Source: Adineta ricciae (Eukaryota; Rotifera; Eurotatoria; Adinetida; Adinetidae). Taken from it: a stretch of 64,000 bases of DNA. This document shows positions 1 to 64,000 of this stretch, piece by piece. Below the pieces are notes generated by a model. It had not been told where the DNA came from and did no database searches. It saw only the letters and a list, made by a program, of their open reading frames with translations. Every line of letters begins with the position of its first letter. Within the stretch, counting starts at the first letter, position 1. The stretch is taken from the NCBI GenBank assembly GCA_905250025.1, contig CAJNOJ010000096.1, positions 297,739 to 361,738 of the forward strand, read 5' to 3'. Both the position numbers and the translations under genes were made by a program.

Positions 1-3000
1 CTACACAACAATAAAACGCATTTTCCCGTTACCAATCACAGAGCAACAATACAAACTTCTTCTCAACATATTGTTCCGTTGTGTTCATAATCTGTTCTAA
101 TTGATCGATCTTGCTTTTAAATATCTGATCCAATGATTGAGATTGTAACAATCGTGCTTGAACTAGAAGGTCATTTGTTAGTCGTCGTTTTTCGCCGAGA
201 AGATTTCGAATATCATTTTTAAGAACGTCGAGTGTGACTTGAAGTGTTAAGCCATTCAATCGTTCATTCAATTCACTGCTACGAAAATGTTCGTACCACT
301 GAATTAATCGTAGGGACTTCTGTTCGAAATCTTGATATTCCGAACGGCGTTTTGTTAGACTGTCGATTAATGCGATTAGGATACGTTCAGCATCACCCCA
401 TTGAATTTCCAGTAGACTAAAATAAAGTTATTACTGGAATATATGGATTCGCACAGGATCTACTTTAGTTTTTGGATCAACTGTCGAGTATCTTCGGAGT
501 GTAATTCCGGAGAGATCTGAAAAGATAACTAGTGAAATGTGATGAGAGATTAGAAGATAAACTACTTCAGAAATGGCTTGTCGCGCACGGTATAATTCAG
601 GCCGACGTTGTGTCAGTTCGTGATTTTTATTCTAAATAAAGTTCTAGAGTTTCTCTATTTCTGTCAAATATGAAACTTACGTGACAACGTTGAAGAAATT
701 GTGTTAAATCATCGGTCGGCTGCTGCTGAATTGTTCGAACTGATTTAACTAAGTTCGCCAGTTCATCTAACGTTCGATCGAGTTCACTGAATCGAAGGAG
801 TGACTAAACATACATATTCAATCATAAATCCTTAGGAAAAACCAAGTGAACTAGAGTCTATCGAAGAATGAGATAAGCAGAAAAGCAAAAAGCGAAACGG
901 AAAGGAGTAAAATCAATAAACATGCATAAATATTGATGATCTGTCTAAAAAAATTGTACATAGTCTATGCATGCGAATGATATTCTAGCGCTATGAATTA
1001 CCTTCTCCTTCTGAGGGCTATTTCGGGGCTATAAGAAGAGAAGATTCGCTCTTCTCGGGGAAGGAGCTTCGAATCTTACTTGAACTAAAGTTTCACATTT
1101 CTGTTTGATATTCATCTGAATTTCATGAAGAGATTTTTGCAAATCATTCCATTCTTTTTCCAGAATAGCTTGAGTTTTAACATCGGAATGTTTGATCAGA
1201 CGTCGATTGGCTTCATAGATCTTGTCCAGCAACGTTTTCAATTCATCATTGTCAATCGTTGTTACATATGAACCTTGTTTTATCTGGGCTATTTTACTGA
1301 TGTTTGCAGTCTGTAACTCTTGCTGTTGTTTTTCACATTTATTTCTCAATAAACGGTAGTAATCTACGCGGAGAAGGCCTGTTGATGAATTCCTGACAAT
1401 TAGTCAAAGTCTTACTTTCTAAATGTGTTTGATAAGCTAACCAAAGTCTGATCAATTCTTTGATCTCTTCATGCTTTTTCGTAACAGCTCTCATGACATT
1501 TTGCCAACGTTGTTCGAGTTTGATGAAATTACTTGGGTTTTCTACCAACTGTTTGCCTTCATTGATCAATTGAATCAGTTCTTGCTGTCGTTGACTGAAG
1601 TCAGTTGCGATATTCGAAAGGTTCTTGTCGATTTCGATGAGACCATGGTAATTCGTAGGAAGATTTTCTTGAACCACGGTTAGTTTCTTTTCAATTGCTT
1701 GGATATATTCATGCCATTTTTGGCAACGTTTGTCAAAGTTTAATCTGCCGTATTCATTGGCTTCGATTTGTCGAATACGATTTTTTACCGATTCCACGCA
1801 TTGAGAATATTCGATCATCAATTCATGCAATTGTCTGGCACGTTTGATGTAAAGAATAAATTCATTGGAGTTCAAACGTTCGATGAGATCGTGTTTGGAT
1901 TGTAGGAGCTGGTCAAGTTCGCGGAGTTGCTTCAGATTATGAAGATCGTTTTCTCCGTTTAGTTGTTGAGATTTGAGGACAGCTTGTGTTTGATTGATGG
2001 CATGAGTGAGTTCGTTTAAGTAATCTAAATAGATCTTTTCACGGTGTTTGAGTTCGTTACAATCGGTGAGAAGTTTATTTTGAAAATTCTGCAATTCGGA
2101 GTATTGATTGTGAATAACTGCGTATTGTGTATCGATTTTCTTTGCGGCAATCGGACATAGATGACTACTGAGTTTCTTTGCACGTTCGTGAAGTTTGAGT
2201 ACTTCAGTATCGAGTTGTTGCAGACTTTGTTGAAAATCCTTTGATCGCAAAACAACTGTAAAGACTTGATCGTTTCCAAGAAGAAAACTTACTCGAGCTT
2301 TGTCAAGAAGTGAATCAATATCCGAAGTGAATTTCTCCTTTTGAATTGTATACCATCGTGCTTCGAGTTCACCGAGTCGATCAAGTAAATGCAAATACGA
2401 AGTGTTAAACTGCCTCCAGTTATCCACAACTTCTCGTGACGGTTTGAGAATATCCTGTAAATGCTGTTTTACACTGGTCCATTGCTGTTGAATACGATGA
2501 GTTAACTCGTTGATTCGTGTTGATGTTTGTTTATCACACTGATCGGATAATTGATGCGTGTGGGTTTTTATTTGATCGAAGTCGTGTCGATGAGCGTCCA
2601 TCGCTTGTAGATAATCCTAGATGAGGAATCAATGAGCAATGTGATGCAGTGAGAATGATGGCTCCTACTTGTGCTTTTCGAGTGCTCATTTCATAAGTTT
2701 CAACATTCATTGCACTGGTTTCTATTCGATCGATTTCTGCTTCGGCTTCTTGAAGAATCTTTTCCATTTTGAGTAGAACCCGATTGTATTCCTGCCAATC
2801 GTTGAGAATCGATTTTGATTTGAGTTTCAGTTGTTCAATCGACGGAGAGAGATTGTCAAGTGTATAACGAACACTTTGAATGGTACCGTCTTGATCTATG
2901 ATGCGAAATGTGGATGAAGACGATGCCATTCGACTGCTGGATGTTTTCAATGAAGAAAGGATTTGCTGTTTACTTATCAATTGATTTTCCATTTCCTAGA

Positions 3001-6000
3001 GAACATCGTAGAATCAGAAGAATGACAATCAAAACGAATGAATTACATTGCATTTTTTAATGTTATGTTTCACTCCTGCTTCCAATGTTCTCGTACGCAT
3101 AAATTCCAAATCGGATGTTTGTTCCTGGACCCAATCGGACAATGTACGAATAGTATGATCAAAATCATTGAATTGATCGTTGAGTTGTTCTAATGTGTCA
3201 ATTCGAGCCGATATCAATGACTTAATCTTTGTCCAGTCGATGTTAATTTGTTTGATATTTTCCATATAATCAATTGTTGTCTCATCGACATTCGCTTCTT
3301 GTTGAAATGATTCGTTCAGATAATCGATCGTTCGTTGATGATTCAACACATCCACACGCATGTCCTATGCAAAAAGTCTTATTTAATCAATTCGTACACG
3401 CATATCTAATTACTCGATAGCGTTTGAGTAGTTTTTGTAATGTTTCTTTGTTGTTGATTGGCGCACCATGATCATCATCCAACAAACGTTTGATCGTATC
3501 AATAAAAATCACCATTTCCTTACGAGCTTGTCGAGTTGGCAAGCTATTGATAATATTCTGATGGAGAATGTTCTCATGTCGTAAAATATCCGTCTAAACG
3601 AGAGTTTCATTAATCTATATCATACAAAAACCAGCTTCGTCATCGTACCTTGATTGCGGTCCATTTTTGGTGCAGACATTCGAGATGACTTTCAGTGGAT
3701 TTGAGATCGTAGAGATTGTAGGTAGATAATCGTTTGACTAAGGATAATGTATGAGAATAAACATCAGCAACATTATCAAGACGTTTTTCCACGTCCTAGA
3801 CAACCGAAAAAGTAGAGATTAACGAAAGAAGTATGTTTACCATCATTCGTTCTAATTGTATACGAAGTTCGCTGAGATTTCCATCATAGTGTGCAGTTGA
3901 TTCACTAGCACATTGTCCCAATGTGTCTTCAAGAATGGCTAGATTTCGTTTGATATCAGTTGAAAATACTGTTCCGGTTTTATGACTAAAATTGGACAAA
4001 GAACTTTCACAATCTATCGAAGAACGCCTCGCTTACTTTTCGTATTTTTCTTGAATATCATTGGCAATTCGACTAAAGTTTTGAGTGACATTTTGAATCT
4101 CGGTTTGCAATGAAAGAATATTCAATTCACTACAAAGCATCTGAATTTCATCGTTCAGATGTAAAACTTCGGGTTCAAGTATCAGAATTCTCTGATTCAA
4201 CTCCTAATTACAAACAATAACCTTTCTGCATTTCGTACTCAGAAGCTTTTCTTACTTTGTACAGAGCAAAAGTCGATTGAATTTGTTGAAATGGAAATAA
4301 TCGTTTATTTAATGGGATTTGTTTCTCAATCTGATCCAATTGGTAACAGATGTCGTTGAGTCGTATTTGATATTCTTTCCAGATTCGTAATAGATATTCT
4401 CCATGAATATTTCGTTGAGTAATTTTATCTTGTAGATCATTCGAACGTTTTTCCAAGTCAAAATGTTGCTTTGAATAACGCGCACGTGTTTCGCGGTCAA
4501 GTTTATCGTAGAAAATATTTAGTTGTCGACGTTTTTCATCCATTTGTTGACTTAAACTCTTTTGTTCATTCAGTTGACGAGCATAGTCATCATTTGTACA
4601 TGTCAACGACACCGGACGACTCAAACGTTCCATGGTGGTATTATAAACACCTTCGTACAGTTTACATTCGTTCAGATAAATATCACGACAATGTTCGGCA
4701 TCAGTCAAAGCTTGAAGGCGATGATCGAACTACATAAAAAAGAAAAGTTTTAAGGAAGATTCAAGCAAACTTTTTCTAAACCTGTTGTTTGAGAGAAGAG
4801 ATCGTTGATTGTATGAGTTGAATTTCGGCTGGTAATGGAATGGGATTACCATCTTCGAAACACATGGTCTGACCTTGTTTTTTCAGATTGATCAGTTCTT
4901 GTTGGTAATGATCAAGTTCTTGATTTTGACTCTAGAAGAACACAGAACAAATTCGAAGAAGTCGATTTATCGAAAGGTAATCTACGCGTATAAAGTGTAA
5001 TTGTTCTTCAATCGAATTTTGTGGATTCAATTTTCGCTGTTTTAACGTATTCAGTTTCTCTTCTAATAAATTGATTTCATCCATATATAATTGCCATTCT
5101 TGTTTACGCTGACGTTTGCGTCGTTCGCGTTCTTCGTTTTCACATTCGAGTTTTATCATTTGTTCTTCCAAAGTTTTCAGTGAATCTTCCACAGACTAAA
5201 AATTCGACATTCCAAGATTAGCGGTAGGAAGCGCACTGGAACTTACTCGACCAGGTGCTAGTGTATCATGCTCTACGAGTGATGAAAGCTTATTTAGTGA
5301 GTCTTGATAAAGACGTTGTTTACGCTGATGTTCTTCAACATCCTATTTGGAAAATGGCGATTTACATGCATTTGTGGGAGAGTGAATCGATCGGAAGTGT
5401 ATTGCTGGATGAAGATTTGACTTACTCGAATTTTCTTTTTGATCAGCGACGATCGGTTCTCAAGTTCTTTTATCAGTTCGATTAAACGTTCTTTCAAATG
5501 GTCGATCTCTTGGCGTAGTTTTTGTAAACAATCATTTGGTAATTTTGAACTAAAAATAAAGAGCGAATATTTTCAATAGAAAACCACACGTTTTCATCTA
5601 ACTTGTTAATATTCCGTGAGAGTGTGTCGATCTCTTTCAATTTCTCTTGTATCGCCTGTTGTTTTTGATTTAGCTGTGCATTCTCTTGTTGAAGTGTATC
5701 TAAATCCTGTTTACTACTTAAAGATTCATGACGTTGAGTTTGTTTAATCCATTCAAAGATTGATTCGATTCGATCACGAAATTCTTTCTGTTGTCGATTT
5801 TGTTGCTCATATTCCTTCGAAGTCGAAATAGAAGACATTCAGCGATTTATTGTCAACATTTTACTTTACCTCTTGCTTTCGTGCGACGTTCGTCTTCATT
5901 CGATCAATGGTTTCGATCAAATTCTGTATAGCTACCGCAACAATTTGCTCAATTTGGGGATAATCATGTGTAAGATTCATGAGAATTTGTTTTCGTTTAT

Positions 6001-9000
6001 CTAATTCCATTTGTATGTCTTGTAGACGTTGTAGTTTCTCATCGATTGTCAATGGCTGTTCCAGAATAGATTCGATTGTTCGATGAATATTCGTTATCCA
6101 CTGTTCATAGAAGATGTATTGTTTATTGAATTCATTCAATTGATAATGAATCTTTTGGCTCAGTTCTAGACGTTGTTCGAGGTTTTCATGATGAGTGGAT
6201 AAATCTTTTAATAGGCGATCGAGATCAGTTAACTACAAAGAAACTTGTTGAATGTTTTATCTTTGAAACAATCTATATCGGATACCTTTTGCGTTGCTTC
6301 AACAGATTTACTCGTTTGTAGAAGTCGATTAAGACGATTTCGTAATCGTTGTATTTGATCGACAGCTGATTGATATTCCATGAGAATTGTCTTGGCTTTC
6401 GGAATGAATTGATTGAATATTTCAATGTTTTTCGAATTGCCTAATTCATGAATGACATCTTTCGTTTGTTTGATCCAACGTTCACACATCGCATTTGTTT
6501 CGGCATATTGTTGATTAATAAAGTTCATTTCATTCATATCTTCCTGTTTACTGAGTAAGTCTTGTTCAAGTTCGGTCCATCGACGTGCAATTTCACTGAC
6601 ACGACGACGAACACGTTCGCGTTCGTCAGAATCAGTCAATTGTGGAATTAATGTTGTGGATAACAACTGAACACGATCGATCAAGGTACGTTGACTATGC
6701 ATTTCACTAGTTAAATCCTAAACACCAGAAGAAAATCGACATTTCTTCACGTTGAAGGTATGTTACTTTTAATAAGTTAGCATTGAGTTTTGTATTTGCT
6801 TGACGAGTCTTTGTGTCGATATTTTTGCTGATGGTATCCATCGTTTTTTCATAATCATTTCGTATATTGTTAAAGTCATGTAATTCAGCAGATTTGTCAT
6901 TCATACGAACTTTCATATCCTCCATATCTTCGTAAACTCGACCGATCATTTTGTCTAAGTCATCAGAAAGATTTCCGAATTCGTTTTTATAATCGACGAT
7001 GCCTTGCTCGAACAGAGCGAAATGATGAACCAACTCTTCATCGATTTTCTAAATCAAATCAAATAAGAATCTTCCGAGAACAGCAAGAACGGTGAATGTA
7101 CTTTTAGCTTTTGATCACCTTCATTGGTCAAAGTTGGATGAATTTCAATCAATTGAACTTTAATACGTTGAATGATTGTCGATATCGATCGAGCGTTTTG
7201 TCTCAGTTTTTCTTGTTCTTCAACTTGTTGATCGAGATGTTCGACTGTTTTTGTTGTCTCAATTTTCAAACTTTAAACCAATCACTGTACATGACCAATC
7301 TTTAGAGAACAATGAACTTACTTTTGGTAATCTTGTAAAGCATCTTGATGTTTCTTTTCTAAACTTCGAACGATCTGCTGATCGTATCTCTTTTCGAACA
7401 GTGCAGTGATCATATCGTCCACTTCGGATAACAGCGAACTTTCTAAGTCAATATCTTTCATAAAACTTTTGATTTCCACGGATCGTCGAGTTAAATCCAC
7501 GCTTCCGTAGCCACTATCGAAACTTTGGTGCAATTCTTGTCGTTTACGATTAGTAAATGATTTGATTTTACTCAAAGTACGTTCAATACGTTCGCGAAGT
7601 GATTCATTCTCCTGAACAGAAACAAATTTTGTTTTCGATGAAAACTCTCCTAGATTTCAATTACTTCTTGAGCCTTTTTGCCTCGATCGAGGCTTTCGCG
7701 GATTGTTTCTACTGAAGTTGCTAATTCTTTCAATTCGCGATCGATGTCTGTTGAACTGTTCACATCCAGTGACTTTTTCAAATCGCGACCAAGGTAATGT
7801 AGAGCAGAAAAGGCCGAATCCATTTCTGTGATCAAATTTTCTGCGGACTAGAAATTCAAAAATTCATCGAAGATCAAGTTTCGTTCCTATTCCTAGTCTT
7901 ACATCAGGTGATTTCTCAATCATTTGTAAAATACGATCAGCATCGGAGTGTAAACTGGCAACACTCGAATTGAATCGATTGGATTTTTGACGAATTTCAT
8001 CGAGTTCCTTTCGACGTTGATGAATACGAGATTCTAAAAGCAAGATGACAACTCTATTTATTCAAAAATCATCTCCTTCTTACCGAGATCTTCGATAGTT
8101 TGATGAAAGCTTCTCAATTGACTATCACATAAATCTTTCGCATTGTTTCGTAAATGTAATCGAAATGCTTCGGTTAACTTATGAGCATCGGCTAACCGAT
8201 AGTTCTGCTCCGCACATATCTCTTCCAGATACTACAAAATACCAATAGCTGATCGAAGAGATAATCAAAATGTACAGACGTTAAGTTGTTTTTCATGTTC
8301 ATCGAGTCGATGACGATCGTATCCATCGAAGAACGATGCTAATTTAAGGTCGCTATCGCTACAAAAAACGAATTCAAGAAGTTTCACAAACCATCGTCAA
8401 AATTCTCTCGTACCCAAGTACTGCTTTCGCTTCCGTAGTTAGTTTTAGGTAGTGACTCATATGTCGGTGAACATCATCGACAACATTTGTTTGTTTATTG
8501 AGCAAATTCTAGAATTAAAAAGTGAAAAGATCTTTGCGTAATCGGAAAGTGCTTACTTTCACTTGATGTTTCAACTCTTCGACTGTTTCTAGTCGTTCTC
8601 GAATTTCTCCATCGCCTGCATTGATAAGATTAGGTTCTTCATCTAGAGTTTGTTCAATTCGTGCCATACGTTGATCAATTGATGGTCCAATTTGCTGCAA
8701 AAACCAAAACAAATGCTTTCATCGTTCCAGTGACTAAATTTACTTTGAGCGATTGTTGAAAATCGGCAACATTGTTCAACGAAAGATTCAATTCTAGCGG
8801 TTGCTGTAAATCGTGAAAAATTCGTCGAAGCCAATCGATCGTTGATAACAAATCTTCATTCAATTTATGCTGAGTTTTCATCAGATGTTCGTATTCGCCT
8901 CGAACTTGTTGGCAACTAGTGAATAAATCTTGTAGACGCTCTCGACGACGTTCGTTCGTACGTTTGATGTGTTCACATTGCGAATGAGGAAGATCATTCG

Positions 9001-12000
9001 CTAGACGATCACTCATATGCATCAGTCTGTTCAAATCTTGTTCAGCTTGTTGTAGCCGATCCAAAACCGACTAAAATGATGAAATGTACAATGAACGTTT
9101 AGAGAACAGAGCGAAATTCAACCTGATAAATGATTCCTTTGTCTTGTTGATGTTGAGAAGATTTTAGTTGATCAGTACACATCTGTAAAGATGCGTCTAA
9201 CTCGTTTTCCAAAAGATGGAATTCATTTTCTGTTTGAATAAGCCGTTCAATACGTTCAATCTCATTATGGATCGATTCATCGAAGTTTTTCAGATTTATA
9301 TTCAATTCATTGCCAAGACGAAAATCGATTCGATGGCCCTTACTCGTTAGTAAACGTTGAATACGTGTTAATTCCTTAAAGCTATTGTTTGTCTCATCGA
9401 AATGTCTCAATAATTGTTTGTAATTTTCAGCACGTCGGTCACTGGGAGGACAGTTACCATCAAGAGGTGATTGGTGTTTGAGACGATTGAACTCCGTCTG
9501 TAATTGTTGATAAAGTTCTTGTACATGTTCAAGTTGCTGGCTGAATTCATTTCGTTCGTCTAATAAGTGGAGGAATCAAGAAAATAATGTAACTTTTTTG
9601 CTACTTACGACTCGCTTCGTCGAGAAGAGCAAGACGTTGGGTTAAGTTATCCAATAAACGATTGTATTTATCCTTCAGAACCGTATATTTTTCATCGAGG
9701 GTGATAGAATCGGTTTCATTCAATGTGGACGCAACAGTTGTATGAAGACGCGCTAGATCTTCGAATTCATGCCGGCGATCTCGTGTTAATTGTAACAATG
9801 ACTAAATAAGACAGTCAACTTCGCTTCATTACCTCGATTGAACTCACCTGAACAGTTTTCGATTTGTCTTTCAATGCACCAATCGATTGTTGTAAATCAT
9901 TCGAAAACGGTTCTTTTACTTGTTGTTCAGTACTCTTAATCCAGTCAGCTAATTTATTGGTCAAACGATCATAGTCACGACGCTGTTCACTGGTTGCATG
10001 TAATTGTCGATTACGTTCATTCAATGCTTCTTCCAAATCTCTCAGTTGATGAACTAGTTCTAAATTTGTCAATGATATGAACACAAGGAGAAGTATTTCG
10101 ACGAAGACAAACCATCCGTGTGTTGATCACAATCGTGTTCATTTTCATGAGCGTAGCCTTGTTTGATTGCATCGTTCAATCGAGTGATTTGATCGAGAGT
10201 GGTTCGTTGTTGTTTGATTTCGTTCAATGCATCCTATGACAAGAAAATCATTCAGGTTTATAGGAAGGAATTCTATTTTCGTACATTGTATCGATTCTGT
10301 AAACGTTCAATTTCGTTTGGTTTCAATGGAACAGTTGTGTCTGAGGTAATCAAACGTTGTTTATCGTCGTACCAAACAATAAGACGATTAGAAATCTGAT
10401 CCAATTCTTGACGCTGTTGAATTAATGTAGCTAAACGATCTTTTCGTTTATCAATCTGTTCTTGTAATTGAACCAAATCAATCTATGAACATACAAACAT
10501 GATTTCAGTGGTTCGTAATCGAACAAACGACGAAGGGTTGTACTTCAATTTTACGCAAGACTGATTCTGCTTGTTGCCGTTCTTGCTGCGACAAATCCGA
10601 TGAAATTGTTTTGTACTTATTACGTAAAGCGGTGAGATGTACATCTTCACCTTGAACTTCCCGTTGTAGAGTCTAAATTGAGGAAATTTCACAGATGAAA
10701 ACATCTTCAATCTTATTTCGAGCACGTAATCGCATGTATTCAAACGATTACTCTTCATTCATCGATTAGATATATGCGTATAAGCCTTGTGATTAGTGAT
10801 TATGTGCATGAATATTTCTGTATCATTTCAAAAGCAAGCATAAGCCATCTAAGATCTTATATTGTATTAGTTGCTAAAATAGAAAAATACATGATGGAAA
10901 AAAAAACTTCGTTTGACTCTAAAATACATCATTCCAAAAGCTTACGCTGTGTACAATACCATTGAAATATGTAGCAGTAACATTGCCTATCGTGATCATA
11001 CCCCGATTTCTATTAGTAATATGAAGCAAAGTTAAAAGGAGAAGAAGAGGAGCGCATAGCAAGAAAATGAGCATAGAAAGCAGTTCTGTAAGCGTAGGTG
11101 ATCGTAATAGTGGAAAATACCTTAATGACAACCATTAGATCCTCGATGTCACGTATGGAATACCCAGCAAGATGTGCTGAACGATGATTGTTGCTGATCG
11201 CATTAATGCGCTGAAGTAAATTCGTATGAGTTTGATTGAAATCTGCAACTAATCGATCTAACTCTTGGGCTTGTATTCGACGTTGAGTGAGCTGCAAACA
11301 AAAGAGTCATTCATTTCCGTTCGAATGATTCGTCGATCGTACTTTATTCTCAATTGTGTCAACTAGATTTTGGATCGCTCGACATTCGACGACGAAAAAG
11401 ATATTTCGATTGGTGGAAGAATCTGTAATTGTTGCATTACTTTCTTCCATTAAACGATCAAGCGCCGTGCTATCTGCTTGAATCGTACGTAGATCATCTG
11501 CGTAACGTTCAAGTTGGGCTTTAATCGCATCGATGTTTTCCACTTTCATCTGAGGATTCTGTTGAAGTTCGTCATTGATCTGTTGTAACTTGTGACGAAT
11601 ATCTAACGAGTATTTCATATGTTCGTCATATTGTTTCAAAAGGTCGAGTCGTTTTTGTAGGACAATTTCATATCTGAAAGATTTTCATGGGATAAAACAA
11701 AGTTTTTCGTCTTCAGAGCATTTCTTACGTGTTCAATCGTTGTCGATTCGTATCGAATGCGTTTTTAATTGTTTGTAAATCAACTTTTGCCAAGCCGGCG
11801 TGTTCCAAATCAGTTAATTCTTCACTGATGGTTGCCACTAGTGGCTGCAGTGATTGTAATTGTTTAAGAAGTTGTTGTAAACGCTGATAGGTTTGGTTCC
11901 ATGTTGCTGTTTGAATTTGAGCATTATTATCGATTTGTTCGGTGATGTCACGAACATTTCGTTCGAACACTTCGAAACGATTTAGAAAAGATTTACGAGA

Positions 12001-15000
12001 TTCGTACAAACGTTCAGTTTCACGAAGCTAAATACAAATTCGACGCAGGTTTTTTTCGGCTAGTACTGAGAACTGCTTACTTTATCAGTGATCAATCGAG
12101 TGAGTTGATGCCATCTTGTTTCAATGGACATTTGCTCCTCGTGAAGAATGCGTTGACCTTCAGGAGAAGTGAACTGTCGCAAATCATTCATTTGTTTATG
12201 AAGACGATTATAACTCGATGTATGATGATGGATATTTTCATCTAATGCCTGAAATTCAAAGGTTATTCGTTATCAAATTTACTTTGCTGTACTCATTACT
12301 CGAAGTTCGTTGAGTAAAATGTTGATTTTATTCAAATCGAATAACTTGTTCACATCAGTAGAGATAATCGAGTTGACACGTTGTTCAAGTTCGGCGAGTA
12401 TTTGATCACGAAAAGAATTCAGTTCTGATTCGAACAACAGCCATGCGGAATATTGTTTATCGTATCTTGGAGTCAGCTCATCCGAACGTCGAACAATTTC
12501 ATTCCAACGATTGGATAACGACTTAATAAAAGACTTTAATTCATACTGATCGGTAATAGTATGTTCTTCATTGATTAAATTGTTATGAATGAGTAGCATT
12601 CGACGACGTTCTTCAAGTAATTCCTGAAGACGAACGAAAACGGTTAGAAAATGCATTAAAAAAAAACTTTTTTTTTTACTTTATGTTTATCATGCAATTG
12701 CTTCGCTTCGGTGAGATTTAGAGCACCGGATTTATCGAGGCGCTTTGTAAGATAGTCTTCCGCTTGTTCAATCCACGGCTCTAATTGTTGTATGTAACGC
12801 TCAGATGCTTGAACGTGCGATCGACATTCGGCTAGTTGTTCTTCTTCACGATTGACCTTTTCTGATGTGGACTCAGCTAATGTGCGCAATCGCGTCAAGC
12901 GATTCAGAGCTTGTGGCAAATCCTTCGGGCGAGAATGTAGGGATTGAAGATTTGAACCTTCAGAATGTAATGCTGATAGTGAGTGTAGATGTTCGCCAAG
13001 TTCAGAACGAATACGCTAGAAAATAAGGAGAGAATGGTATGGAAGGAATCGGCTTGATGGTTACTTCGAGAATTTGTTGTTTTTCTTCCAATGGTCGTTC
13101 ACCAAACATGCGCGCATCGAACATTGAGCCGATTTCTCGAAAGAGTGTTTCTAAACGTTTCAATTCCTCATTGAAATGCATCCATTTGTCATTGTCTTGT
13201 GTTAAATCTCGTAGTAATTCATTTACGATTCGTGCTTTCTCGACTAGTTCTTCCACCATATGATCATACTCTGTTTTAAGCTTTTGGAAATTTTCGTAAG
13301 GCAATAAACTTTTCGATGAAATTGCCTGAAGATGATCGGCACTATCGTCAAGAATTGTTTTCATTTCTGTGTAAGAAGTTTGGAGGTGCTGAAACAGAAC
13401 ATAACAGTTATCCATGATCTGTGCAAAGAGTGGATGAATCTTTACCTTGCAAATCTCGATTTCATTTTGATACGATTGTATAGAATTTAGATTTGATCGC
13501 GAACGAGATAGTTCACTATTGAAACGTTCCATCTGTTGTTGATAACGACGTTTGTTCGCATCGAAACGTTCCCAAAGTTCGAGCAAAACCTAAAAAAAGC
13601 AATAGAACGAGAACATTGAGCACGACTTTGACCTACTTGAAGTTTCTCTAATAACTCATTTGCAGATTGACGCTTTTCATTGTATAGTTTCTGTATATTT
13701 TGTACATCTTGTTGAACGTATCTCGGTGCTGTATCTTGTTTCATCAATTCATCAGCTCGTGAGCTCAATTCGTTGACTTGATGAGAGAAACTTTCTAGAA
13801 CATCGCAAACTTTCTTCTGGCCTTGAACGGCCGTACGAACATCAGCTAGATCTCGAAAATTCAATGGCGCATTCGAGATATTCGATAGAGTCGTATGCAA
13901 TTGTTGAGTATTTTCATGAATCATCTTCGCCGGTACAATAACAGTGCAACGTTGTGATGCTTCATCGACTGAAACGAGTGTCTGTTTGTAACGTGAGAGA
14001 AGTACATCGAGTCGTTGTCGATAACGAGCGGGATCTTCTGTACTGTGTTCTTCGATGAGTTCATTCATCAGTGCAGAAAGTGCTTTGACATCGCGAGCAA
14101 TCATTTCGACTTGTTCCATGGCATTCTAAAGTATCGAATCGAACGGTGTCTAATATAGTTTTAGAAGGTTTTCTACCTTGAATTTGTTTACAGTGGCTTT
14201 GTATTGTTCAAAGGAAACTTCGACGTTTTGTGTTTCGTTAATCAATCGTTCGATTGCTTCCATCCACGCTTCTACCACACGAAATCTAAATAGAGTATTT
14301 ATTAGATAACCTATTTTGTTTTTCATTCGAAATGTTCATTTTACTTTTCTTCAAATTCCTGTCGTTGTTTCGGTAGTATCTGAAGTTTTCTTTTAACGTT
14401 ATCAATCTTCGTCTGCGTGCGTGCCCAATAATCATTCAATTTGGTTGTTCGTTCGTCCATCTGATCATTTTCTTGACTGGATGTTGAGCTTGTATCATGA
14501 CTACGAATATCATTGGCATAGGCATGCAAGTTTCTCAAATGCGTTTCCATTGTCGGTTGAAAATTATTCAATTGAAAGCGTTCGTTATGACGTCGAAGGA
14601 TGTCCGATGTGTCCATGTGTCTTTCCATTTGTTTTAACTCTTCGTTTAATTCGTCTTCGGCTTGTTTCAACTCCTTAACGATGATACTTTCTAAGCGTTC
14701 ATATTGTAAACGCAATAAACGTATTGGGGCGTGACAAACAATGCTGTTCCATCGTGATTCCAATGTATCCATAAGAAATTGAATCTCCTTCTGTTCACTT
14801 TCATCTCGAATGTGTAATAATTCACGGCCGGATTTGATAAATCCGTGGAGGATTTCATCATCAATAATCTGAAAGAAATTCTTATGTTTTTGTATGAGAT
14901 ATGCGTAGTCTTCATGTTTTTCCAGGACAATCGTTTGAGCTTGTTCGATCCATTGTTCAAGATGTCGCAAACGTTGATTAAAATCTTTCCATAACTGTGA

Positions 15001-18000
15001 ATGTTGATTAAATTCCTTCTCCCAATACGAAGCTTGCTGACGAATTTGCTATATGCAAAGAAGCAAAGAGATTTTTTGAGTAAAAACTAATAACCAACTT
15101 ACTTCAAATGTATCTGCTAATTGTTTATACTGTTCATCCACTGGAGCGAAATTTAACGGGACTGAATTTTCTGTTGATTTCTTCATCGTTACAATTAATT
15201 TCGCTTTGGTATCCAGTAAAGATTGATAGTAATCAAGGTCAGCAAAGAAGTTCTAGACGAAAGTATGCACAAAACAAAGATTCGTCGATAATAGAGAAAA
15301 CCTACTCGATGTTGTTCGAGAGAATCTTCGATCCGTTTGACTGAAACTTGAATTGAATATCGACTGAACAATTGTTTCGCGTCGTTGAACCATTGTTGAC
15401 ATTTCTGTAAGCCATCATCGAACTTTTGTAAATGTCCTAACATAATTTTATTTCGTTTCAGAATATTCGGTAATTGTTCTTGAATGTGACGTAGTTTATC
15501 GAAACATATCTGTAATAGTGAGTTCATTTCGGTTGAACCATTCGATTCTCCGCTTTCACGTGCGATCGTTTGGCTTAGTTTTGAAAGAACTTGAACTGTT
15601 TGATTGAACATTTCCAATTCGGCTTGAGCATCCTAGAAGAAAAACAAATGTCATAGTCGCTTGAACAGCAAGATATGTGTTTAGTATACATAGAGACGAT
15701 TTTCTTGTGATTTCAGTGCTTTAGCTGTACATGGCAGACATTCTTGCATTTCACGGTCGATTTTATCTAATGTGTCTAGTAATTTCGCTCGACCAGAATA
15801 GAAATCATCACGTTTCTTCTTGATCGACTCGTCATGTCGGAATTGATGAACTGATTCAGTCACCTCTTTCCATCGTCGATTGACAAATAACAATTTATCT
15901 CGAAGCATTCGAGCGTATTCATCATTACAAACAGATATCAATCGATCAATGGCAGCATGCACTTTTTGGTGAATTTGTGACCAATAGTCGATATTAGCGA
16001 AATAGTTCTAAGAACAAATGAAGGAAAATAAAGACAAACTTCAGCACAAATTTTTACATTTTTCTCTTCGGACGTCTGTCCAAGCATGTGTTCGCCTTTG
16101 TTTAACCAATCTTCCAATGAATCGTACGATTCATGGTAGATTCGCCAACTACTGATCGTCTCTTCTAATAAATGCTTTTTTGCTTCTAGGTCGATACTAG
16201 CGTTTTTTGCTGTGCAACGAATCCTATCACAATACACCTGGTATTCTCTTGCTCTCTCATCATCTGAATTCATAAACAAACATATACAATAATCGATGGA
16301 CTCAATTCAAACCTTTCTTGATCAATTGACTGTAATTTTGTGCGCGACGAAGTAATTCAGGTAGAAGACTTTCAAGATTTGACAGTAGTTTCTCATCATA
16401 TATATGATGCTGTAAATAGAGTAAACAGAGTAATCGAATGTGAATCTCAATTTTGCGTCGTGCATACTTTGTATTCACTGTATAATGATTCCGTTTGATT
16501 TAAATCGCCTTGTTTTTTATTCAATATCGTTGCTAAGATTTCTAATTGACTAACATATGATTGAACTTTCCAACGTATTTCTTCAAAATCTAAGAATCGT
16601 CCATACTCTTCATGAGTGCGAATGATGGAGTCGAGACGTTCAGTTAAATGCGTTAAATGTTCGTGCGAAATTTGTTTGTTGACTACGGTCGGATCACGTT
16701 TGATACGTTGGAAACTCGACACCATTCGTTCTTTATCATTGAAAATCGCAGTGTATTCTTCGTTGAGTTGATTGAAACGGTCGATGTTTTCTTCGGGTGA
16801 TGATTTCATTGGATCAAAATTGATCTCTCGTGTTAAAACTTCTTCTGCAGTATTGATCCAATCAGCTATTTGTCCTAATTCACCTGGAAGATTTGTATCC
16901 AGTTTAAATCTCCATCGGTCCATTCTGCAATGAGAGAACGCGCGAGTTTTGAAGATTAAAATGAAGAGATTGTGTCCTACCGGAGAGCGATGTCATCAAA
17001 ATAATCTTTCATTTCTCTTAATTTGTCACCGGGAAAAGTCGATGATTTCGATTCTTTACGTTCGAATATCTTCCACTGTCTTTGTTTGTCGCCAAATTCA
17101 TGCAATTCTCGGCAGTAATCCTACATAGCGTGAGAATTATTTTTCGTATCTCGTGACTTTTTTTTCTCGATTAAAATATAAACAGAACATATTCGTTGTT
17201 ACCTTGTACTCAGCTTGAATGTCAATGATCGGGGCATCAATAATAACGGTTAAACGTTCGCGAGTGTCAGCGATATATTGAAGAAGTTCACCATGTTCTT
17301 TATTGATTGAACCGAACGGCTAAACAGAAGTCAAGTTAATACGAGATGAGAGATGTCGAAAACCGTACTAGATCAGGAAATCGACGAGAAAATTGTCCGA
17401 CGTAAGTCATAATCGATTTTTCGTCGGGTTTATTTACATCCACATCTGTAAATAAAACAAAATAATCGACGAACTTCTTCGAAGAATCAGCAAACCTTCA
17501 GCATCAATTAAACGTGGCACACCGAGATGTTCTTCTGCAACATTAAATGCATTCTCCAATCGATCTCGAACATCCATTTCTTTCACATCACGTAAATCGA
17601 CCAGATCCGGTCGAATTCCGTGCACTAAGGCATTAAAAGCCAAGCCATCTCGCCAACTCGTGGTAAAATCTCGGACATCCAATTCATCCCCTTGTCTAAT
17701 CGAAAAAGAAATCAGAAAATCAGTATGAACACCGATAAGCTACAGATAAACTAAGAGAGGCTCATGCAGATATATCTCACCGACGATGTCCGGGTAATGA
17801 ATAAAATCTAGATTTGATTAGTAGGAAAACATGTTCATACACTCGTGAAAACAACTCATACCCAGTTTTCTTGCGAACCCATTCGAGTAGATGTTCCTTC
17901 GGTTTGCCACGACTTTCTTTTGAATCATCATCGTACATGTTCGTATCTCCAATCTAAACAAATTTCTTTTCAGTTCGAATTACGAAAAAGTTCGTCCTTA

Positions 18001-19349
18001 AGACAATATCTAATAAAATAATATTAAGAGTTGCGAGCAAAAAAAAAACGAAGACAAATTTGCCTTGAAGTTCATTCATATATACACACACACACACTTC
18101 GAAAATAACAGAACCTGATGCAAATCAACACCTCGAAGGACTTTTATTATGCGGTCGCAATAAAAAAATTGCGTACGTGCTCTGTTCACCTTCACTTTCA
18201 AGAAACAAACGGATGTCAAAATGAATCCCACCGATATTGCCATGTTCACTGTAAGACAAAACTTCTTTTGTCTTGAACGTGAACGAAATTCTATTCTACG
18301 TTGCTCTTATTTGTTTAGGAGTTTTACATTTCAATCAATAAGACATTTGTTATACAAACACTCCGATCAAGTATCTCAAAACGGTTAAATTTAGACGCAA
18401 AATATCTTAATGAAGTAAGCGACTGAACGACACGTTCTTACCTGATAGTGAAGAATTAACATCCAAACTAAACCTAATATCATCGTCGGTTTGCCATCAA
18501 CGATATCGATTGGACGAATATTAACTAGTTTGATCTTTGAAAATAAATTATAGAAAGATGCAATTTGTTCTCTTCACTTGATTTACCTTTCGACTCTCAA
18601 GATACTTTAAGACGTTGTCTACATTACTGAGATGGTGAGCTCTTTTGTTACCTCGTTCCACAGGCTAAAATGCGAATCGTATCGAATGAGTTAATTCGGT
18701 TAACCAGACTTACTAATGGTTGTCCGGAAAGAGTCTCAACTAATGCAATCAGCTTTGTTCCATCGTTGAAGTCCTCGAATAAATCATTGATGTGAAATGG
18801 TGGTTCGTGCTCCGATAGATAAATATTAACCCATTTCGTAAAAGTTTTCTTCTGGACACGTTCTTGTTCGTCTAATTAAATAAAAATCAAAAAGAGATGA
18901 CTTGTTTCTTCTTCTTCTTCGTTCTTATTGAACCTGCTGACGGAAATGAAGTGGAGACGATACTTCCACTTAGTGATGTTTGTCTTTGAAGACAATGCCA
19001 TGATCCGGGCTGAATCTGATAGGATTTCTTGAATTTTTTTTTCAACATCTTATACTCAAACGAATGAAAGGAGAAAGATGAAAGAGGAAGAGAAGTACAG
19101 ATCGATTGCAAGGTTTTTTCTAATTTTACATCGAACAGATGCGCACGCGTCTGTCGAGTATATCTCTAATCAAACCGCAACTTTCGCAACGAGTAACATT
19201 TGATATATCTTACTTTGAAGTGTAGTGATACTTTCTTCCAATTGATTTCGCGCAGATGTTGGTCGAGAAGTGCTGCCTGTCGTAGCAGGAAGATAAGGTG
19301 TTAGACGAGAAGCAGTTGGCGAGAGACTTGATTGAATCGGACTGCTCAT
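1..19349 (-). CDS. Nesprin-like (SYNE1-type) giant spectrin-repeat protein, N-terminal part; 3' end outside window
   Basis: The gene reads right to left. It opens with a short Ser/Thr/Pro-rich leader (ATG at 19347-19349), then two calponin-homology domains, then about 17 kb of nearly continuous spectrin-repeat coding sequence (Leu/Gln/Glu-rich helices with regularly spaced Trp), split into some 45-50 exons by GT-AG introns of about 50-60 bp. Roughly 5,000 residues fall in the window. In animals nesprins bind actin through the CH pair and anchor to the nuclear envelope through a C-terminal KASH segment; that end would lie left of position 1. A candidate 32-bp intron (GT at 31-32, AG at 1-2) touches the left edge. 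CH2 ends with DVDVNKPDEKSIMTYVGQF, very close to vertebrate nesprin-1, which favours nesprin over dystrophin or spectraplakin. Four introns are unusually long: 806-1079, 10674-11120, 17954-18441 and 18872-19213. A splice acceptor lies just upstream of the ATG, so a 5' UTR exon or a longer N-terminus is possible. Confidence 0.88.
17365..19349 (-). other. Tandem CH (actin-binding) domain exons of the nesprin-like gene
   Basis: Exons read directly: 19214-19349 (leader), 18714-18871 (EQERVQKKTFTKWVN, a type-1 actinin actin-binding signature, then NDLFEDFNDGTKLIALVE), 18587-18664 (PVERGNKRAHHLSNVDNVLK), 18442-18534 (IRPIDIVDGKPTMILGLVW). After a 488-bp intron come 17953 downwards, a small exon, the exon with FTTSWRDGLAFNALVHGIRP, and the exon ending VGQFSRRFPDL. 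Exon lengths 136, 158, 78 and 93 keep one open frame across the junctions. The order CH1-CH2 with 'W..GLAFNALVH.IRPDLVDL' matches nesprins. The 488-bp intron holds a (CA)n tract near 18080-18097 and a perfect hairpin CGCAAT/ATTGCG near 18147-18167. Confidence 0.9.
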
Positions 19350-20100
19350 ATCTCGGCAGAAATCTTCAATCTAACGAGAAATACAAATTGTGTAGATATT
19401 TATGATCATGTCGAAGATTTGTCTGCAAAGAACAAAAGAGCTGTTGTTTAACCACAAATGTCTTTGTTTGTAACGAGCTTTTTCTATTCAAGGTGTATTG
19501 CTGCAAAATGAACAACTTTCTCCCTCATCAGTTCGTTTCTTTCTGTTACGTCTGATTTTTTTACAACATAAGTGGTTAAAGAAGAAAAAAAAAAGTTTCA
19601 ATCATCGACTTTCAAGATGGTGACTGTACAATCGAGTGAAATACTTAAGATTAAAATAGCCTAAGCGATCGCTCAATCAACTAGTCCTCAGTATCGATGA
19701 GATCGACATCGAAAACTGCGGTTTATGTGGGGAATACACATACGTTACTTTTCCCCGATACTGAAATTTCGATCTTTTTTTTTGTAGGTAGTCAAAGTAA
19801 AACACTTAACAGTTCAAGTATACGCATGTGAATTTTTTGTGATGTTTTATCTTTCTTTCTATTATTCCGCAGTCGGGCATGATCATCTAAGAAGAAAAAC
19901 AACTTCGTTGATCGAGTAAACGAATAGTCTAGTTAAAAGCATCCATATAAATATTTTTCTTCTATTCTTTACAAAACTGATTGAAACCGAATAGAATTGA
20001 TTATTAATTTTTCTTCCAGTCAAACATGAAGTTTCGTTTTCTTTTTCTTCGTCGTCTCATTTCGAGATTTGATTTAACATCAAAGCAACAGAAACCATGT

Positions 20101-20515
20101 CTCTCGAGCAACAAATGAAATTATCCGATGAAAACTATCAACTTCGATCTGACCTTGAGAAGAAAAGAATTCCTTTGATTTGACTCATCGGATTTCTAAA
20201 ACAAAATTCTCTACCAGTTGTCAACTTCACATGAATTCTCTGTTCGAATAATTAAACATATAATTACTCACATTTTGTTCTTTCAATCGATACATTTGAT
20301 AAATACGAAAAAGATTTCTTGAGTATTCTGATCTATTTAGTAATGATCACAATCAAGAACTGTTCTCTATAGATGCAATGAACAATCGTATTGATGAAAA
20401 CACCTGTTTTTATACATCTGATTCAATTCAACTTCTGTCTTTTCGTCTAGACCTACTAGATGCACTTGAAACTGTACGCAGTGCAGCTAATAGAACGAAC
20501 TAAACGTTTTGAATT
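20101..20515 (+). pseudogene. Possible decayed coiled-coil gene fragment
   Basis: Two short open stretches lie in the gap between the nesprin-like gene and the zinc transporter. One starts MSLEQQMKLSDENYQLRSDL (a charged heptad-like helix) and stops after 28 codons. The other starts MNNRIDENTC near 20378 and contains LDLLDALETVRSAANRTN before a stop near 20503. Candidate splice acceptors precede the second piece. Neither piece links convincingly to other exons. It may be a relic of a longer gene or chance; I do not recognise a family. Confidence 0.22.
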
Positions 20516-20692
20516 ATCAGTGAATAGGGATGTGATTCTCCCAAGGTGAATATGATTTCGCTATGATAAACATCCAAATTTTTCTGACAATATCAATCAG
20601 TTTATTTGCAAAACAACAGAATGTGAAGTCGTAAATAATACTGATAAGATGAGTTTATGGTGATAGAACAACTGTAAAATCGCGAGAAAAGG

Positions 20693-20699
20693 GGGTGCA
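20693..20699 (-). promoter_or_regulatory. Metal-response-element-like core upstream of ZnT
   Basis: GGGTGCA on the plus strand, that is TGCACCC on the minus strand, fits the MTF-1 core TGCRCNC. It is one of three such cores within about 440 bp of the zinc transporter start codon. Function is inferred from the core and the gene it precedes. Confidence 0.35.
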
Positions 20700-20879
20700 T
20701 TATATAAGAATTTCTGTTTCATCACAAGAGTTTATTAGAAATAAAAACAAGTTCGTTATGTAGATGACGAAGTTGAGTTGCGTACAATATCGATACATTT
20801 GCAATAACGATGAGTTTAGTTATTATTATCATATATTGTATATACTGAAATTCTGAAAGTTGAGCTATGTTAAGTTTTT

Positions 20880-20886
20880 GAGCGCA
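20880..20886 (-). promoter_or_regulatory. Metal-response-element-like core upstream of ZnT
   Basis: GAGCGCA on the plus strand reads TGCGCTC on the minus strand, matching TGCRCNC. It is the second of three cores in the zinc transporter 5' region. Confidence 0.35.
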
Positions 20887-20950
20887 GTGAGTATAAGAAA
20901 TAAAAACGCTATACGAAAGGAGAATCTTATAACCTAAAATCAATACGTTT

Positions 20951-20957
20951 TGCGCAC
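20951..20957 (+). promoter_or_regulatory. Metal-response-element-like core upstream of ZnT
   Basis: TGCGCAC on the plus strand matches TGCRCNC. It is the third and nearest core, about 180 bp upstream of the zinc transporter ATG. Confidence 0.35.
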
Positions 20958-21133
20958 AAAATGACCTATAAGTTCTATTTTGGGGGTGTACAATCTCGAT
21001 CAGCACCCCCCGGCATGAATCGCTGAAACCTTAATTAACATTATTCACGTGGAAGGGGTGCCGTGTCGACTGGTTGTGTATATATGTAAATCTTTTCAGA
21101 TCACATTTCAATGTTTTTCACTTATCATTCCTA

Positions 21134-22613
21134 ATGTCGTCTTCGAAACACGAACACTCACATGATCATCATCACGAACATCACGGTCGACGACGATTAT
21201 TCTGTCGAACGAAGACATTTCGTTTGTTGGTCATGCTTACATTGACATTCGCATTCTTCATTGTCGAATTGATTGTTGGTAATCTAACCAAATCGGTTGC
21301 ACTTGTTGCCGATGCGTTTCATATGCTGTCGGATGTAATATCATTAGTGATTGGTATTGTTGCTGTGCGAATTGTCAAACGTCGTTCCAATGCGAATACG
21401 TATGGTTGGGTACGCGCGGAGGTTGTCGGTGCCAATGTGAATACAGTTTTCCTTTTGGCACTTTGTTTGACGATTATCTTCGATGCGATAAAACGGTTTA
21501 TCGAACCTGAACCAATCGAAAATGTGAATCTATTGTTGATTGTTGGTTCGATTGGTTTAGGAATCAACATTATTGGTCTATTTTTATTTCAAGGCTTCCA
21601 CGGACATTCACATGGAGGTCATTCACATGGACACAGGAAAGTCGAACATAATGGAAATAATCTTGCAGATGAACATAGTAATAGTGCGAACAGATTTGAA
21701 CGACACAGTACACGAGCTTTACAGGAAGTAAGTTTTAGAAAAATGACTCCTCGCCTTTCTGATTATTGTCTTAATTATTTGCTAAATGTAGGTAATTGCC
21801 GATAGTGTAACTCAGGCTGATCAGAACCCATCCGATATTGTTATAGACATTCAAGACAAACAGACATCAAAGAAGAAAGCATCTATGAATATGCACGGTG
21901 TATTTTTACATGTCCTAGCTGATGCACTTGGTTCAGTTGTTGTTATTATTAGTGCACTAATTATCAAATTTGTGCCTCACGATAAGACCGATCACAAGCA
22001 CTGGACAGTTTACATCGATCCTAGTTTATCTGTAATCATTGTTATTATCATCACAATCTCAACAATTCCACTCTTTCGTGACACATCTTCCATACTACTT
22101 CAGACAGTTCCTAAACATCTTGAAGTGCAGCGAATTAAAAGCGAACTGTTAGAAGCCGTCCCGGAAATCAGTAGTGTTCACGAACTGCATATATGGCGGT
22201 TAACGGATGAAAAGATCATTGCTAGTGCACATTTGCACCGAAAAACTCTAGCGAATTATATGTCAGTTGCTGATAAGGTGAAGAAGTTTTTTCATTCGAT
22301 CGGAATCCATTCTGTAACAATGCAATATGAATGCGATGATGATTATCACCAAACTCCAACGTTACATCGAACTAGTTTCAGTGAAACAAAAATCGCAGGT
22401 GATTGTCTATTGCGTTGCGATAATAATGCCTGTGATACACAAACCTGTTGTACAATAGTATCGGCTCGGTCCAATACGTTATTGAGCAATCAAGATGCCG
22501 ATCTTGTTGAAAATCCGGTTCAAGTCTCTTCTATTAGTCAGGCATTTGAGAATAGGAAACCTGCAGAGGATCATACTAGCTCGAATAAACCATTTGTAAA
22601 TGAAAAGTTTTGA
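21134..22613 (+). CDS. Zinc transporter, CDF/SLC30 family (ZnT1/ZnT10-like)
   Basis: Cation diffusion facilitator that exports Zn2+ from the cytosol by proton exchange. Two exons, 21134-21727 and 21792-22613, separated by a 64-bp GTAAGT...TGTAG intron, give 471 residues. The start is at MSSSKHEHSHDHHHEH, a His-rich cytosolic N-terminus. Six membrane spans are visible. The intramembrane Zn site appears as HxxxD in TM2 (FHMLSD) and again in TM5 (HVLADALGS); a His/Gly-rich loop (GFHGHSHGGHSHGH) joins TM4 to TM5. The stretch NTYGWVRAEVVGA is characteristic of the ZnT1/ZnT10 subgroup. The C-terminal cytoplasmic dimer domain has VHELHIWRL. An AATAAA signal follows at 22633. Three metal-response-like cores lie upstream. 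Confidence 0.93.
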
Positions 22614-22632
22614 AAATATTTTATCTTTGTGT

Positions 22633-22638
22633 AATAAA
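22633..22638 (+). terminator. Polyadenylation signal of ZnT gene
   Basis: AATAAA 20 bases after the zinc transporter stop codon. It falls only about 55 bp before the stop of the convergent secreted-protein gene, so the two 3' UTRs must be very short or overlap. Confidence 0.6.
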
Positions 22639-22692
22639 ATTTTCTAAGATGAATTAAAATGTTTATTTATTGATTAGGAACGTATTGAAACT

Positions 22693-23320
22693 TTAAAGAG
22701 CAGTAACGCCTAGCACTAATGTGAGAAAAGATAATATAATCGATGCTTTGGGTTTAAGCAGTGCGACAGAATTTTCCAAAGTGTTGTCTATCGACACTGG
22801 TCCAGCAGAAAAAGTCCAGCATGTTTTGCGCCAAACAAACCATCGTGAGTATTCCTGTGGACGATTCTTAGGCGATAGAGTGCTAGTGTATAGTTGCACA
22901 GCAACTTCTGAGCCTTGATCATATAGATCGTGCCAATTAGCAATATCTGTCATGGCATATCCAGTACAATTAGCGTTTGAATTGCATTCTTTGACTGCAT
23001 CCGACCATCGAAGAATACAGTAACCAGATGCTAGTGTGTTACTCGGACATTGGTAGCTTTTCTCATCGTAAAACACATTGCCTGTTGGATCCAATTCATA
23101 AGTATACCAATTACAGCTCTTACTAAACGAACCATACGAAAACACATGCAAGAATTCGTTGACAGGTACATGAAACTTACTCTAATCTTACCATTGAACG
23201 ACCTTTTAAGTCGAGTTCATCACTATCATGCATTAATCCAAATAAACTGCGTTTTTCTCTTGCAACGATCGACGGAATAACAATAGCTGCTAAGATGAAA
23301 ACTACGTGCATCAGACGCAT
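22693..23320 (-). CDS. Secreted Cys-containing protein with GPI-type C-terminus, function unknown
   Basis: Two exons, 23181-23320 and 22693-23122, separated by a 58-bp GTAAGT...TTTAG intron, encode 189 residues. The N-terminus (MRLMHVVFILAAIVIPSIVA) is a signal peptide followed by a basic REKR site. The middle holds about eight cysteines, with CILRWSDAVKECNSNANC recalling an apple/PAN-like loop and WFVWRKTCW near the end. The C-terminus (LLKPKASIILSFLTLVLGVTAL) is a GPI-anchor type hydrophobic tail. I do not recognise a named family. It is likely an extracellular surface protein. Confidence 0.72.
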
Positions 23321-23755
23321 GATTGTTAGTTTCTTGCTGTCGATATACTTCACTACCTATGTAAGGTGGACGTGAATGATTGTAACAAGTGACGATTCTG
23401 TCTTGGCACATGTGCTTTTTTTTTTCATAACTATACTTTGGAAAAAGTTATTCAAGCATGAAGAAAGATAAATAAACGAGAAAAAAAATACAAATCAGAT
23501 AGTGGGTGTCTTTCGTTTAACACCATATCGCTAAAATAATAATAATATTACGAATGCTGCGTTAGTTAGGATGTATTGACATTTCATACAAAAAGCTTTC
23601 GCTGTGCACAGATAATCACGGAGGAAGAATTCGTCTTCTTGAGGATGTGCGCTGCTCATCCTAAAGAAACCCAATATTTCTATTTAGAGTATGATGTTTA
23701 TTTAGTTTAAAAAAGAAGCTTATTTTCGAGTCACAATCTATTGTAGAACAAGTCA
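23321..23755. other. Intergenic stretch, no gene seen
   Basis: AT-rich spacer between two minus-strand secreted genes. It holds a poly-T run near 23417, an (AAT)n-like patch near 23538, and a small hairpin AGGATG...CATCCT near 23641-23662. No supported coding sequence or RNA gene. Confidence 0.5.
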
Positions 23756-24028
23756 TTAGTATGATCTCCACGTTTCATACTGTTGGGGAGGTCCAAAACG
23801 AAGTCTTCCACCTGGCTCTTCCCACATCTCATAGGAATGAGGAGGACCAAATCGAAACTGTCCAGTTCCATCTCGCCACATTTCGTACGATCGTGGAGGT
23901 CCAAAATGTAATCTTGTCATTCCATGAGAATCCCATGTGGATCGTTTCTGTCTATCGATAGGCGCTGTAAAACAACAATAGACTTGTAAAATGACCATAA
24001 CGGTAATTAAGAAATATTTTGACATCAT
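23756..24028 (-). CDS. Secreted peptide precursor with three RFGPP-YE-W repeats
   Basis: Small intronless gene of about 90 residues from the Met at 24026-24028 (an upstream in-frame ATG at 24058 would sit at the likely transcription start). MMSKYFLITVMVILQVYCCF is a signal peptide. It is followed by DRQKRS, a KR-type processing site, then three near-copies of a roughly 19-residue unit with the core FGPPxxYExW: LHFGPPRSYEMW, FRFGPPHSYEMW and LRFGPPQQYETW. Spacers are Gly/Asp/Glu rich and lack dibasic sites. A signal peptide, basic cleavage and tandem motif copies suggest a neuropeptide-like or structural secreted peptide; no known family is recognised. A TATA box lies about 60 bases upstream. 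Confidence 0.65.
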   Translation of the reverse strand: MMSKYFLITVMVILQVYCCFTAPIDRQKRSTWDSHGMTRLHFGPPRSYEMWRDGTGQFRFGPPHSYEMWEEPGGRLRFGPPQQYETWRSY

Positions 24029-24061
24029 TGTATCAATTGTTTTTCGTAGTTCCAACAATAA

Positions 24062-24403
24062 ATGAAAACGACCACAGTTCTATCAAGTATTTATACCCAT
24101 CTCACTTCCTTTACAGTGCTATCTAGATGGCCTTTAACCAAAAAAATCAACTTTGATTCACTTCCCAATTCTCTAATAGTTCCTCTCAAGAAAATTGTAG
24201 AAGAAATTCACATCCATAACAATACCATTCTCGAAAAATCGTTGTTTCTCGATGGTAAACATTTTGTTTGTACCAATCTACAAAAACAAGATGATCTGCT
24301 TGATATTGTTGAGGGCGCAGAAAACAGTTATATCTATTTTTTATTGTGGAATTTAACAACTAAAACTAGTCGACATCCACAAGCTGATGTATTTATGACA
24401 TAA
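24062..24403 (+). CDS. Uncertain 113-codon open frame, possible orphan exon
   Basis: This open frame lies between the peptide precursor promoter and the M20 gene and overlaps the former's TATA box on the other strand. A splice-acceptor-like TTTACAG near 24116 precedes the protein-like part, which runs from LSRWPLTKKINFDSLPN through LDGKHFVCTNLQKQDDLLDI to a stop after HPQADVFMT. Composition is protein-like, but no family is recognised and no upstream exon could be joined. It may be a terminal exon or a decayed copy. Confidence 0.28.
   Translation: MKTTTVLSSIYTHLTSFTVLSRWPLTKKINFDSLPNSLIVPLKKIVEEIHIHNNTILEKSLFLDGKHFVCTNLQKQDDLLDIVEGAENSYIYFLLWNLTTKTSRHPQADVFMT
24088..24095 (-). promoter_or_regulatory. 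TATA box of the peptide precursor gene
   Basis: TATAAATA on the minus strand. A start site about 25-30 bases downstream would fall near 24060, which favours the Met at 24028 over the one at 24058 as the initiator. Confidence 0.55.
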
Positions 24404-24435
24404 CAAAAGGTTGAGTAAGAAATATAAAAAACTTT

Positions 24436-25623
24436 CTACTGATTGCAAAGTTCTTGTTGCACTAACTTGATCCAATATGCAACACCGTATGGAATAGCAT
24501 CATCATTGAAATCGTATGTTGGAGAATGTATATCTCTGCTTTCTCCTTTATTGTTGATTCCGAGAAAAATGAATGAACCAGGTCGTTCAACTAGAAAGAA
24601 AGCAAAATCTTCACCACCCATCGACGGCTCTCTATTTTTATTGACGTTCGCTTCGCCGACAACGGCTTCAGCTGCTTTAATTGCTCGTTTCGTTTGTTCT
24701 TCATGATTCACAAGAGCAATCCCAAGACGAACATATTCAACTTCTGCTCGACAACCATAACTAGCAGCTAAACCATCAGCTAATTCTTTGATGCGTCTTT
24801 CAATTGTATCACGCACCGACTCTTTCAAACTTCGAGCAGTCCCGCCAATACGTATTTTCGATGGCATCACATTCACCGAGTCAAATGATCCGCTTTCGAT
24901 AGCACCAACACTAATCACAGCAGTGTCGAGTGCATTTACATTGCGACTAACAATCGTTTGCAAAGCTAGAAGAAATTGTGCTTGTAAAACAGTAACATCA
25001 GTAGCGCGATGTGCACCTGCCCCACCATGACCACCCGTGCCGTAAAACGTAACAAACCAACGATCGGATGCAGCCATAAATGGACCTGATCGGATAGCAA
25101 ATTGTCCGAGTGCTTCTCCATAGTTGTGTAAACCGTAAATAGCGTCCATTGGAAACCGTTCGAATAGTTTATCATTGATCATTGCTATTGCACCCTTTTG
25201 CCCTTCTTCAGCGGGTTGAAATATAAAATGAACAGTTCCACAGAACGAATCCCGATGTTCGGCCAGATGTTTAGCCGCACCGAGCAACATCACTGTATGT
25301 CCATCGTGTCCACAAGCATGCATAGTGCCAGGCTTCGTGGAGCAGTATGAAACGTTGGATTGTTCAGTTAACTGAAGAGCATCCATATCAGCACGGAGAC
25401 CAATAGTTCGATCACCTGGTTTCACACCTGTCAACGTGCCAACAACGCCAGTTTTACCTACACCGTCCGTGACTGTTATACCCCATTCTGTTAGTTTCGC
25501 GATGATCAATGCTGACGTTCGTACCTCTCCCATGGCCATTTCAGGATGTGCATGAATATCGTGTCGAATTGTTGTTAATTCTGCTTGCATTTCACGTACT
25601 TTATGAAGAAGGGCGGTCGTCAT
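24436..25623 (-). CDS. M20-family amidohydrolase (hippurate / N-acyl-amino-acid hydrolase type)
   Basis: Zinc-dependent hydrolase of N-acyl or N-aromatic amino-acid conjugates. 395 residues, the usual length for the family, uninterrupted by introns. Metal-binding and catalytic motifs are in order: IRHDIHAHPE near residue 20, MHACGHDGHTVML near 105 (metal Cys/His), QPAEEGQKGA near 140 (catalytic Glu and metal Glu), YGLHN near 163, and MGGEDFAFF followed by SRDIHSPTYDF near the C-terminus (last metal His). The central dimerisation lid carries GTGGHGGAGAHR. No signal peptide, so probably cytosolic. The relatives I recall (hippurate hydrolases, plant IAA-amidohydrolases) are bacterial or plant, and absence of introns among intron-rich neighbours suggests transfer. 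The exact substrate cannot be read from sequence. Confidence 0.92.
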   Translation of the reverse strand: MTTALLHKVREMQAELTTIRHDIHAHPEMAMGEVRTSALIIAKLTEWGITVTDGVGKTGVVGTLTGVKPGDRTIGLRADMDALQLTEQSNVSYCSTKPGTMHACGHDGHTVMLLGAAKHLAEHRDSFCGTVHFIFQPAEEGQKGAIAMINDKLFERFPMDAIYGLHNYGEALGQFAIRSGPFMAASDRWFVTFYGTGGHGGAGAHRATDVTVLQAQFLLALQTIVSRNVNALDTAVISVGAIESGSFDSVNVMPSKIRIGGTARSLKESVRDTIERRIKELADGLAASYGCRAEVEYVRLGIALVNHEEQTKRAIKAAEAVVGEANVNKNREPSMGGEDFAFFLVERPGSFIFLGINNKGESRDIHSPTYDFNDDAIPYGVAYWIKLVQQELCNQ

Positions 25624-26048
25624 TATTGCTATCTGCGTAACCGAACTGTTTTATTCAAATAAAATGTGTCTATAGCACACCTACTTCGACTGAGCGAACA
25701 ACACCGATAATAAGAGTAAGCAAACATACAACTAATCAAAAGATAAGAACAGTTAAAATACAATGATAAAGAAACAGAGAGAACAATCACCGTTTGGTCA
25801 TGGTGTTTTCATACGGTGACATTGTGAACGCGGCTATACATCTACAAGAGAGAGAGAGAGATGTAGATGGAAGAACGCTTCCATCCTTCACTAGTGTGAG
25901 CCTTTACCAAGAGGCTCTATTCACACTCTTACACTTCGTCGTTCTGTCCTTATTAACATGTGTGTTAACCGTCATTCCAGCCAGTCCTTTCTCTGCTCTT
26001 TATTTCCTTCCTCCATCTAAATCAACAATTTGTTTGTGCTGAACATCA
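25624..26048. other. Divergent intergenic region between M20 hydrolase and CMP kinase
   Basis: Shared upstream region of two divergent genes. It includes an (AG)n run at 25847-25861 and the cluster of stem-loops listed separately. The rest of the region holds nothing I can assign; open frames crossing it lack protein character. Confidence 0.45.
25838..25927 (+). other. Three consecutive perfect stem-loops (candidate structured RNA or 5' UTR element)
   Basis: Inverted repeats seen directly: CATCTACA (25839-25846) with TGTAGATG (25862-25869), looping out the (AG)n run; GATGGAAG (25866-25873) with CTTCCATC (25878-25885), closing a 4-base AACG loop; and AGTGTGA (25893-25899) with TCACACT (25921-25927), with an inner AGCCT/AGGCT pair. 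The first two share bases and so are mutually exclusive. It lies 120-210 bp before the CMP kinase ATG. Confidence 0.4.
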
Positions 26049-26971
26049 ATGTCAAATACAAAACCGAATGTTATATTCGTCATCGGTGCACCTGGATCGG
26101 GTATGTATCGTATTCATTGAACGGCGAATTTAATCTTTTTCCTCTTCTAGGTAAAGGTACACAATGTAAACGAATTGCCAAAGTAAGTCGAATGGTGACA
26201 TGTCTTGATCAGGATCATTTCCTCTTGCTTGCTGTAGACCTTTGATTACGTTCATCTATCAATTGGTGATCTTCTCCGAAAAGAAGCCGAGAGATCTGAT
26301 ACCGATCTGGGCAAGCAACTGAAAGATCACATGAAAAATGGTTCTCTCGCTTCGACGGAACTTGTTTGCAAATTATTGGATGAAGTATGTCTATATACGT
26401 GCATGATAATGTTCAACTCTTTCACTGGTCTCTTTGTTAAACAAAGGCAATGAAGAAAGAAAACAAAAGAAATTATCTAATTGATGGATTTCCAAGAGAT
26501 AAGCAGAACGTGGATGGATGGGACAAGGCAATGAGTGATAAAGTAAATCTTCAGTGTGTATTAGTTTTTGATTGTGATGAAAAGGTAAGAAGAAAAAATG
26601 TTTGAGATGCTATTTATTCTTTTGATGTGCCTCGTATCGATATCTAGACTAGTACCACTCGATGTCTCGAACGTGGCAAGAGCAGCGGACGGGCAGATGA
26701 CAATGAAGAAAGTCTGAAAAAACGGTGATTTTTGTGAAAACATGGTGAAGTTCTCTCATTCTTAAAATATTTTAGCCTAGTCACCTACAATGAATCGACT
26801 CGGCCAATAATTGAATTGTATGAGACAGAAAACTTAGCACATAAGATTGATGCTTCGAAAGATGTCGATCAGGTTTGGAAGATGAATTTTTTTTCTTCTA
26901 TTACATAAATCAAATATTTCCATGTCTAGATCTTTGAACATGTTCAAAACATAATGAAGAATCTCAAATGA
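26049..26971 (+). CDS. CMPK1: UMP-CMP kinase (CMPK1-like)
   Basis: Nucleoside monophosphate kinase that phosphorylates UMP/CMP (and dCMP) with ATP in pyrimidine salvage. Seven exons (26049-26100, 26151-26182, 26238-26384, 26447-26584, 26648-26724, 26776-26872, 26930-26971) joined by canonical GT-AG introns of about 50-63 bp give 194 residues, the normal family length. Motifs: P-loop GAPGSGKGTQ split across exons 1-2; SIGDLLRKE (NMP-binding); YLIDGFPRDKQN; LVFDCDEKTSTTRCLERG; the LID GKSSGRADDNEESLKKR; and TYNESTRPIIELYE. The GRxDDNxESLxKR lid separates it from adenylate kinase 1. No targeting peptide, so cytosolic. Confidence 0.93.
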
Positions 26972-27224
26972 ACAATTCCATTATCATAATCTGGTTTTCG
27001 TTTTAGTGGTGAATGCTTTTATATTCATTATTATATTTATCATCGTAATCTAGCAGTTGTTCTTACTTGTAAATCATTAACTAAATAATTATCCCTTTAT
27101 CGTCGAAACACAACCTATCCTATTATTTCATGTCAACAGAGAGCATAGAAGATACGTGTTATCTTCATAAATAAAAGACAAGTCATCTGAGTGAAATAAA
27201 CTGCAGAGATAGGACATAGGTGCA

Positions 27225-28085
27225 ATGTTGTCGATTATCTTCATTTATATTTACTTCCTCACTTTTCTTTCTTCCACTGTCCAACACCGCTGTCTTGGGT
27301 TTTGCGACGTATACCTAAGTTTTAATGAAACACTCAATGCCATCCCGTCTACTTGCGATAAAACATTTGAATCTGGCGAGTGTTTCACTGAACTTAGTTT
27401 TGATTACGTATCAAAATTGATACATGTCAAATTCGGGGAGCAAAGTGTTGTTAGTGCAAATGCAACATCGGACGATTATTATCTATCCCATGAGACGGAA
27501 ATGTGGCATGAAACGTTCAATGTGCAATGGACTATATTCAAACATAAATGTTACAATGAAGACACCTGTGATTTGAAATACGTTAATACGAAAATACTCG
27601 AAATGCGCAAATTAATTTGGAATTTCGCTGAATTTCAACAGAAACTATATTCGGCATTGTTCACGCCTGACTCAACTTTGGACACCATTCGGTGTGCGTC
27701 AACAGATGGTCAACCAGCAACGTGTTCTGACGAAATCAAGTCCTGCAGTCTAAACATGGACAATCTTCGTTTCAATAACACACAAAGAGGTTGTTCGTCG
27801 CGCAGCGATGATCACGCACGAAAACAACTGGGAATCAAAGAGGAAACAGCCTACTTTCTCGATGGCAAAGAAGATGCTCGACAAAGTCTAGTTGAATATG
27901 TTTGTAATCATGATTTATGTAACGAACGAGATCCATATCATATTGTCATGAAATTATTGATCGAATACAATCTATTACGTCCAAATACACCAATAGAACC
28001 TCCGTTTTCTATGGCCAGTTTGAATCAACCAGTGAATAAAACATTATTTTTCTCTTTTTTTCTCGTTCTATTTTATATTTCATAA
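27225..28085 (+). CDS. GPI-anchored Cys-rich surface protein, function unknown
   Basis: A single-exon frame of 286 residues with an N-terminal signal peptide (MLSIIFIYIYFLTFLSSTVQ) and a hydrophobic C-terminus (FFSFFLVLFYIS) without cytoplasmic tail, the layout of a GPI-anchored protein. About fourteen cysteines lie between. The pattern closes with VCNHDLCNERD, resembling the C-terminal Cys-Asn of Ly6/uPAR-like folds, but the spacing is otherwise unlike that family. Several NxS/T sites fit an extracellular protein. I do not recognise a specific family. Confidence 0.72.
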   Translation: MLSIIFIYIYFLTFLSSTVQHRCLGFCDVYLSFNETLNAIPSTCDKTFESGECFTELSFDYVSKLIHVKFGEQSVVSANATSDDYYLSHETEMWHETFNVQWTIFKHKCYNEDTCDLKYVNTKILEMRKLIWNFAEFQQKLYSALFTPDSTLDTIRCASTDGQPATCSDEIKSCSLNMDNLRFNNTQRGCSSRSDDHARKQLGIKEETAYFLDGKEDARQSLVEYVCNHDLCNERDPYHIVMKLLIEYNLLRPNTPIEPPFSMASLNQPVNKTLFFSFFLVLFYIS

Positions 28086-28205
28086 GAAGATTGTAATAAC
28101 AAAAAGAACGTATTGAAATTCATCCTCATATCAAGTATCACCATGTCACCACTATTTGTCTAGTGGTATTGCACCACTGACAATGGAAAAAATCTTGCTA
28201 GCCAG

Positions 28206-28212
28206 TATAAAA
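28206..28212 (+). promoter_or_regulatory. TATA box of F-box gene
   Basis: TATAAAA about 50 bases before the F-box gene ATG at 28257, at a spacing suited to a start near 28235. A small hairpin (AGTGGT/ACCACT) lies about 40 bases further upstream. Confidence 0.5.
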
Positions 28213-28256
28213 CCGTCAAATTTCTTCATTCAAATTTAATCATCTACCGACGTGCG

Positions 28257-30110
28257 ATGCCTTTCGAATCTCTTCCAGACGAATTATTACTAATCATCTT
28301 TAGTCATCTCCACCAGATCGATGTGATCCGAACATTTACAAACCTTAATCAAAGATTTCAGCGAATGATCATCCCATTTGCATCTGTCATCGATCTGACG
28401 TATCGAAATATACCATCCTATCGACTCTATCAATCATTTTGTCAAGATGTTCTTCCATGGCATGGACCAAATATTCGATCACTCAGACTAGCTGGAAATC
28501 AACAACTGTATTTCATTCAACCGCAACTGCATCGGTTAATGAATCTACAGTCTCTCACATTGATTGGAGAAAGATCGTATGATATCAATAAGTTCGTCAT
28601 AGAAAAACAATTTCTCATTGATATTCTGACAACTTCGTCTTGTCTATCAGAATTAATAATCTTTCCGGCAGAACGAAACGCATTGCATATAATTGCATCT
28701 CACTCATCACCTAATTTATCCACATTGACTTTACTATTTTATAACGATATACCAAATTTTACACTTACTACATCATTGATATTTATCAAACGTTTGTATA
28801 TTAATCTTTGGTCACTCAAAGCAGTTAAACAACTATTGAGAATACTGCCCAGTATTGAACAATTGTATTTATCACTTCTTCGTTTCAAAGACTCCACAAA
28901 TTGTCATCTCATTCAAGTTCCACCCACACTAACAAAATTACATCTCGAAATCAATGGATTTTGCTATTCGCGATATGGACCACAATTTGACTACATCTAT
29001 CAATTCCTAAATGCTTTCAAAGACCGCATATATTCATTAGATCTCATATTCATCAACGCACTTCGCGAATTTTCGATCTATAATCGATTTCAAAGTCTGA
29101 CAAAAGACTTCGTTAGACTTCAATCATTTCAATATTATTTACAAACTCGGTACCAACCGCATTTCCCCCATTTGTTTTCAAATGTTGAGCAATTACAAAA
29201 TTCGACGTATATTCTTTATACTCTTCCACGACTTCAACCATTCGATNTCATCAACGCACTTCGCGAATTTTCGATCTATAATCGATTTCAAAGTCTGACA
29301 AAAGACTTCGTTAGACTTCAATCATTTCAATATTATTTACAAACTCGGTACCAACCGCATTTCCCCCATTTGTTTTCAAATGTTGAGCAATTACAAAATT
29401 CGACGTATATTCTTTATACTCTTCCACGACTTCAACCATTCGATACTGTATCTAATCGAACATCAGTGTATCATGACATGAATTATAACCCGAATCAGAC
29501 GTTCGTGCATAGTTATGAATGTCCTCTCATAAGTAATCATTTTGACGATGGGCATTTACTGACACCGACGTTAGATGAACAATTTAAACTTGTTAATGTG
29601 CACCAGGTAACAATCGAGGGTGTCAGAAATATACGAAGTAGTCTGTCTGAGTTGTTCTCGAAAGTAATCATGAATTCGTTGAGCCTGACGGATATACGCA
29701 TCGACGAACCGGCAAATGTTTGCATTCAAATCCTTCACAACATCTCAGTCAGACAGAGAAAGCAAATTATCTATCTAGATTTGCAATATGATCGCTCCTT
29801 CGATTGGGGCAAGTCAGTTTCTGTTTTATCAGACATGTTACCAAATTGGAAGATACTTGGACTTACGCTACGATCACACCGCATTCACCTTGAGTACTTC
29901 CACGTTGCTAGTATTATTAAAAATCTTCAAAAGTATTGTCGGACATTGTCGGTGCTTATACTGGAACTACGGAAATCGGATGAAGAGTTTAAATCGAACT
30001 TCAAGCGCATCAAAACAGAACTGTATGAACTGAGCGTACGAACAATGGAAACTCGACCGTTGTGTTACACAACAAACGGCGACAGTGCCGCTCTCTTGAT
30101 ATGGCTTTGA
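28257..30110 (+). CDS. F-box protein (F-box plus degenerate LRR-like repeats), duplicated by an assembly join
   Basis: The N-terminus FESLPDELLLIIFSHLHQID is a standard F-box, which docks SKP1 in SCF ubiquitin ligases. The rest has leucine-rich helix/strand periodicity (for example LRSLRLAGN and LMNLQSLTLIGE) typical of substrate-binding LRR-like arcs. The frame is 617 codons as assembled. A 197-bp segment (29050-29246) is repeated exactly after an N at 29247; the 198-base offset keeps frame, so the insertion is invisible to translation. With one copy the protein would be about 551 residues. Similar F-box genes lie at 33602-35387, 52479-53663 and 53839-55542, so this is one member of a local expanded family. 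Substrate unknown. Confidence 0.8.
   Translation: MPFESLPDELLLIIFSHLHQIDVIRTFTNLNQRFQRMIIPFASVIDLTYRNIPSYRLYQSFCQDVLPWHGPNIRSLRLAGNQQLYFIQPQLHRLMNLQSLTLIGERSYDINKFVIEKQFLIDILTTSSCLSELIIFPAERNALHIIASHSSPNLSTLTLLFYNDIPNFTLTTSLIFIKRLYINLWSLKAVKQLLRILPSIEQLYLSLLRFKDSTNCHLIQVPPTLTKLHLEINGFCYSRYGPQFDYIYQFLNAFKDRIYSLDLIFINALREFSIYNRFQSLTKDFVRLQSFQYYLQTRYQPHFPHLFSNVEQLQNSTYILYTLPRLQPFDXINALREFSIYNRFQSLTKDFVRLQSFQYYLQTRYQPHFPHLFSNVEQLQNSTYILYTLPRLQPFDTVSNRTSVYHDMNYNPNQTFVHSYECPLISNHFDDGHLLTPTLDEQFKLVNVHQVTIEGVRNIRSSLSELFSKVIMNSLSLTDIRIDEPANVCIQILHNISVRQRKQIIYLDLQYDRSFDWGKSVSVLSDMLPNWKILGLTLRSHRIHLEYFHVASIIKNLQKYCRTLSVLILELRKSDEEFKSNFKRIKTELYELSVRTMETRPLCYTTNGDSAALLIWL
29050..29444. repeat. 197-bp exact direct duplication around a single N (assembly artefact likely)
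   Basis: 29050-29246 and 29248-29444 are identical as far as I can compare, separated only by the N at 29247. Identical copies joined by one ambiguous base point to an unmerged contig overlap rather than a biological repeat. Confidence 0.85.
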
Positions 30111-30550
30111 TGATCGAGTATGAACTGTTTAATTTGTTTATTCTAATTGTTAAAGTTATCAATGTTGAATCGTGTTCGAAAAATAATTACATGAAAACTA
30201 TTGCTGATTGATTTATCTCTGATCTGATGAAATTGATTGATCAGGAAATCTATAGGTGTGAATGAACTGAACCCTTTCTTAGTAGGAGAATGTCGAGGAC
30301 TTTTACAATAATAATAGAAAAGTATGGATCGCAAATGAGCGTATGCCGAGGGACGTAAACGTAATATCCATCTCAGTGTTACGATTGTACATCCCAGTAC
30401 TATATATGAGCGAAAGCTCGATCGCGCTTACTCCATTAGTGGACGAATATTGTATACGATCGTAATGTACCGAATTCAGGTATATATGATCGTTTTGTAT
30501 GTCGTCGCCGCCTATACATATGTTCACTTGAGTAATCGATCACAACAAGC
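30111..30550. other. Intergenic spacer, no gene seen
   Basis: Between the F-box gene and the flavin oxidase. Open frames on the minus strand lack protein character. TATA-like ACTATATATG occurs near 30400, about 150 bp before the oxidase ATG. Confidence 0.4.
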
Positions 30551-32371
30551 ATGGTGACATCCAATTCAGAGTTAATTGTCAATCTAGTTCTGTTTTTATC
30601 GCAAATTCATTTGGTAACAGCGACTTTCGACAATAATTCTAGTTTCTCACGACAAAACAATGATCAGCTGTATATTTGCCTTTCGTCATCAATATCAACA
30701 TTCGTGCGTTGTATTTATCCATGTAGAACTCCTAGCAATCAAAACAGCCGCATATATTCATGTGAGAACTTTGATATTCATAACCTAGCAAGTATGCGCG
30801 GATCTCGAATTTTACATTCGCCAGCTGTTGTTGTTTATGCTATGACAACTTGGGACGTACAAAACATTGTCAAATGTGCAACAAAATTGAATTATGTGGT
30901 AAATGCATTGAGTGGAGGACATAGCTATGAAGGGTACAGTTTAGGTTCAGTACCAAATAATATCATCATCAACTTCGGAAAACTCAATCATATTCATTTT
31001 AATGTGCATGATAAAATTGTGAAGATTGGGCCAGGCGCAAGACTCGGACCGATATACTATAAATTATATCAGAATGAGAAGCATACAATCCCAGGTGGAT
31101 CTTGTCCATGGGTCGGAATTGNGAGGACATAGCTATGAAGGGTACAGTTTAGGTTCAGTACCAAATAATATCATCATCAACTTCGGAAAACTCAATCATA
31201 TTCATGTTAATGTGCATGATAAAATTGTGAAGATTGGGCCAGGCGCAAGACTCGGACCGATATACTATAAATTATATCAGAATGAGAAGCATACAATCCC
31301 AGGTGGATCTTGTCCATGGGTCGGAATTGGTGGTCTAACTCTCGGAGGTGGTTATGGACTACTTGCTCGATTGCACGGATTATTAGTTGATCAAGTTGTA
31401 GAGATGAAAGTAGTCAATGCTCAAGGTAAGGATAAACATTATACATCCTTAGAAACGATAGAGGAAATTGTTTTCGAGGTGATCTATTGGCAATCAGTAC
31501 TAGCCATGAGCCAGACTTATTTTGGGCTTTACGTGGTGCTGGTGGAGGTTCCTTTGCCATTGTTACTGAATTCACGCTTCGATTAGTTCGAGCCCCATTA
31601 GTAGTGACAAGATTAAAGGCTGTCTGGCATCCGAATGCAACCAAAGCTGTTATGAAGCGTTATCAACTATTGATGTTTAACGCCCGTCTATCAAATTTCA
31701 GTAATAACATTTTCTTACAGATGTTAATCGTGAAAGAACAGATTGCGATATCGATTACTCATTATGGTCCTGAAATTCGCGAGTTTAACAGAACTGTTTC
31801 ATTGATGCTAGCAACATTACCAACTCCAAAGACCACTAACACTTATCAACAAGATTGGTTAAGTTTCGTTTATGATCTGTCAGATATTGCCGATGCTGAT
31901 CATAATTATCGAAAACTATTGCTGGAAAATGCCACACTTCCAACATATGAATTTAAATCAAAACATCTGTATTTCGATAAACCGATTAGTGATCATAGTA
32001 TCGATCAATTAACACGTCATCTTTCCTTGGGTACCGGTCGACTCCATCTGGAATTTAATCCTTGGGATGGATATATCAATACAATTCCAATCGATGCGAC
32101 AGCATTTCCTCATCGCCAGTATAAATTTGGTATTCAATTCACGGATTATTGGAATCATACATGTGACGAGCAACGACAGATAAATTGGTTAGAACGAATC
32201 TATACATCTGTTCACAATGATTCAACGAAACATTCCTATATAAACTATATCGACAGAGATGTTCCTAACTGGATGGACGTCTATTACGGTTCTCATAAAC
32301 AACGCTTAAGAAAAATTAAACAGATATACGACAAAGATAATCGATTTCATTTTGAAAGATCAGTGTTATAA
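30551..32371 (+). CDS. Secreted FAD-linked oxidase, berberine-bridge-enzyme-like (bicovalent flavin)
   Basis: PCMH-type FAD oxidoreductase; relatives oxidise sugars, alcohols or alkaloids with O2. The N-terminus MVTSNSELIVNLVLFLSQIH is a signal peptide. Flavin attachment motifs are both present: GGHSYEGYSLG (histidyl) and GSCPWVGIGGLTLGGGYG (cysteinyl), the BBE pair giving bicovalent FAD. DLFWALRGAGGGSF and the C-terminal YINYIDRDVPNW...YYGSHKQRLRKIK complete the BBE layout. A 53-bp intron (31426-31478, GTAAGG...TTCGAG) splits the gene. An N at 31122 is flanked by 207-bp near-copies that shift the frame; with one copy and the intron removed the frame is whole at 519 residues. The family is rich in fungi, plants and bacteria and not typical of animals, so horizontal acquisition followed by intron gain is likely. 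Substrate unknown. Confidence 0.87.
30915..31329. repeat. 207-bp near-identical direct duplication around a single N (assembly artefact or allelic join)
   Basis: 30915-31121 and 31123-31329 match with one difference noticed (CATTTTAATG against CATGTTAATG) and are separated by N at 31122. The 208-base offset breaks the flavin oxidase frame. One mismatch suggests that two alleles were joined end to end. Confidence 0.85.
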
Positions 32372-32669
32372 AGCGAAATAAATCTTCCAGTTGTTTTGGG
32401 AATCATTGACTAGAAATGATATCTCATGAGAACATAGAGCATTGTGAAGTTATGCACTATATGCAATATGAAAGCGTGAAAAACTACAATGAATGATGAG
32501 ATATCGTTCACTATTTGCCTGGATTTGTGTGTAAGTTATGGATGATTGCATTTACGTTGTATGTCTATTGGTGTAGGTGTGCTCTTTTTCCTTCGTATAG
32601 ACACACATACACGTTATTTATCGCGTAACGTACGTTGTGTTGTTGCTTTTCGTACATAACGGTGATCAA

Positions 32670-33467
32670 ATGAGTTTCGATGGGAAATCAAGTCTTTTGA
32701 ACGGAGAAGAGCTGCACGTTGGCGAACGATTGACATCACCGGATGAGAAAATCTACCTGATATTGCAAACCGACGGTCATCTAGCAATTTTCCGTAAAGA
32801 TGATCCTAATCAAGCACTGTGGAAATCGACAATCGATTCAAAATTATCGAACATTCAAGGACCATTTGTATTGAAAATGCAAGAAAATAATGACGCTGTT
32901 GTTTATGATGGAAAAAGTCAAACAATTTGGCATACTGCCACTCAGTGTCTCGATTTTCCTGGTCTGTTTCACTTAGAAATCGACGACGATGAAGGTTGTT
33001 ATGTTCGCGGCCGAAAAAACGAAATTGTTTGGACATCCTATACAGGTATTCGTTGTTTTCAAGAAGGAAAAGAAGGCATGTCTGTACTTGACAAAGGACG
33101 AGATTTATATACAAATCAATGTCTCGTATCATCAAATGAAAAGGTTGCTCTCATGGTAGAATCAGACGGTCGTATTGCATTGTATAAAAGAGATAATTAT
33201 GGTGAACCAACATGGCAATCGACAATTACTCCGACAGTATCAAGTATAGAAGAACCTTTTGTATTCAAAATTACTGATGATAATAATATCGCTGTCTACG
33301 ATATAAAAGGGCAACTTATTTGGAAAACGAACGTGTCATGTGTGGATTGTGATAGTCGTTTAGTTCTCGAGGATGATGGTCGTCTGCTTTTACACGCGAA
33401 AGATGATGCAAATACACACATTTGGTCAATGAAAGATGGTAATATAGTACACTACAAATCAGTTTAG
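32670..33467 (+). CDS. Tandem bulb-type (B-type) mannose-binding lectin-like protein
   Basis: About 265 residues with two B_lectin beta-prism repeats. The first runs from LLNGEELHVGERLTSPDEK through YLILQTDGHLAIFRKD and ends near IWHTA; the second has LVSSNEKVALMVESDGRIAL and FKITDDNNIAVYD, followed by a third partial strand set (SRLVLEDDGRLLLHAKDD). The canonical mannose site QxDxNxVxY is only partly kept (QTDGHLAIF; ESDGRIALY), so sugar binding is uncertain. No clear signal peptide from the ATG at 32670; the frame is open further upstream to an acceptor-like TATAG near 32600, so an N-terminal exon is possible. AATAAA follows at 33562. Such lectins are known from plants, fungi and bacteria, and presence here may reflect transfer. 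Confidence 0.78.
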   Translation: MSFDGKSSLLNGEELHVGERLTSPDEKIYLILQTDGHLAIFRKDDPNQALWKSTIDSKLSNIQGPFVLKMQENNDAVVYDGKSQTIWHTATQCLDFPGLFHLEIDDDEGCYVRGRKNEIVWTSYTGIRCFQEGKEGMSVLDKGRDLYTNQCLVSSNEKVALMVESDGRIALYKRDNYGEPTWQSTITPTVSSIEEPFVFKITDDNNIAVYDIKGQLIWKTNVSCVDCDSRLVLEDDGRLLLHAKDDANTHIWSMKDGNIVHYKSV

Positions 33468-33561
33468 GAATGATTTTATCAGCTAGATGTGTGCTAATCG
33501 AAACTAAACTTTTGTTTTCATAGTGTTTTCTGTATACGCTATCAAATCTGATGAATTGTAT

Positions 33562-33567
33562 AATAAA
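33562..33567 (+). terminator. Polyadenylation signal of B-lectin gene
   Basis: AATAAA 95 bases after the lectin stop and only about 35 bases before the stop of the convergent F-box gene. Confidence 0.55.
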
Positions 33568-33601
33568 AAGATATCTTACGATAAAAAAAAACGGATTGTA
33601 G

Positions 33602-35387
33602 TTAGTGATCGGGATTGCCGAAATGTGAACGTTGATGATGACTGAACCAGAAATGAAGTGAATATTCTCTTTCTAAATGACTGAAATCTCGTCTGCTGTT
33701 GCTTAACCACCCGATCATTTCATCACTGGTAATCTTTCGATCATGCGGATAATTGAATGATACACTGGATAAATGATCCAAATTTTTAATTAGAAGGGTC
33801 ATATGTTCTAATTTTTCGATTTTTAGAGTCAAGTGTTCGACGGATAGTGGGACAATAGAGGAAAGATTTGCCATATCCACATGATATTGTCCATTAACAT
33901 CTAATGGTAGGACACTGAGAGAGCGCAGATGAGAAATTCGTTGAATAAATTTTGTTAAACTATCGACAACATTTGCGGCTGTCTTTTGGTTAAAATCACT
34001 TTGAAAAGATAAATTCTGAAGTTGTGAAACATTGATTAACATCGAAATAAAATGTATCGAGTCAGCGGGCCATTCTCCACGAATGCTCAGTTTTAATTCA
34101 ATAACATTAGCGAAAAAGAAATCTTCTTTTCTTAGATTCTAAAGACGGAAATTCTTTACAGACATGATGTTGAATATCGTAACATACCGGTTTTGTTTTT
34201 ATTTCCGATAAATTTATTGAGAGACATCGAACATGTTTCATGATGGATGAATGATTGAATTTTCTCGGAGTGGTCGATAAGAGAATCGGATCGGGATCAT
34301 AATTGTATTCGCATGAGCTGGAAGGAAACGGTACAGTAAAGAGTTTGACTTTGTGCAAACTTTTGATCGATTGACATTTGACAAACCATTGTTTATCTTC
34401 CAGCCAAAATGATGAACGGAATGGTTGAATCAAGACTTCAACATCAGCATTACATTGATAGATACGGAGATGTACCTGGTAGAAAACAAAGTGAAACAAA
34501 CGAAGTGATAAAAGTGTTGTTTTGATCAACATTGTCCATTTTGATCCATCGATTAAGGAATTCGGTGTTGATAGAGAATTGATGATCTTTAGTTCAATAA
34601 TTGATGGTGACAGCGAAAGAAAATGTTCGAGCTGTTCAATGGATCGATTGGTGTCTTGTAGCGTCAGTGATGTCAATTGTCGATAGGATTTAGTGGGAAA
34701 ACATCGATCTGTATCACTTATCCAACAATCATCCATTGTTAATATTCGCAATTGCGGACAATATCGAAGGATAATTTGGTATTCATTGAATGTGATAATT
34801 CCAACTGTGAGATGAGTGAGAGAGGATTCAGAAATATTCTTGAATATTCCTTCGATTTGATGCGCATGTGTATTGAGTGAAAACGATTGCAGATTAGATT
34901 GATTGAGTCGTTGTGAGAGAAGGCAAAGTGTTGACTTGTTTTGTTTACCTTGTGAATGGATAGAAAATGAAATCAATGAACAGGGAAGTATATCGGTGAG
35001 AATGCCATGAAGATCGGCCCAATCGATAGAACGGAATGTTAATGAGCGAAGATGAGGAAAATAATGAACTCGAAAACGAGTAAGAAATAAATCGATCTGG
35101 CCTGGCGTTGTATCTTCATTCGAGAGAATGATGGAAACGATGTTCTCGGGATAGATCAGACGACATATGATATCGAAATTTCTTTTGGATAGAGCACTAA
35201 AATCAATATGATAATGATTGAAACTGTTGGAAATCAAATAGAATGTTTTCGCCACATAGCGGACAGAGAGAAGAATTGTTTCTATGTCCAAATAAATGAG
35301 TATTTGGTATAGAATTTCAACAGGCAGTGTTGAGAGAGTTGGTGCACTTTGTGGCAACGGCATTGGAATTTTATTCGAATCATGCAA
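33602..35387 (-). CDS. F-box protein with LRR-like repeats
   Basis: Two exons, 34188-35387 and 33602-34138, joined by a 49-bp GTATGT...TTTAG intron, encode 578 residues. The F-box is STLPVEILYQILIYLDIETIL near residues 18-40 after a polar leader. Leucine-rich periodic strands follow (LRSLTFRSIDW, LTHLTVGIITF, LRILTMDDCWI, LTSLTLQDTN, IELKIINSL), as in FBXL-type substrate receptors. The second exon adds VIELKLSIRGEW and further LRR-like strands. Unspliced, the first exon would run into a stop, which confirms the intron. Probably an SCF substrate adaptor of the same expanded family as the other F-box genes here. Confidence 0.83.
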
Positions 35388-35866
35388 TCAATATGGTTGT
35401 CGCATGTTTTCTCTTTCGTTTCTTTATTTCTCTGGCTGCCTACGATGATTTTGTTTGCTGAGAAGAAAGACCCACGCCAAAATGAATAATAAGGTAAACA
35501 ATTGCTCTTGCAAATTGAGCACTTATTAAAGTATGAGGCCGAGGAAGACGAAAAACATTTAGTTACACACTCTCAGCATTGTCATTCATTGGGAATCAGC
35601 AACAACGAAAGTTCGAGAGTAAGTCGATATTATTTGTTCGAACTGGTCAAGACATTGACGATAGCGCTGCCGTATTCTCATGAGTTTACGGTTCACTTCC
35701 ACGAGAAGGAAGGAAAAATATATCTATGGGAATATCTCTCTTCGCTTATCATTGGACTATTGATGAGTTGAATTATTTCCACTAACTCCATTGGTCATCT
35801 GAGAAAGAAAATGTATTAGAACACGTTCATTCCGTCGTCATCATTAAACAGCAAAACAATTGTCAA
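35388..35866. other. Divergent intergenic region between F-box gene and two-TM gene
   Basis: An 89-codon plus-strand frame (35502-35771) includes the protein-like HLLKYEAEEDEKHLVTHSQH, ending at a donor-like AGAGTAAGT near 35619, but it has no ATG and no matching exon. I cannot support a gene here. Confidence 0.35.
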
Positions 35867-36493
35867 ATGTCGTCTTCAGCATTTAAACAGTTTTTAGTGC
35901 ACGAAGGACGTGGAAGAAATACACCGTGCGTTGTTGCGATCATTACAATAACGTGTGGACTATCTGTGTTAACTTTCATCTTTGGATTTCACGAATTATG
36001 GCAATTGAACGAAGTTATCGAAGCACAATGTCAAGTCAATTCTTCAGATGTGGGATTTTCTGGCGGAAGTCTATGGAGAGCGTTTTGGAAAGTACAAATT
36101 TTAAATGATCAAAACAAACAAATCGAAGAAGGTGAAGTTACGATTAAATCGTACAGTTCATACTTTACTGAATCAGGAGCACGCGATGCTGCTCAAAAGA
36201 GAAAAGTAAATGGACTATTGATTTCCTATGCATAAACTAGTTTCTTCTTTTCTAAACAAAACTAGGCCAATGAAATATATCCGTGCTATAAATATCGAGA
36301 TCATCCACTGGGATCCATGTGGTCTTGGCGTTGGAAGAAACCATCGAAATTGAAAGCATTTCTGATCCTATCTAGTGGTCTAGTTTTGCTGATCTCGGGA
36401 TGTGTGTTGTACATACTTCGAAGAGTTTACAAAGCACAAGCGACAGGACAAACCGAAATAGGAATAACAGAGCGTCTTGATTTAGAAACGTGA
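35867..36493 (+). CDS. Two-transmembrane protein with extracellular loop, unknown family
   Basis: Two exons, 35867-36205 and 36266-36493, with a 60-bp GTAAAT...AACTAG intron, encode 188 residues. TM1 is CVVAIITITCGLSVLTFIFG near residue 21. The loop between the membrane spans has two cysteines (AQCQVN and YPCYKY), a GGSLWRAFWKVQI segment and an NSS glycosylation site. TM2 is LKAFLILSSGLVLLISGCVLYIL, followed by a short cytoplasmic tail. Two spans flanking a Cys-containing loop resemble the layout of channel beta subunits, but no family motif is recognised. AATAAA lies at 36513. Confidence 0.72.
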
Positions 36494-36512
36494 AATCCTT
36501 TTTTTTTGCTAC

Positions 36513-36518
36513 AATAAA
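36513..36518 (+). terminator. Polyadenylation signal of the two-TM gene
   Basis: AATAAA about 20 bases after the stop codon. It lies about 120 bases from the stop of the convergent small gene. Confidence 0.55.
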
Positions 36519-36635
36519 AAGAACATCAAATGAATTTGTATTACCATTTGTGAATATCGAAAAATTCTTTTTTACGTCTATGTTTTAGAATAAAATATTC
36601 ACTTAGATTAGAAGAAAAAGCAGAAATTAATACGT

Positions 36636-36936
36636 CTATTTTAATGTCCAAAAACTTCGACGATTAAGTTTAGTACGACGAATACAAGCAGGATATTGTT
36701 CTCTGAATTCTCGTATTAGACGGTAAGGCACGTATTGACAAATGTAACCATGAGTATGCCATTGTAACGGAATCTGTTTTTTACGTAAAAACTCCACCTA
36801 CAATGTCAGATCGATTTCGAGAAGGTATGTGTGTGCTTTGACTTACTACATCTAAGGTAGCATCGATATCGTCGACATCGCTTAAATGAATTATTAACGG
36901 TCCAGAATTTAGATTACAATTGTCCCATGAAAGCAT
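36636..36936 (-). CDS. Small two-exon gene, 83 residues, unknown function
   Basis: Exons 36847-36936 and 36636-36797 are separated by a 49-bp GTAAGT...TTGTAG intron in one frame. The product begins MLSWDNCNLNSGPLIIHLSD and ends TKLNRRSFWTLK. It is basic in its second half (VEFLRKKQIPLQWHTHGYIC, RLIREFREQYPACIRR) and has no signal peptide or membrane span. Canonical splice signals, an intron of the local size and an open frame over the junction support a real gene. Further 5' exons cannot be excluded. No family recognised. Confidence 0.55.
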
Positions 36937-37317
36937 GTGTACGAATTAAGGAGACTCTAAATACAAATGTGCGATAATTTTATTGACTCCTATAGAATAT
37001 GCTGATTTAATTTTTGTCAGGGTAATGGCAATAGCAACGAGAAAGGTAAAACATTCAACTTTCGTTGTTAATGTGAGAACGCGACGACTGTTTTACTTTC
37101 TGCATGTGATTGTCCTCGACAAAAGTTTAGCGAAAGCACCCAATTTCAATGCATTTTATTTATTAATTTCATGTTCGACTAGTTACTCTGCTATTTTTCT
37201 TTCCAAGCATAAGATTAAAAAACAGAACGACAAATGAAAAGGGTCACATGGTTTTTTTTCTCTTTCATATCGTTTCAGTTGGTGTGCGAATGTTAGAAGA
37301 ATTACTTTTTCTATTTC

Positions 37318-38621
37318 ATGGCTGATCATAATTCAATGATGAAACAATGGCAATTCACTCGATCTGGAAAGCCTCGAGATATATTGACAATAACTGAAAT
37401 ACCTATTCCAACAACATGTCCGGATGACGAACTACTCATCAAAATTAGTTACGTCTCCTTGAATTCGGCGATATTACATCGACTTATGGCATACCGTGGT
37501 GTTTTTGACCCTGTTGGTGCATTCAGAAGTCGACCTAGTGTGCCTGAAAAGGATTTCAGTGGAATTGTTTGTGATTTAAGAGGTGCAAATGTGAAAGGAT
37601 TTAACACAGGTCAGATCAGTTGAGATTAATTATACGTTGTTATCCTCGTATTCTATGTGTTTAGGCGATCGAGTATTCGGAATGGGTCCAACAGCATTCC
37701 GAGAAATCGGTCGAGGCGTTCTATGTGAATATGCTCTTATTAAACAAGATTCTCTAGTTAAAGTACCTGATAATATTTCAATGAAAGATGCTGCATGCTT
37801 TCCTGTCGCTGGTAGTACTATAAACCTTATGTTAACATCTTAAATCTTTGCTAATACGTATTTAAACTTTAAGGCTTTACTGCATACTGTTTTTTGATTG
37901 AAAAAGCTCAATTGAAGAAAGGAGACAAAGTATTTATCAACGGTGGATCAGGTGCAGTTGGTGTTATGGTAATTCAACTAGCACGCACCATTGTTGGACC
38001 TACCGGTCTAGTAGTGGCGACATGCACTGCAGCTAAGAGTGATGCTATTCGAAATCTAGGTGCAGATGAGGTATGCTTCCCAAAATTCTATTAACGAAGA
38101 AGTATATTTGTTTCTTTCAAAGATTATAGATTATACAGCACATGATTTACCAGCTTTTCTTCGAGAACACTATAGTTCACGTCCGTTTGATGCCATCTTT
38201 GATACTGTGGGATCCGATCATATACTCTATTCGAGTTCACCAGCATATTTGACTCCTGAAGGTCTTTTCTGCGCCATTGGATTGGTTGATTTTGGTAAGA
38301 TGTTGTAAGTTATAAACCTAATCTGAACTTTCACTTTTAGGCTCCACAGTGTGGGCAGGCACGAAGAGGATTTTACAACTGTTGAGTGCAATGATGGTAC
38401 CTGTCTACCTTGGAGGTGTACCTCGCAGATATATCTTCGAGCCTTTGAAAGTATCTCATGTACGAATGCTTGCTATGGCCAAATTGGTGGAAGACAAGGC
38501 TTTCAAAGCTGTAATTGACTCGACATACAAATTTGATAATGTACTCGATGCCTACGATCGATTGGTGTCTCGACAAGTGATTGGGAAAGTAGTTATTGAG
38601 GTGAACGCTGATCACGACTGA
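37318..38621 (+). CDS. Quinone-oxidoreductase-like medium-chain reductase (MDR, Zn-free)
   Basis: NAD(P)H-dependent oxidoreductase of the zeta-crystallin/RTN4IP1 type. Five exons (37318-37609, 37665-37811, 37874-38070, 38123-38294, 38341-38621) with 49-62 bp introns give 362 residues. The GroES-like N-domain has PDDELLIKISYVSLN, PEKDFSGIV and GDRVFGMG. The Rossmann domain carries KKGDKVFINGGSGAVGVMVI, the dinucleotide-binding turn, then ATCTAAKSDAIRNLGADE, IIDYT and FDAIFDTVGSD. The C-terminus ends RQVIGKVVIEV as usual for the family. The Cys/His zinc ligands of alcohol dehydrogenases are absent, as expected for quinone reductases. No mitochondrial leader, so probably cytosolic. Substrate unknown. 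Confidence 0.9.
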
Positions 38622-38637
38622 ATTTCACTAAAAAATC

Positions 38638-40671
38638 CTAATCTTTATTTCCTGAGTCATACAAAATTTGATCTATTTTCATTGTCATTAAAAACTCGTC
38701 GGAACACGTAGATGAACGAGATTTAACTACAGGTTGCAGTATTGTGTCGTGTGCTGTTGTTTCAGAAAGAAGATTGTTAGCTCTACTCCAATTAACATGG
38801 AATTCTGGTACACAAATATACTTTTTAGAAAGATTCAATGCATTCTCATGATGTCTATACGATTTTTGATAGTTTCCATAGTCGAATTCAAGCAAACCTA
38901 GGTTGTTATGTACTATTGCTTTTTCCAGTGGATGTCCATGTTCTTTTAACGATTGTTCAAACGAACTACGAGCATTTCTACAATCACCGTTCTTGTAATA
39001 CAATAAGCCTAAACTGTTCCAGATACGTAAACGCGTGGGTCGTATATTATGATGGTATATTAGATCATTCAGGGTTTTCGAATTCACATCTTTTTCTGAT
39101 TCACTGGAAATAAGTTCTACTGCTAGTCTAAAGCTTTTCAGCGCGTCACTGTATCTACCCTGTTCAGCTGCTAATGTCCCAATGTTATAATATATATGTC
39201 CGCGAATTTCACCTGAAAGATCGGGTCTATCGAGCATACGATAGTAATGATTCTCAGCATTGATTTTATCGCCCAGTTCTCGTAACACGTTTCCTAGTGA
39301 CAGAAATGTGGGACCATTCGTCAGACGTTGGTCGATCTCTTCGAGTTCAGTGTCGATCTGATCGCAGAAGGTAAGTTTGACTTCCCGAACGGGGCCATCT
39401 ATGACGTCATCAATTTTCCACACAGAACCAACAGAAAAAAGAATTTCTCTTTCCTGTGGATGTTTACTTTCATTTGTAATATCGGCGTATTTCATCTTTG
39501 TCTTTGTCGTACTGTCAATTGTCATCGTAAACATAACACTTTCATATCCAGGAATGTCCGTATCTGCACCAGTATAATCCGCACTGACTATGCAGCTTTT
39601 CGACGTCGAAAGGAAGCTATTAATGGATATTAAACTCCCACGGCTATCATTCAACTGCTGCAATACAGCAGTCGGTAGTTTTTTGCCATGAAAAACCAAC
39701 TTTTCCGTCAACGAAGTACTTGATTTTTCCACATATGTAGTCAACCGTTGGTCCAGATGAGATATGTAATAACGACATGTGAAAATTCGATTAAAATCTT
39801 CGGATCGAAGTGCCTGGTTGATCAGAGAATAGAGAAATTGATGTTCGGTGTAATATTTCACCGTGTGATTAACATCGTAGTTTGCTTGGAACTTATCGAT
39901 CGATTTTAATTGAGTGGGATATGACTTGTATTCGTTCCGAAAGTAACTGCACATTTCGTCCAGAGCGGACGCATCATGTTCCATCTCAAAGAGAATTTGA
40001 TAAATTAAACGAAAGAGAACGAATCTCAAGCAGTTCTTGTTTAAAAACTGACACCAGACTTGTTTATTAGTTAGATTAAATAGTTCAAATGCAGGAAACA
40101 GATCAAGTATGGTATCAGCAGCATCGTTCGGTACTTGATAACCAAAATCCGTGTCTTTGAGTACTTGCGTTAAATCCGTGTAAACATGTTTATATAAATC
40201 ATCTATATTATTGCATACTGTCCAACCTTCTGTGCCACTGGGCACACCATCAGTGTCTAACTTTAATTCATAGATGTAACTGTCTTTGAATCGCTGTTGT
40301 GCTGTAACAAAACTACATAAATTCTCAGCGTCTTCGCCGGAACTGATAAAGAAAATTTTCTCTAGACTTGTATGAGATAGAAACTCTGTTACTTCGTCCC
40401 TTTCCGTGTAAGTCTGCAGACGAAGAAATGTTTCGTTCAGGTTAAACTGTAAATCATCACGTAGGTCTTTCGAAATACTCTTATTATAAAACCATACACA
40501 CTGACACTGCTGATTTTTCAGCGGCACTCTCGGTTGTGATCTGATACTAAAAGTAGATGAGATGATGTTCGTACAAAAAAAATTGAATGAAAAATACTTG
40601 ACAAACGATTGAAATGTAGACATCGCTTCATGCAATTGTCGGACGTGAGTGCGTTCTTCTTGCGGTGACAT
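38638..40671 (-). CDS. ART-TPR protein: receiver-like N-domain, ADP-ribosyltransferase domain with Arg-to-His in NAD site, TPR repeats
   Basis: Exons 40598-40671 and 38638-40546 (51-bp intron GTATTT...TTTTAG) encode 660 residues. The N-domain (residues about 25-130) has a beta/alpha pattern (CQCVWFYNKSI, LEKIFFISSGEDAENL, YIYELKLD) shared with the other two ART genes here. The ART domain keeps the Ser motif SINSFLSTS and ExE (QEREILFSVGSVWKI), but the first catalytic Arg is His: KLVFHGKKL where the paralogue at 46528 has HVYRGQMM. The His codon CAT (39688-39690, read on the minus strand) is one transition from CGT. C-terminal TPRs follow (FLSLGNVLRELGDKINAENH, YYNIGTLAAEQGRYSDALKS, WNSLGLLYYKNGDCRNARSS, HNNLGLLEFDYGNYQKSY). 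The R-S-E class modifies arginine using NAD+; with H-S-E, activity is uncertain. No signal peptide, so cytosolic. Confidence 0.85.
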   Translation of the reverse strand: MSPQEERTHVRQLHEAMSTFQSFVKYFSFNFFCTNIISSTFSIRSQPRVPLKNQQCQCVWFYNKSISKDLRDDLQFNLNETFLRLQTYTERDEVTEFLSHTSLEKIFFISSGEDAENLCSFVTAQQRFKDSYIYELKLDTDGVPSGTEGWTVCNNIDDLYKHVYTDLTQVLKDTDFGYQVPNDAADTILDLFPAFELFNLTNKQVWCQFLNKNCLRFVLFRLIYQILFEMEHDASALDEMCSYFRNEYKSYPTQLKSIDKFQANYDVNHTVKYYTEHQFLYSLINQALRSEDFNRIFTCRYYISHLDQRLTTYVEKSSTSLTEKLVFHGKKLPTAVLQQLNDSRGSLISINSFLSTSKSCIVSADYTGADTDIPGYESVMFTMTIDSTTKTKMKYADITNESKHPQEREILFSVGSVWKIDDVIDGPVREVKLTFCDQIDTELEEIDQRLTNGPTFLSLGNVLRELGDKINAENHYYRMLDRPDLSGEIRGHIYYNIGTLAAEQGRYSDALKSFRLAVELISSESEKDVNSKTLNDLIYHHNIRPTRLRIWNSLGLLYYKNGDCRNARSSFEQSLKEHGHPLEKAIVHNNLGLLEFDYGNYQKSYRHHENALNLSKKYICVPEFHVNWSRANNLLSETTAHDTILQPVVKSRSSTCSDEFLMTMKIDQILYDSGNKD

Positions 40672-40793
40672 GTTGAAGTTTTGACTATCTGAAGAAGATA
40701 AACTGGTGAAATTTTACAGATCAATGTATTAGTTTACTGTTGTTAGGTTAATAAATCAATTTTTATATATTTCGAAAAAAAAAAAACATTGGA

Positions 40794-42659
40794 TTACTCC
40801 TTAGTTTCGAGTTCATCGAGCACCTTCCAGTAGTCCTCGATCGTTGACATGTCCAGATGCTTACGAGTCTCGAAATAAAGTTGATCCTTGAAAGGTTGTA
40901 TATTGTAATTATTATATTCGATTTTGATGTGCCAGATAAGATCACATGTTTGCTTAATTGAATTCAATCGGAATATAGTGCCGAGAGGAAAAATAAAAAC
41001 ATCTGGATGTGATGGACTTTGCGTGATTGTTGTTCCTTTAGTTAGCTGTATTTCCCATAGGGCCGCATCGAGACCGTTGTCAACTGCTCTGCGACATAGT
41101 TGGACTGCAGATGAATAAGATCTTGATGCTGTAAGACAAGCGTAGAATTGTAGAAAGCAATTATAATTTTTACGAATCATATTCATGTCTGTGTTAGATG
41201 TGAGTTGAGTAACATAAACTGTAATCGACGAACGTATTTGATTTGATGACAAAGGTTCGAGGGTGTTGTAAATGTATGATAGCTCAGATTTCAACTTGTG
41301 AAAATAGTGGATTCTTTGAGCAAGTTCGGTGTTAATATATTCAGGCACGTTTGAATCTGTATTTGTCGAAGGCAATAAACGGGATAATACATCAATGACC
41401 AGTTGAGAACGAATAAATTCTTTGTCACTTGGAATCAGATGCGCGAGAACTTCCGAATCAGCTCGAAGTGCATCCATTTTCACAGTATTGGCAAGAGTTT
41501 GACGATAGAAACAGATATCATTCGTAAGTTGTACGAGAAGCTCCCTATGTGAAACAAATACTCCACTTACTTTCGAGCTTTCATACAATGAGCCAATGTT
41601 CTGCATGTCTCGCCATTGCCCACAAGCAAAGATGTATGTAGCATGTACCGACTGATGATTTACCAATTGTAGGACATGTGGTAAATCCGTAGTACAGTCA
41701 ATACATATAACTAAGAAGACTGACGATATGTCATATTTATCAACAAACTCGGTACATTGATGCACATTGTTAAATACACGAAATTGCGCGTTCTCATGAG
41801 AAAAATGGAATTTTTCGTGATCGTGACTGTTACAGTATAGCGTAACAATGTTAGGGATGTTATAACATTTTTCATCTTGACCGACTGGAAGTGATGTAAT
41901 ATGATAGGACAGAGTTTGCGGCCTTAAGTTGCTTAACAAGTTCGGCGATCTTGTCCATCGCGAGCATTTGGTCATGAGATGCTCTATATCTTGTTTCAAC
42001 TGTTGTTGAATTGCATCTGTAGACGGCCAAGAATCGACAATTTTGCTGTAACTGTCCATCCAAAGCGAATTTCGACTGACGTTTTGAGCATCATGTATAT
42101 AAATACGTTCGATATTCACACAGGAATGAACTAATGGTAGAACGATTCTTCCTCTACTAGCAGATATAACGAAATAGATCAGTTTCTTTTCTTCGGTATT
42201 TTTGTTGATTGATAGTAATCGAGAAGTACATTTCAGGTCGTCGGTAAACAGTTCGACGTTAATACGCACATCATTGATCGGTTGTTTAAGTGACAAACTT
42301 ACATCTAGACAGATAATGGATATATCTATATTTCGTTTTAACTTGATAGTTTCTTCACTTGTAACTAAAGAGTCAATGATGATAATAATCATGATTAATT
42401 AGAATCTTACTTGAGTCGGTGATAGGTTGTGTGTCATTGATAAGTGTAAGACCACTAAGATCGGCGCAGTAAGAGCATACTGAATGAACTGAGATTCTAT
42501 TGGTACGACTCTCATCCTAAAACGTGTGGGACAGCGTACAAAACTGATGGAGCGTCGTTTTGTATACATTACTTTCAGCACTTGAACGTGTTCTGCCGGC
42601 GAAAATAATGATACGTCGTGTTCCATATAATCATTGGTCGATGCTTCGACAGTGCAGCT
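40794..42659 (-). CDS. Pseudo-ADP-ribosyltransferase module with two receiver-like domains; probably the cytoplasmic half of the upstream receptor gene
   Basis: The main exon is 40794-42364, preceded by small exons 42411-42516 and 42573-42659 joined by 46- and 56-bp canonical introns. Two tandem copies of the beta/alpha N-domain are visible (IYFVISASRGRIVLPLVHS...ERIYIHDA and VFLVICIDCTTDLPHVLQ...TYIFACG), then an ART-like fold. It aligns to the active paralogue at 46528 over TVYVTQLTSN, FYACLTASRSYSSAVQLC and FIFPLGTIFRLNSI, but Arg is Val (codon at 41211-41213), STS is LTAS, and ExE is gone (DVFIF). No TPRs follow; the frame ends LDELETKE. A catalytically dead ADP-ribosyl or NAD-site sensor is likely. 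As a separate gene it could start at ATG 42624-42626; otherwise it continues from the receptor frame (see the linking feature). Confidence 0.7.
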
Positions 42660-42845
42660 CTAAAGAATAAATTATTCATAGTTATAAAAGATAACATTAC
42701 ATTTACTTCGATAGATTGCAGCAGTGGTGGTATTTCTGAGGTGTCCGAAATTGATTCCTAACGAAACACATCTCGCAAGACCATCAAAGATTTCACAATC
42801 AAAAAGAAAACATACCATACTTGAATACGTGTTGTATGGAATGCT
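42365..42845 (-). other. Splice chain linking the glutamate receptor frame to the pseudo-ART frame
   Basis: Seen directly on the minus strand: donor after codon SSM at 42816; intron 42758-42815 (58 bp, GTATGT...GTTAG); exon 42707-42757 (17 codons, ESISDTSEIPPLLQSIE); intron 42660-42706 (47 bp, GTAAAT...CTTTAG); exon 42573-42659 (29 codons, starts SCTVEASTNDY); intron 42517-42572 (56 bp, GTAATG...TTTTAG); exon 42411-42516 (35 codons plus 1 base); intron 42365-42410 (46 bp, GTAAGA...CTTTAG); then the pseudo-ART exon. Phases 0,0,0,1 agree throughout and no stop occurs. Without splicing, the receptor frame stops at 42672 and the linker codes nothing coherent. Confidence 0.6.
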
Positions 42846-45509
42846 ATTCGTTGTTGGAGTGTTTATAGTACCTGAAAATATGTTATTAATTAAGACAAGA
42901 AAGAGAAACAATGGGCGACTATTAAAAGAAGACACTGGCAGTCTAAAGTTATGACTTATGCTCATATGATTATACGTACTTCTTCTATTATTTAATGAAT
43001 AACGGTGTCGTTTGTTTGATTCAGATAGCAACACGAAAAATATAAGCGACGAAAAAATCATGGTGCATCCAGTCATGAATATTGTTATGATTACAGAGTT
43101 AATCCATGATTTTGCATTTCTGTCATACGAATTTGACGGATAATTTGTTACAAACCATTTGTTTTTCAATCCATCAAGTATACCTAATTTTTTCAAAGAT
43201 GCTAGACTGACACTTAGATCTTGTTCGTATAGCCATCCTTTTGGATAAACAATACCAAATGCACTGTGATCAAAAGCTGGTCCAGCGAGTGTCAGATTAC
43301 GATAGAGCGTGTTTGTTGAGTATTCTAAAACTCCCGAATCCATAATAGCCGCATCGATTGTATTGCTCAATAACTTGTTATACATATCGTCCTTTGATTG
43401 CAGTGGATAAAAATTATGATTTCCTCCGGAAATTTCTCGTAAATAATAGTCTTCGATAGATGAATTGGCAATAATACCCACACGATCCGATGAAATTTTA
43501 CCTTTTTTGATGTCATCTATGCCAGATATCAGAACTTCAGATTTTGGAGTGGCCAACTCAACTATTAATCTAGCAGTGAAGCATGCAAACGAAATAATAC
43601 TTAACATGTAAAGGAAACAAGTGATTAAGGAACTAATAGATCTCGCAATAGGTTCGTAACGGGTATTGATTTTCAATGGAGAATCAATGTATGGGAAAAT
43701 CCAGCCTTTTCCCTCAAAAACGTTCAATAGCATAGTAGTCAATATCAACAGTCCAACGTAGCATAATGTTCTTTGTGCCCACGTGAGTAATGACGTGCTT
43801 GAAGAAGAACGTAAATAACTACTCGATGAGTTTCTGATAATGACACGTAACGAACCATCGTATATTGAACTCGAGAATGCGATTCTCTTCTGTCGTGTTG
43901 CGATAATGGTAATATCACCCACGATCATATCATACGTATTATTCGCCACCGCTTCTATCAGCTCATCGTAAGTTCGATTGGACGATAGCACAGTAGTATT
44001 CGATTTAAATTTCATTTGTTTCTGCAAATGGTCAATAAGATCGGGTGCATAGCCACTTAATTTAGTCTTCTTTCCTCCGTGTTCATCTTTTGTTTCTTCT
44101 ATAATTGTCAAAGGAGGTATTTCAATGACAGCAATTCGCAGAGTTGCATTGGTCGCAAGCGCATAACCTATAGGTGCAACCAACGACCTTCCTGGCCATA
44201 TTATTGTGTTTAATTCTGTATGCGATACCCAATTATTCGTCTCCGACCAAACCAATACCGGCACATAGTTCAAACCGTTCGAAAAACTTTGAATATTTTT
44301 CGCAATGTAGTAGCTACCGTTGACCCGATCGGTTAGATTAGCCTTGAATTCTACAGGGCCAGATACTCCAAGAAAAGTAGTGTTATTTATGATGTCAAAC
44401 AACAAATCAGCACTGAGGAAACGTCGATGGAAGCATAAAGGAGTTTCCAAGAATGACGTACACGATGCATTTTTTAGACAAAGTTCTCTCAACGACAGAA
44501 TCAGTGACCAAGTTGCGTCGAATGAAAACAGTGCGTAGTAATTTACATTACCTGGTCCGGGAAACGTTTCAGGTTCATATTGCTGCCAAATGGCATACGC
44601 TTCGCGTAATAACGTCGCATTAAATGGAGCATTGATAACATTCCCTACAACCGGTTCTATCGTAAACATTCCAGTCAATCGATCGTAAACTGATGAATTG
44701 AAAATATTCAATGGGATATTGGAGCCCAGAATCCATGTAAAGCGTGGACCTAGAACATCACAATCAAGCGCTTGTTGTAAAACCAAAGCTGCATAGTTTT
44801 CCTCAACCCACAAGATGACAATTCGCGTTGATCTGCTATTTAGAAGAGTTTTCAAATCGTCGCCAATTGTGCGAGTGACAATATCAAAGATGATCATTCC
44901 AGTGACGTTTAGACCATGCCTGTCAAATGTTTCACTTATCGACTTCGCTCCACCGGATCCGAATGCGTCGTTCTGATAGATAATTGTGCATGAAGTCCAA
45001 TTGTATTTGAGAAACAATTTTGTAATCGCTAAGGCAGCTGCATTATCCGAAGGAACCGTGCGATAGAAACTTCGATATATCTGTCGATCCGACAGATCAG
45101 GATCAGTAGCAGCATGAGATATCATGGGAATATCGAGTTTTTCAGCGAAAGGAGCAATATAATGTGACTCGCGGGAAAACGTTGGTCCGACAATTCCGAT
45201 AATATTCGACGAAGATGTTAGTAAACATGTTTTGCTCAGAGTATTTGCGACATTCTCTTCGCTGTCCATCACTTGCCAGCCCAAGAATTGTCCGCCGATC
45301 GTTATGTTATATCGATGAGAAAGTAAGATTGCTGATATGAACATGGCACGAGACTGAAGAGATCTTAGGATTAGTTCTGTTGTGCTCACCTTACTACAGA
45401 ATGTGCCAAGTATTTGCACTTTAGAAGAATTCATCGAAGGCCAAATGGCGCCGATATACACCGCATGGAAAGTCCCGACGAAGACGTATATCCAGAACCT
45501 TGTAAACAT
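42672..45509 (-). CDS. Ionotropic glutamate receptor-like channel with long Venus-flytrap ectodomain
   Basis: The membrane-receptor frame covers 945 codons to the unspliced stop, or 898 codons up to the donor at 42816 in the fused model. A signal peptide (MFTRFWIYVFVGTFHAVY) leads an ANF/GABA-B-like amino-terminal domain (IIGIVGPTFSRESHYIAPFA, IPMISHAATDPDLSDR, CTIIYQNDAFG) to about residue 440. The ligand-binding halves follow: S1 with LSGYAPDLIDHLQ and DITIIATRQKRIAFSS (Arg that binds the amino-acid carboxylate), and S2 with AAIMDSGVLEYSTN (acidic residue for the amino group). TM1 is LCYVGLLILTTMLLNVFEG, TM3 FLYMLSIISFACFTARLIVE, TM4 VIITIFMTGCTMIFSSLIFF. The conserved SYTANLAAF of TM3 is changed to CFTARLIVE and no recognisable Q/R-site pore loop is seen. 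Bdelloid iGluRs are known to be divergent (AvGluR1 of Adineta). Confidence 0.87.
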   Translation of the reverse strand: MFTRFWIYVFVGTFHAVYIGAIWPSMNSSKVQILGTFCSKVSTTELILRSLQSRAMFISAILLSHRYNITIGGQFLGWQVMDSEENVANTLSKTCLLTSSSNIIGIVGPTFSRESHYIAPFAEKLDIPMISHAATDPDLSDRQIYRSFYRTVPSDNAAALAITKLFLKYNWTSCTIIYQNDAFGSGGAKSISETFDRHGLNVTGMIIFDIVTRTIGDDLKTLLNSRSTRIVILWVEENYAALVLQQALDCDVLGPRFTWILGSNIPLNIFNSSVYDRLTGMFTIEPVVGNVINAPFNATLLREAYAIWQQYEPETFPGPGNVNYYALFSFDATWSLILSLRELCLKNASCTSFLETPLCFHRRFLSADLLFDIINNTTFLGVSGPVEFKANLTDRVNGSYYIAKNIQSFSNGLNYVPVLVWSETNNWVSHTELNTIIWPGRSLVAPIGYALATNATLRIAVIEIPPLTIIEETKDEHGGKKTKLSGYAPDLIDHLQKQMKFKSNTTVLSSNRTYDELIEAVANNTYDMIVGDITIIATRQKRIAFSSSIYDGSLRVIIRNSSSSYLRSSSSTSLLTWAQRTLCYVGLLILTTMLLNVFEGKGWIFPYIDSPLKINTRYEPIARSISSLITCFLYMLSIISFACFTARLIVELATPKSEVLISGIDDIKKGKISSDRVGIIANSSIEDYYLREISGGNHNFYPLQSKDDMYNKLLSNTIDAAIMDSGVLEYSTNTLYRNLTLAGPAFDHSAFGIVYPKGWLYEQDLSVSLASLKKLGILDGLKNKWFVTNYPSNSYDRNAKSWINSVIITIFMTGCTMIFSSLIFFVLLSESNKRHRYSLNNRRSTYNHMSISHNFRLPVSSFNSRPLFLFLVLINNIFSGTINTPTTNSIPYNTYSSMVCFLFDCEIFDGLARCVSLGINFGHLRNTTTAAIYRSKCNVIFYNYE

Positions 45510-46527
45510 TCGCGTTGACGTTTTAAATGCTTATTCGCATTCAATTTAGGAATAATCTAAAAATAACAAAATCAATATGGATCCACACATCACCAGGCTC
45601 ACAACACGTTAAATATTGAACGTTCGATCCTCGTTAACAGAAATTTCAAAATACTATATCGACGCTTGCTTGTTGTATATACCCCTCTGTTTTTTTAATT
45701 CATATATTAATGAATATATTCATACCTAATTAAAGTCTATTAATGGTGCATAGAGTCATAGGTAGCAATAGACGCAGAAACGAAAAAGTAATTGCTACTA
45801 AAATACGATATATGTCTCTTTTTTGTCTCCTCTGCGCGAAATTACCTAACCAACAAAAAAGAAACCTACTCGTTCTTCTCTTCCTCTTTTCATGTTGAAA
45901 ATTTGACTCTGATGATCGTTAGATAGCTTTTTCTACCTGTATCTTGGTTTTTTTCATTTTCTTATTAATCGATAGCAGATATCCAAAGTGTATTCCGTAT
46001 GAGATAAATCAAACAAATATGACGACGAAAACATAGTTTGGACCTCTCATTGAAAATAATAAAATCTTTATCAAGGGAATTGATTCGCGTTTTGCATTGT
46101 GTTTCACACTTCAGTTGGCAATCGATGTAACTTGGATATAACTGCGAACAAAGTTCTCAACTGTTCTTGTACAGTACTGACTATTTGCGAGAACTTTTTG
46201 TTTACTTAGATTATATGAAGGAGTCGTGTATCTTCAATTCACGCATTTCTCAGCCAAATCTGTTTATTTGAATCTCGATATGGTAAATGCGTCATAAGAT
46301 CAACCATGCATTTCCTATCCATAATCACTGTAATCTTTTCATGGATAGGTAAGACAGCTTATAATTACCAGTCGTCGTAAAAAAGCACGTGTTTTTATCT
46401 CTCACTTAACTCGCATGCATGTGTTAGCTGAGAAAAATAAGCGTACAATATACGAGTATTTGTATGTTTCTTCTAATCGTCCGTTTCATCCATATAGTGC
46501 TCAATACAGGAAAACGTCAAAATATCG
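45510..46527. other. Divergent intergenic region between receptor and ART-TPR gene
   Basis: About 1 kb, AT-rich, with no supported coding sequence or RNA gene. It should hold the promoters of both the minus-strand receptor gene and the plus-strand ART-TPR gene. Confidence 0.45.
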
Positions 46528-48580
46528 ATGGAGAACATAAATAATGTAGTTTCTGTGGCAACTGATGAGAATTTGGAAACATTTTCTCTCGCCTGGCTCG
46601 ATGAAGAAGTCGATTCAACAGAAGAGAACAAACAAATTCAGCAACAGCTTCAACAAATCATCAATCATCTCAAAACATTTCATGATCGACAGCAATGTCA
46701 TGATTATATTACTTCACTTTTCCCACACGATCGACTTGTTCTCATCGTCAGTAGCCGGTGCGGTCAAGAACTAGTTCCTCAAATTCATTCGCTTCGACAA
46801 GTCTCTGCAATTTACGTTTATTTTATAGATGGACAGGCAAACGAGCAATGGACAAAGCGCTTTATCAAGGTACAACATACATCTCGTTTACTTGTCAAAA
46901 TTATTCTTGTCTGACATTTTCTAGGTGCAAAAAGTGGCTACACAAGTCAAAGATTTAATCGATCACATCAAAACGAATCAGAACAACCAAACAAAAGCAG
47001 ACGAACCACTTTCAATCAACATCTTCAATTCAACTGGTACGTCCGATCAGTCCACAACTGAAATCAATGGTCATTTTCTTCATTCACTTCTTCTCATCGA
47101 TGTTCTTCTTCGAATCAAACCAAATGACAAAGATAAACATCAGCTCATCACACTTTGCAGAGAGCACTTCCATGTCAATGACCATGAACTCGGTCTTGTA
47201 CGTGAATTCGAGCAAGAATATTCAAGTGACAAGGCACTGTGGTGGTATACGCGTCAATCGTTTGTGTACAAAATGGTGAACAAGGCACTGCGAGTACAAA
47301 ACGTTGAAGTTCTGTTTTTATTTCGTTTTATGATCAACGACATTTATCAGCAACTGAAGCGGCATCAATGTACATCAGCGGTTCATGTTTATCGAGGTCA
47401 GATGATGTCACGTGATGAATTAGAAATTATACAACGAGCCGATGGTAAACTTATATCGATCAACTCGTTTTTCTCAACTAGTCTTAATCGACAGAAAGCA
47501 TCAGCATTTCTCCATAGGTCGAGTGATTTACATCGTGTGCTGTTTGATATTCATGCTGATCCAGGCGTAGTGATGTCAAAACCATTTGCTGAAATTCAAA
47601 AATTAAGTATTTCTATGTACGAAGAAGAGGTATTGTTCATGACCGGATGCATCTTTCGCCTAAATAAGATTTGGCGAGATGACGACAAAAACATGTGGGT
47701 GATTGAAATGCAACTATGCGGTGACAGTGAACATGGTTTGAAAGCACTGTTTGATTACAATAAGGAGGAGTATGGAGGTGGTGATGGTGAAGTCGATCTT
47801 CGTTCTTTTGGTGTCGTGTTGCGTATGATGGGAAAGATTGTGTTAGCAGCGAAGATGTTGCAGCGTCATCTGAATGAACTTCCACCAAATGATCCATCAC
47901 TTCAACGTGTATACTGGTCATTTGGTATGATCATGAAGAAGAAGGGTGATTATGACGCTAGTCTAATATTGTTCAAGAAATCATTGGAAATCTATTTGAA
48001 AACCAACTCATCTGATTATGTCATCATAGGTGCTTTGTATAATTGCATTGGCACGGCGAATTGGAAAAAGAAAGATAATGAAAGAGCATTGGAATATTAT
48101 AAGAAAGCAATCGCACTGTTTGAGGAAGCACACGCTGCGGATCATTCACACATGGCTGTTTTCTACGACAACATTGGTATAACCTATAAGGATCAGAAGA
48201 AGTATTCGGAAGCTCTCGATTGCTATAAAAAGTCATTAGATATAAAAAAGAAATGTCTACCAGATGAGCATTCACGCATGGCCAAATCATATAATAATAT
48301 AGGATGTGTGTATTCTGACCTCAGACAATATGACCTTGCGATGGAGCAGTTTACTCTAGCACTCAAGATTCAGAAGCAATCCCTACCTCGTGAACATCTA
48401 GATATCGCCAAGAGCTACAACAGCATCGGTGTAATACATGAGAAGAAGGGTGAATGGCGAGAAGCACTGGCTAACTATGAAACGGTTGCCAAAATCTATC
48501 GTAGTTCGTTATCACCTCAACATCCATATGTGATCGAAGTCAACGAAGACATTCGACGTGTGTCATCAAAACTAAAATGA
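46528..48580 (+). CDS. ART-TPR protein: mono-ADP-ribosyltransferase (R-S-E intact) with TPR repeats
   Basis: Exons 46528-46869 and 46925-48580, with a 55-bp GTACAA...TTCTAG intron, encode 665 residues. The N-domain (residues about 15-115) contains RLVLIVSSRCGQELVPQIHS and AIYVYFIDGQ, a beta/alpha repeat shared with the two minus-strand ART genes. The ART domain keeps all three catalytic motifs of arginine-specific transferases: HVYRGQMM (Arg), ISINSFFSTSLNR (Ser-Thr-Ser), MYEEEVLFMTGCIFRLN (ExE). About six kinesin-light-chain-like TPRs follow (ALYNCIGTANWKKKDNERAL, VFYDNIGITYKDQKKYSEAL, SYNNIGCVYSDLRQYDLAM, SYNSIGVIHEKKGEWREAL). No signal peptide, so a cytosolic enzyme with a protein-docking tail is inferred. 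Target unknown. Confidence 0.88.
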
Positions 48581-49014
48581 CATAGTATTGACGATATGCT
48601 TAAATTTTAGTAATGAAGTCAAAAGGACAAGATTAGCTATTCGAACTAGTTTAAATATGGATTCAAACTAAGAACCGCGGTACAAAAACACTTGATTAAC
48701 CTTCGTGTTTTTTTCTTGAATAGAAGCAAATAAAATGATGATGAATGTACAATACTACAGAAGTAATCTCTCAATTGCGATTGATTTGAAGACGAGTAGT
48801 ATAGAAAATCCTTAAATAACGACTCAACACAATTTCCAAATGATGTTTGACATTGTAATCGCAAAATTTTCTCGAAGAAAAATTAGTCGATCGCTATTTT
48901 TATTCGATATTGTGATAGTTCAAAACAAAATATTGATGAAAAGCTAAATTCTTATACAGTGGAGCAATGGCAGACTCAAACAAATGTCAATGACAACGGG
49001 AAGATTATCATCGA
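48581..49014. other. Convergent intergenic spacer, nothing assigned
   Basis: Spacer between the stops of the ART-TPR gene and the LCIB-like gene. No protein-like frame or RNA gene seen. Confidence 0.45.
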
Positions 49015-49953
49015 TTAGTGTTGCTTTGTCCTCGACGCAGCTGATGATTGAGGTTTTGCATTAGATGTAAGACTGAGTGGTGTAAATACACCATTTTTCA
49101 TTAAACTTGCTCTTCCTAACCAACAATAATCGGTTCCATTTGGGCCATGTATTTGAACACCCGTAAATAAAGCGTATTGACGATTTTTAAAATGCGCGGC
49201 GTCGTCTCGAACATGTTTTTCTAAATCTGAAGTAATGGTTTGATAAGCAGCCATAGTCACTGCCAGCAAATCTGGCACCTTCTTCGGATCAGCCAGTAGG
49301 TCCGTTTGCTTAGCAATATGTTTTTTTAACATGCTCATTTCGATATCAGCTTCATCGAAATGCAAATTCAACTTATTTGAAGCAATTTCACTCGCAAACG
49401 CGGCAAGAGCACCGCATGCTGTGGTCTTCTCATGCATACCGCTACGTGTTCTGTAAACCGAACCAATATTTCCTTCGTGATCGATAGCAATATGTGTAAA
49501 ACAATAGTAAATAAAACGACCATCTTCGGGTGCATGATGATGTGCAGCTGCAAAGCCCGTTTTCCCGCAGAACAGCATACCACCCAACGAACCGCAGATG
49601 AATCCTTGTCCCCACATTGACTCAACTTCTTCTTCGAATGGACTAGTAATTTCATCGCGACATAATCCAACACAAACCAATGTATTAACATGAGGATAAA
49701 AACCTTTGGGTACTAGAGTTTGCTTCGTTTCAAAGACAAATTCTTCCAATCCATAAGCGTTTGGAAAGTGTTTCTGTAATGTAGTTTGGAAACGATCTTC
49801 AGTACGACTTCGACTCGTGTTCAAACTTTGATGACATTGAGAACAGATGCCATTTGTAGACGATTGATCTGTTACAGGAATCAGTGGACGACCATTTCGT
49901 GCAGAAGTCATCACATGATGGTCGTTCTGTGTTTGGGAAGAATGGAAACTCAT
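49015..49953 (-). CDS. LCIB/LCIC-type beta-carbonic-anhydrase-fold protein
   Basis: 312 residues in one exon. From residue about 62 it matches the LCIB_C_CA family of algal CO2-concentrating proteins: HFPNAYGLEEFV, VCVGLCRDEIT (Cys98, Asp100 and Arg99 region), GFICGSLGGMLFCGKTGFAA, IYYCFTHIAIDHEGNIGSVY (His144) and KTTACGALAAFASEI (Cys170). The Cys-His-Cys set with the neighbouring Asp/Arg is the expected zinc site, so CO2 hydration is possible but unproven. A non-conserved leader has a CxxC (residues 37-40). The frame is open for 22 more codons upstream to a splice acceptor (TTTTTTTTTAG, exon edge 50019), so the true N-terminus may lie on another exon. The family is known from algae, diatoms, other protists and bacteria; in an animal it points to horizontal transfer. 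Confidence 0.82.
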   Translation of the reverse strand: MSFHSSQTQNDHHVMTSARNGRPLIPVTDQSSTNGICSQCHQSLNTSRSRTEDRFQTTLQKHFPNAYGLEEFVFETKQTLVPKGFYPHVNTLVCVGLCRDEITSPFEEEVESMWGQGFICGSLGGMLFCGKTGFAAAHHHAPEDGRFIYYCFTHIAIDHEGNIGSVYRTRSGMHEKTTACGALAAFASEIASNKLNLHFDEADIEMSMLKKHIAKQTDLLADPKKVPDLLAVTMAAYQTITSDLEKHVRDDAAHFKNRQYALFTGVQIHGPNGTDYCWLGRASLMKNGVFTPLSLTSNAKPQSSAASRTKQH

Positions 49954-50019
49954 CTTGTATTGAATTCTATGAAGTCCGTTGGTTAATTTACCAGCTTGAG
50001 CAGAACTGAATATTGTCGT

Positions 50020-51132
50020 CTAAAAAAAAATACGAACATTTATATGGCATTATGACACAAGATAAATATGCAAAAATACTTTTCTCTTAATTTTTACTCC
50101 AGCCTATAACAGCGGTTGTCATAACAGGGCGATCACCGAAAAAAAAAGAGAAAGGCCGTGGTTGTGTTTGTGTTAACTACCGATCAGTCAAAAACATTCG
50201 AACAACAAGCGAAGCAAAGGAAGAAAATTGAAAAAATCTCGTCGAATAAATGTATGCTGGTAAATACAGTTTGCCGATTAGGCACATAGAAAGCGTCTCT
50301 AACATGCAAATCGAGATGCCGAAAGTATGTACAAAATGTCATGCAAATTCAGCGATGCGGAATATGAACTCTGATTCAATACGTAAATTTTCCCGTTGTG
50401 TTTGGAAAAGAACTGAGTACTTTCATTCACCCGATAGTTAAAAGTGCGTTACTATGCCATTGTGCATAGCAAATGAATGCAAAGAAATGTATTTCGGTCG
50501 AGCTTTTCTTCTCTGTTTATGTGTTTACCGATGAATTTCATGAAAGGAATTTAACGCGGCCGACCACGTTGCAATCATTTCAAATCAAATCGTGCGAGTT
50601 ATTTCAAAAGAAAAACGCATACGCATAACATCAAACAACTGAAGGAAAGAATTGCAAGTGAATTCTAAAGTGGATTCGTGTGTTGTCCACCTGCGAAAAG
50701 ACTCTATACTAACTAAGGATTACACATTCATATACAATTACAATCTCTCCCGATACACTCGAAAATATTCATGAAAGTTAAAATGTTGTTCAGATAACCA
50801 TTTTTCGTGTCGAACTTTAATTTATATTCTCCGTACACTTTGAAAGAAAATTAATCTCGGTGTTTTTCAAATACCATTGACAGATTTTAAATGTAGATAG
50901 ATGACATGACTGCGACATTCAACAAGATTACATTCATTAAACAGAGTTCTAAGATGTTCGTCGATTTTTAATAGTACATTTTCATCATAAACATAATATG
51001 AGTCTGCTTTCACTGCAAGATTAGCTCTTTCTTCTTAATTAAAATTCACATGACAGAACTCATCTTCACGATAAATAATCTGTCGTTGTCATTTTTCACT
51101 GCAAACAAAAACACGTAGATTCTATCAGGCCA
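50020..51132. other. Intergenic region, no gene seen
   Basis: About 1.1 kb between the divergent LCIB-like gene and the GPCR. A 63-codon plus-strand frame (50250-50441) with CTKCHANSAM has no supporting splice or family evidence. A 5' exon of the LCIB-like gene could lie here. Confidence 0.4.
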
Positions 51133-52187
51133 ATGGACTCATCATTATTAACAACGGTAGCTATTCTTAATAATATTCGTCTATGTATATTCTACATTTA
51201 TTTTTTCGCCATTGTGTTCGGAATCATTGGTCATATTATCAATATTCTTGTTCTCACTCAATTGAAACTATTTCGTGATAACCGATGGGCTTTTTATTTA
51301 ATCATCGAATCGGTTGTCGATATTCTCTATAATTTAGTCATGTTTACTAGTAATTTATTACAAATTATTTATACAATCGATCCTCAAAGTACTGTTCTTG
51401 TCTGGTGTCGATCACGACTGATTTTATTTCAAACGTGTACACTTATATCATCATTTACGGTATGTTATGCTGCATGCGATCAGTTTTTCTCAACAAGTTA
51501 CCGACTGAATTTACGACGAATGTTTACATTTAAACTTGCTCGATATGTACTTTTGATTAGCTCGTGTATATGGCTTTTACATAGTATTATGTTCGGTCTT
51601 TTTTTTAATATAAATTCATCGCTCGGATGTGTGATAACAAATCCAGTATTTCTACATTATTCAACATGGTTCTTTTATCCAGTTTTGTATGGCCCTCTAC
51701 AAATTGCCATTGCGGCATTATCAAGTTTATCAGCTTTTCAAAATGTTCGTCGAATTGTCCGTCAACAAGTGCCAATCATTCGCCGACGACTTGATCAACA
51801 AATGACAGCGATGATTTTAGTACGAGCCTTGTTTTACATTATATGCTCCTTACCTTATTCGATCTATCGTATGATTATTATCAATAAGCCTAATCCACAA
51901 ACTGATGTCTTACAGTACGCAACTCGTCAATTACTATTTGCCATATTTACCTGTTGGACTGGTCTCAATTTTACGGTACAGTTTCATATTCAATGCTAAA
52001 CTTCATTTGCCTACTTTAGATCAGTTTCTATATCTTTTTCGTCACCTCCGCACGATATCGCAGTCAAGTCAAGTATCTCCTAGTGAAAAAATACTGGCGA
52101 CGAGTAAAACATTTGTGTTCGAGCAATCGAAATCAAGTTGTTCCAAATAATGCACCATCGAGTAATTCGAGTATGGAACTCGAGTGA
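51133..52187 (+). CDS. Rhodopsin-like 7-TM G-protein-coupled receptor (orphan, chemosensory or peptide type)
   Basis: Exons 51133-51975 and 52020-52187 (44-bp intron GTACAG...TTTAG) encode 336 residues. Seven hydrophobic spans are visible. TM1 has FGIIGHIINILVLTQL (GxxxN), extracellular Cys occur before TM3 (LVWCRSR) and in ECL2 (SLGCVITN), and TM3 ends CYAACDQFFSTSYRL in place of DRY. TM6 shows CSLPYSIYRM. TM7 is split by the intron and ends TISFYIFFVTSARYRSQV, like NPxxY plus helix 8 (here SFYIF). The tail is Ser/Asn rich. The ligand cannot be assigned; this divergent class is abundant in bdelloids. Without removing the intron TM7 is lost. Confidence 0.82.
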
Positions 52188-52478
52188 AACCTATCTATTA
52201 GTTCATATGTTAATAAATGTTTAACGAATCATTAGCCGTTGTTCTCATGAAGCATATTCAGATTAAATCTATGAACATTTGAAACGTGTAATCTGATATC
52301 AAAAGAAGAAGATTATTATGGAAAATATATGCGTATTTATAATTAAAAAATGAAAAACAACGTTTTAGCCTGTCAAGTTCTGAGAACTGTCTATTTCATT
52401 TACAATTGAATTGACCTTTCGTTCGACACAGATCAAGTTTGAAATAGGACATAGAAAATAGATTGAAAGAGTAGAATT

Positions 52479-53663
52479 TTAGTTAGACTTTTTAATAGTC
52501 ACACTGGCATAAGAAGATACAGTACGATTTTCATTCCATTTGAACGATGGATCGGTTTTGGCTATGTTACTAATGATATCTTTGGAAACAGCATCTAACG
52601 CATGAATCCTTACATCGACACGAGCAACTGCGACAGATTCTAATAGTTTCGCCCAACGTGCTCGATCGAAATAATCCAGATAATCTTCATAATGATTTGT
52701 GAAAACATACACAGAATAATCCACATCTAAATGACGAAGACAGCCATCCGTAGCATTACAAATAAGTTCCAGTCGTTGAAATGTCAAATTACAAATGGAT
52801 AGTTTCAATCGTGACAATGCAGGAAAAGACAAAGATTGAATTGGAGAAGACATATCTGTTTGATCAAAAATATATCCTTGTGTTTGATATTGGACGCTGA
52901 GAGATTGTAATCCACGAAAATATGGAATAATATCAAAGAGAACCTTCCGATCAATGTTATCGATCCGGAGATTTCGTATTGAGTGATTCAATGGTAAATC
53001 AAGGATGTATTGTCGGTCGAAAGTGGTTTCCCGTAAATTCCAAAGACTCAGTGAGCAATCACGTAAGGTTCGATGTTGCAGAATAGTTGTGAATAACTCA
53101 CCAATAGAGTTACTAAGTGATTTGTCTATAAAATTTCCCTTACAATTCAGATTGAGAACTTCTAATCTATGTAATTGAGGTAATGCTTTGCAAAAGCGAA
53201 AAAGCTTCGACTTTGCTTGCTTTGCGCGAATATAAACATTCAAGACACGCATATTGATCAGACGCGATGCGTAATTTTGAAGAAATGGTATGATGCAACC
53301 ACTTCTCTTAGTTTCATACGTGTCCAATACGTGAATCCATTCTATCTTCAGCGCACTGGACTTTTCAAAATTCTGGACGGAATGACATGCAGGAGCAAAC
53401 CCTATTCGCACTCGAAAGATGGTTGGAAGTTGAGGAGAACTCAGAATCGATTCGAAGAATGAATTCAGTCTGCCAAATGCCAAAGCTATATGTTTGCATG
53501 TGAGATATTGGAAGATTTCTAGCCATAATTCCACGGGAAATGTTTCAATGCACGTGCACATTTTCGTCATGTTTATGCTGATTGGTCGTGAATATTCCGC
53601 TATATATGCGTATGTTTTCAATGATGTAATCATCTTTCCTAATAAAATACGCGATTGCGTCAT
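52479..53663 (-). CDS. F-box protein with LRR-like repeats
   Basis: 394-residue single-exon frame. The F-box is IETFPVELWLEIFQYLTCKH near residues 39-58; a start at the second or later Met (for example MTKMCTCIETF) would place it nearer the N-terminus, as in its paralogues. LRR-like strands follow (LINMRVLNVYIRAK, LHRLEVLNLNCKG, IRNLRIDNID, LQSLSVQYQTQ, LSRLKLSICNL, LRHLDVDYSVY). It is divergent to the F-box gene at 53839 and the two share a roughly 175-bp upstream region. Likely an SCF substrate adaptor; target unknown. Confidence 0.8.
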   Translation of the reverse strand: MTQSRILLGKMITSLKTYAYIAEYSRPISINMTKMCTCIETFPVELWLEIFQYLTCKHIALAFGRLNSFFESILSSPQLPTIFRVRIGFAPACHSVQNFEKSSALKIEWIHVLDTYETKRSGCIIPFLQNYASRLINMRVLNVYIRAKQAKSKLFRFCKALPQLHRLEVLNLNCKGNFIDKSLSNSIGELFTTILQHRTLRDCSLSLWNLRETTFDRQYILDLPLNHSIRNLRIDNIDRKVLFDIIPYFRGLQSLSVQYQTQGYIFDQTDMSSPIQSLSFPALSRLKLSICNLTFQRLELICNATDGCLRHLDVDYSVYVFTNHYEDYLDYFDRARWAKLLESVAVARVDVRIHALDAVSKDIISNIAKTDPSFKWNENRTVSSYASVTIKKSN

Positions 53664-53838
53664 TCAGTGATAGGCTGGATTTTTCATTTATATCTCCGGA
53701 CATGAAACTAAAACGATTGGCGACAATATATGAATTTGTTGATTTACATGTGACACGTTCTCCTCATCAGCAAATACCTGCCCTTCGATGACTCATGTCT
53801 GTTTTCATATGTGTCATTTCACATTACACAACTTTGAA
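53664..53838. promoter_or_regulatory. Short shared promoter region between two divergent F-box genes
   Basis: Only about 175 bp separates the start codons (53663 on minus and 53839 on plus), so both promoters must lie here or overlap the coding starts. No TATA box is obvious. Confidence 0.4.
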
Positions 53839-55542
53839 ATGTCGACTACGTGGTTTGATCGTTTACCAGCGGAAATTATTTTCCAAATATTTCGTTACTT
53901 GTCAACGAATGATATTGTTTACACATTCACTCATGTCAATGAACGGTTCTATCGTCTCCTGATCGCAAATTCGCAGGATTATCTCAAAATCTGCTTACCG
54001 AAACATAATTTTCAAGAATGGGCTGCGATTTGCTCAGATATCGGTTCACATGTCGACTCACTAATAATCGATACATCTGAGATTCCGTTTTCACTATCAT
54101 ACTTTTCCAATTTGAAGCGTCTATCCATATCATGCACATTATCGAATGATCAATGGAAGTTAATTATTGATAGTCAACAGTTCAATCAACTTAAATCATT
54201 CAAACTAATCAAACCGCGATTCATTGACTACGATAATGAGCGTGATATGAAAATAAATCATATCTGCATGCTTTCACAATTCTGGAATGGTGACAACTCA
54301 TTGGAGGCTATTGACTATTCACCAGTTATCATTCAGTTTCCGTTATTGATTAGACATCGATTTCGAACGAATGAAAGTTTACATTCCTTAAGAATAGCAC
54401 TAAACGTTTTTACTGATATATTCACATTATTACCATTTACACCGAATTTAGCCTACTTAAATCTTCAAACATATCCACCGATCCAATTTAAGACGAATGC
54501 GGAAGAGTTGAAACTGAAATTAAAAGAATTTCATCTAAAATTCTACAATGAATCAGGTCGAATGATTTATTTCGATCGTCTCCTTGATGTGATAAACCAA
54601 ATATCATCGACATTAGTTTGTTTATCGTTAAATTTAAGTGAATCATTTCTTGACTGTGGAACTGACTCCGTACCATTCGATCATCTGAAATTAAAGCAAT
54701 ATATGGAAACAATGAATAAATTGAGCGAATTCCATATGTACGCTAAGTTACAACCTAACCAAACAAAACAAAACCAACGAATCCTTCTTGATTTGAAAAA
54801 ACAACAAATGTTGTCGGACCGAAATGTATTCTTTGGAGTACATAATAATTATTTCTATACATTACCATTCTATTTTGATTATCTTCATGAGATTGATTCG
54901 AATTTTCATGAAAATCTACAAAATCCTGGCGAATCATGGCACAATGTACGATACGTTCATTTAAATTTTACATTGCACTACGATGAGCATATTATAAGCG
55001 TCTTAAAGTCTAAAATGCCGAAATTAATGGCGATTTTGTGGCGAAAGGAGTACCAATCAAATCGGCCTTATGACGAGATGAGAAATATGATGGCCAATTA
55101 TATTCGAATCTTTCATTCTAATCACCAAGATTTTTCGAGTGACTCGAAGAAAGATTGGTATGCGTTCAGATTGAATACTCCTTTACACTTGTATCTACAA
55201 AATGAAGAGGTGTCTCTTGCTATTAAGAAAGTAATGACACAGGGCAATTGTGTCACACATAATGGGCTTGTGAGGTTAAGCAAAATCAATCGGTTTCATC
55301 TGTCATATTTTTCTCATGTGGACTTTTCCGTGGATAGACATGGCGCATCGCTAGAGTGGTATGCGGATATCCTTACGAAGATAGTGCAAACTTTTCAACA
55401 TCTAGAAACGATAAAAGTATTCGTGGATGATCAATCGAGCGCTAATGAGCTGATTGAAAATTTGCATATGAATCATGGAAGTTTTCGAAACTTTGTGCTT
55501 AAGCGCTACTCAGAATCTTTTTTATTGAAGAAAATAAATTAA
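53839..55542 (+). CDS. F-box protein, about 567 residues
   Basis: The start chosen is MSTTWFDRLPAEIIFQIFRY at 53839 because the F-box begins there, as in the neighbouring paralogue at 28257; an in-frame ATG at 53788 would add 17 residues. FDRLPAEIIFQIFRYLSTND is the F-box, and VYTFTHVNERFYRLL matches the same region of 28257 (VIRTFTNLNQRFQRMI). The rest is a long leucine-rich alpha/beta region with segments such as LKRLSISCTL, LHSLRIALNVF and LAYLNLQTYPP. No intron. Function beyond probable SKP1 binding is unknown. Confidence 0.8.
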   Translation: MSTTWFDRLPAEIIFQIFRYLSTNDIVYTFTHVNERFYRLLIANSQDYLKICLPKHNFQEWAAICSDIGSHVDSLIIDTSEIPFSLSYFSNLKRLSISCTLSNDQWKLIIDSQQFNQLKSFKLIKPRFIDYDNERDMKINHICMLSQFWNGDNSLEAIDYSPVIIQFPLLIRHRFRTNESLHSLRIALNVFTDIFTLLPFTPNLAYLNLQTYPPIQFKTNAEELKLKLKEFHLKFYNESGRMIYFDRLLDVINQISSTLVCLSLNLSESFLDCGTDSVPFDHLKLKQYMETMNKLSEFHMYAKLQPNQTKQNQRILLDLKKQQMLSDRNVFFGVHNNYFYTLPFYFDYLHEIDSNFHENLQNPGESWHNVRYVHLNFTLHYDEHIISVLKSKMPKLMAILWRKEYQSNRPYDEMRNMMANYIRIFHSNHQDFSSDSKKDWYAFRLNTPLHLYLQNEEVSLAIKKVMTQGNCVTHNGLVRLSKINRFHLSYFSHVDFSVDRHGASLEWYADILTKIVQTFQHLETIKVFVDDQSSANELIENLHMNHGSFRNFVLKRYSESFLLKKIN

Positions 55543-55657
55543 CAGGCATGCTGAAGCTATAAGGTGTATACTCTCTTGTTTTGTTTGCTCGCGAACACTA
55601 GTGATAAAGTCTTTATCTATATTCTCTAGGCGTCATATCATAATTTAAGGCTTTACA

Positions 55658-58588
55658 ATGACCAGCCTGTCTCCATGTCTATTAATATTTCAAATCGTAC
55701 TATTAGCAAAGAACCTTCAAGGATTGTCAGTATGTGCTTCACCGCGACCGCAGCATATTCGCATTGATCACCACGATGTTGACACACATCCTGATCTTGT
55801 TGTTGAAACACCCATCTTTTCCTGGACTATCGATGATGAAGAACATCTTTGCAATGGTACATTGATACGTGGGATTTATCAAACTGCATATCAGATTACT
55901 ATAACTCAATTAAATAGTTTCTATTTACCCGAAGAAGGCTCTCAACTAGTCTATGATTCAGATCGTGTCAGTTCGAACGTAGCCATTAACATTCTTTGCA
56001 CTAATCTAACGTTAACATCAGACACCCGCTATAGATATTCAATTCAATATTGGTCGTCGACGGGTGCAGTTAGTCAACTTGTAACAGGACGATTTCGAAC
56101 GCCGTTATTCAATCCGAAATATGAATTCACGGCCAATTGGATTGGTTCACGTCAAATTAATATGAATGAATTGCGACGGGAGTTCTATATTTCACAAGAT
56201 ATACTCTCGGCCACTGTATTCATGAGCGGTATGGGTTACGGCGTTTTGTACGTTAATGGTATCAACGTAGATCCGTCACGTCGATTTGATCCTGGTTGGA
56301 CGACATATACACAGCGTGTCCTTTATGTTTCTTATGACATAACTAAATTTCTTCAAAGTCGAACCCTCAATTGCGTTGGTGTACAATTAGGACTTGGATT
56401 CTACACTCACGAACAATGGGGCGGCGGAGTACCTGCGCCGGCACCAGAAGTATTTGGTCCACCGGCACGATTACTTATACAATTGAATCTGATGTTCACT
56501 GATCGTTCGACAATGAATATTAGTGGTGATACAACATGGCTTGGCCGAGAAGGTGCACACCGTAAAGATAGCATCTACATGGGAACATTCTATGATAGTC
56601 GTGCTGAACGTTATAATTGGTCTACACCTGGTTTTGTTGATCCCTATAGTTTATGGTTGAATGCCTCTTTCATCGAATCGCCATTATCATCAGCAACCGG
56701 ACAGTTGACATATCAATCGATGGATCCGATACGAATTAGCCCGTATGCACTACACATTGCTACATCTGCAGTTCGAACAAGTCACAAATCAATGCCACCA
56801 GGTGTCATTGGAGGCAATATCGTGGATGGCGGTGTCTTCAATGCAACAGCAATTCCAAATCAACAAGTACCAACGTATGATGTTTCACAGAATATTGCCG
56901 GCTATTGTACGCTAACTATTAGTGGCAGAAAAGGAATGTCTGTAGCTACACGACATGCCGAACTATTGAATGCGCCTGGCACAAATGGCATCCAATATCA
57001 AGGACTCAATCAAGCTAACTATCAAATCATTACTGCTTCGGACGATTTTATTATTCAGGGCACGCCACACGAAGTGTTAACACCGCTTTTTACGTACCAT
57101 GGTTTTCGTTACATCTCGATATTTGCTAATTATATCAATATCGAATCAGTCGTATGCGCAGCAATTCATAGTGAAACGAAACTGATCGGTAATTTTACTT
57201 CGTCCTCACTGACACTCAATCAGATTCAACATAATATACTCTGGTCACAAATGAGCAACATTATGTCGATCGTAACCGACTGTAGTCAAAGACAAGAACG
57301 ACGAGGATGGTTAGGTGACGCAGCATTATCAGTCGACGTTGCACTATTTAACTTTGATTTATATGGTTTGTACGTAAATACTTTGCAGAATATCGCCGAT
57401 GTCCAACACGATGATGGATCTATTCCTGATACTGCACCATACTCCGTTGGCGGATACGTGGCAGATCCATCATGGGCGCATGCTTACCCAGAAATTGCTT
57501 GGCGTCTGTATCAGCATTACAATGATACTGTTGCTGTTAAAAAACATTACCTTGGAATTCAAAGATGGGTAGATTATTTAACGAATCGAGCACAAAAAAG
57601 TGGCCTAGGCAATATGTACTTTGCATACGGAGATTGGGAAACACCGGTTCATTATCCAGTGACGAATAGTTCTTTGGTTTCAGCATTTTCCTATTTAAGT
57701 GATGTACAAACAATGATTACGCTGTCCAAAATTCTCAATAATCAAACTAATATCGACAAGTACAGTAAACTATATGATCAACTAGCATTGGACTTTCATT
57801 CTGCCTTCTACAATCCTCAAGTCAATGGCTATGCTGAAGGATATCAAACAGCCAATGTTTTAGCATTAAGACTACCTAATGTTGTCCCTACTAATCTTCG
57901 TACGTCAGTTATCAAAGCTCTAGTGGATAATATCGTCCAAAATGGTAATCATTCTACCACGGGTATTGTTGGTACAGCTGCTCTTTATCCAGTTTTAACG
58001 GATGCCGGTTATCACGACATAGCTGTTACGATAGCTACTCAAACGACGTACCCATCTTTTGGATATATGTTCAATAACAATGTACAAAATGCGACAACAA
58101 ACTGGGAAACGTATCATGCTTTGATTGAAGGCCAAGGCGGCACAGACAGTCTCAATCATCATATGTTTAACAGCATCGGTGCTTGGTTTTATCGATATCT
58201 GGCTGGTATACAATTGGATGGGTTCAGCAACGATCTCATTATTCATCCTCGTCTCACCAGTGTTCTCTTCACTGTCGAAGCAGAAGTTCATACAGTAAAC
58301 GGACCTATTCTTGTATCATGGGAACGAGACGTCAATAACAAGACAGTCAGCTATAATATCACAATACCACATTCACTTCATGCTATGGTGACATTTGAAC
58401 CTATTGAATCGAGCATTCGATGTGTGTCGATTGAAGAAAGTGGGATACTAACTTGGCAACGATCTGCCTCGTTATTAGATACGAAAGTCAATGGTATTGT
58501 ATGGATACGTCGTGATACAAAGATCAAAGGTGCAATGCTTGCACGTGTACAAAGTGGTTCCTATCAATGGAAAGTACGCTGGGACTAA
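55658..58588 (+). CDS. Secreted GH78 alpha-L-rhamnosidase
   Basis: 976-residue single-exon enzyme that releases terminal alpha-L-rhamnose from plant or bacterial glycans and glycosides. An N-terminal signal peptide (LLIFQIVLLAKNLQGLSVC) is followed by the GH78 layout: a fibronectin-like domain (ETPIFSWTID, YRYSIQYWSS), a beta-sandwich with RREFYIS, LYVNGINVD and RFDPGWTTYTQRVLY, and the (alpha/alpha)6 barrel. Catalytic signatures are kept: TDCSQRQERRGWLGDAALS (general acid Glu; canonical DCPQRDERxGWxGD), YGDWETP, and NATTNWETYHA (general base Glu), then SLNHHMFNSIGAWFYRYLAGI. Many NxS/T sites fit secretion. The family is bacterial, fungal and plant; large size without introns beside intron-rich genes suggests horizontal gain for digesting food polysaccharide. 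Confidence 0.93.
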   Translation: MTSLSPCLLIFQIVLLAKNLQGLSVCASPRPQHIRIDHHDVDTHPDLVVETPIFSWTIDDEEHLCNGTLIRGIYQTAYQITITQLNSFYLPEEGSQLVYDSDRVSSNVAINILCTNLTLTSDTRYRYSIQYWSSTGAVSQLVTGRFRTPLFNPKYEFTANWIGSRQINMNELRREFYISQDILSATVFMSGMGYGVLYVNGINVDPSRRFDPGWTTYTQRVLYVSYDITKFLQSRTLNCVGVQLGLGFYTHEQWGGGVPAPAPEVFGPPARLLIQLNLMFTDRSTMNISGDTTWLGREGAHRKDSIYMGTFYDSRAERYNWSTPGFVDPYSLWLNASFIESPLSSATGQLTYQSMDPIRISPYALHIATSAVRTSHKSMPPGVIGGNIVDGGVFNATAIPNQQVPTYDVSQNIAGYCTLTISGRKGMSVATRHAELLNAPGTNGIQYQGLNQANYQIITASDDFIIQGTPHEVLTPLFTYHGFRYISIFANYINIESVVCAAIHSETKLIGNFTSSSLTLNQIQHNILWSQMSNIMSIVTDCSQRQERRGWLGDAALSVDVALFNFDLYGLYVNTLQNIADVQHDDGSIPDTAPYSVGGYVADPSWAHAYPEIAWRLYQHYNDTVAVKKHYLGIQRWVDYLTNRAQKSGLGNMYFAYGDWETPVHYPVTNSSLVSAFSYLSDVQTMITLSKILNNQTNIDKYSKLYDQLALDFHSAFYNPQVNGYAEGYQTANVLALRLPNVVPTNLRTSVIKALVDNIVQNGNHSTTGIVGTAALYPVLTDAGYHDIAVTIATQTTYPSFGYMFNNNVQNATTNWETYHALIEGQGGTDSLNHHMFNSIGAWFYRYLAGIQLDGFSNDLIIHPRLTSVLFTVEAEVHTVNGPILVSWERDVNNKTVSYNITIPHSLHAMVTFEPIESSIRCVSIEESGILTWQRSASLLDTKVNGIVWIRRDTKIKGAMLARVQSGSYQWKVRWD

Positions 58589-59128
58589 CTACAGTGCAAA
58601 CCGTGACTTTCATGCATTTTTTTTCGCTTCTTTTTTCAGTTTCTCGTTACTTGTCACCCTCGATTTGACTCCAAATAATATAGAAATGTAAAAATACAAA
58701 AAAGTATAGTACAGAACGAAGGAAAGTAAAAATACACTGCACGTGTATACATATGACGACACAACGTTAATAAGACCATGAACTCAATGACGCAGCCGAA
58801 AAAAGTATTCTTTTACTCTTATCTTGATTTCTTTTCGATTCACTCAATGTATTCTACTATAAGTACATATCTTCTTCATTCATTTCTTTTACTTTCGAAT
58901 TATTCATCGCTCGAATCAGATAGCGTTTGTTCGGGTTCTCATTGGTTCACATACCAGCTCCAATGTAATAATACTGTACTCGTTGACATACTCGTCGAAA
59001 CATATATGTACGCACCCGTAGTAGTAACTGGCTAGTTTTGATTTGACGTAGATTTGAATCATCAACAGTAGATCTTTGATCCTATGTTTTTCTATCTATT
59101 CTCATCATCGTCCATTCTCTATTTTTAG
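58589..59128. other. Intergenic region and probable 5' UTR intron of the acyl-CoA synthetase gene
   Basis: No convincing coding sequence. A polypyrimidine tract and AG (CTATTTTTAG) directly abut the downstream ATG at 59129, implying a 5' UTR intron or a trans-splice acceptor. An 85-codon frame at 58778-59035 is Ser/Tyr-rich and unsupported. Confidence 0.4.
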
Positions 59129-61914
59129 ATGTCTTTAACATTAGTTGAACGTACTTGGAGAGAGATACGCGATCGTATATTTCGACGATATCTCGGAAGA
59201 TTGATCAAAAGATTATTTGGACTTTACATATCTTTGTTATTTGTATATATTCCATCGTTGGTTTATTATGCTGTAACATTAGGAAAACCAAATGAAACAT
59301 ATCAGAAGCAAAAACGACTTCGAGCAAAACAAGTCGATGAATCAGACCCGTCATCACCTTATCGTGCTATCGAATCGCTCGAAAAACTTCATGAACAGCC
59401 GGAGGAAGGAATCGAAACATTAGCTGACATTCCCTACGTCTGTCTTGAACGTTACGGAGACAAAGAAACGATGGGTGTTCGAGATATCACGAATATCGAA
59501 GAAGAAAAACAGCCAAATGGAAAAATATTCAAAAAAGTTTGTTGTTTTGTAAATACGAAATTCAATACGAATCAAATCTTTAGTTTGCATTCGGTGAATA
59601 TCGATTTACAACTTATCGACAAGCATGTGCTCGTATCGATGCCATCGGCCGTGGTCTACTTGCATTAAACATCAAACCTGGTGATAAAATCTTGATCTTT
59701 TCCGAAACACGTCCTGAATGGCTGTTGACTGCATTTGCTGCTTTTCGACATAGTCTAACTGTAGTTACGCTCTTACCAACATTGGATGATGAAGGTGTTA
59801 AACACGGTATCAACGAATCGGGAATATCCACGATTATAACATCGCAGGATCTTCTATCCAAACTTCAAGTACGAAGAAAAGATTTTCTCAAAAGAAAGAA
59901 TAGGAAGTCCTTGTTTTAGAAAATACTGAACGACACAGAAAAAGTTCGTCAGGTCATTTATTTTCCTGCACGTACTACCAGTGAACGTTCCAAAGCACCA
60001 AAGGAGGTGAAGAACATCGAGTTTATTTCCATCGAAAAACTCGAAGAACAAGGAAAAAACGCAACCATCGGTAGGATTTTATCAAGTTGGAACTTTTTTT
60101 TTGCACTTTATTGTTCGATTTAGATGAACAAACTTTGAGAAAACGACCAAAGAGAGAAGATATTGCCGTTATCATGTATACCAGTGGCAGCACTGGACCA
60201 CCCAAAGGTAATTTAAACAATTAACGAAATTTCTATTGAAGATTGATTCTTTTCCTTTTCAAGGGGCATCCATTCGTCATGAAAATGTCATTGCTGCCAT
60301 AACTGGTCAGAAAGAACGTGTTTTTCCCATAGTAAACATTGACGAGGACATTTTTATGGCTTATCTACCGTTGGGTCACATATTTGAACTTTGTTGTGGT
60401 TGGTTTCCTTTGTTGAAATGAACTAAGTCAAACAAATACTTCTGTATTCGTGTAGAGATCTTGGTATTCTATGCTGGTGTCAAATCTGGTTATGGATCTC
60501 CTCAAACTCTAACCGATCAATCGACCATGGTGCAAAAAGGTCAAAAAGGTGATCTACAAGCTCTTCGACCGTATATAATGAACTGTGTTCCTGTAAGTTC
60601 ATTTGTATTAAACAATGAAGATTCGTCAACTTCTTTCGATTAGACAATTCTCGAACGTATTCAACAAACAGTCTATAGTAAAATCAAACAATCAAATTTT
60701 TTCCTACGACAATTCTTTAATCTTGCATATACAATCAAAGTAAAACGCTTAGAAGCAGGTCTACAAACTCCAATTCTTGACTAGTAAATTACCTAGTTAC
60801 TATCTTGCAAAAAGAACTTGAGTCTTTTTAGTTTGATCTTCTCACGTTTCAATAAAATGGTACTTGGCGGACGTACAAAAGCAGTGCTATCCGGTGGTGC
60901 TATTCTATCTGATGAAACCCAACGCTTTGCTGAGTGTGTTCTATGCGTTCGTGTTTTTCAAGGTTACGGTCTAACAGAGACATGTGCAGGTGGATGTATC
61001 GCTGACGGTAAGCATCTTTTGACTGTTTATGGGGTAATTGATTAAAATTCCTTGCTTTCAGAATATGATGTTAGTGTTGGTCGTACGGGATATCCCATTG
61101 TCTCCAGTGAATTTCGGTTAATTGATTGGGAAGAAGGAAAATATCGAACGAGCGATAAGCCCAATCCACGAGGAGAAGTGCTTATTGGTGGAAAAGTCGT
61201 TGTCGATTCGTATTTTGGTGATGCGGCCAAGGAAAATGACAGTTTCAAGGAAATCGATGGAATGAAGTATTTCTTTACTGGTGATATTGGAGAAGTTTTT
61301 CCTGATGGAACATTGAAAATCATTGGTAAGTTGATTTGACTATTCGAACACGTTGTTTATTTTGAAATAACTTTGATTCAGATCGAAAGAAAGATGTGGT
61401 GAAATTACAAAACGGAGAATTTGTTTCGTTAGCAAAGATTGAAATGGCGGTCAAGAAATTATTACTTGTCGATAATTGTTGTGCATGTGCATCATCGTCA
61501 GCTGAGTATACGGTTGCTCTAGTTTGTCCAAATCCGAAAGAAATTGCGGTACGTTCAGTCGACATTTCTCGAAAATACTCGATGTTCTACTCTTTATTGT
61601 AGATTTATGCCGAAAAGCACTTCAATGAAAAAGATTGGAAGAAGATTGCCGATGATGAGGATTTCAACGACGAAATTCTGCGAAAAGTACAAGATATATG
61701 CCGAAAAGACGGATGTCAAAGTTTTGAGATACCGAAACGTATCAAAGTTGTCCAAGAAAATTGGTCACCTGAAAGCGGTTTGGTAAACGATGCGCTCAAG
61801 TTGAAACGAAAAGCAATTGGAGAAAAATATAAAGACGACATTAAACAAATGTATAGAGAGAAATCCGGTGAGAGAAAGAAATCGAGAAATGATGACAATA
61901 AGAAACAGGATTAG
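59129..61914 (+). CDS. Long-chain acyl-CoA synthetase, ACSL3/ACSL4-like
   Basis: Activates long-chain fatty acids with ATP and CoA. It has an N-terminal membrane anchor (LFGLYISLLFVYIPSLVYYA) for ER or lipid-droplet attachment. Eleven exons, split by short GT-AG introns, were joined in one frame from MSLTLVERTWREIRDRI to a Lys-rich C-terminus. Motifs in order: FSETRPEWLLTAFAAFRHS; the AMP-binding P-loop IMYTSGSTGPPKG (near 60170-60260); FMAYLPLGHIFELCCE; RTKAVLSGGAILSDETQRF; FQGYGLTETCAGG (adenylate-binding, near 60960); KYFFTGDIGEVFPDGTLKIIDRKKD (hinge, near 61270-61400); and GEFVSLAKIE. The QGYGLTET and long linker features match ACSL3/4 rather than ACSL1. Convergent with the cadherin gene, whose stop lies 122 bp away. 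Confidence 0.92.
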
Positions 61915-62035
61915 TCAGCAAGTTAGTTTGTATTTTATATATTTATTTTCGCGTTTAACATTTGTAAGTTTATTTTCTGAGATTAAAGATATAACACGTT
62001 GTTGTCAACTACATTTTACAGATATTATTGCAATT

Positions 62036-63992
62036 CTATACTGCATATGTTTTGTAGAGAATAGATGCGACTAATAACCGTGTGAATCTTGATACGATTA
62101 TGTTCGTAGCATGTCCTCCTGCTACTGTTGTTGTTGTGGAAATTGTTGTCAATGTTGGTGAGCATTGACCTGTCTCAGAATGTGCGGATGCCACTGCAGC
62201 ATTCATGTCCAAATAATAACCATTAGACATGACGTTTCGTATACATCCACTGAATGTATTGACTTGTGTGAAACTTGGATAGAGACCAGATACTAACGAG
62301 CCCGTAACCGGTAGGCCACCAAGAAAAAGTTGAACATTCGACAGATCGTAGCTATTCAATGTCTTGTTAAAGGTCGATAATACATATTGACAATCGTTAA
62401 CTGTGACAAGAATCAATGAATCAATGTACTGAAAAAGAGAGAGAGAATGAAAAGTTGGAAACAATCTCGATGAAAATGAAAGAAGAACATACTTGAAATT
62501 CTACATGGTACCATGTTGATGCGTTGATGACTGTATTTGTTGCATCGAGTATTTGATCTCGGAAGCGAAGTCTCAATTTTGAATTAAAGATTTCAGCCGA
62601 AGTCCAGAAAAAGTCGCTGACGTCTGTTGTATTCTTTCCATATAATAGAATCAGTCCGTTGACGACAGGTGATCGCAAAGCAAAATCAAATGAAAAACGT
62701 GTTGGGGCTTGATTTGAGAAATACATTCCATCGAAAACAGCGTATCCACCACCGTTTTCACGGAATGTTCTTCCCAGCACTTGACAGTAAGGACCAAGTG
62801 GAGCGTAAGCTTGTAACGACGTGCAAGGGCAATAAGTGAAATTATTGAACGAATATGTCGTACAGCCAGATTGAGTATTAACGAAATTAGGCGAATAAGT
62901 ATTATTGACACAATCAGCTGAATCTACAACATTGATGCCAACGAAAGATGTTTGATTTGAATCAATAACGTAAGGTAATGGTTGAATGGTTCGTGTTGGA
63001 CGACAGATTGTACCAGATGGACAAACATAATTCGAACATGGATTTGGTCCACTAGCACTCACTATGATGCCATAGAGTGAGGCAAATCGAGCAATGTTGG
63101 TATTGATCGAGTTTTCAATATCACTCTTGGCTAGCGATGGTATGTAGAAAACAATATCGGTTAACGCTTGTTGTTTGGCTTGATCGAATGGTAAAGGTGG
63201 ATAGTATGGACTACGACATTGAAAAACGGGCCGAATAGCAAGAATTGTGATAGAATCAGCAGTAACAAGTAATATGGATGCCAAAGCATTGCGAAGAACG
63301 TTGAGACGATTACCGAGTGTCGGATCGATTAATGTTTCAGGATATTCACCTTGAATACGAATCGTAGCTGCTTGTCGAACCCATTCTGAGTCGACACTTT
63401 GCACTCCAACTTCCACTGTACCAACAGCTGATGATGGCACATTTGATTTGGTGACATCAACAAGAACTGTCGCTGATCCTGGATAGAGTGAACTCGACGT
63501 GCTTAGATAACCTTGGTTAACTGTGAATGTTTGTCCATTACTAGCAGATCTGACCGAATATGATCGGCTAGCTATATACCAATCATCTAGATCATTGACA
63601 TAAACGGAACCAAGGGGAACGTTGAGTAATGAATTTATATAACCATTAACATAGATGACAGTCACGGTTTTATAACCATTTGAGATGGGATAATTATTTA
63701 AAACATCACCAACAATAATTGGAATGCTTGATATCGCTGAGAAGCCTTTTTTATCATTAGCATTGAATGTTACAGTGAGATTCTTCGTGACAGTGCGATT
63801 CAAGACACCATTGTATGTCAATCGATACGTACCGTTGTAACTCAATGTAGGACCAGATAAGGAAAATGTTGATGGAGAGACAATCTGTACTTGAAAAGGT
63901 ACGGTATTATTCTGTGCTGGATCATCGTAATCAGTAAATATCACGGTCGTACTTGGATTCGTCACGCCTTCTGTCAATATCCATGATGGATT
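62036..63992 (-). CDS. Non-chordate classical cadherin (N-cadherin-like) 3' end: cadherin repeats, PCCD, EGF-like, laminin G; 5' part outside window
   Basis: Exons 62493-63992 (starting at an acceptor that touches the right window edge) and 62036-62428, with a 64-bp GTATGT...TTTCAG intron. A cadherin-repeat-like part (IFTDYDDPAQNN, LTVTFNANDKKGFSA) is followed by a segment with YVNDLDDWYIASRSY and RPVFQCRSPYYPP, then CRPTRTIQPLPYVIDSNQTSFVGINVV, all diagnostic of the primitive classical cadherin proteolysis domain of invertebrate N-cadherins. A Cys-rich EGF-like unit (SGCTTYSFNNFTYCPC) and a laminin-G domain (RFSFDFALRSPVVNGLILLYG, VQLFLGGLPV, FSGCIRNV) come last. The frame stops soon after a Thr-rich stretch and a weakly hydrophobic end, with no visible beta-catenin-binding tail. 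Confidence 0.8.
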
Positions 63993-64000
63993 CTAAGTGA

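Follow-up and report, generated by a model that had tools for sequence, protein, structure and literature searches.

The question raised by this locus of Adineta ricciae is whether a gene of the ionotropic glutamate receptor (iGluR) type and a downstream frame related to ADP-ribosyltransferases (ART) encode one protein or several. The locus lies in a stretch of 64,000 nucleotides of contig CAJNOJ010000096.1, hereafter named the window, and its features are listed in Table 1. Our reading, to which we give a probability of about one half, is that an AvGluR-type receptor gene lost its pore and continues, most likely within a single transcript, into an ART module that is catalytically dead.

Table 1. 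Features of the locus. Positions are those of the window, unless given as residues (aa).
Feature	Position	Strand	Description
Receptor exon	42816..45509	-	2694 bp; 898 aa up to donor
Receptor domains	aa 1-450 signal/ATD; 451-576 LBD S1; M1; M3; 656-797 LBD S2; TM4; tail	-	from sequence
M1 / pore-loop deletion / M3	43551..43799	-	M1 aa 571-599; M3 aa 620-653
Candidate fifth intron	42872..42979	-	108 bp, in frame, GTACGT...TTTCAG; residues 844-880; kept in C79
Alternative start ATG	42816..42818	-	A at -3, G at +4 after splicing; 605-aa stand-alone pseudo-ART
Intron 1	42758..42815	-	58 bp, GT-AG
Linker exon 2	42707..42757	-	51 bp
Intron 2	42660..42706	-	47 bp, GT-AG; contains receptor read-through stop 42672-42674
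Linker exon 3	42573..42659	-	87 bp
Intron 3	42517..42572	-	56 bp, GT-AG
Linker exon 4	42411..42516	-	106 bp
Intron 4	42365..42410	-	46 bp, GT-AG
Pseudo-ART exon	40794..42364	-	1571 bp
Next gene, ART-TPR type	38638..40713	-	Pfam: TPR only; ART from homology to L031

The splice arithmetic of the joined frame holds: 4,509 nt are translated into 1,502 residues, with a single stop. The exon and intron lengths, GT-AG borders, open frame and protein length given in the original prediction are all borne out by the sequence. A second copy of the locus, 94.4% identical at the DNA level, is found on another contig of the same genome (C79). It keeps the four intron borders, an open frame with the terminal stop alone, and the receptor read-through stop; in both copies, this stop at 42672 is the first one in the receptor frame, past a strong donor. 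No indel separates the copies from 43017 to 42365. The contrast between the junction (0 indels, 39 substitutions) and the 5' flank (4 indels, 85 substitutions) is weak.

For the C79 copy, NCBI holds an automatic model (P0001, an unnamed A. ricciae protein) that is the identical 1,502-aa fusion. The fusion is therefore already in databases, as a prediction. Our literature search, which covered subscription journals thinly, turned up neither a description of an iGluR-ART fusion nor work on the ART proteins of bdelloids. Two partial automatic models from other contigs, P0002 and P0003, have the same junctions as P0001 (M/ES, E/SC, K/D and S/IT). P0001 and P0003 terminate at the pseudo-ART stop, itself conserved in both copies, and P0002 (1,847 aa, partial) runs on into the ART-TPR frame. 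TM4 is spliced out in P0002 and P0003, so that the pseudo-ART would be extracellular in those two models. Among the receptor matches listed (120 of 168, three of the 120 being the present gene), unrelated gene pieces are present in 2 of the 117 other models (P0085 and P0097).

How often such a join arises by chance was estimated on dinucleotide shuffles (n=300) and on real 3' regions of receptor paralogues (n=57, that is 20 regions in three frame offsets, minus 3 with unread bases). When introns were limited to GTR...YAG and 40-70 bp, 0/300 and 2/300 shuffles (two runs) and none of the 57 real regions allowed an in-frame join. With introns of up to 120 bp, the counts rose to 57/300 shuffles and 9/57 real regions, and with introns of up to 250 bp to 260/300 and 39/57; unrestricted GT-AG borders at 40-70 bp gave 132/300 shuffles. 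The join is therefore unusual only under tight limits on both intron size and borders.

The receptor part is matched by the Pfam families ANF_receptor (4.7e-42), SBP_bac_3 (4.5e-14) and Lig_chan-Glu_bd (3e-9), and its best match among PDB sequences is the AvGluR1 ligand-binding domain (4io2, E 1.8e-66), which supports its assignment to the iGluRs; the same Pfam search gave no match to Lig_chan (PF00060). In the predicted model, the amino-terminal domain is mostly at pLDDT 80-97. Aligned Arg, Thr/Ser and acidic residues are present at R539, T534, S683 and D724, the positions that bind the ligand in other iGluRs; among the matches listed, R539 is kept in 117/117 and T534 and D724 in 116/117 of the others. 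As judged from sequence, the amino-terminal and ligand-binding domains are intact and retain the expected ligand residues.

The pore is a different matter. Counted between fixed alignment points, the pore span is 47 residues, versus 60-63 in all 117 other matches listed and 60-61 in the 20/20 paralogues examined. Some 14 residues are missing across pore loop and filter, so that pore helix and selectivity filter are absent, and the predicted model has coil at aa 600-619, between M1 and M3. At the position of the M3 gate motif (SYTAN-type), ACFTARL is found; of the 117 other matches listed, 115 have Y at residue 644 and 96 have N at 647.

Comparison of the two copies shows where the protein is under constraint. 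The dN/dS ratio is 0.18 for the ATD, 0.36 for S1 and 0.20 for S2, versus 2.1 for TM1-P-M3 and 1.5 for TM4. Purifying selection is detected on the ATD (18 synonymous and 11 nonsynonymous changes, P = 8e-6) and on S2 (8/6, P = 0.0045); the shortage of nonsynonymous changes in S1, taken alone, is not significant (P = 0.095). TM1-P-M3 differs from the ectodomain of the same receptor (P = 0.0017) and from five control pairs pooled (Fisher P = 1.8e-5). The pore region is constrained in four of these pairs (0-0.20), and unconstrained in the fifth, L047/L046 (1.23, 2/6). We are thus confident that an AvGluR-type receptor gene lost its ion pore and was left with three hydrophobic segments. With pore loop and filter gone and no constraint on the region around them, the channel with ion entry of the original prediction is unsupported.

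Purifying selection at the protein level was found neither in the receptor tail (1 synonymous, 12 nonsynonymous) nor in linker exons 3 and 4 together (1 and 11). Linker exon 2 (3 and 2) gives the sole hint of such constraint in the linker, and linker exon 4 aligns weakly with an exon that lies upstream in the C408 relative. Divergence of TM4 and tail would also fit a decaying 3' end. Part of this tail, 42979-42872, had been taken as coding and is an in-frame candidate intron, in which 7 substitutions separate the copies, 7 nonsynonymous and 0 synonymous if it is coding. Its acceptor at 42872 may have another role, for a separate downstream gene.

The last exon contains two alpha/beta (Rossmann-like) domains and an ART-like domain without R-S-E residues, as read in part from a low-confidence model. 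Compared by hhalign with bdelloid ART-TPR proteins, it matches at 99.3% (E 2.7e-20, 420 columns). A Foldseek search (E <= 0.001) with a query model of pLDDT 59.7 returned ART folds for 13 of 23 matches, rank 1 being the response regulator PleD. Pfam gave no ART match, and a profile search of PDB sequences gave 28 matches, mostly TPR proteins and zero ART. The catalytic motifs of ADP-ribosyltransferases of the R-S-E class are R, S-T-S and E-x-E, and the aligned places hold VYVTQL, YACLTAS and HPDVFIF. Homology, then, identifies the downstream part as a catalytically dead ART relative, as had been proposed. The NAD/ADP-ribose sensing proposed along with it is unsupported, the catalytic and NAD-binding motif positions being lost.

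The main competitor, against which we would put the odds somewhat, is a pair of tandem genes. The pseudo-ART mRNA would begin at acceptor 42872, start at ATG 42818 and comprise exons 2-5, yielding a 605-aa cytosolic protein, its 5' end being made by spliced-leader trans-splicing or by a cis first intron; the receptor would be a pore-less membrane protein of its own, terminated by reading through to 42672 or by a different splice. The acceptor is good and is followed by a 53-nt leader devoid of ATG, then by ATG 42818, the first one, in frame and in good context. On sequence grounds this start is better than the one proposed originally (acceptor 42660, ATG 42626), which is disfavoured because the out-of-frame ATG 42634 comes first. 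More than half of all bdelloid transcripts are reported to receive a single leader by trans-splicing (PMC1925144), neighbours on the same strand are compactly spaced, and the receptor tail is unconstrained as protein. Against two genes, the receptor has no stop until 42672, inside intron 2, in both copies, whereas 20/20 paralogues examined stop 14-61 residues past TM4; the pseudo-ART leader would sit within the receptor coding frame, again in both copies; and at C381/C481 a pseudo-ART frame has no Met ahead of its first conserved strand, for which a short first exon elsewhere may account. Gene-end signals were also compared. AATAAA or ATTAAA lies within 250 nt of the stop in 16/20 paralogues; at the junction the only such hexamer is ATTAAA at 42996, altered in C79, and none occurs within 400 nt past the pseudo-ART or ART-TPR stops, so that these signals favour neither reading. 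A stand-alone relative of the pseudo-ART was sought with a 576-aa query, which had 0 matches at E <= 1e-3 among 4,770 candidates (P0001-P0003 filtered by length). The C408 query matched P0121, incomplete at its 5' end, and P0122; the latter is a frame of 645 aa on a contig of 2,101 bp and may be exon 5 alone.

A longer single gene of about 2,080 residues, tying the sensor to the next frame as well, we consider improbable. That frame is homologous to L031:3569-5383 (34% over 431 columns); its R-S-E arginine is replaced by His, STS and ExE are retained, and it also holds TPRs. An intron at 40864-40689 (GTAAGC...TTCTTCAG) connects the pseudo-ART and ART-TPR frames, and P0002 joins all three parts. 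The pseudo-ART kind recurs at three other loci, and the order pseudo-ART then ART-type frame is repeated at C408, C381 and C481; at C122 the pseudo-ART frame continues, by eye, into a stretch resembling the ART-TPR N-terminus. However, P0001 and P0003 end at the conserved pseudo-ART stop, the ART-TPR frame carries a Met of its own downstream of an acceptor, and the C122 frame later crosses unread bases. Finally, a decaying receptor pseudogene beside a normal pseudo-ART gene, the join being a gene-finder artefact, would suit the pore deletion and the unconstrained TM, tail and linker, but is very unlikely given the purifying selection on ATD and S2 and the 1,502 codons without inner stop or frameshift in both copies.

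If one transcript does join receptor and pseudo-ART, the protein would be a membrane-resident, non-conducting sensor. Amino acid binding would close the ligand-binding clamshell, and this movement would pass through M3 and TM4 to the cytoplasmic pseudo-ART, which would act as a binding or scaffold module rather than as an enzyme, possibly partnering with the ART-TPR protein encoded alongside. The net change would be from a channel to a non-ionotropic receptor. At C381/C481 the pseudo-ART adjoins an NHL-repeat frame, to which an intron of 120 bp, conserved between the two alleles, could join it, although such joins with introns of up to 120 bp are not rare by chance (9/57 controls). We tentatively propose a single-chain non-conducting receptor, with a selected ectodomain, a deleted pore and a cytoplasmic pseudo-ART output, perhaps acting on ART-TPR, as one case of a bdelloid pseudo-ART/ART cassette placed on different sensors (iGluR here, NHL at C381/C481).

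Should RNA bear out the join, what was once an ion channel would have become a receptor of another kind. How much iGluRs signal without ion flow is a live question for vertebrates, whose iGluRs are not known to have lost their pore; GluD retains its pore segment. Flux-independent iGluR signalling would be tested directly by a natural receptor in which ligand binding is conserved and the pore deleted. Recurrence of the cassette behind different sensors would, if true, suggest that bdelloids have an ADP-ribose-related signalling or immune-like system so far undescribed.

Among known systems, the pseudo-ART is homologous to bdelloid ART-TPR proteins (PF01129 / PF03496 + TPR), such as those encoded at 46925-48580 of the window and at L031:3569-5386, but differs from them in lacking the R, STS and ExE positions. 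The receptor part belongs to the same bdelloid family as the Adineta vaga receptor AvGluR1 (Janovjak et al. 2011, cited in PMC12332018). AvGluR1, as presented there, keeps a K+-channel filter signature, whereas the present receptor lacks both filter and pore helix and has an ART-like module downstream. The mode of action proposed, ligand-driven signalling without ion flow, is akin to the flux-independent signalling described in PMC11048239 for GluD, AMPA, kainate and NMDA receptors; unlike the receptors as described in that source, this one has its pore loop deleted and may have an enzyme-like domain attached.

In the predicted product of this locus, a sensor has been kept, its pore has gone and the frame of a pseudo-enzyme, an ADP-ribosyltransferase (ART) relative, has been joined. 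As read from the sequence, the receptor is one that has lost its pore. The pore span, measured between the M1-terminal glutamate and the M3 gate-motif alanine, is 47 residues, versus 60 to 63 in all 117 other receptors from the best 120 of 168 protein matches listed (exactly 61 in 109). Among these listed matches, all with a span of full length, the filter triplet is GYG in 87 and GFG in 8; in 7 no triplet was matched, and in 15 another one was, perhaps at a place beyond the filter itself. Twenty long open paralogues were taken from 53 own-genome match rows, leaving out fragments and frames interrupted by stops; all 20 have spans of 60-61 residues, and the 47-residue span was found only in the window and in the second copy of the locus, on contig C79. 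The reading frame runs unbroken over the deletion, so the gap is not an intron. Three hydrophobic segments are still present, and an AlphaFold model (51 sequences, pLDDT 76.8) places M1 at residues 571-599, a coil at 600-619, M3 at 620-653 and TM4 at 796-839.

The window receptor retains R539, T534, S683 and D724, which we take to be the expected ligand positions. Differences between the window (C96) and C79 copies were counted by region (Table). Counts for TM1-P-M3 differ from those of the ectodomain (Fisher, P = 0.0017) and from the pooled counts (39/14; P = 1.8e-5) of five further pairs of near-allelic receptors, which share 93.9-96.4% identity and have 9/0, 8/1, 13/2, 7/5 and 2/6. By these contrasts, ligand binding has been kept and the pore released. 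The last pair, L047/L046 on contig C286, has a dN/dS of 1.23 and an altered filter (CTIxGFGxEF), and counts against a clean contrast; it is a second candidate for a pore that is relaxed or changed.

Features of the locus, with synonymous/nonsynonymous differences between the C96 and C79 copies
Feature	Position (strand)	Syn/nonsyn	dN/dS
ART gene with TPRs	46498-48580 (+)		
Receptor exon	42816-45509 (-)		
ATD (amino-terminal domain)		18/11	0.18
S1 (ligand-binding half)		5/6	0.36, not significant alone
TM1-P-M3		2/14	2.1
S2 (ligand-binding half)		8/6	0.20
TM4		1/5	1.5
Receptor tail		1/12	
Linker exon e2		3/2	
Linker exon e3		1/6	
Linker exon e4		0/5	
Exon 5 (pseudo-ART)	40794-42364 (-)		
First alpha/beta domain		13/25	0.51
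Second alpha/beta domain		13/16	0.31
ART-like end		9.5/29.5	0.87, not significant
ART-TPR gene	38638-40713 (-)		

The original prediction spliced receptor and pseudo-ART into one frame of 1,502 residues, and its exon and intron lengths, GT-AG borders and frame were all recovered from the sequence. The genome comprises 130 Mb in 1,033 contigs (window, C96:297739-361738). The C79 copy differs by 5.6%, close to the 4.55% median divergence given for A. ricciae homologous copies (PMC5916493); its structure is identical, with every intron border intact and a single terminal stop, and no indel separates the two copies across the region that joins receptor to pseudo-ART. With GTR...YAG introns of 40-70 bp, as short as those here, in-frame joins arose by chance in 0 and 2 of 300 shuffles (two runs) and in none of 57 real paralogue 3' regions; under looser intron limits they were common (up to 260/300 and 39/57).

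The locus may be one gene, a predicted fusion, or two. As a separate gene, the pseudo-ART would begin from the acceptor at 42872, by eye the best-looking of the region, the first ATG after it (42818) being in frame and in good context; a leader is trans-spliced onto more than half of bdelloid transcripts, according to PMC1925144. Against this, and for a single gene, stand the absence of a receptor stop before 42672, where the first one lies, the conserved short introns, and a precedent on contigs C381 and C481. There an NHL-repeat-like frame (named by eye) lies upstream of a pseudo-ART frame in which no Met precedes the first conserved strand, and can be joined to it through a 120-bp or 105-bp intron in both copies. 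This suggests that a pseudo-ART module is as a rule translated downstream of some other domain; it does not prove it, because introns up to 120 bp gave comparable joins in 9 of 57 controls.

Among unnamed NCBI models, P0001 is the same 1,502-aa fusion (91% identity, 100% coverage). P0002 and P0003, from other contigs, share the four linker junctions but have TM4 removed by splicing, and P0002 continues into the ART-TPR gene. Nowell et al. 2021 (PMC7943196) describe A. ricciae gene models made by BRAKER from RNA-seq alignments, and we infer that P0001, a predicted model, was drawn from that set. Automatic fusion models call for caution, since 2 of the 117 other receptor models among the matches listed carry pieces of unrelated genes at the C-end: P0085 (Rotaria sp. 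Silwood2) a partial protein kinase, P0097 (A. ricciae) the start of a GH38. Both are probably annotation chimaeras.

Exon 5 has no Pfam ART match, and its profile found no ART among matches to PDB sequences. The family profile matched that of bdelloid ART-TPR proteins (99.3%, E 2.7e-20, 420 columns); all three catalytic motifs are gone. A low-confidence structure model (pLDDT 59.7) shows two alpha/beta domains and one beta-rich domain, with 23 Foldseek matches (E <= 0.001): 13 ADP-ribosyltransferases, 7 PleD-type regulators, one of them top-ranked, and 3 lethal factor. In the minority inspected of 35 own-genome rows, the same kind of protein was recognised on C79, C408, C381, C481 and C122; three matches (L018, L024, L026) appear to be ordinary ART genes, and two (L021, L025) had no frame on the strand read. 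Upstream lies the receptor in the window, a serine-rich exon on C408, and on C122 a 297-aa frame. A same-strand ART-TPR gene follows on C408 (Pfam ART 2.7e-7), and an ART-type frame on C381 and C481, seen up to the end of the fetched stretch. On C122 (L032) the pseudo-ART frame itself continues, by eye, into an ART-TPR-like N-terminus, then crosses unread bases and repeats an upstream stretch, perhaps an assembly misjoin. In the ART-TPR gene of the window, both copies have His in place of the catalytic R-S-E arginine (VFHGKKL) and retain STS and ExE; directly upstream of the receptor, on the opposite strand, lies an ART (ADPrib_exo_Tox 2.7e-9) with kinesin-light-chain-type TPRs.

The product would be a non-conducting receptor in which clamshell closure is relayed to a binding module in the cytoplasm. 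Splicing that removes TM4 would instead make the pseudo-ART module extracellular. The C381 and C481 loci (L015, L016) perhaps represent another sensor, NHL-repeat-like, joined to the same pseudo-ART/ART-type cassette.
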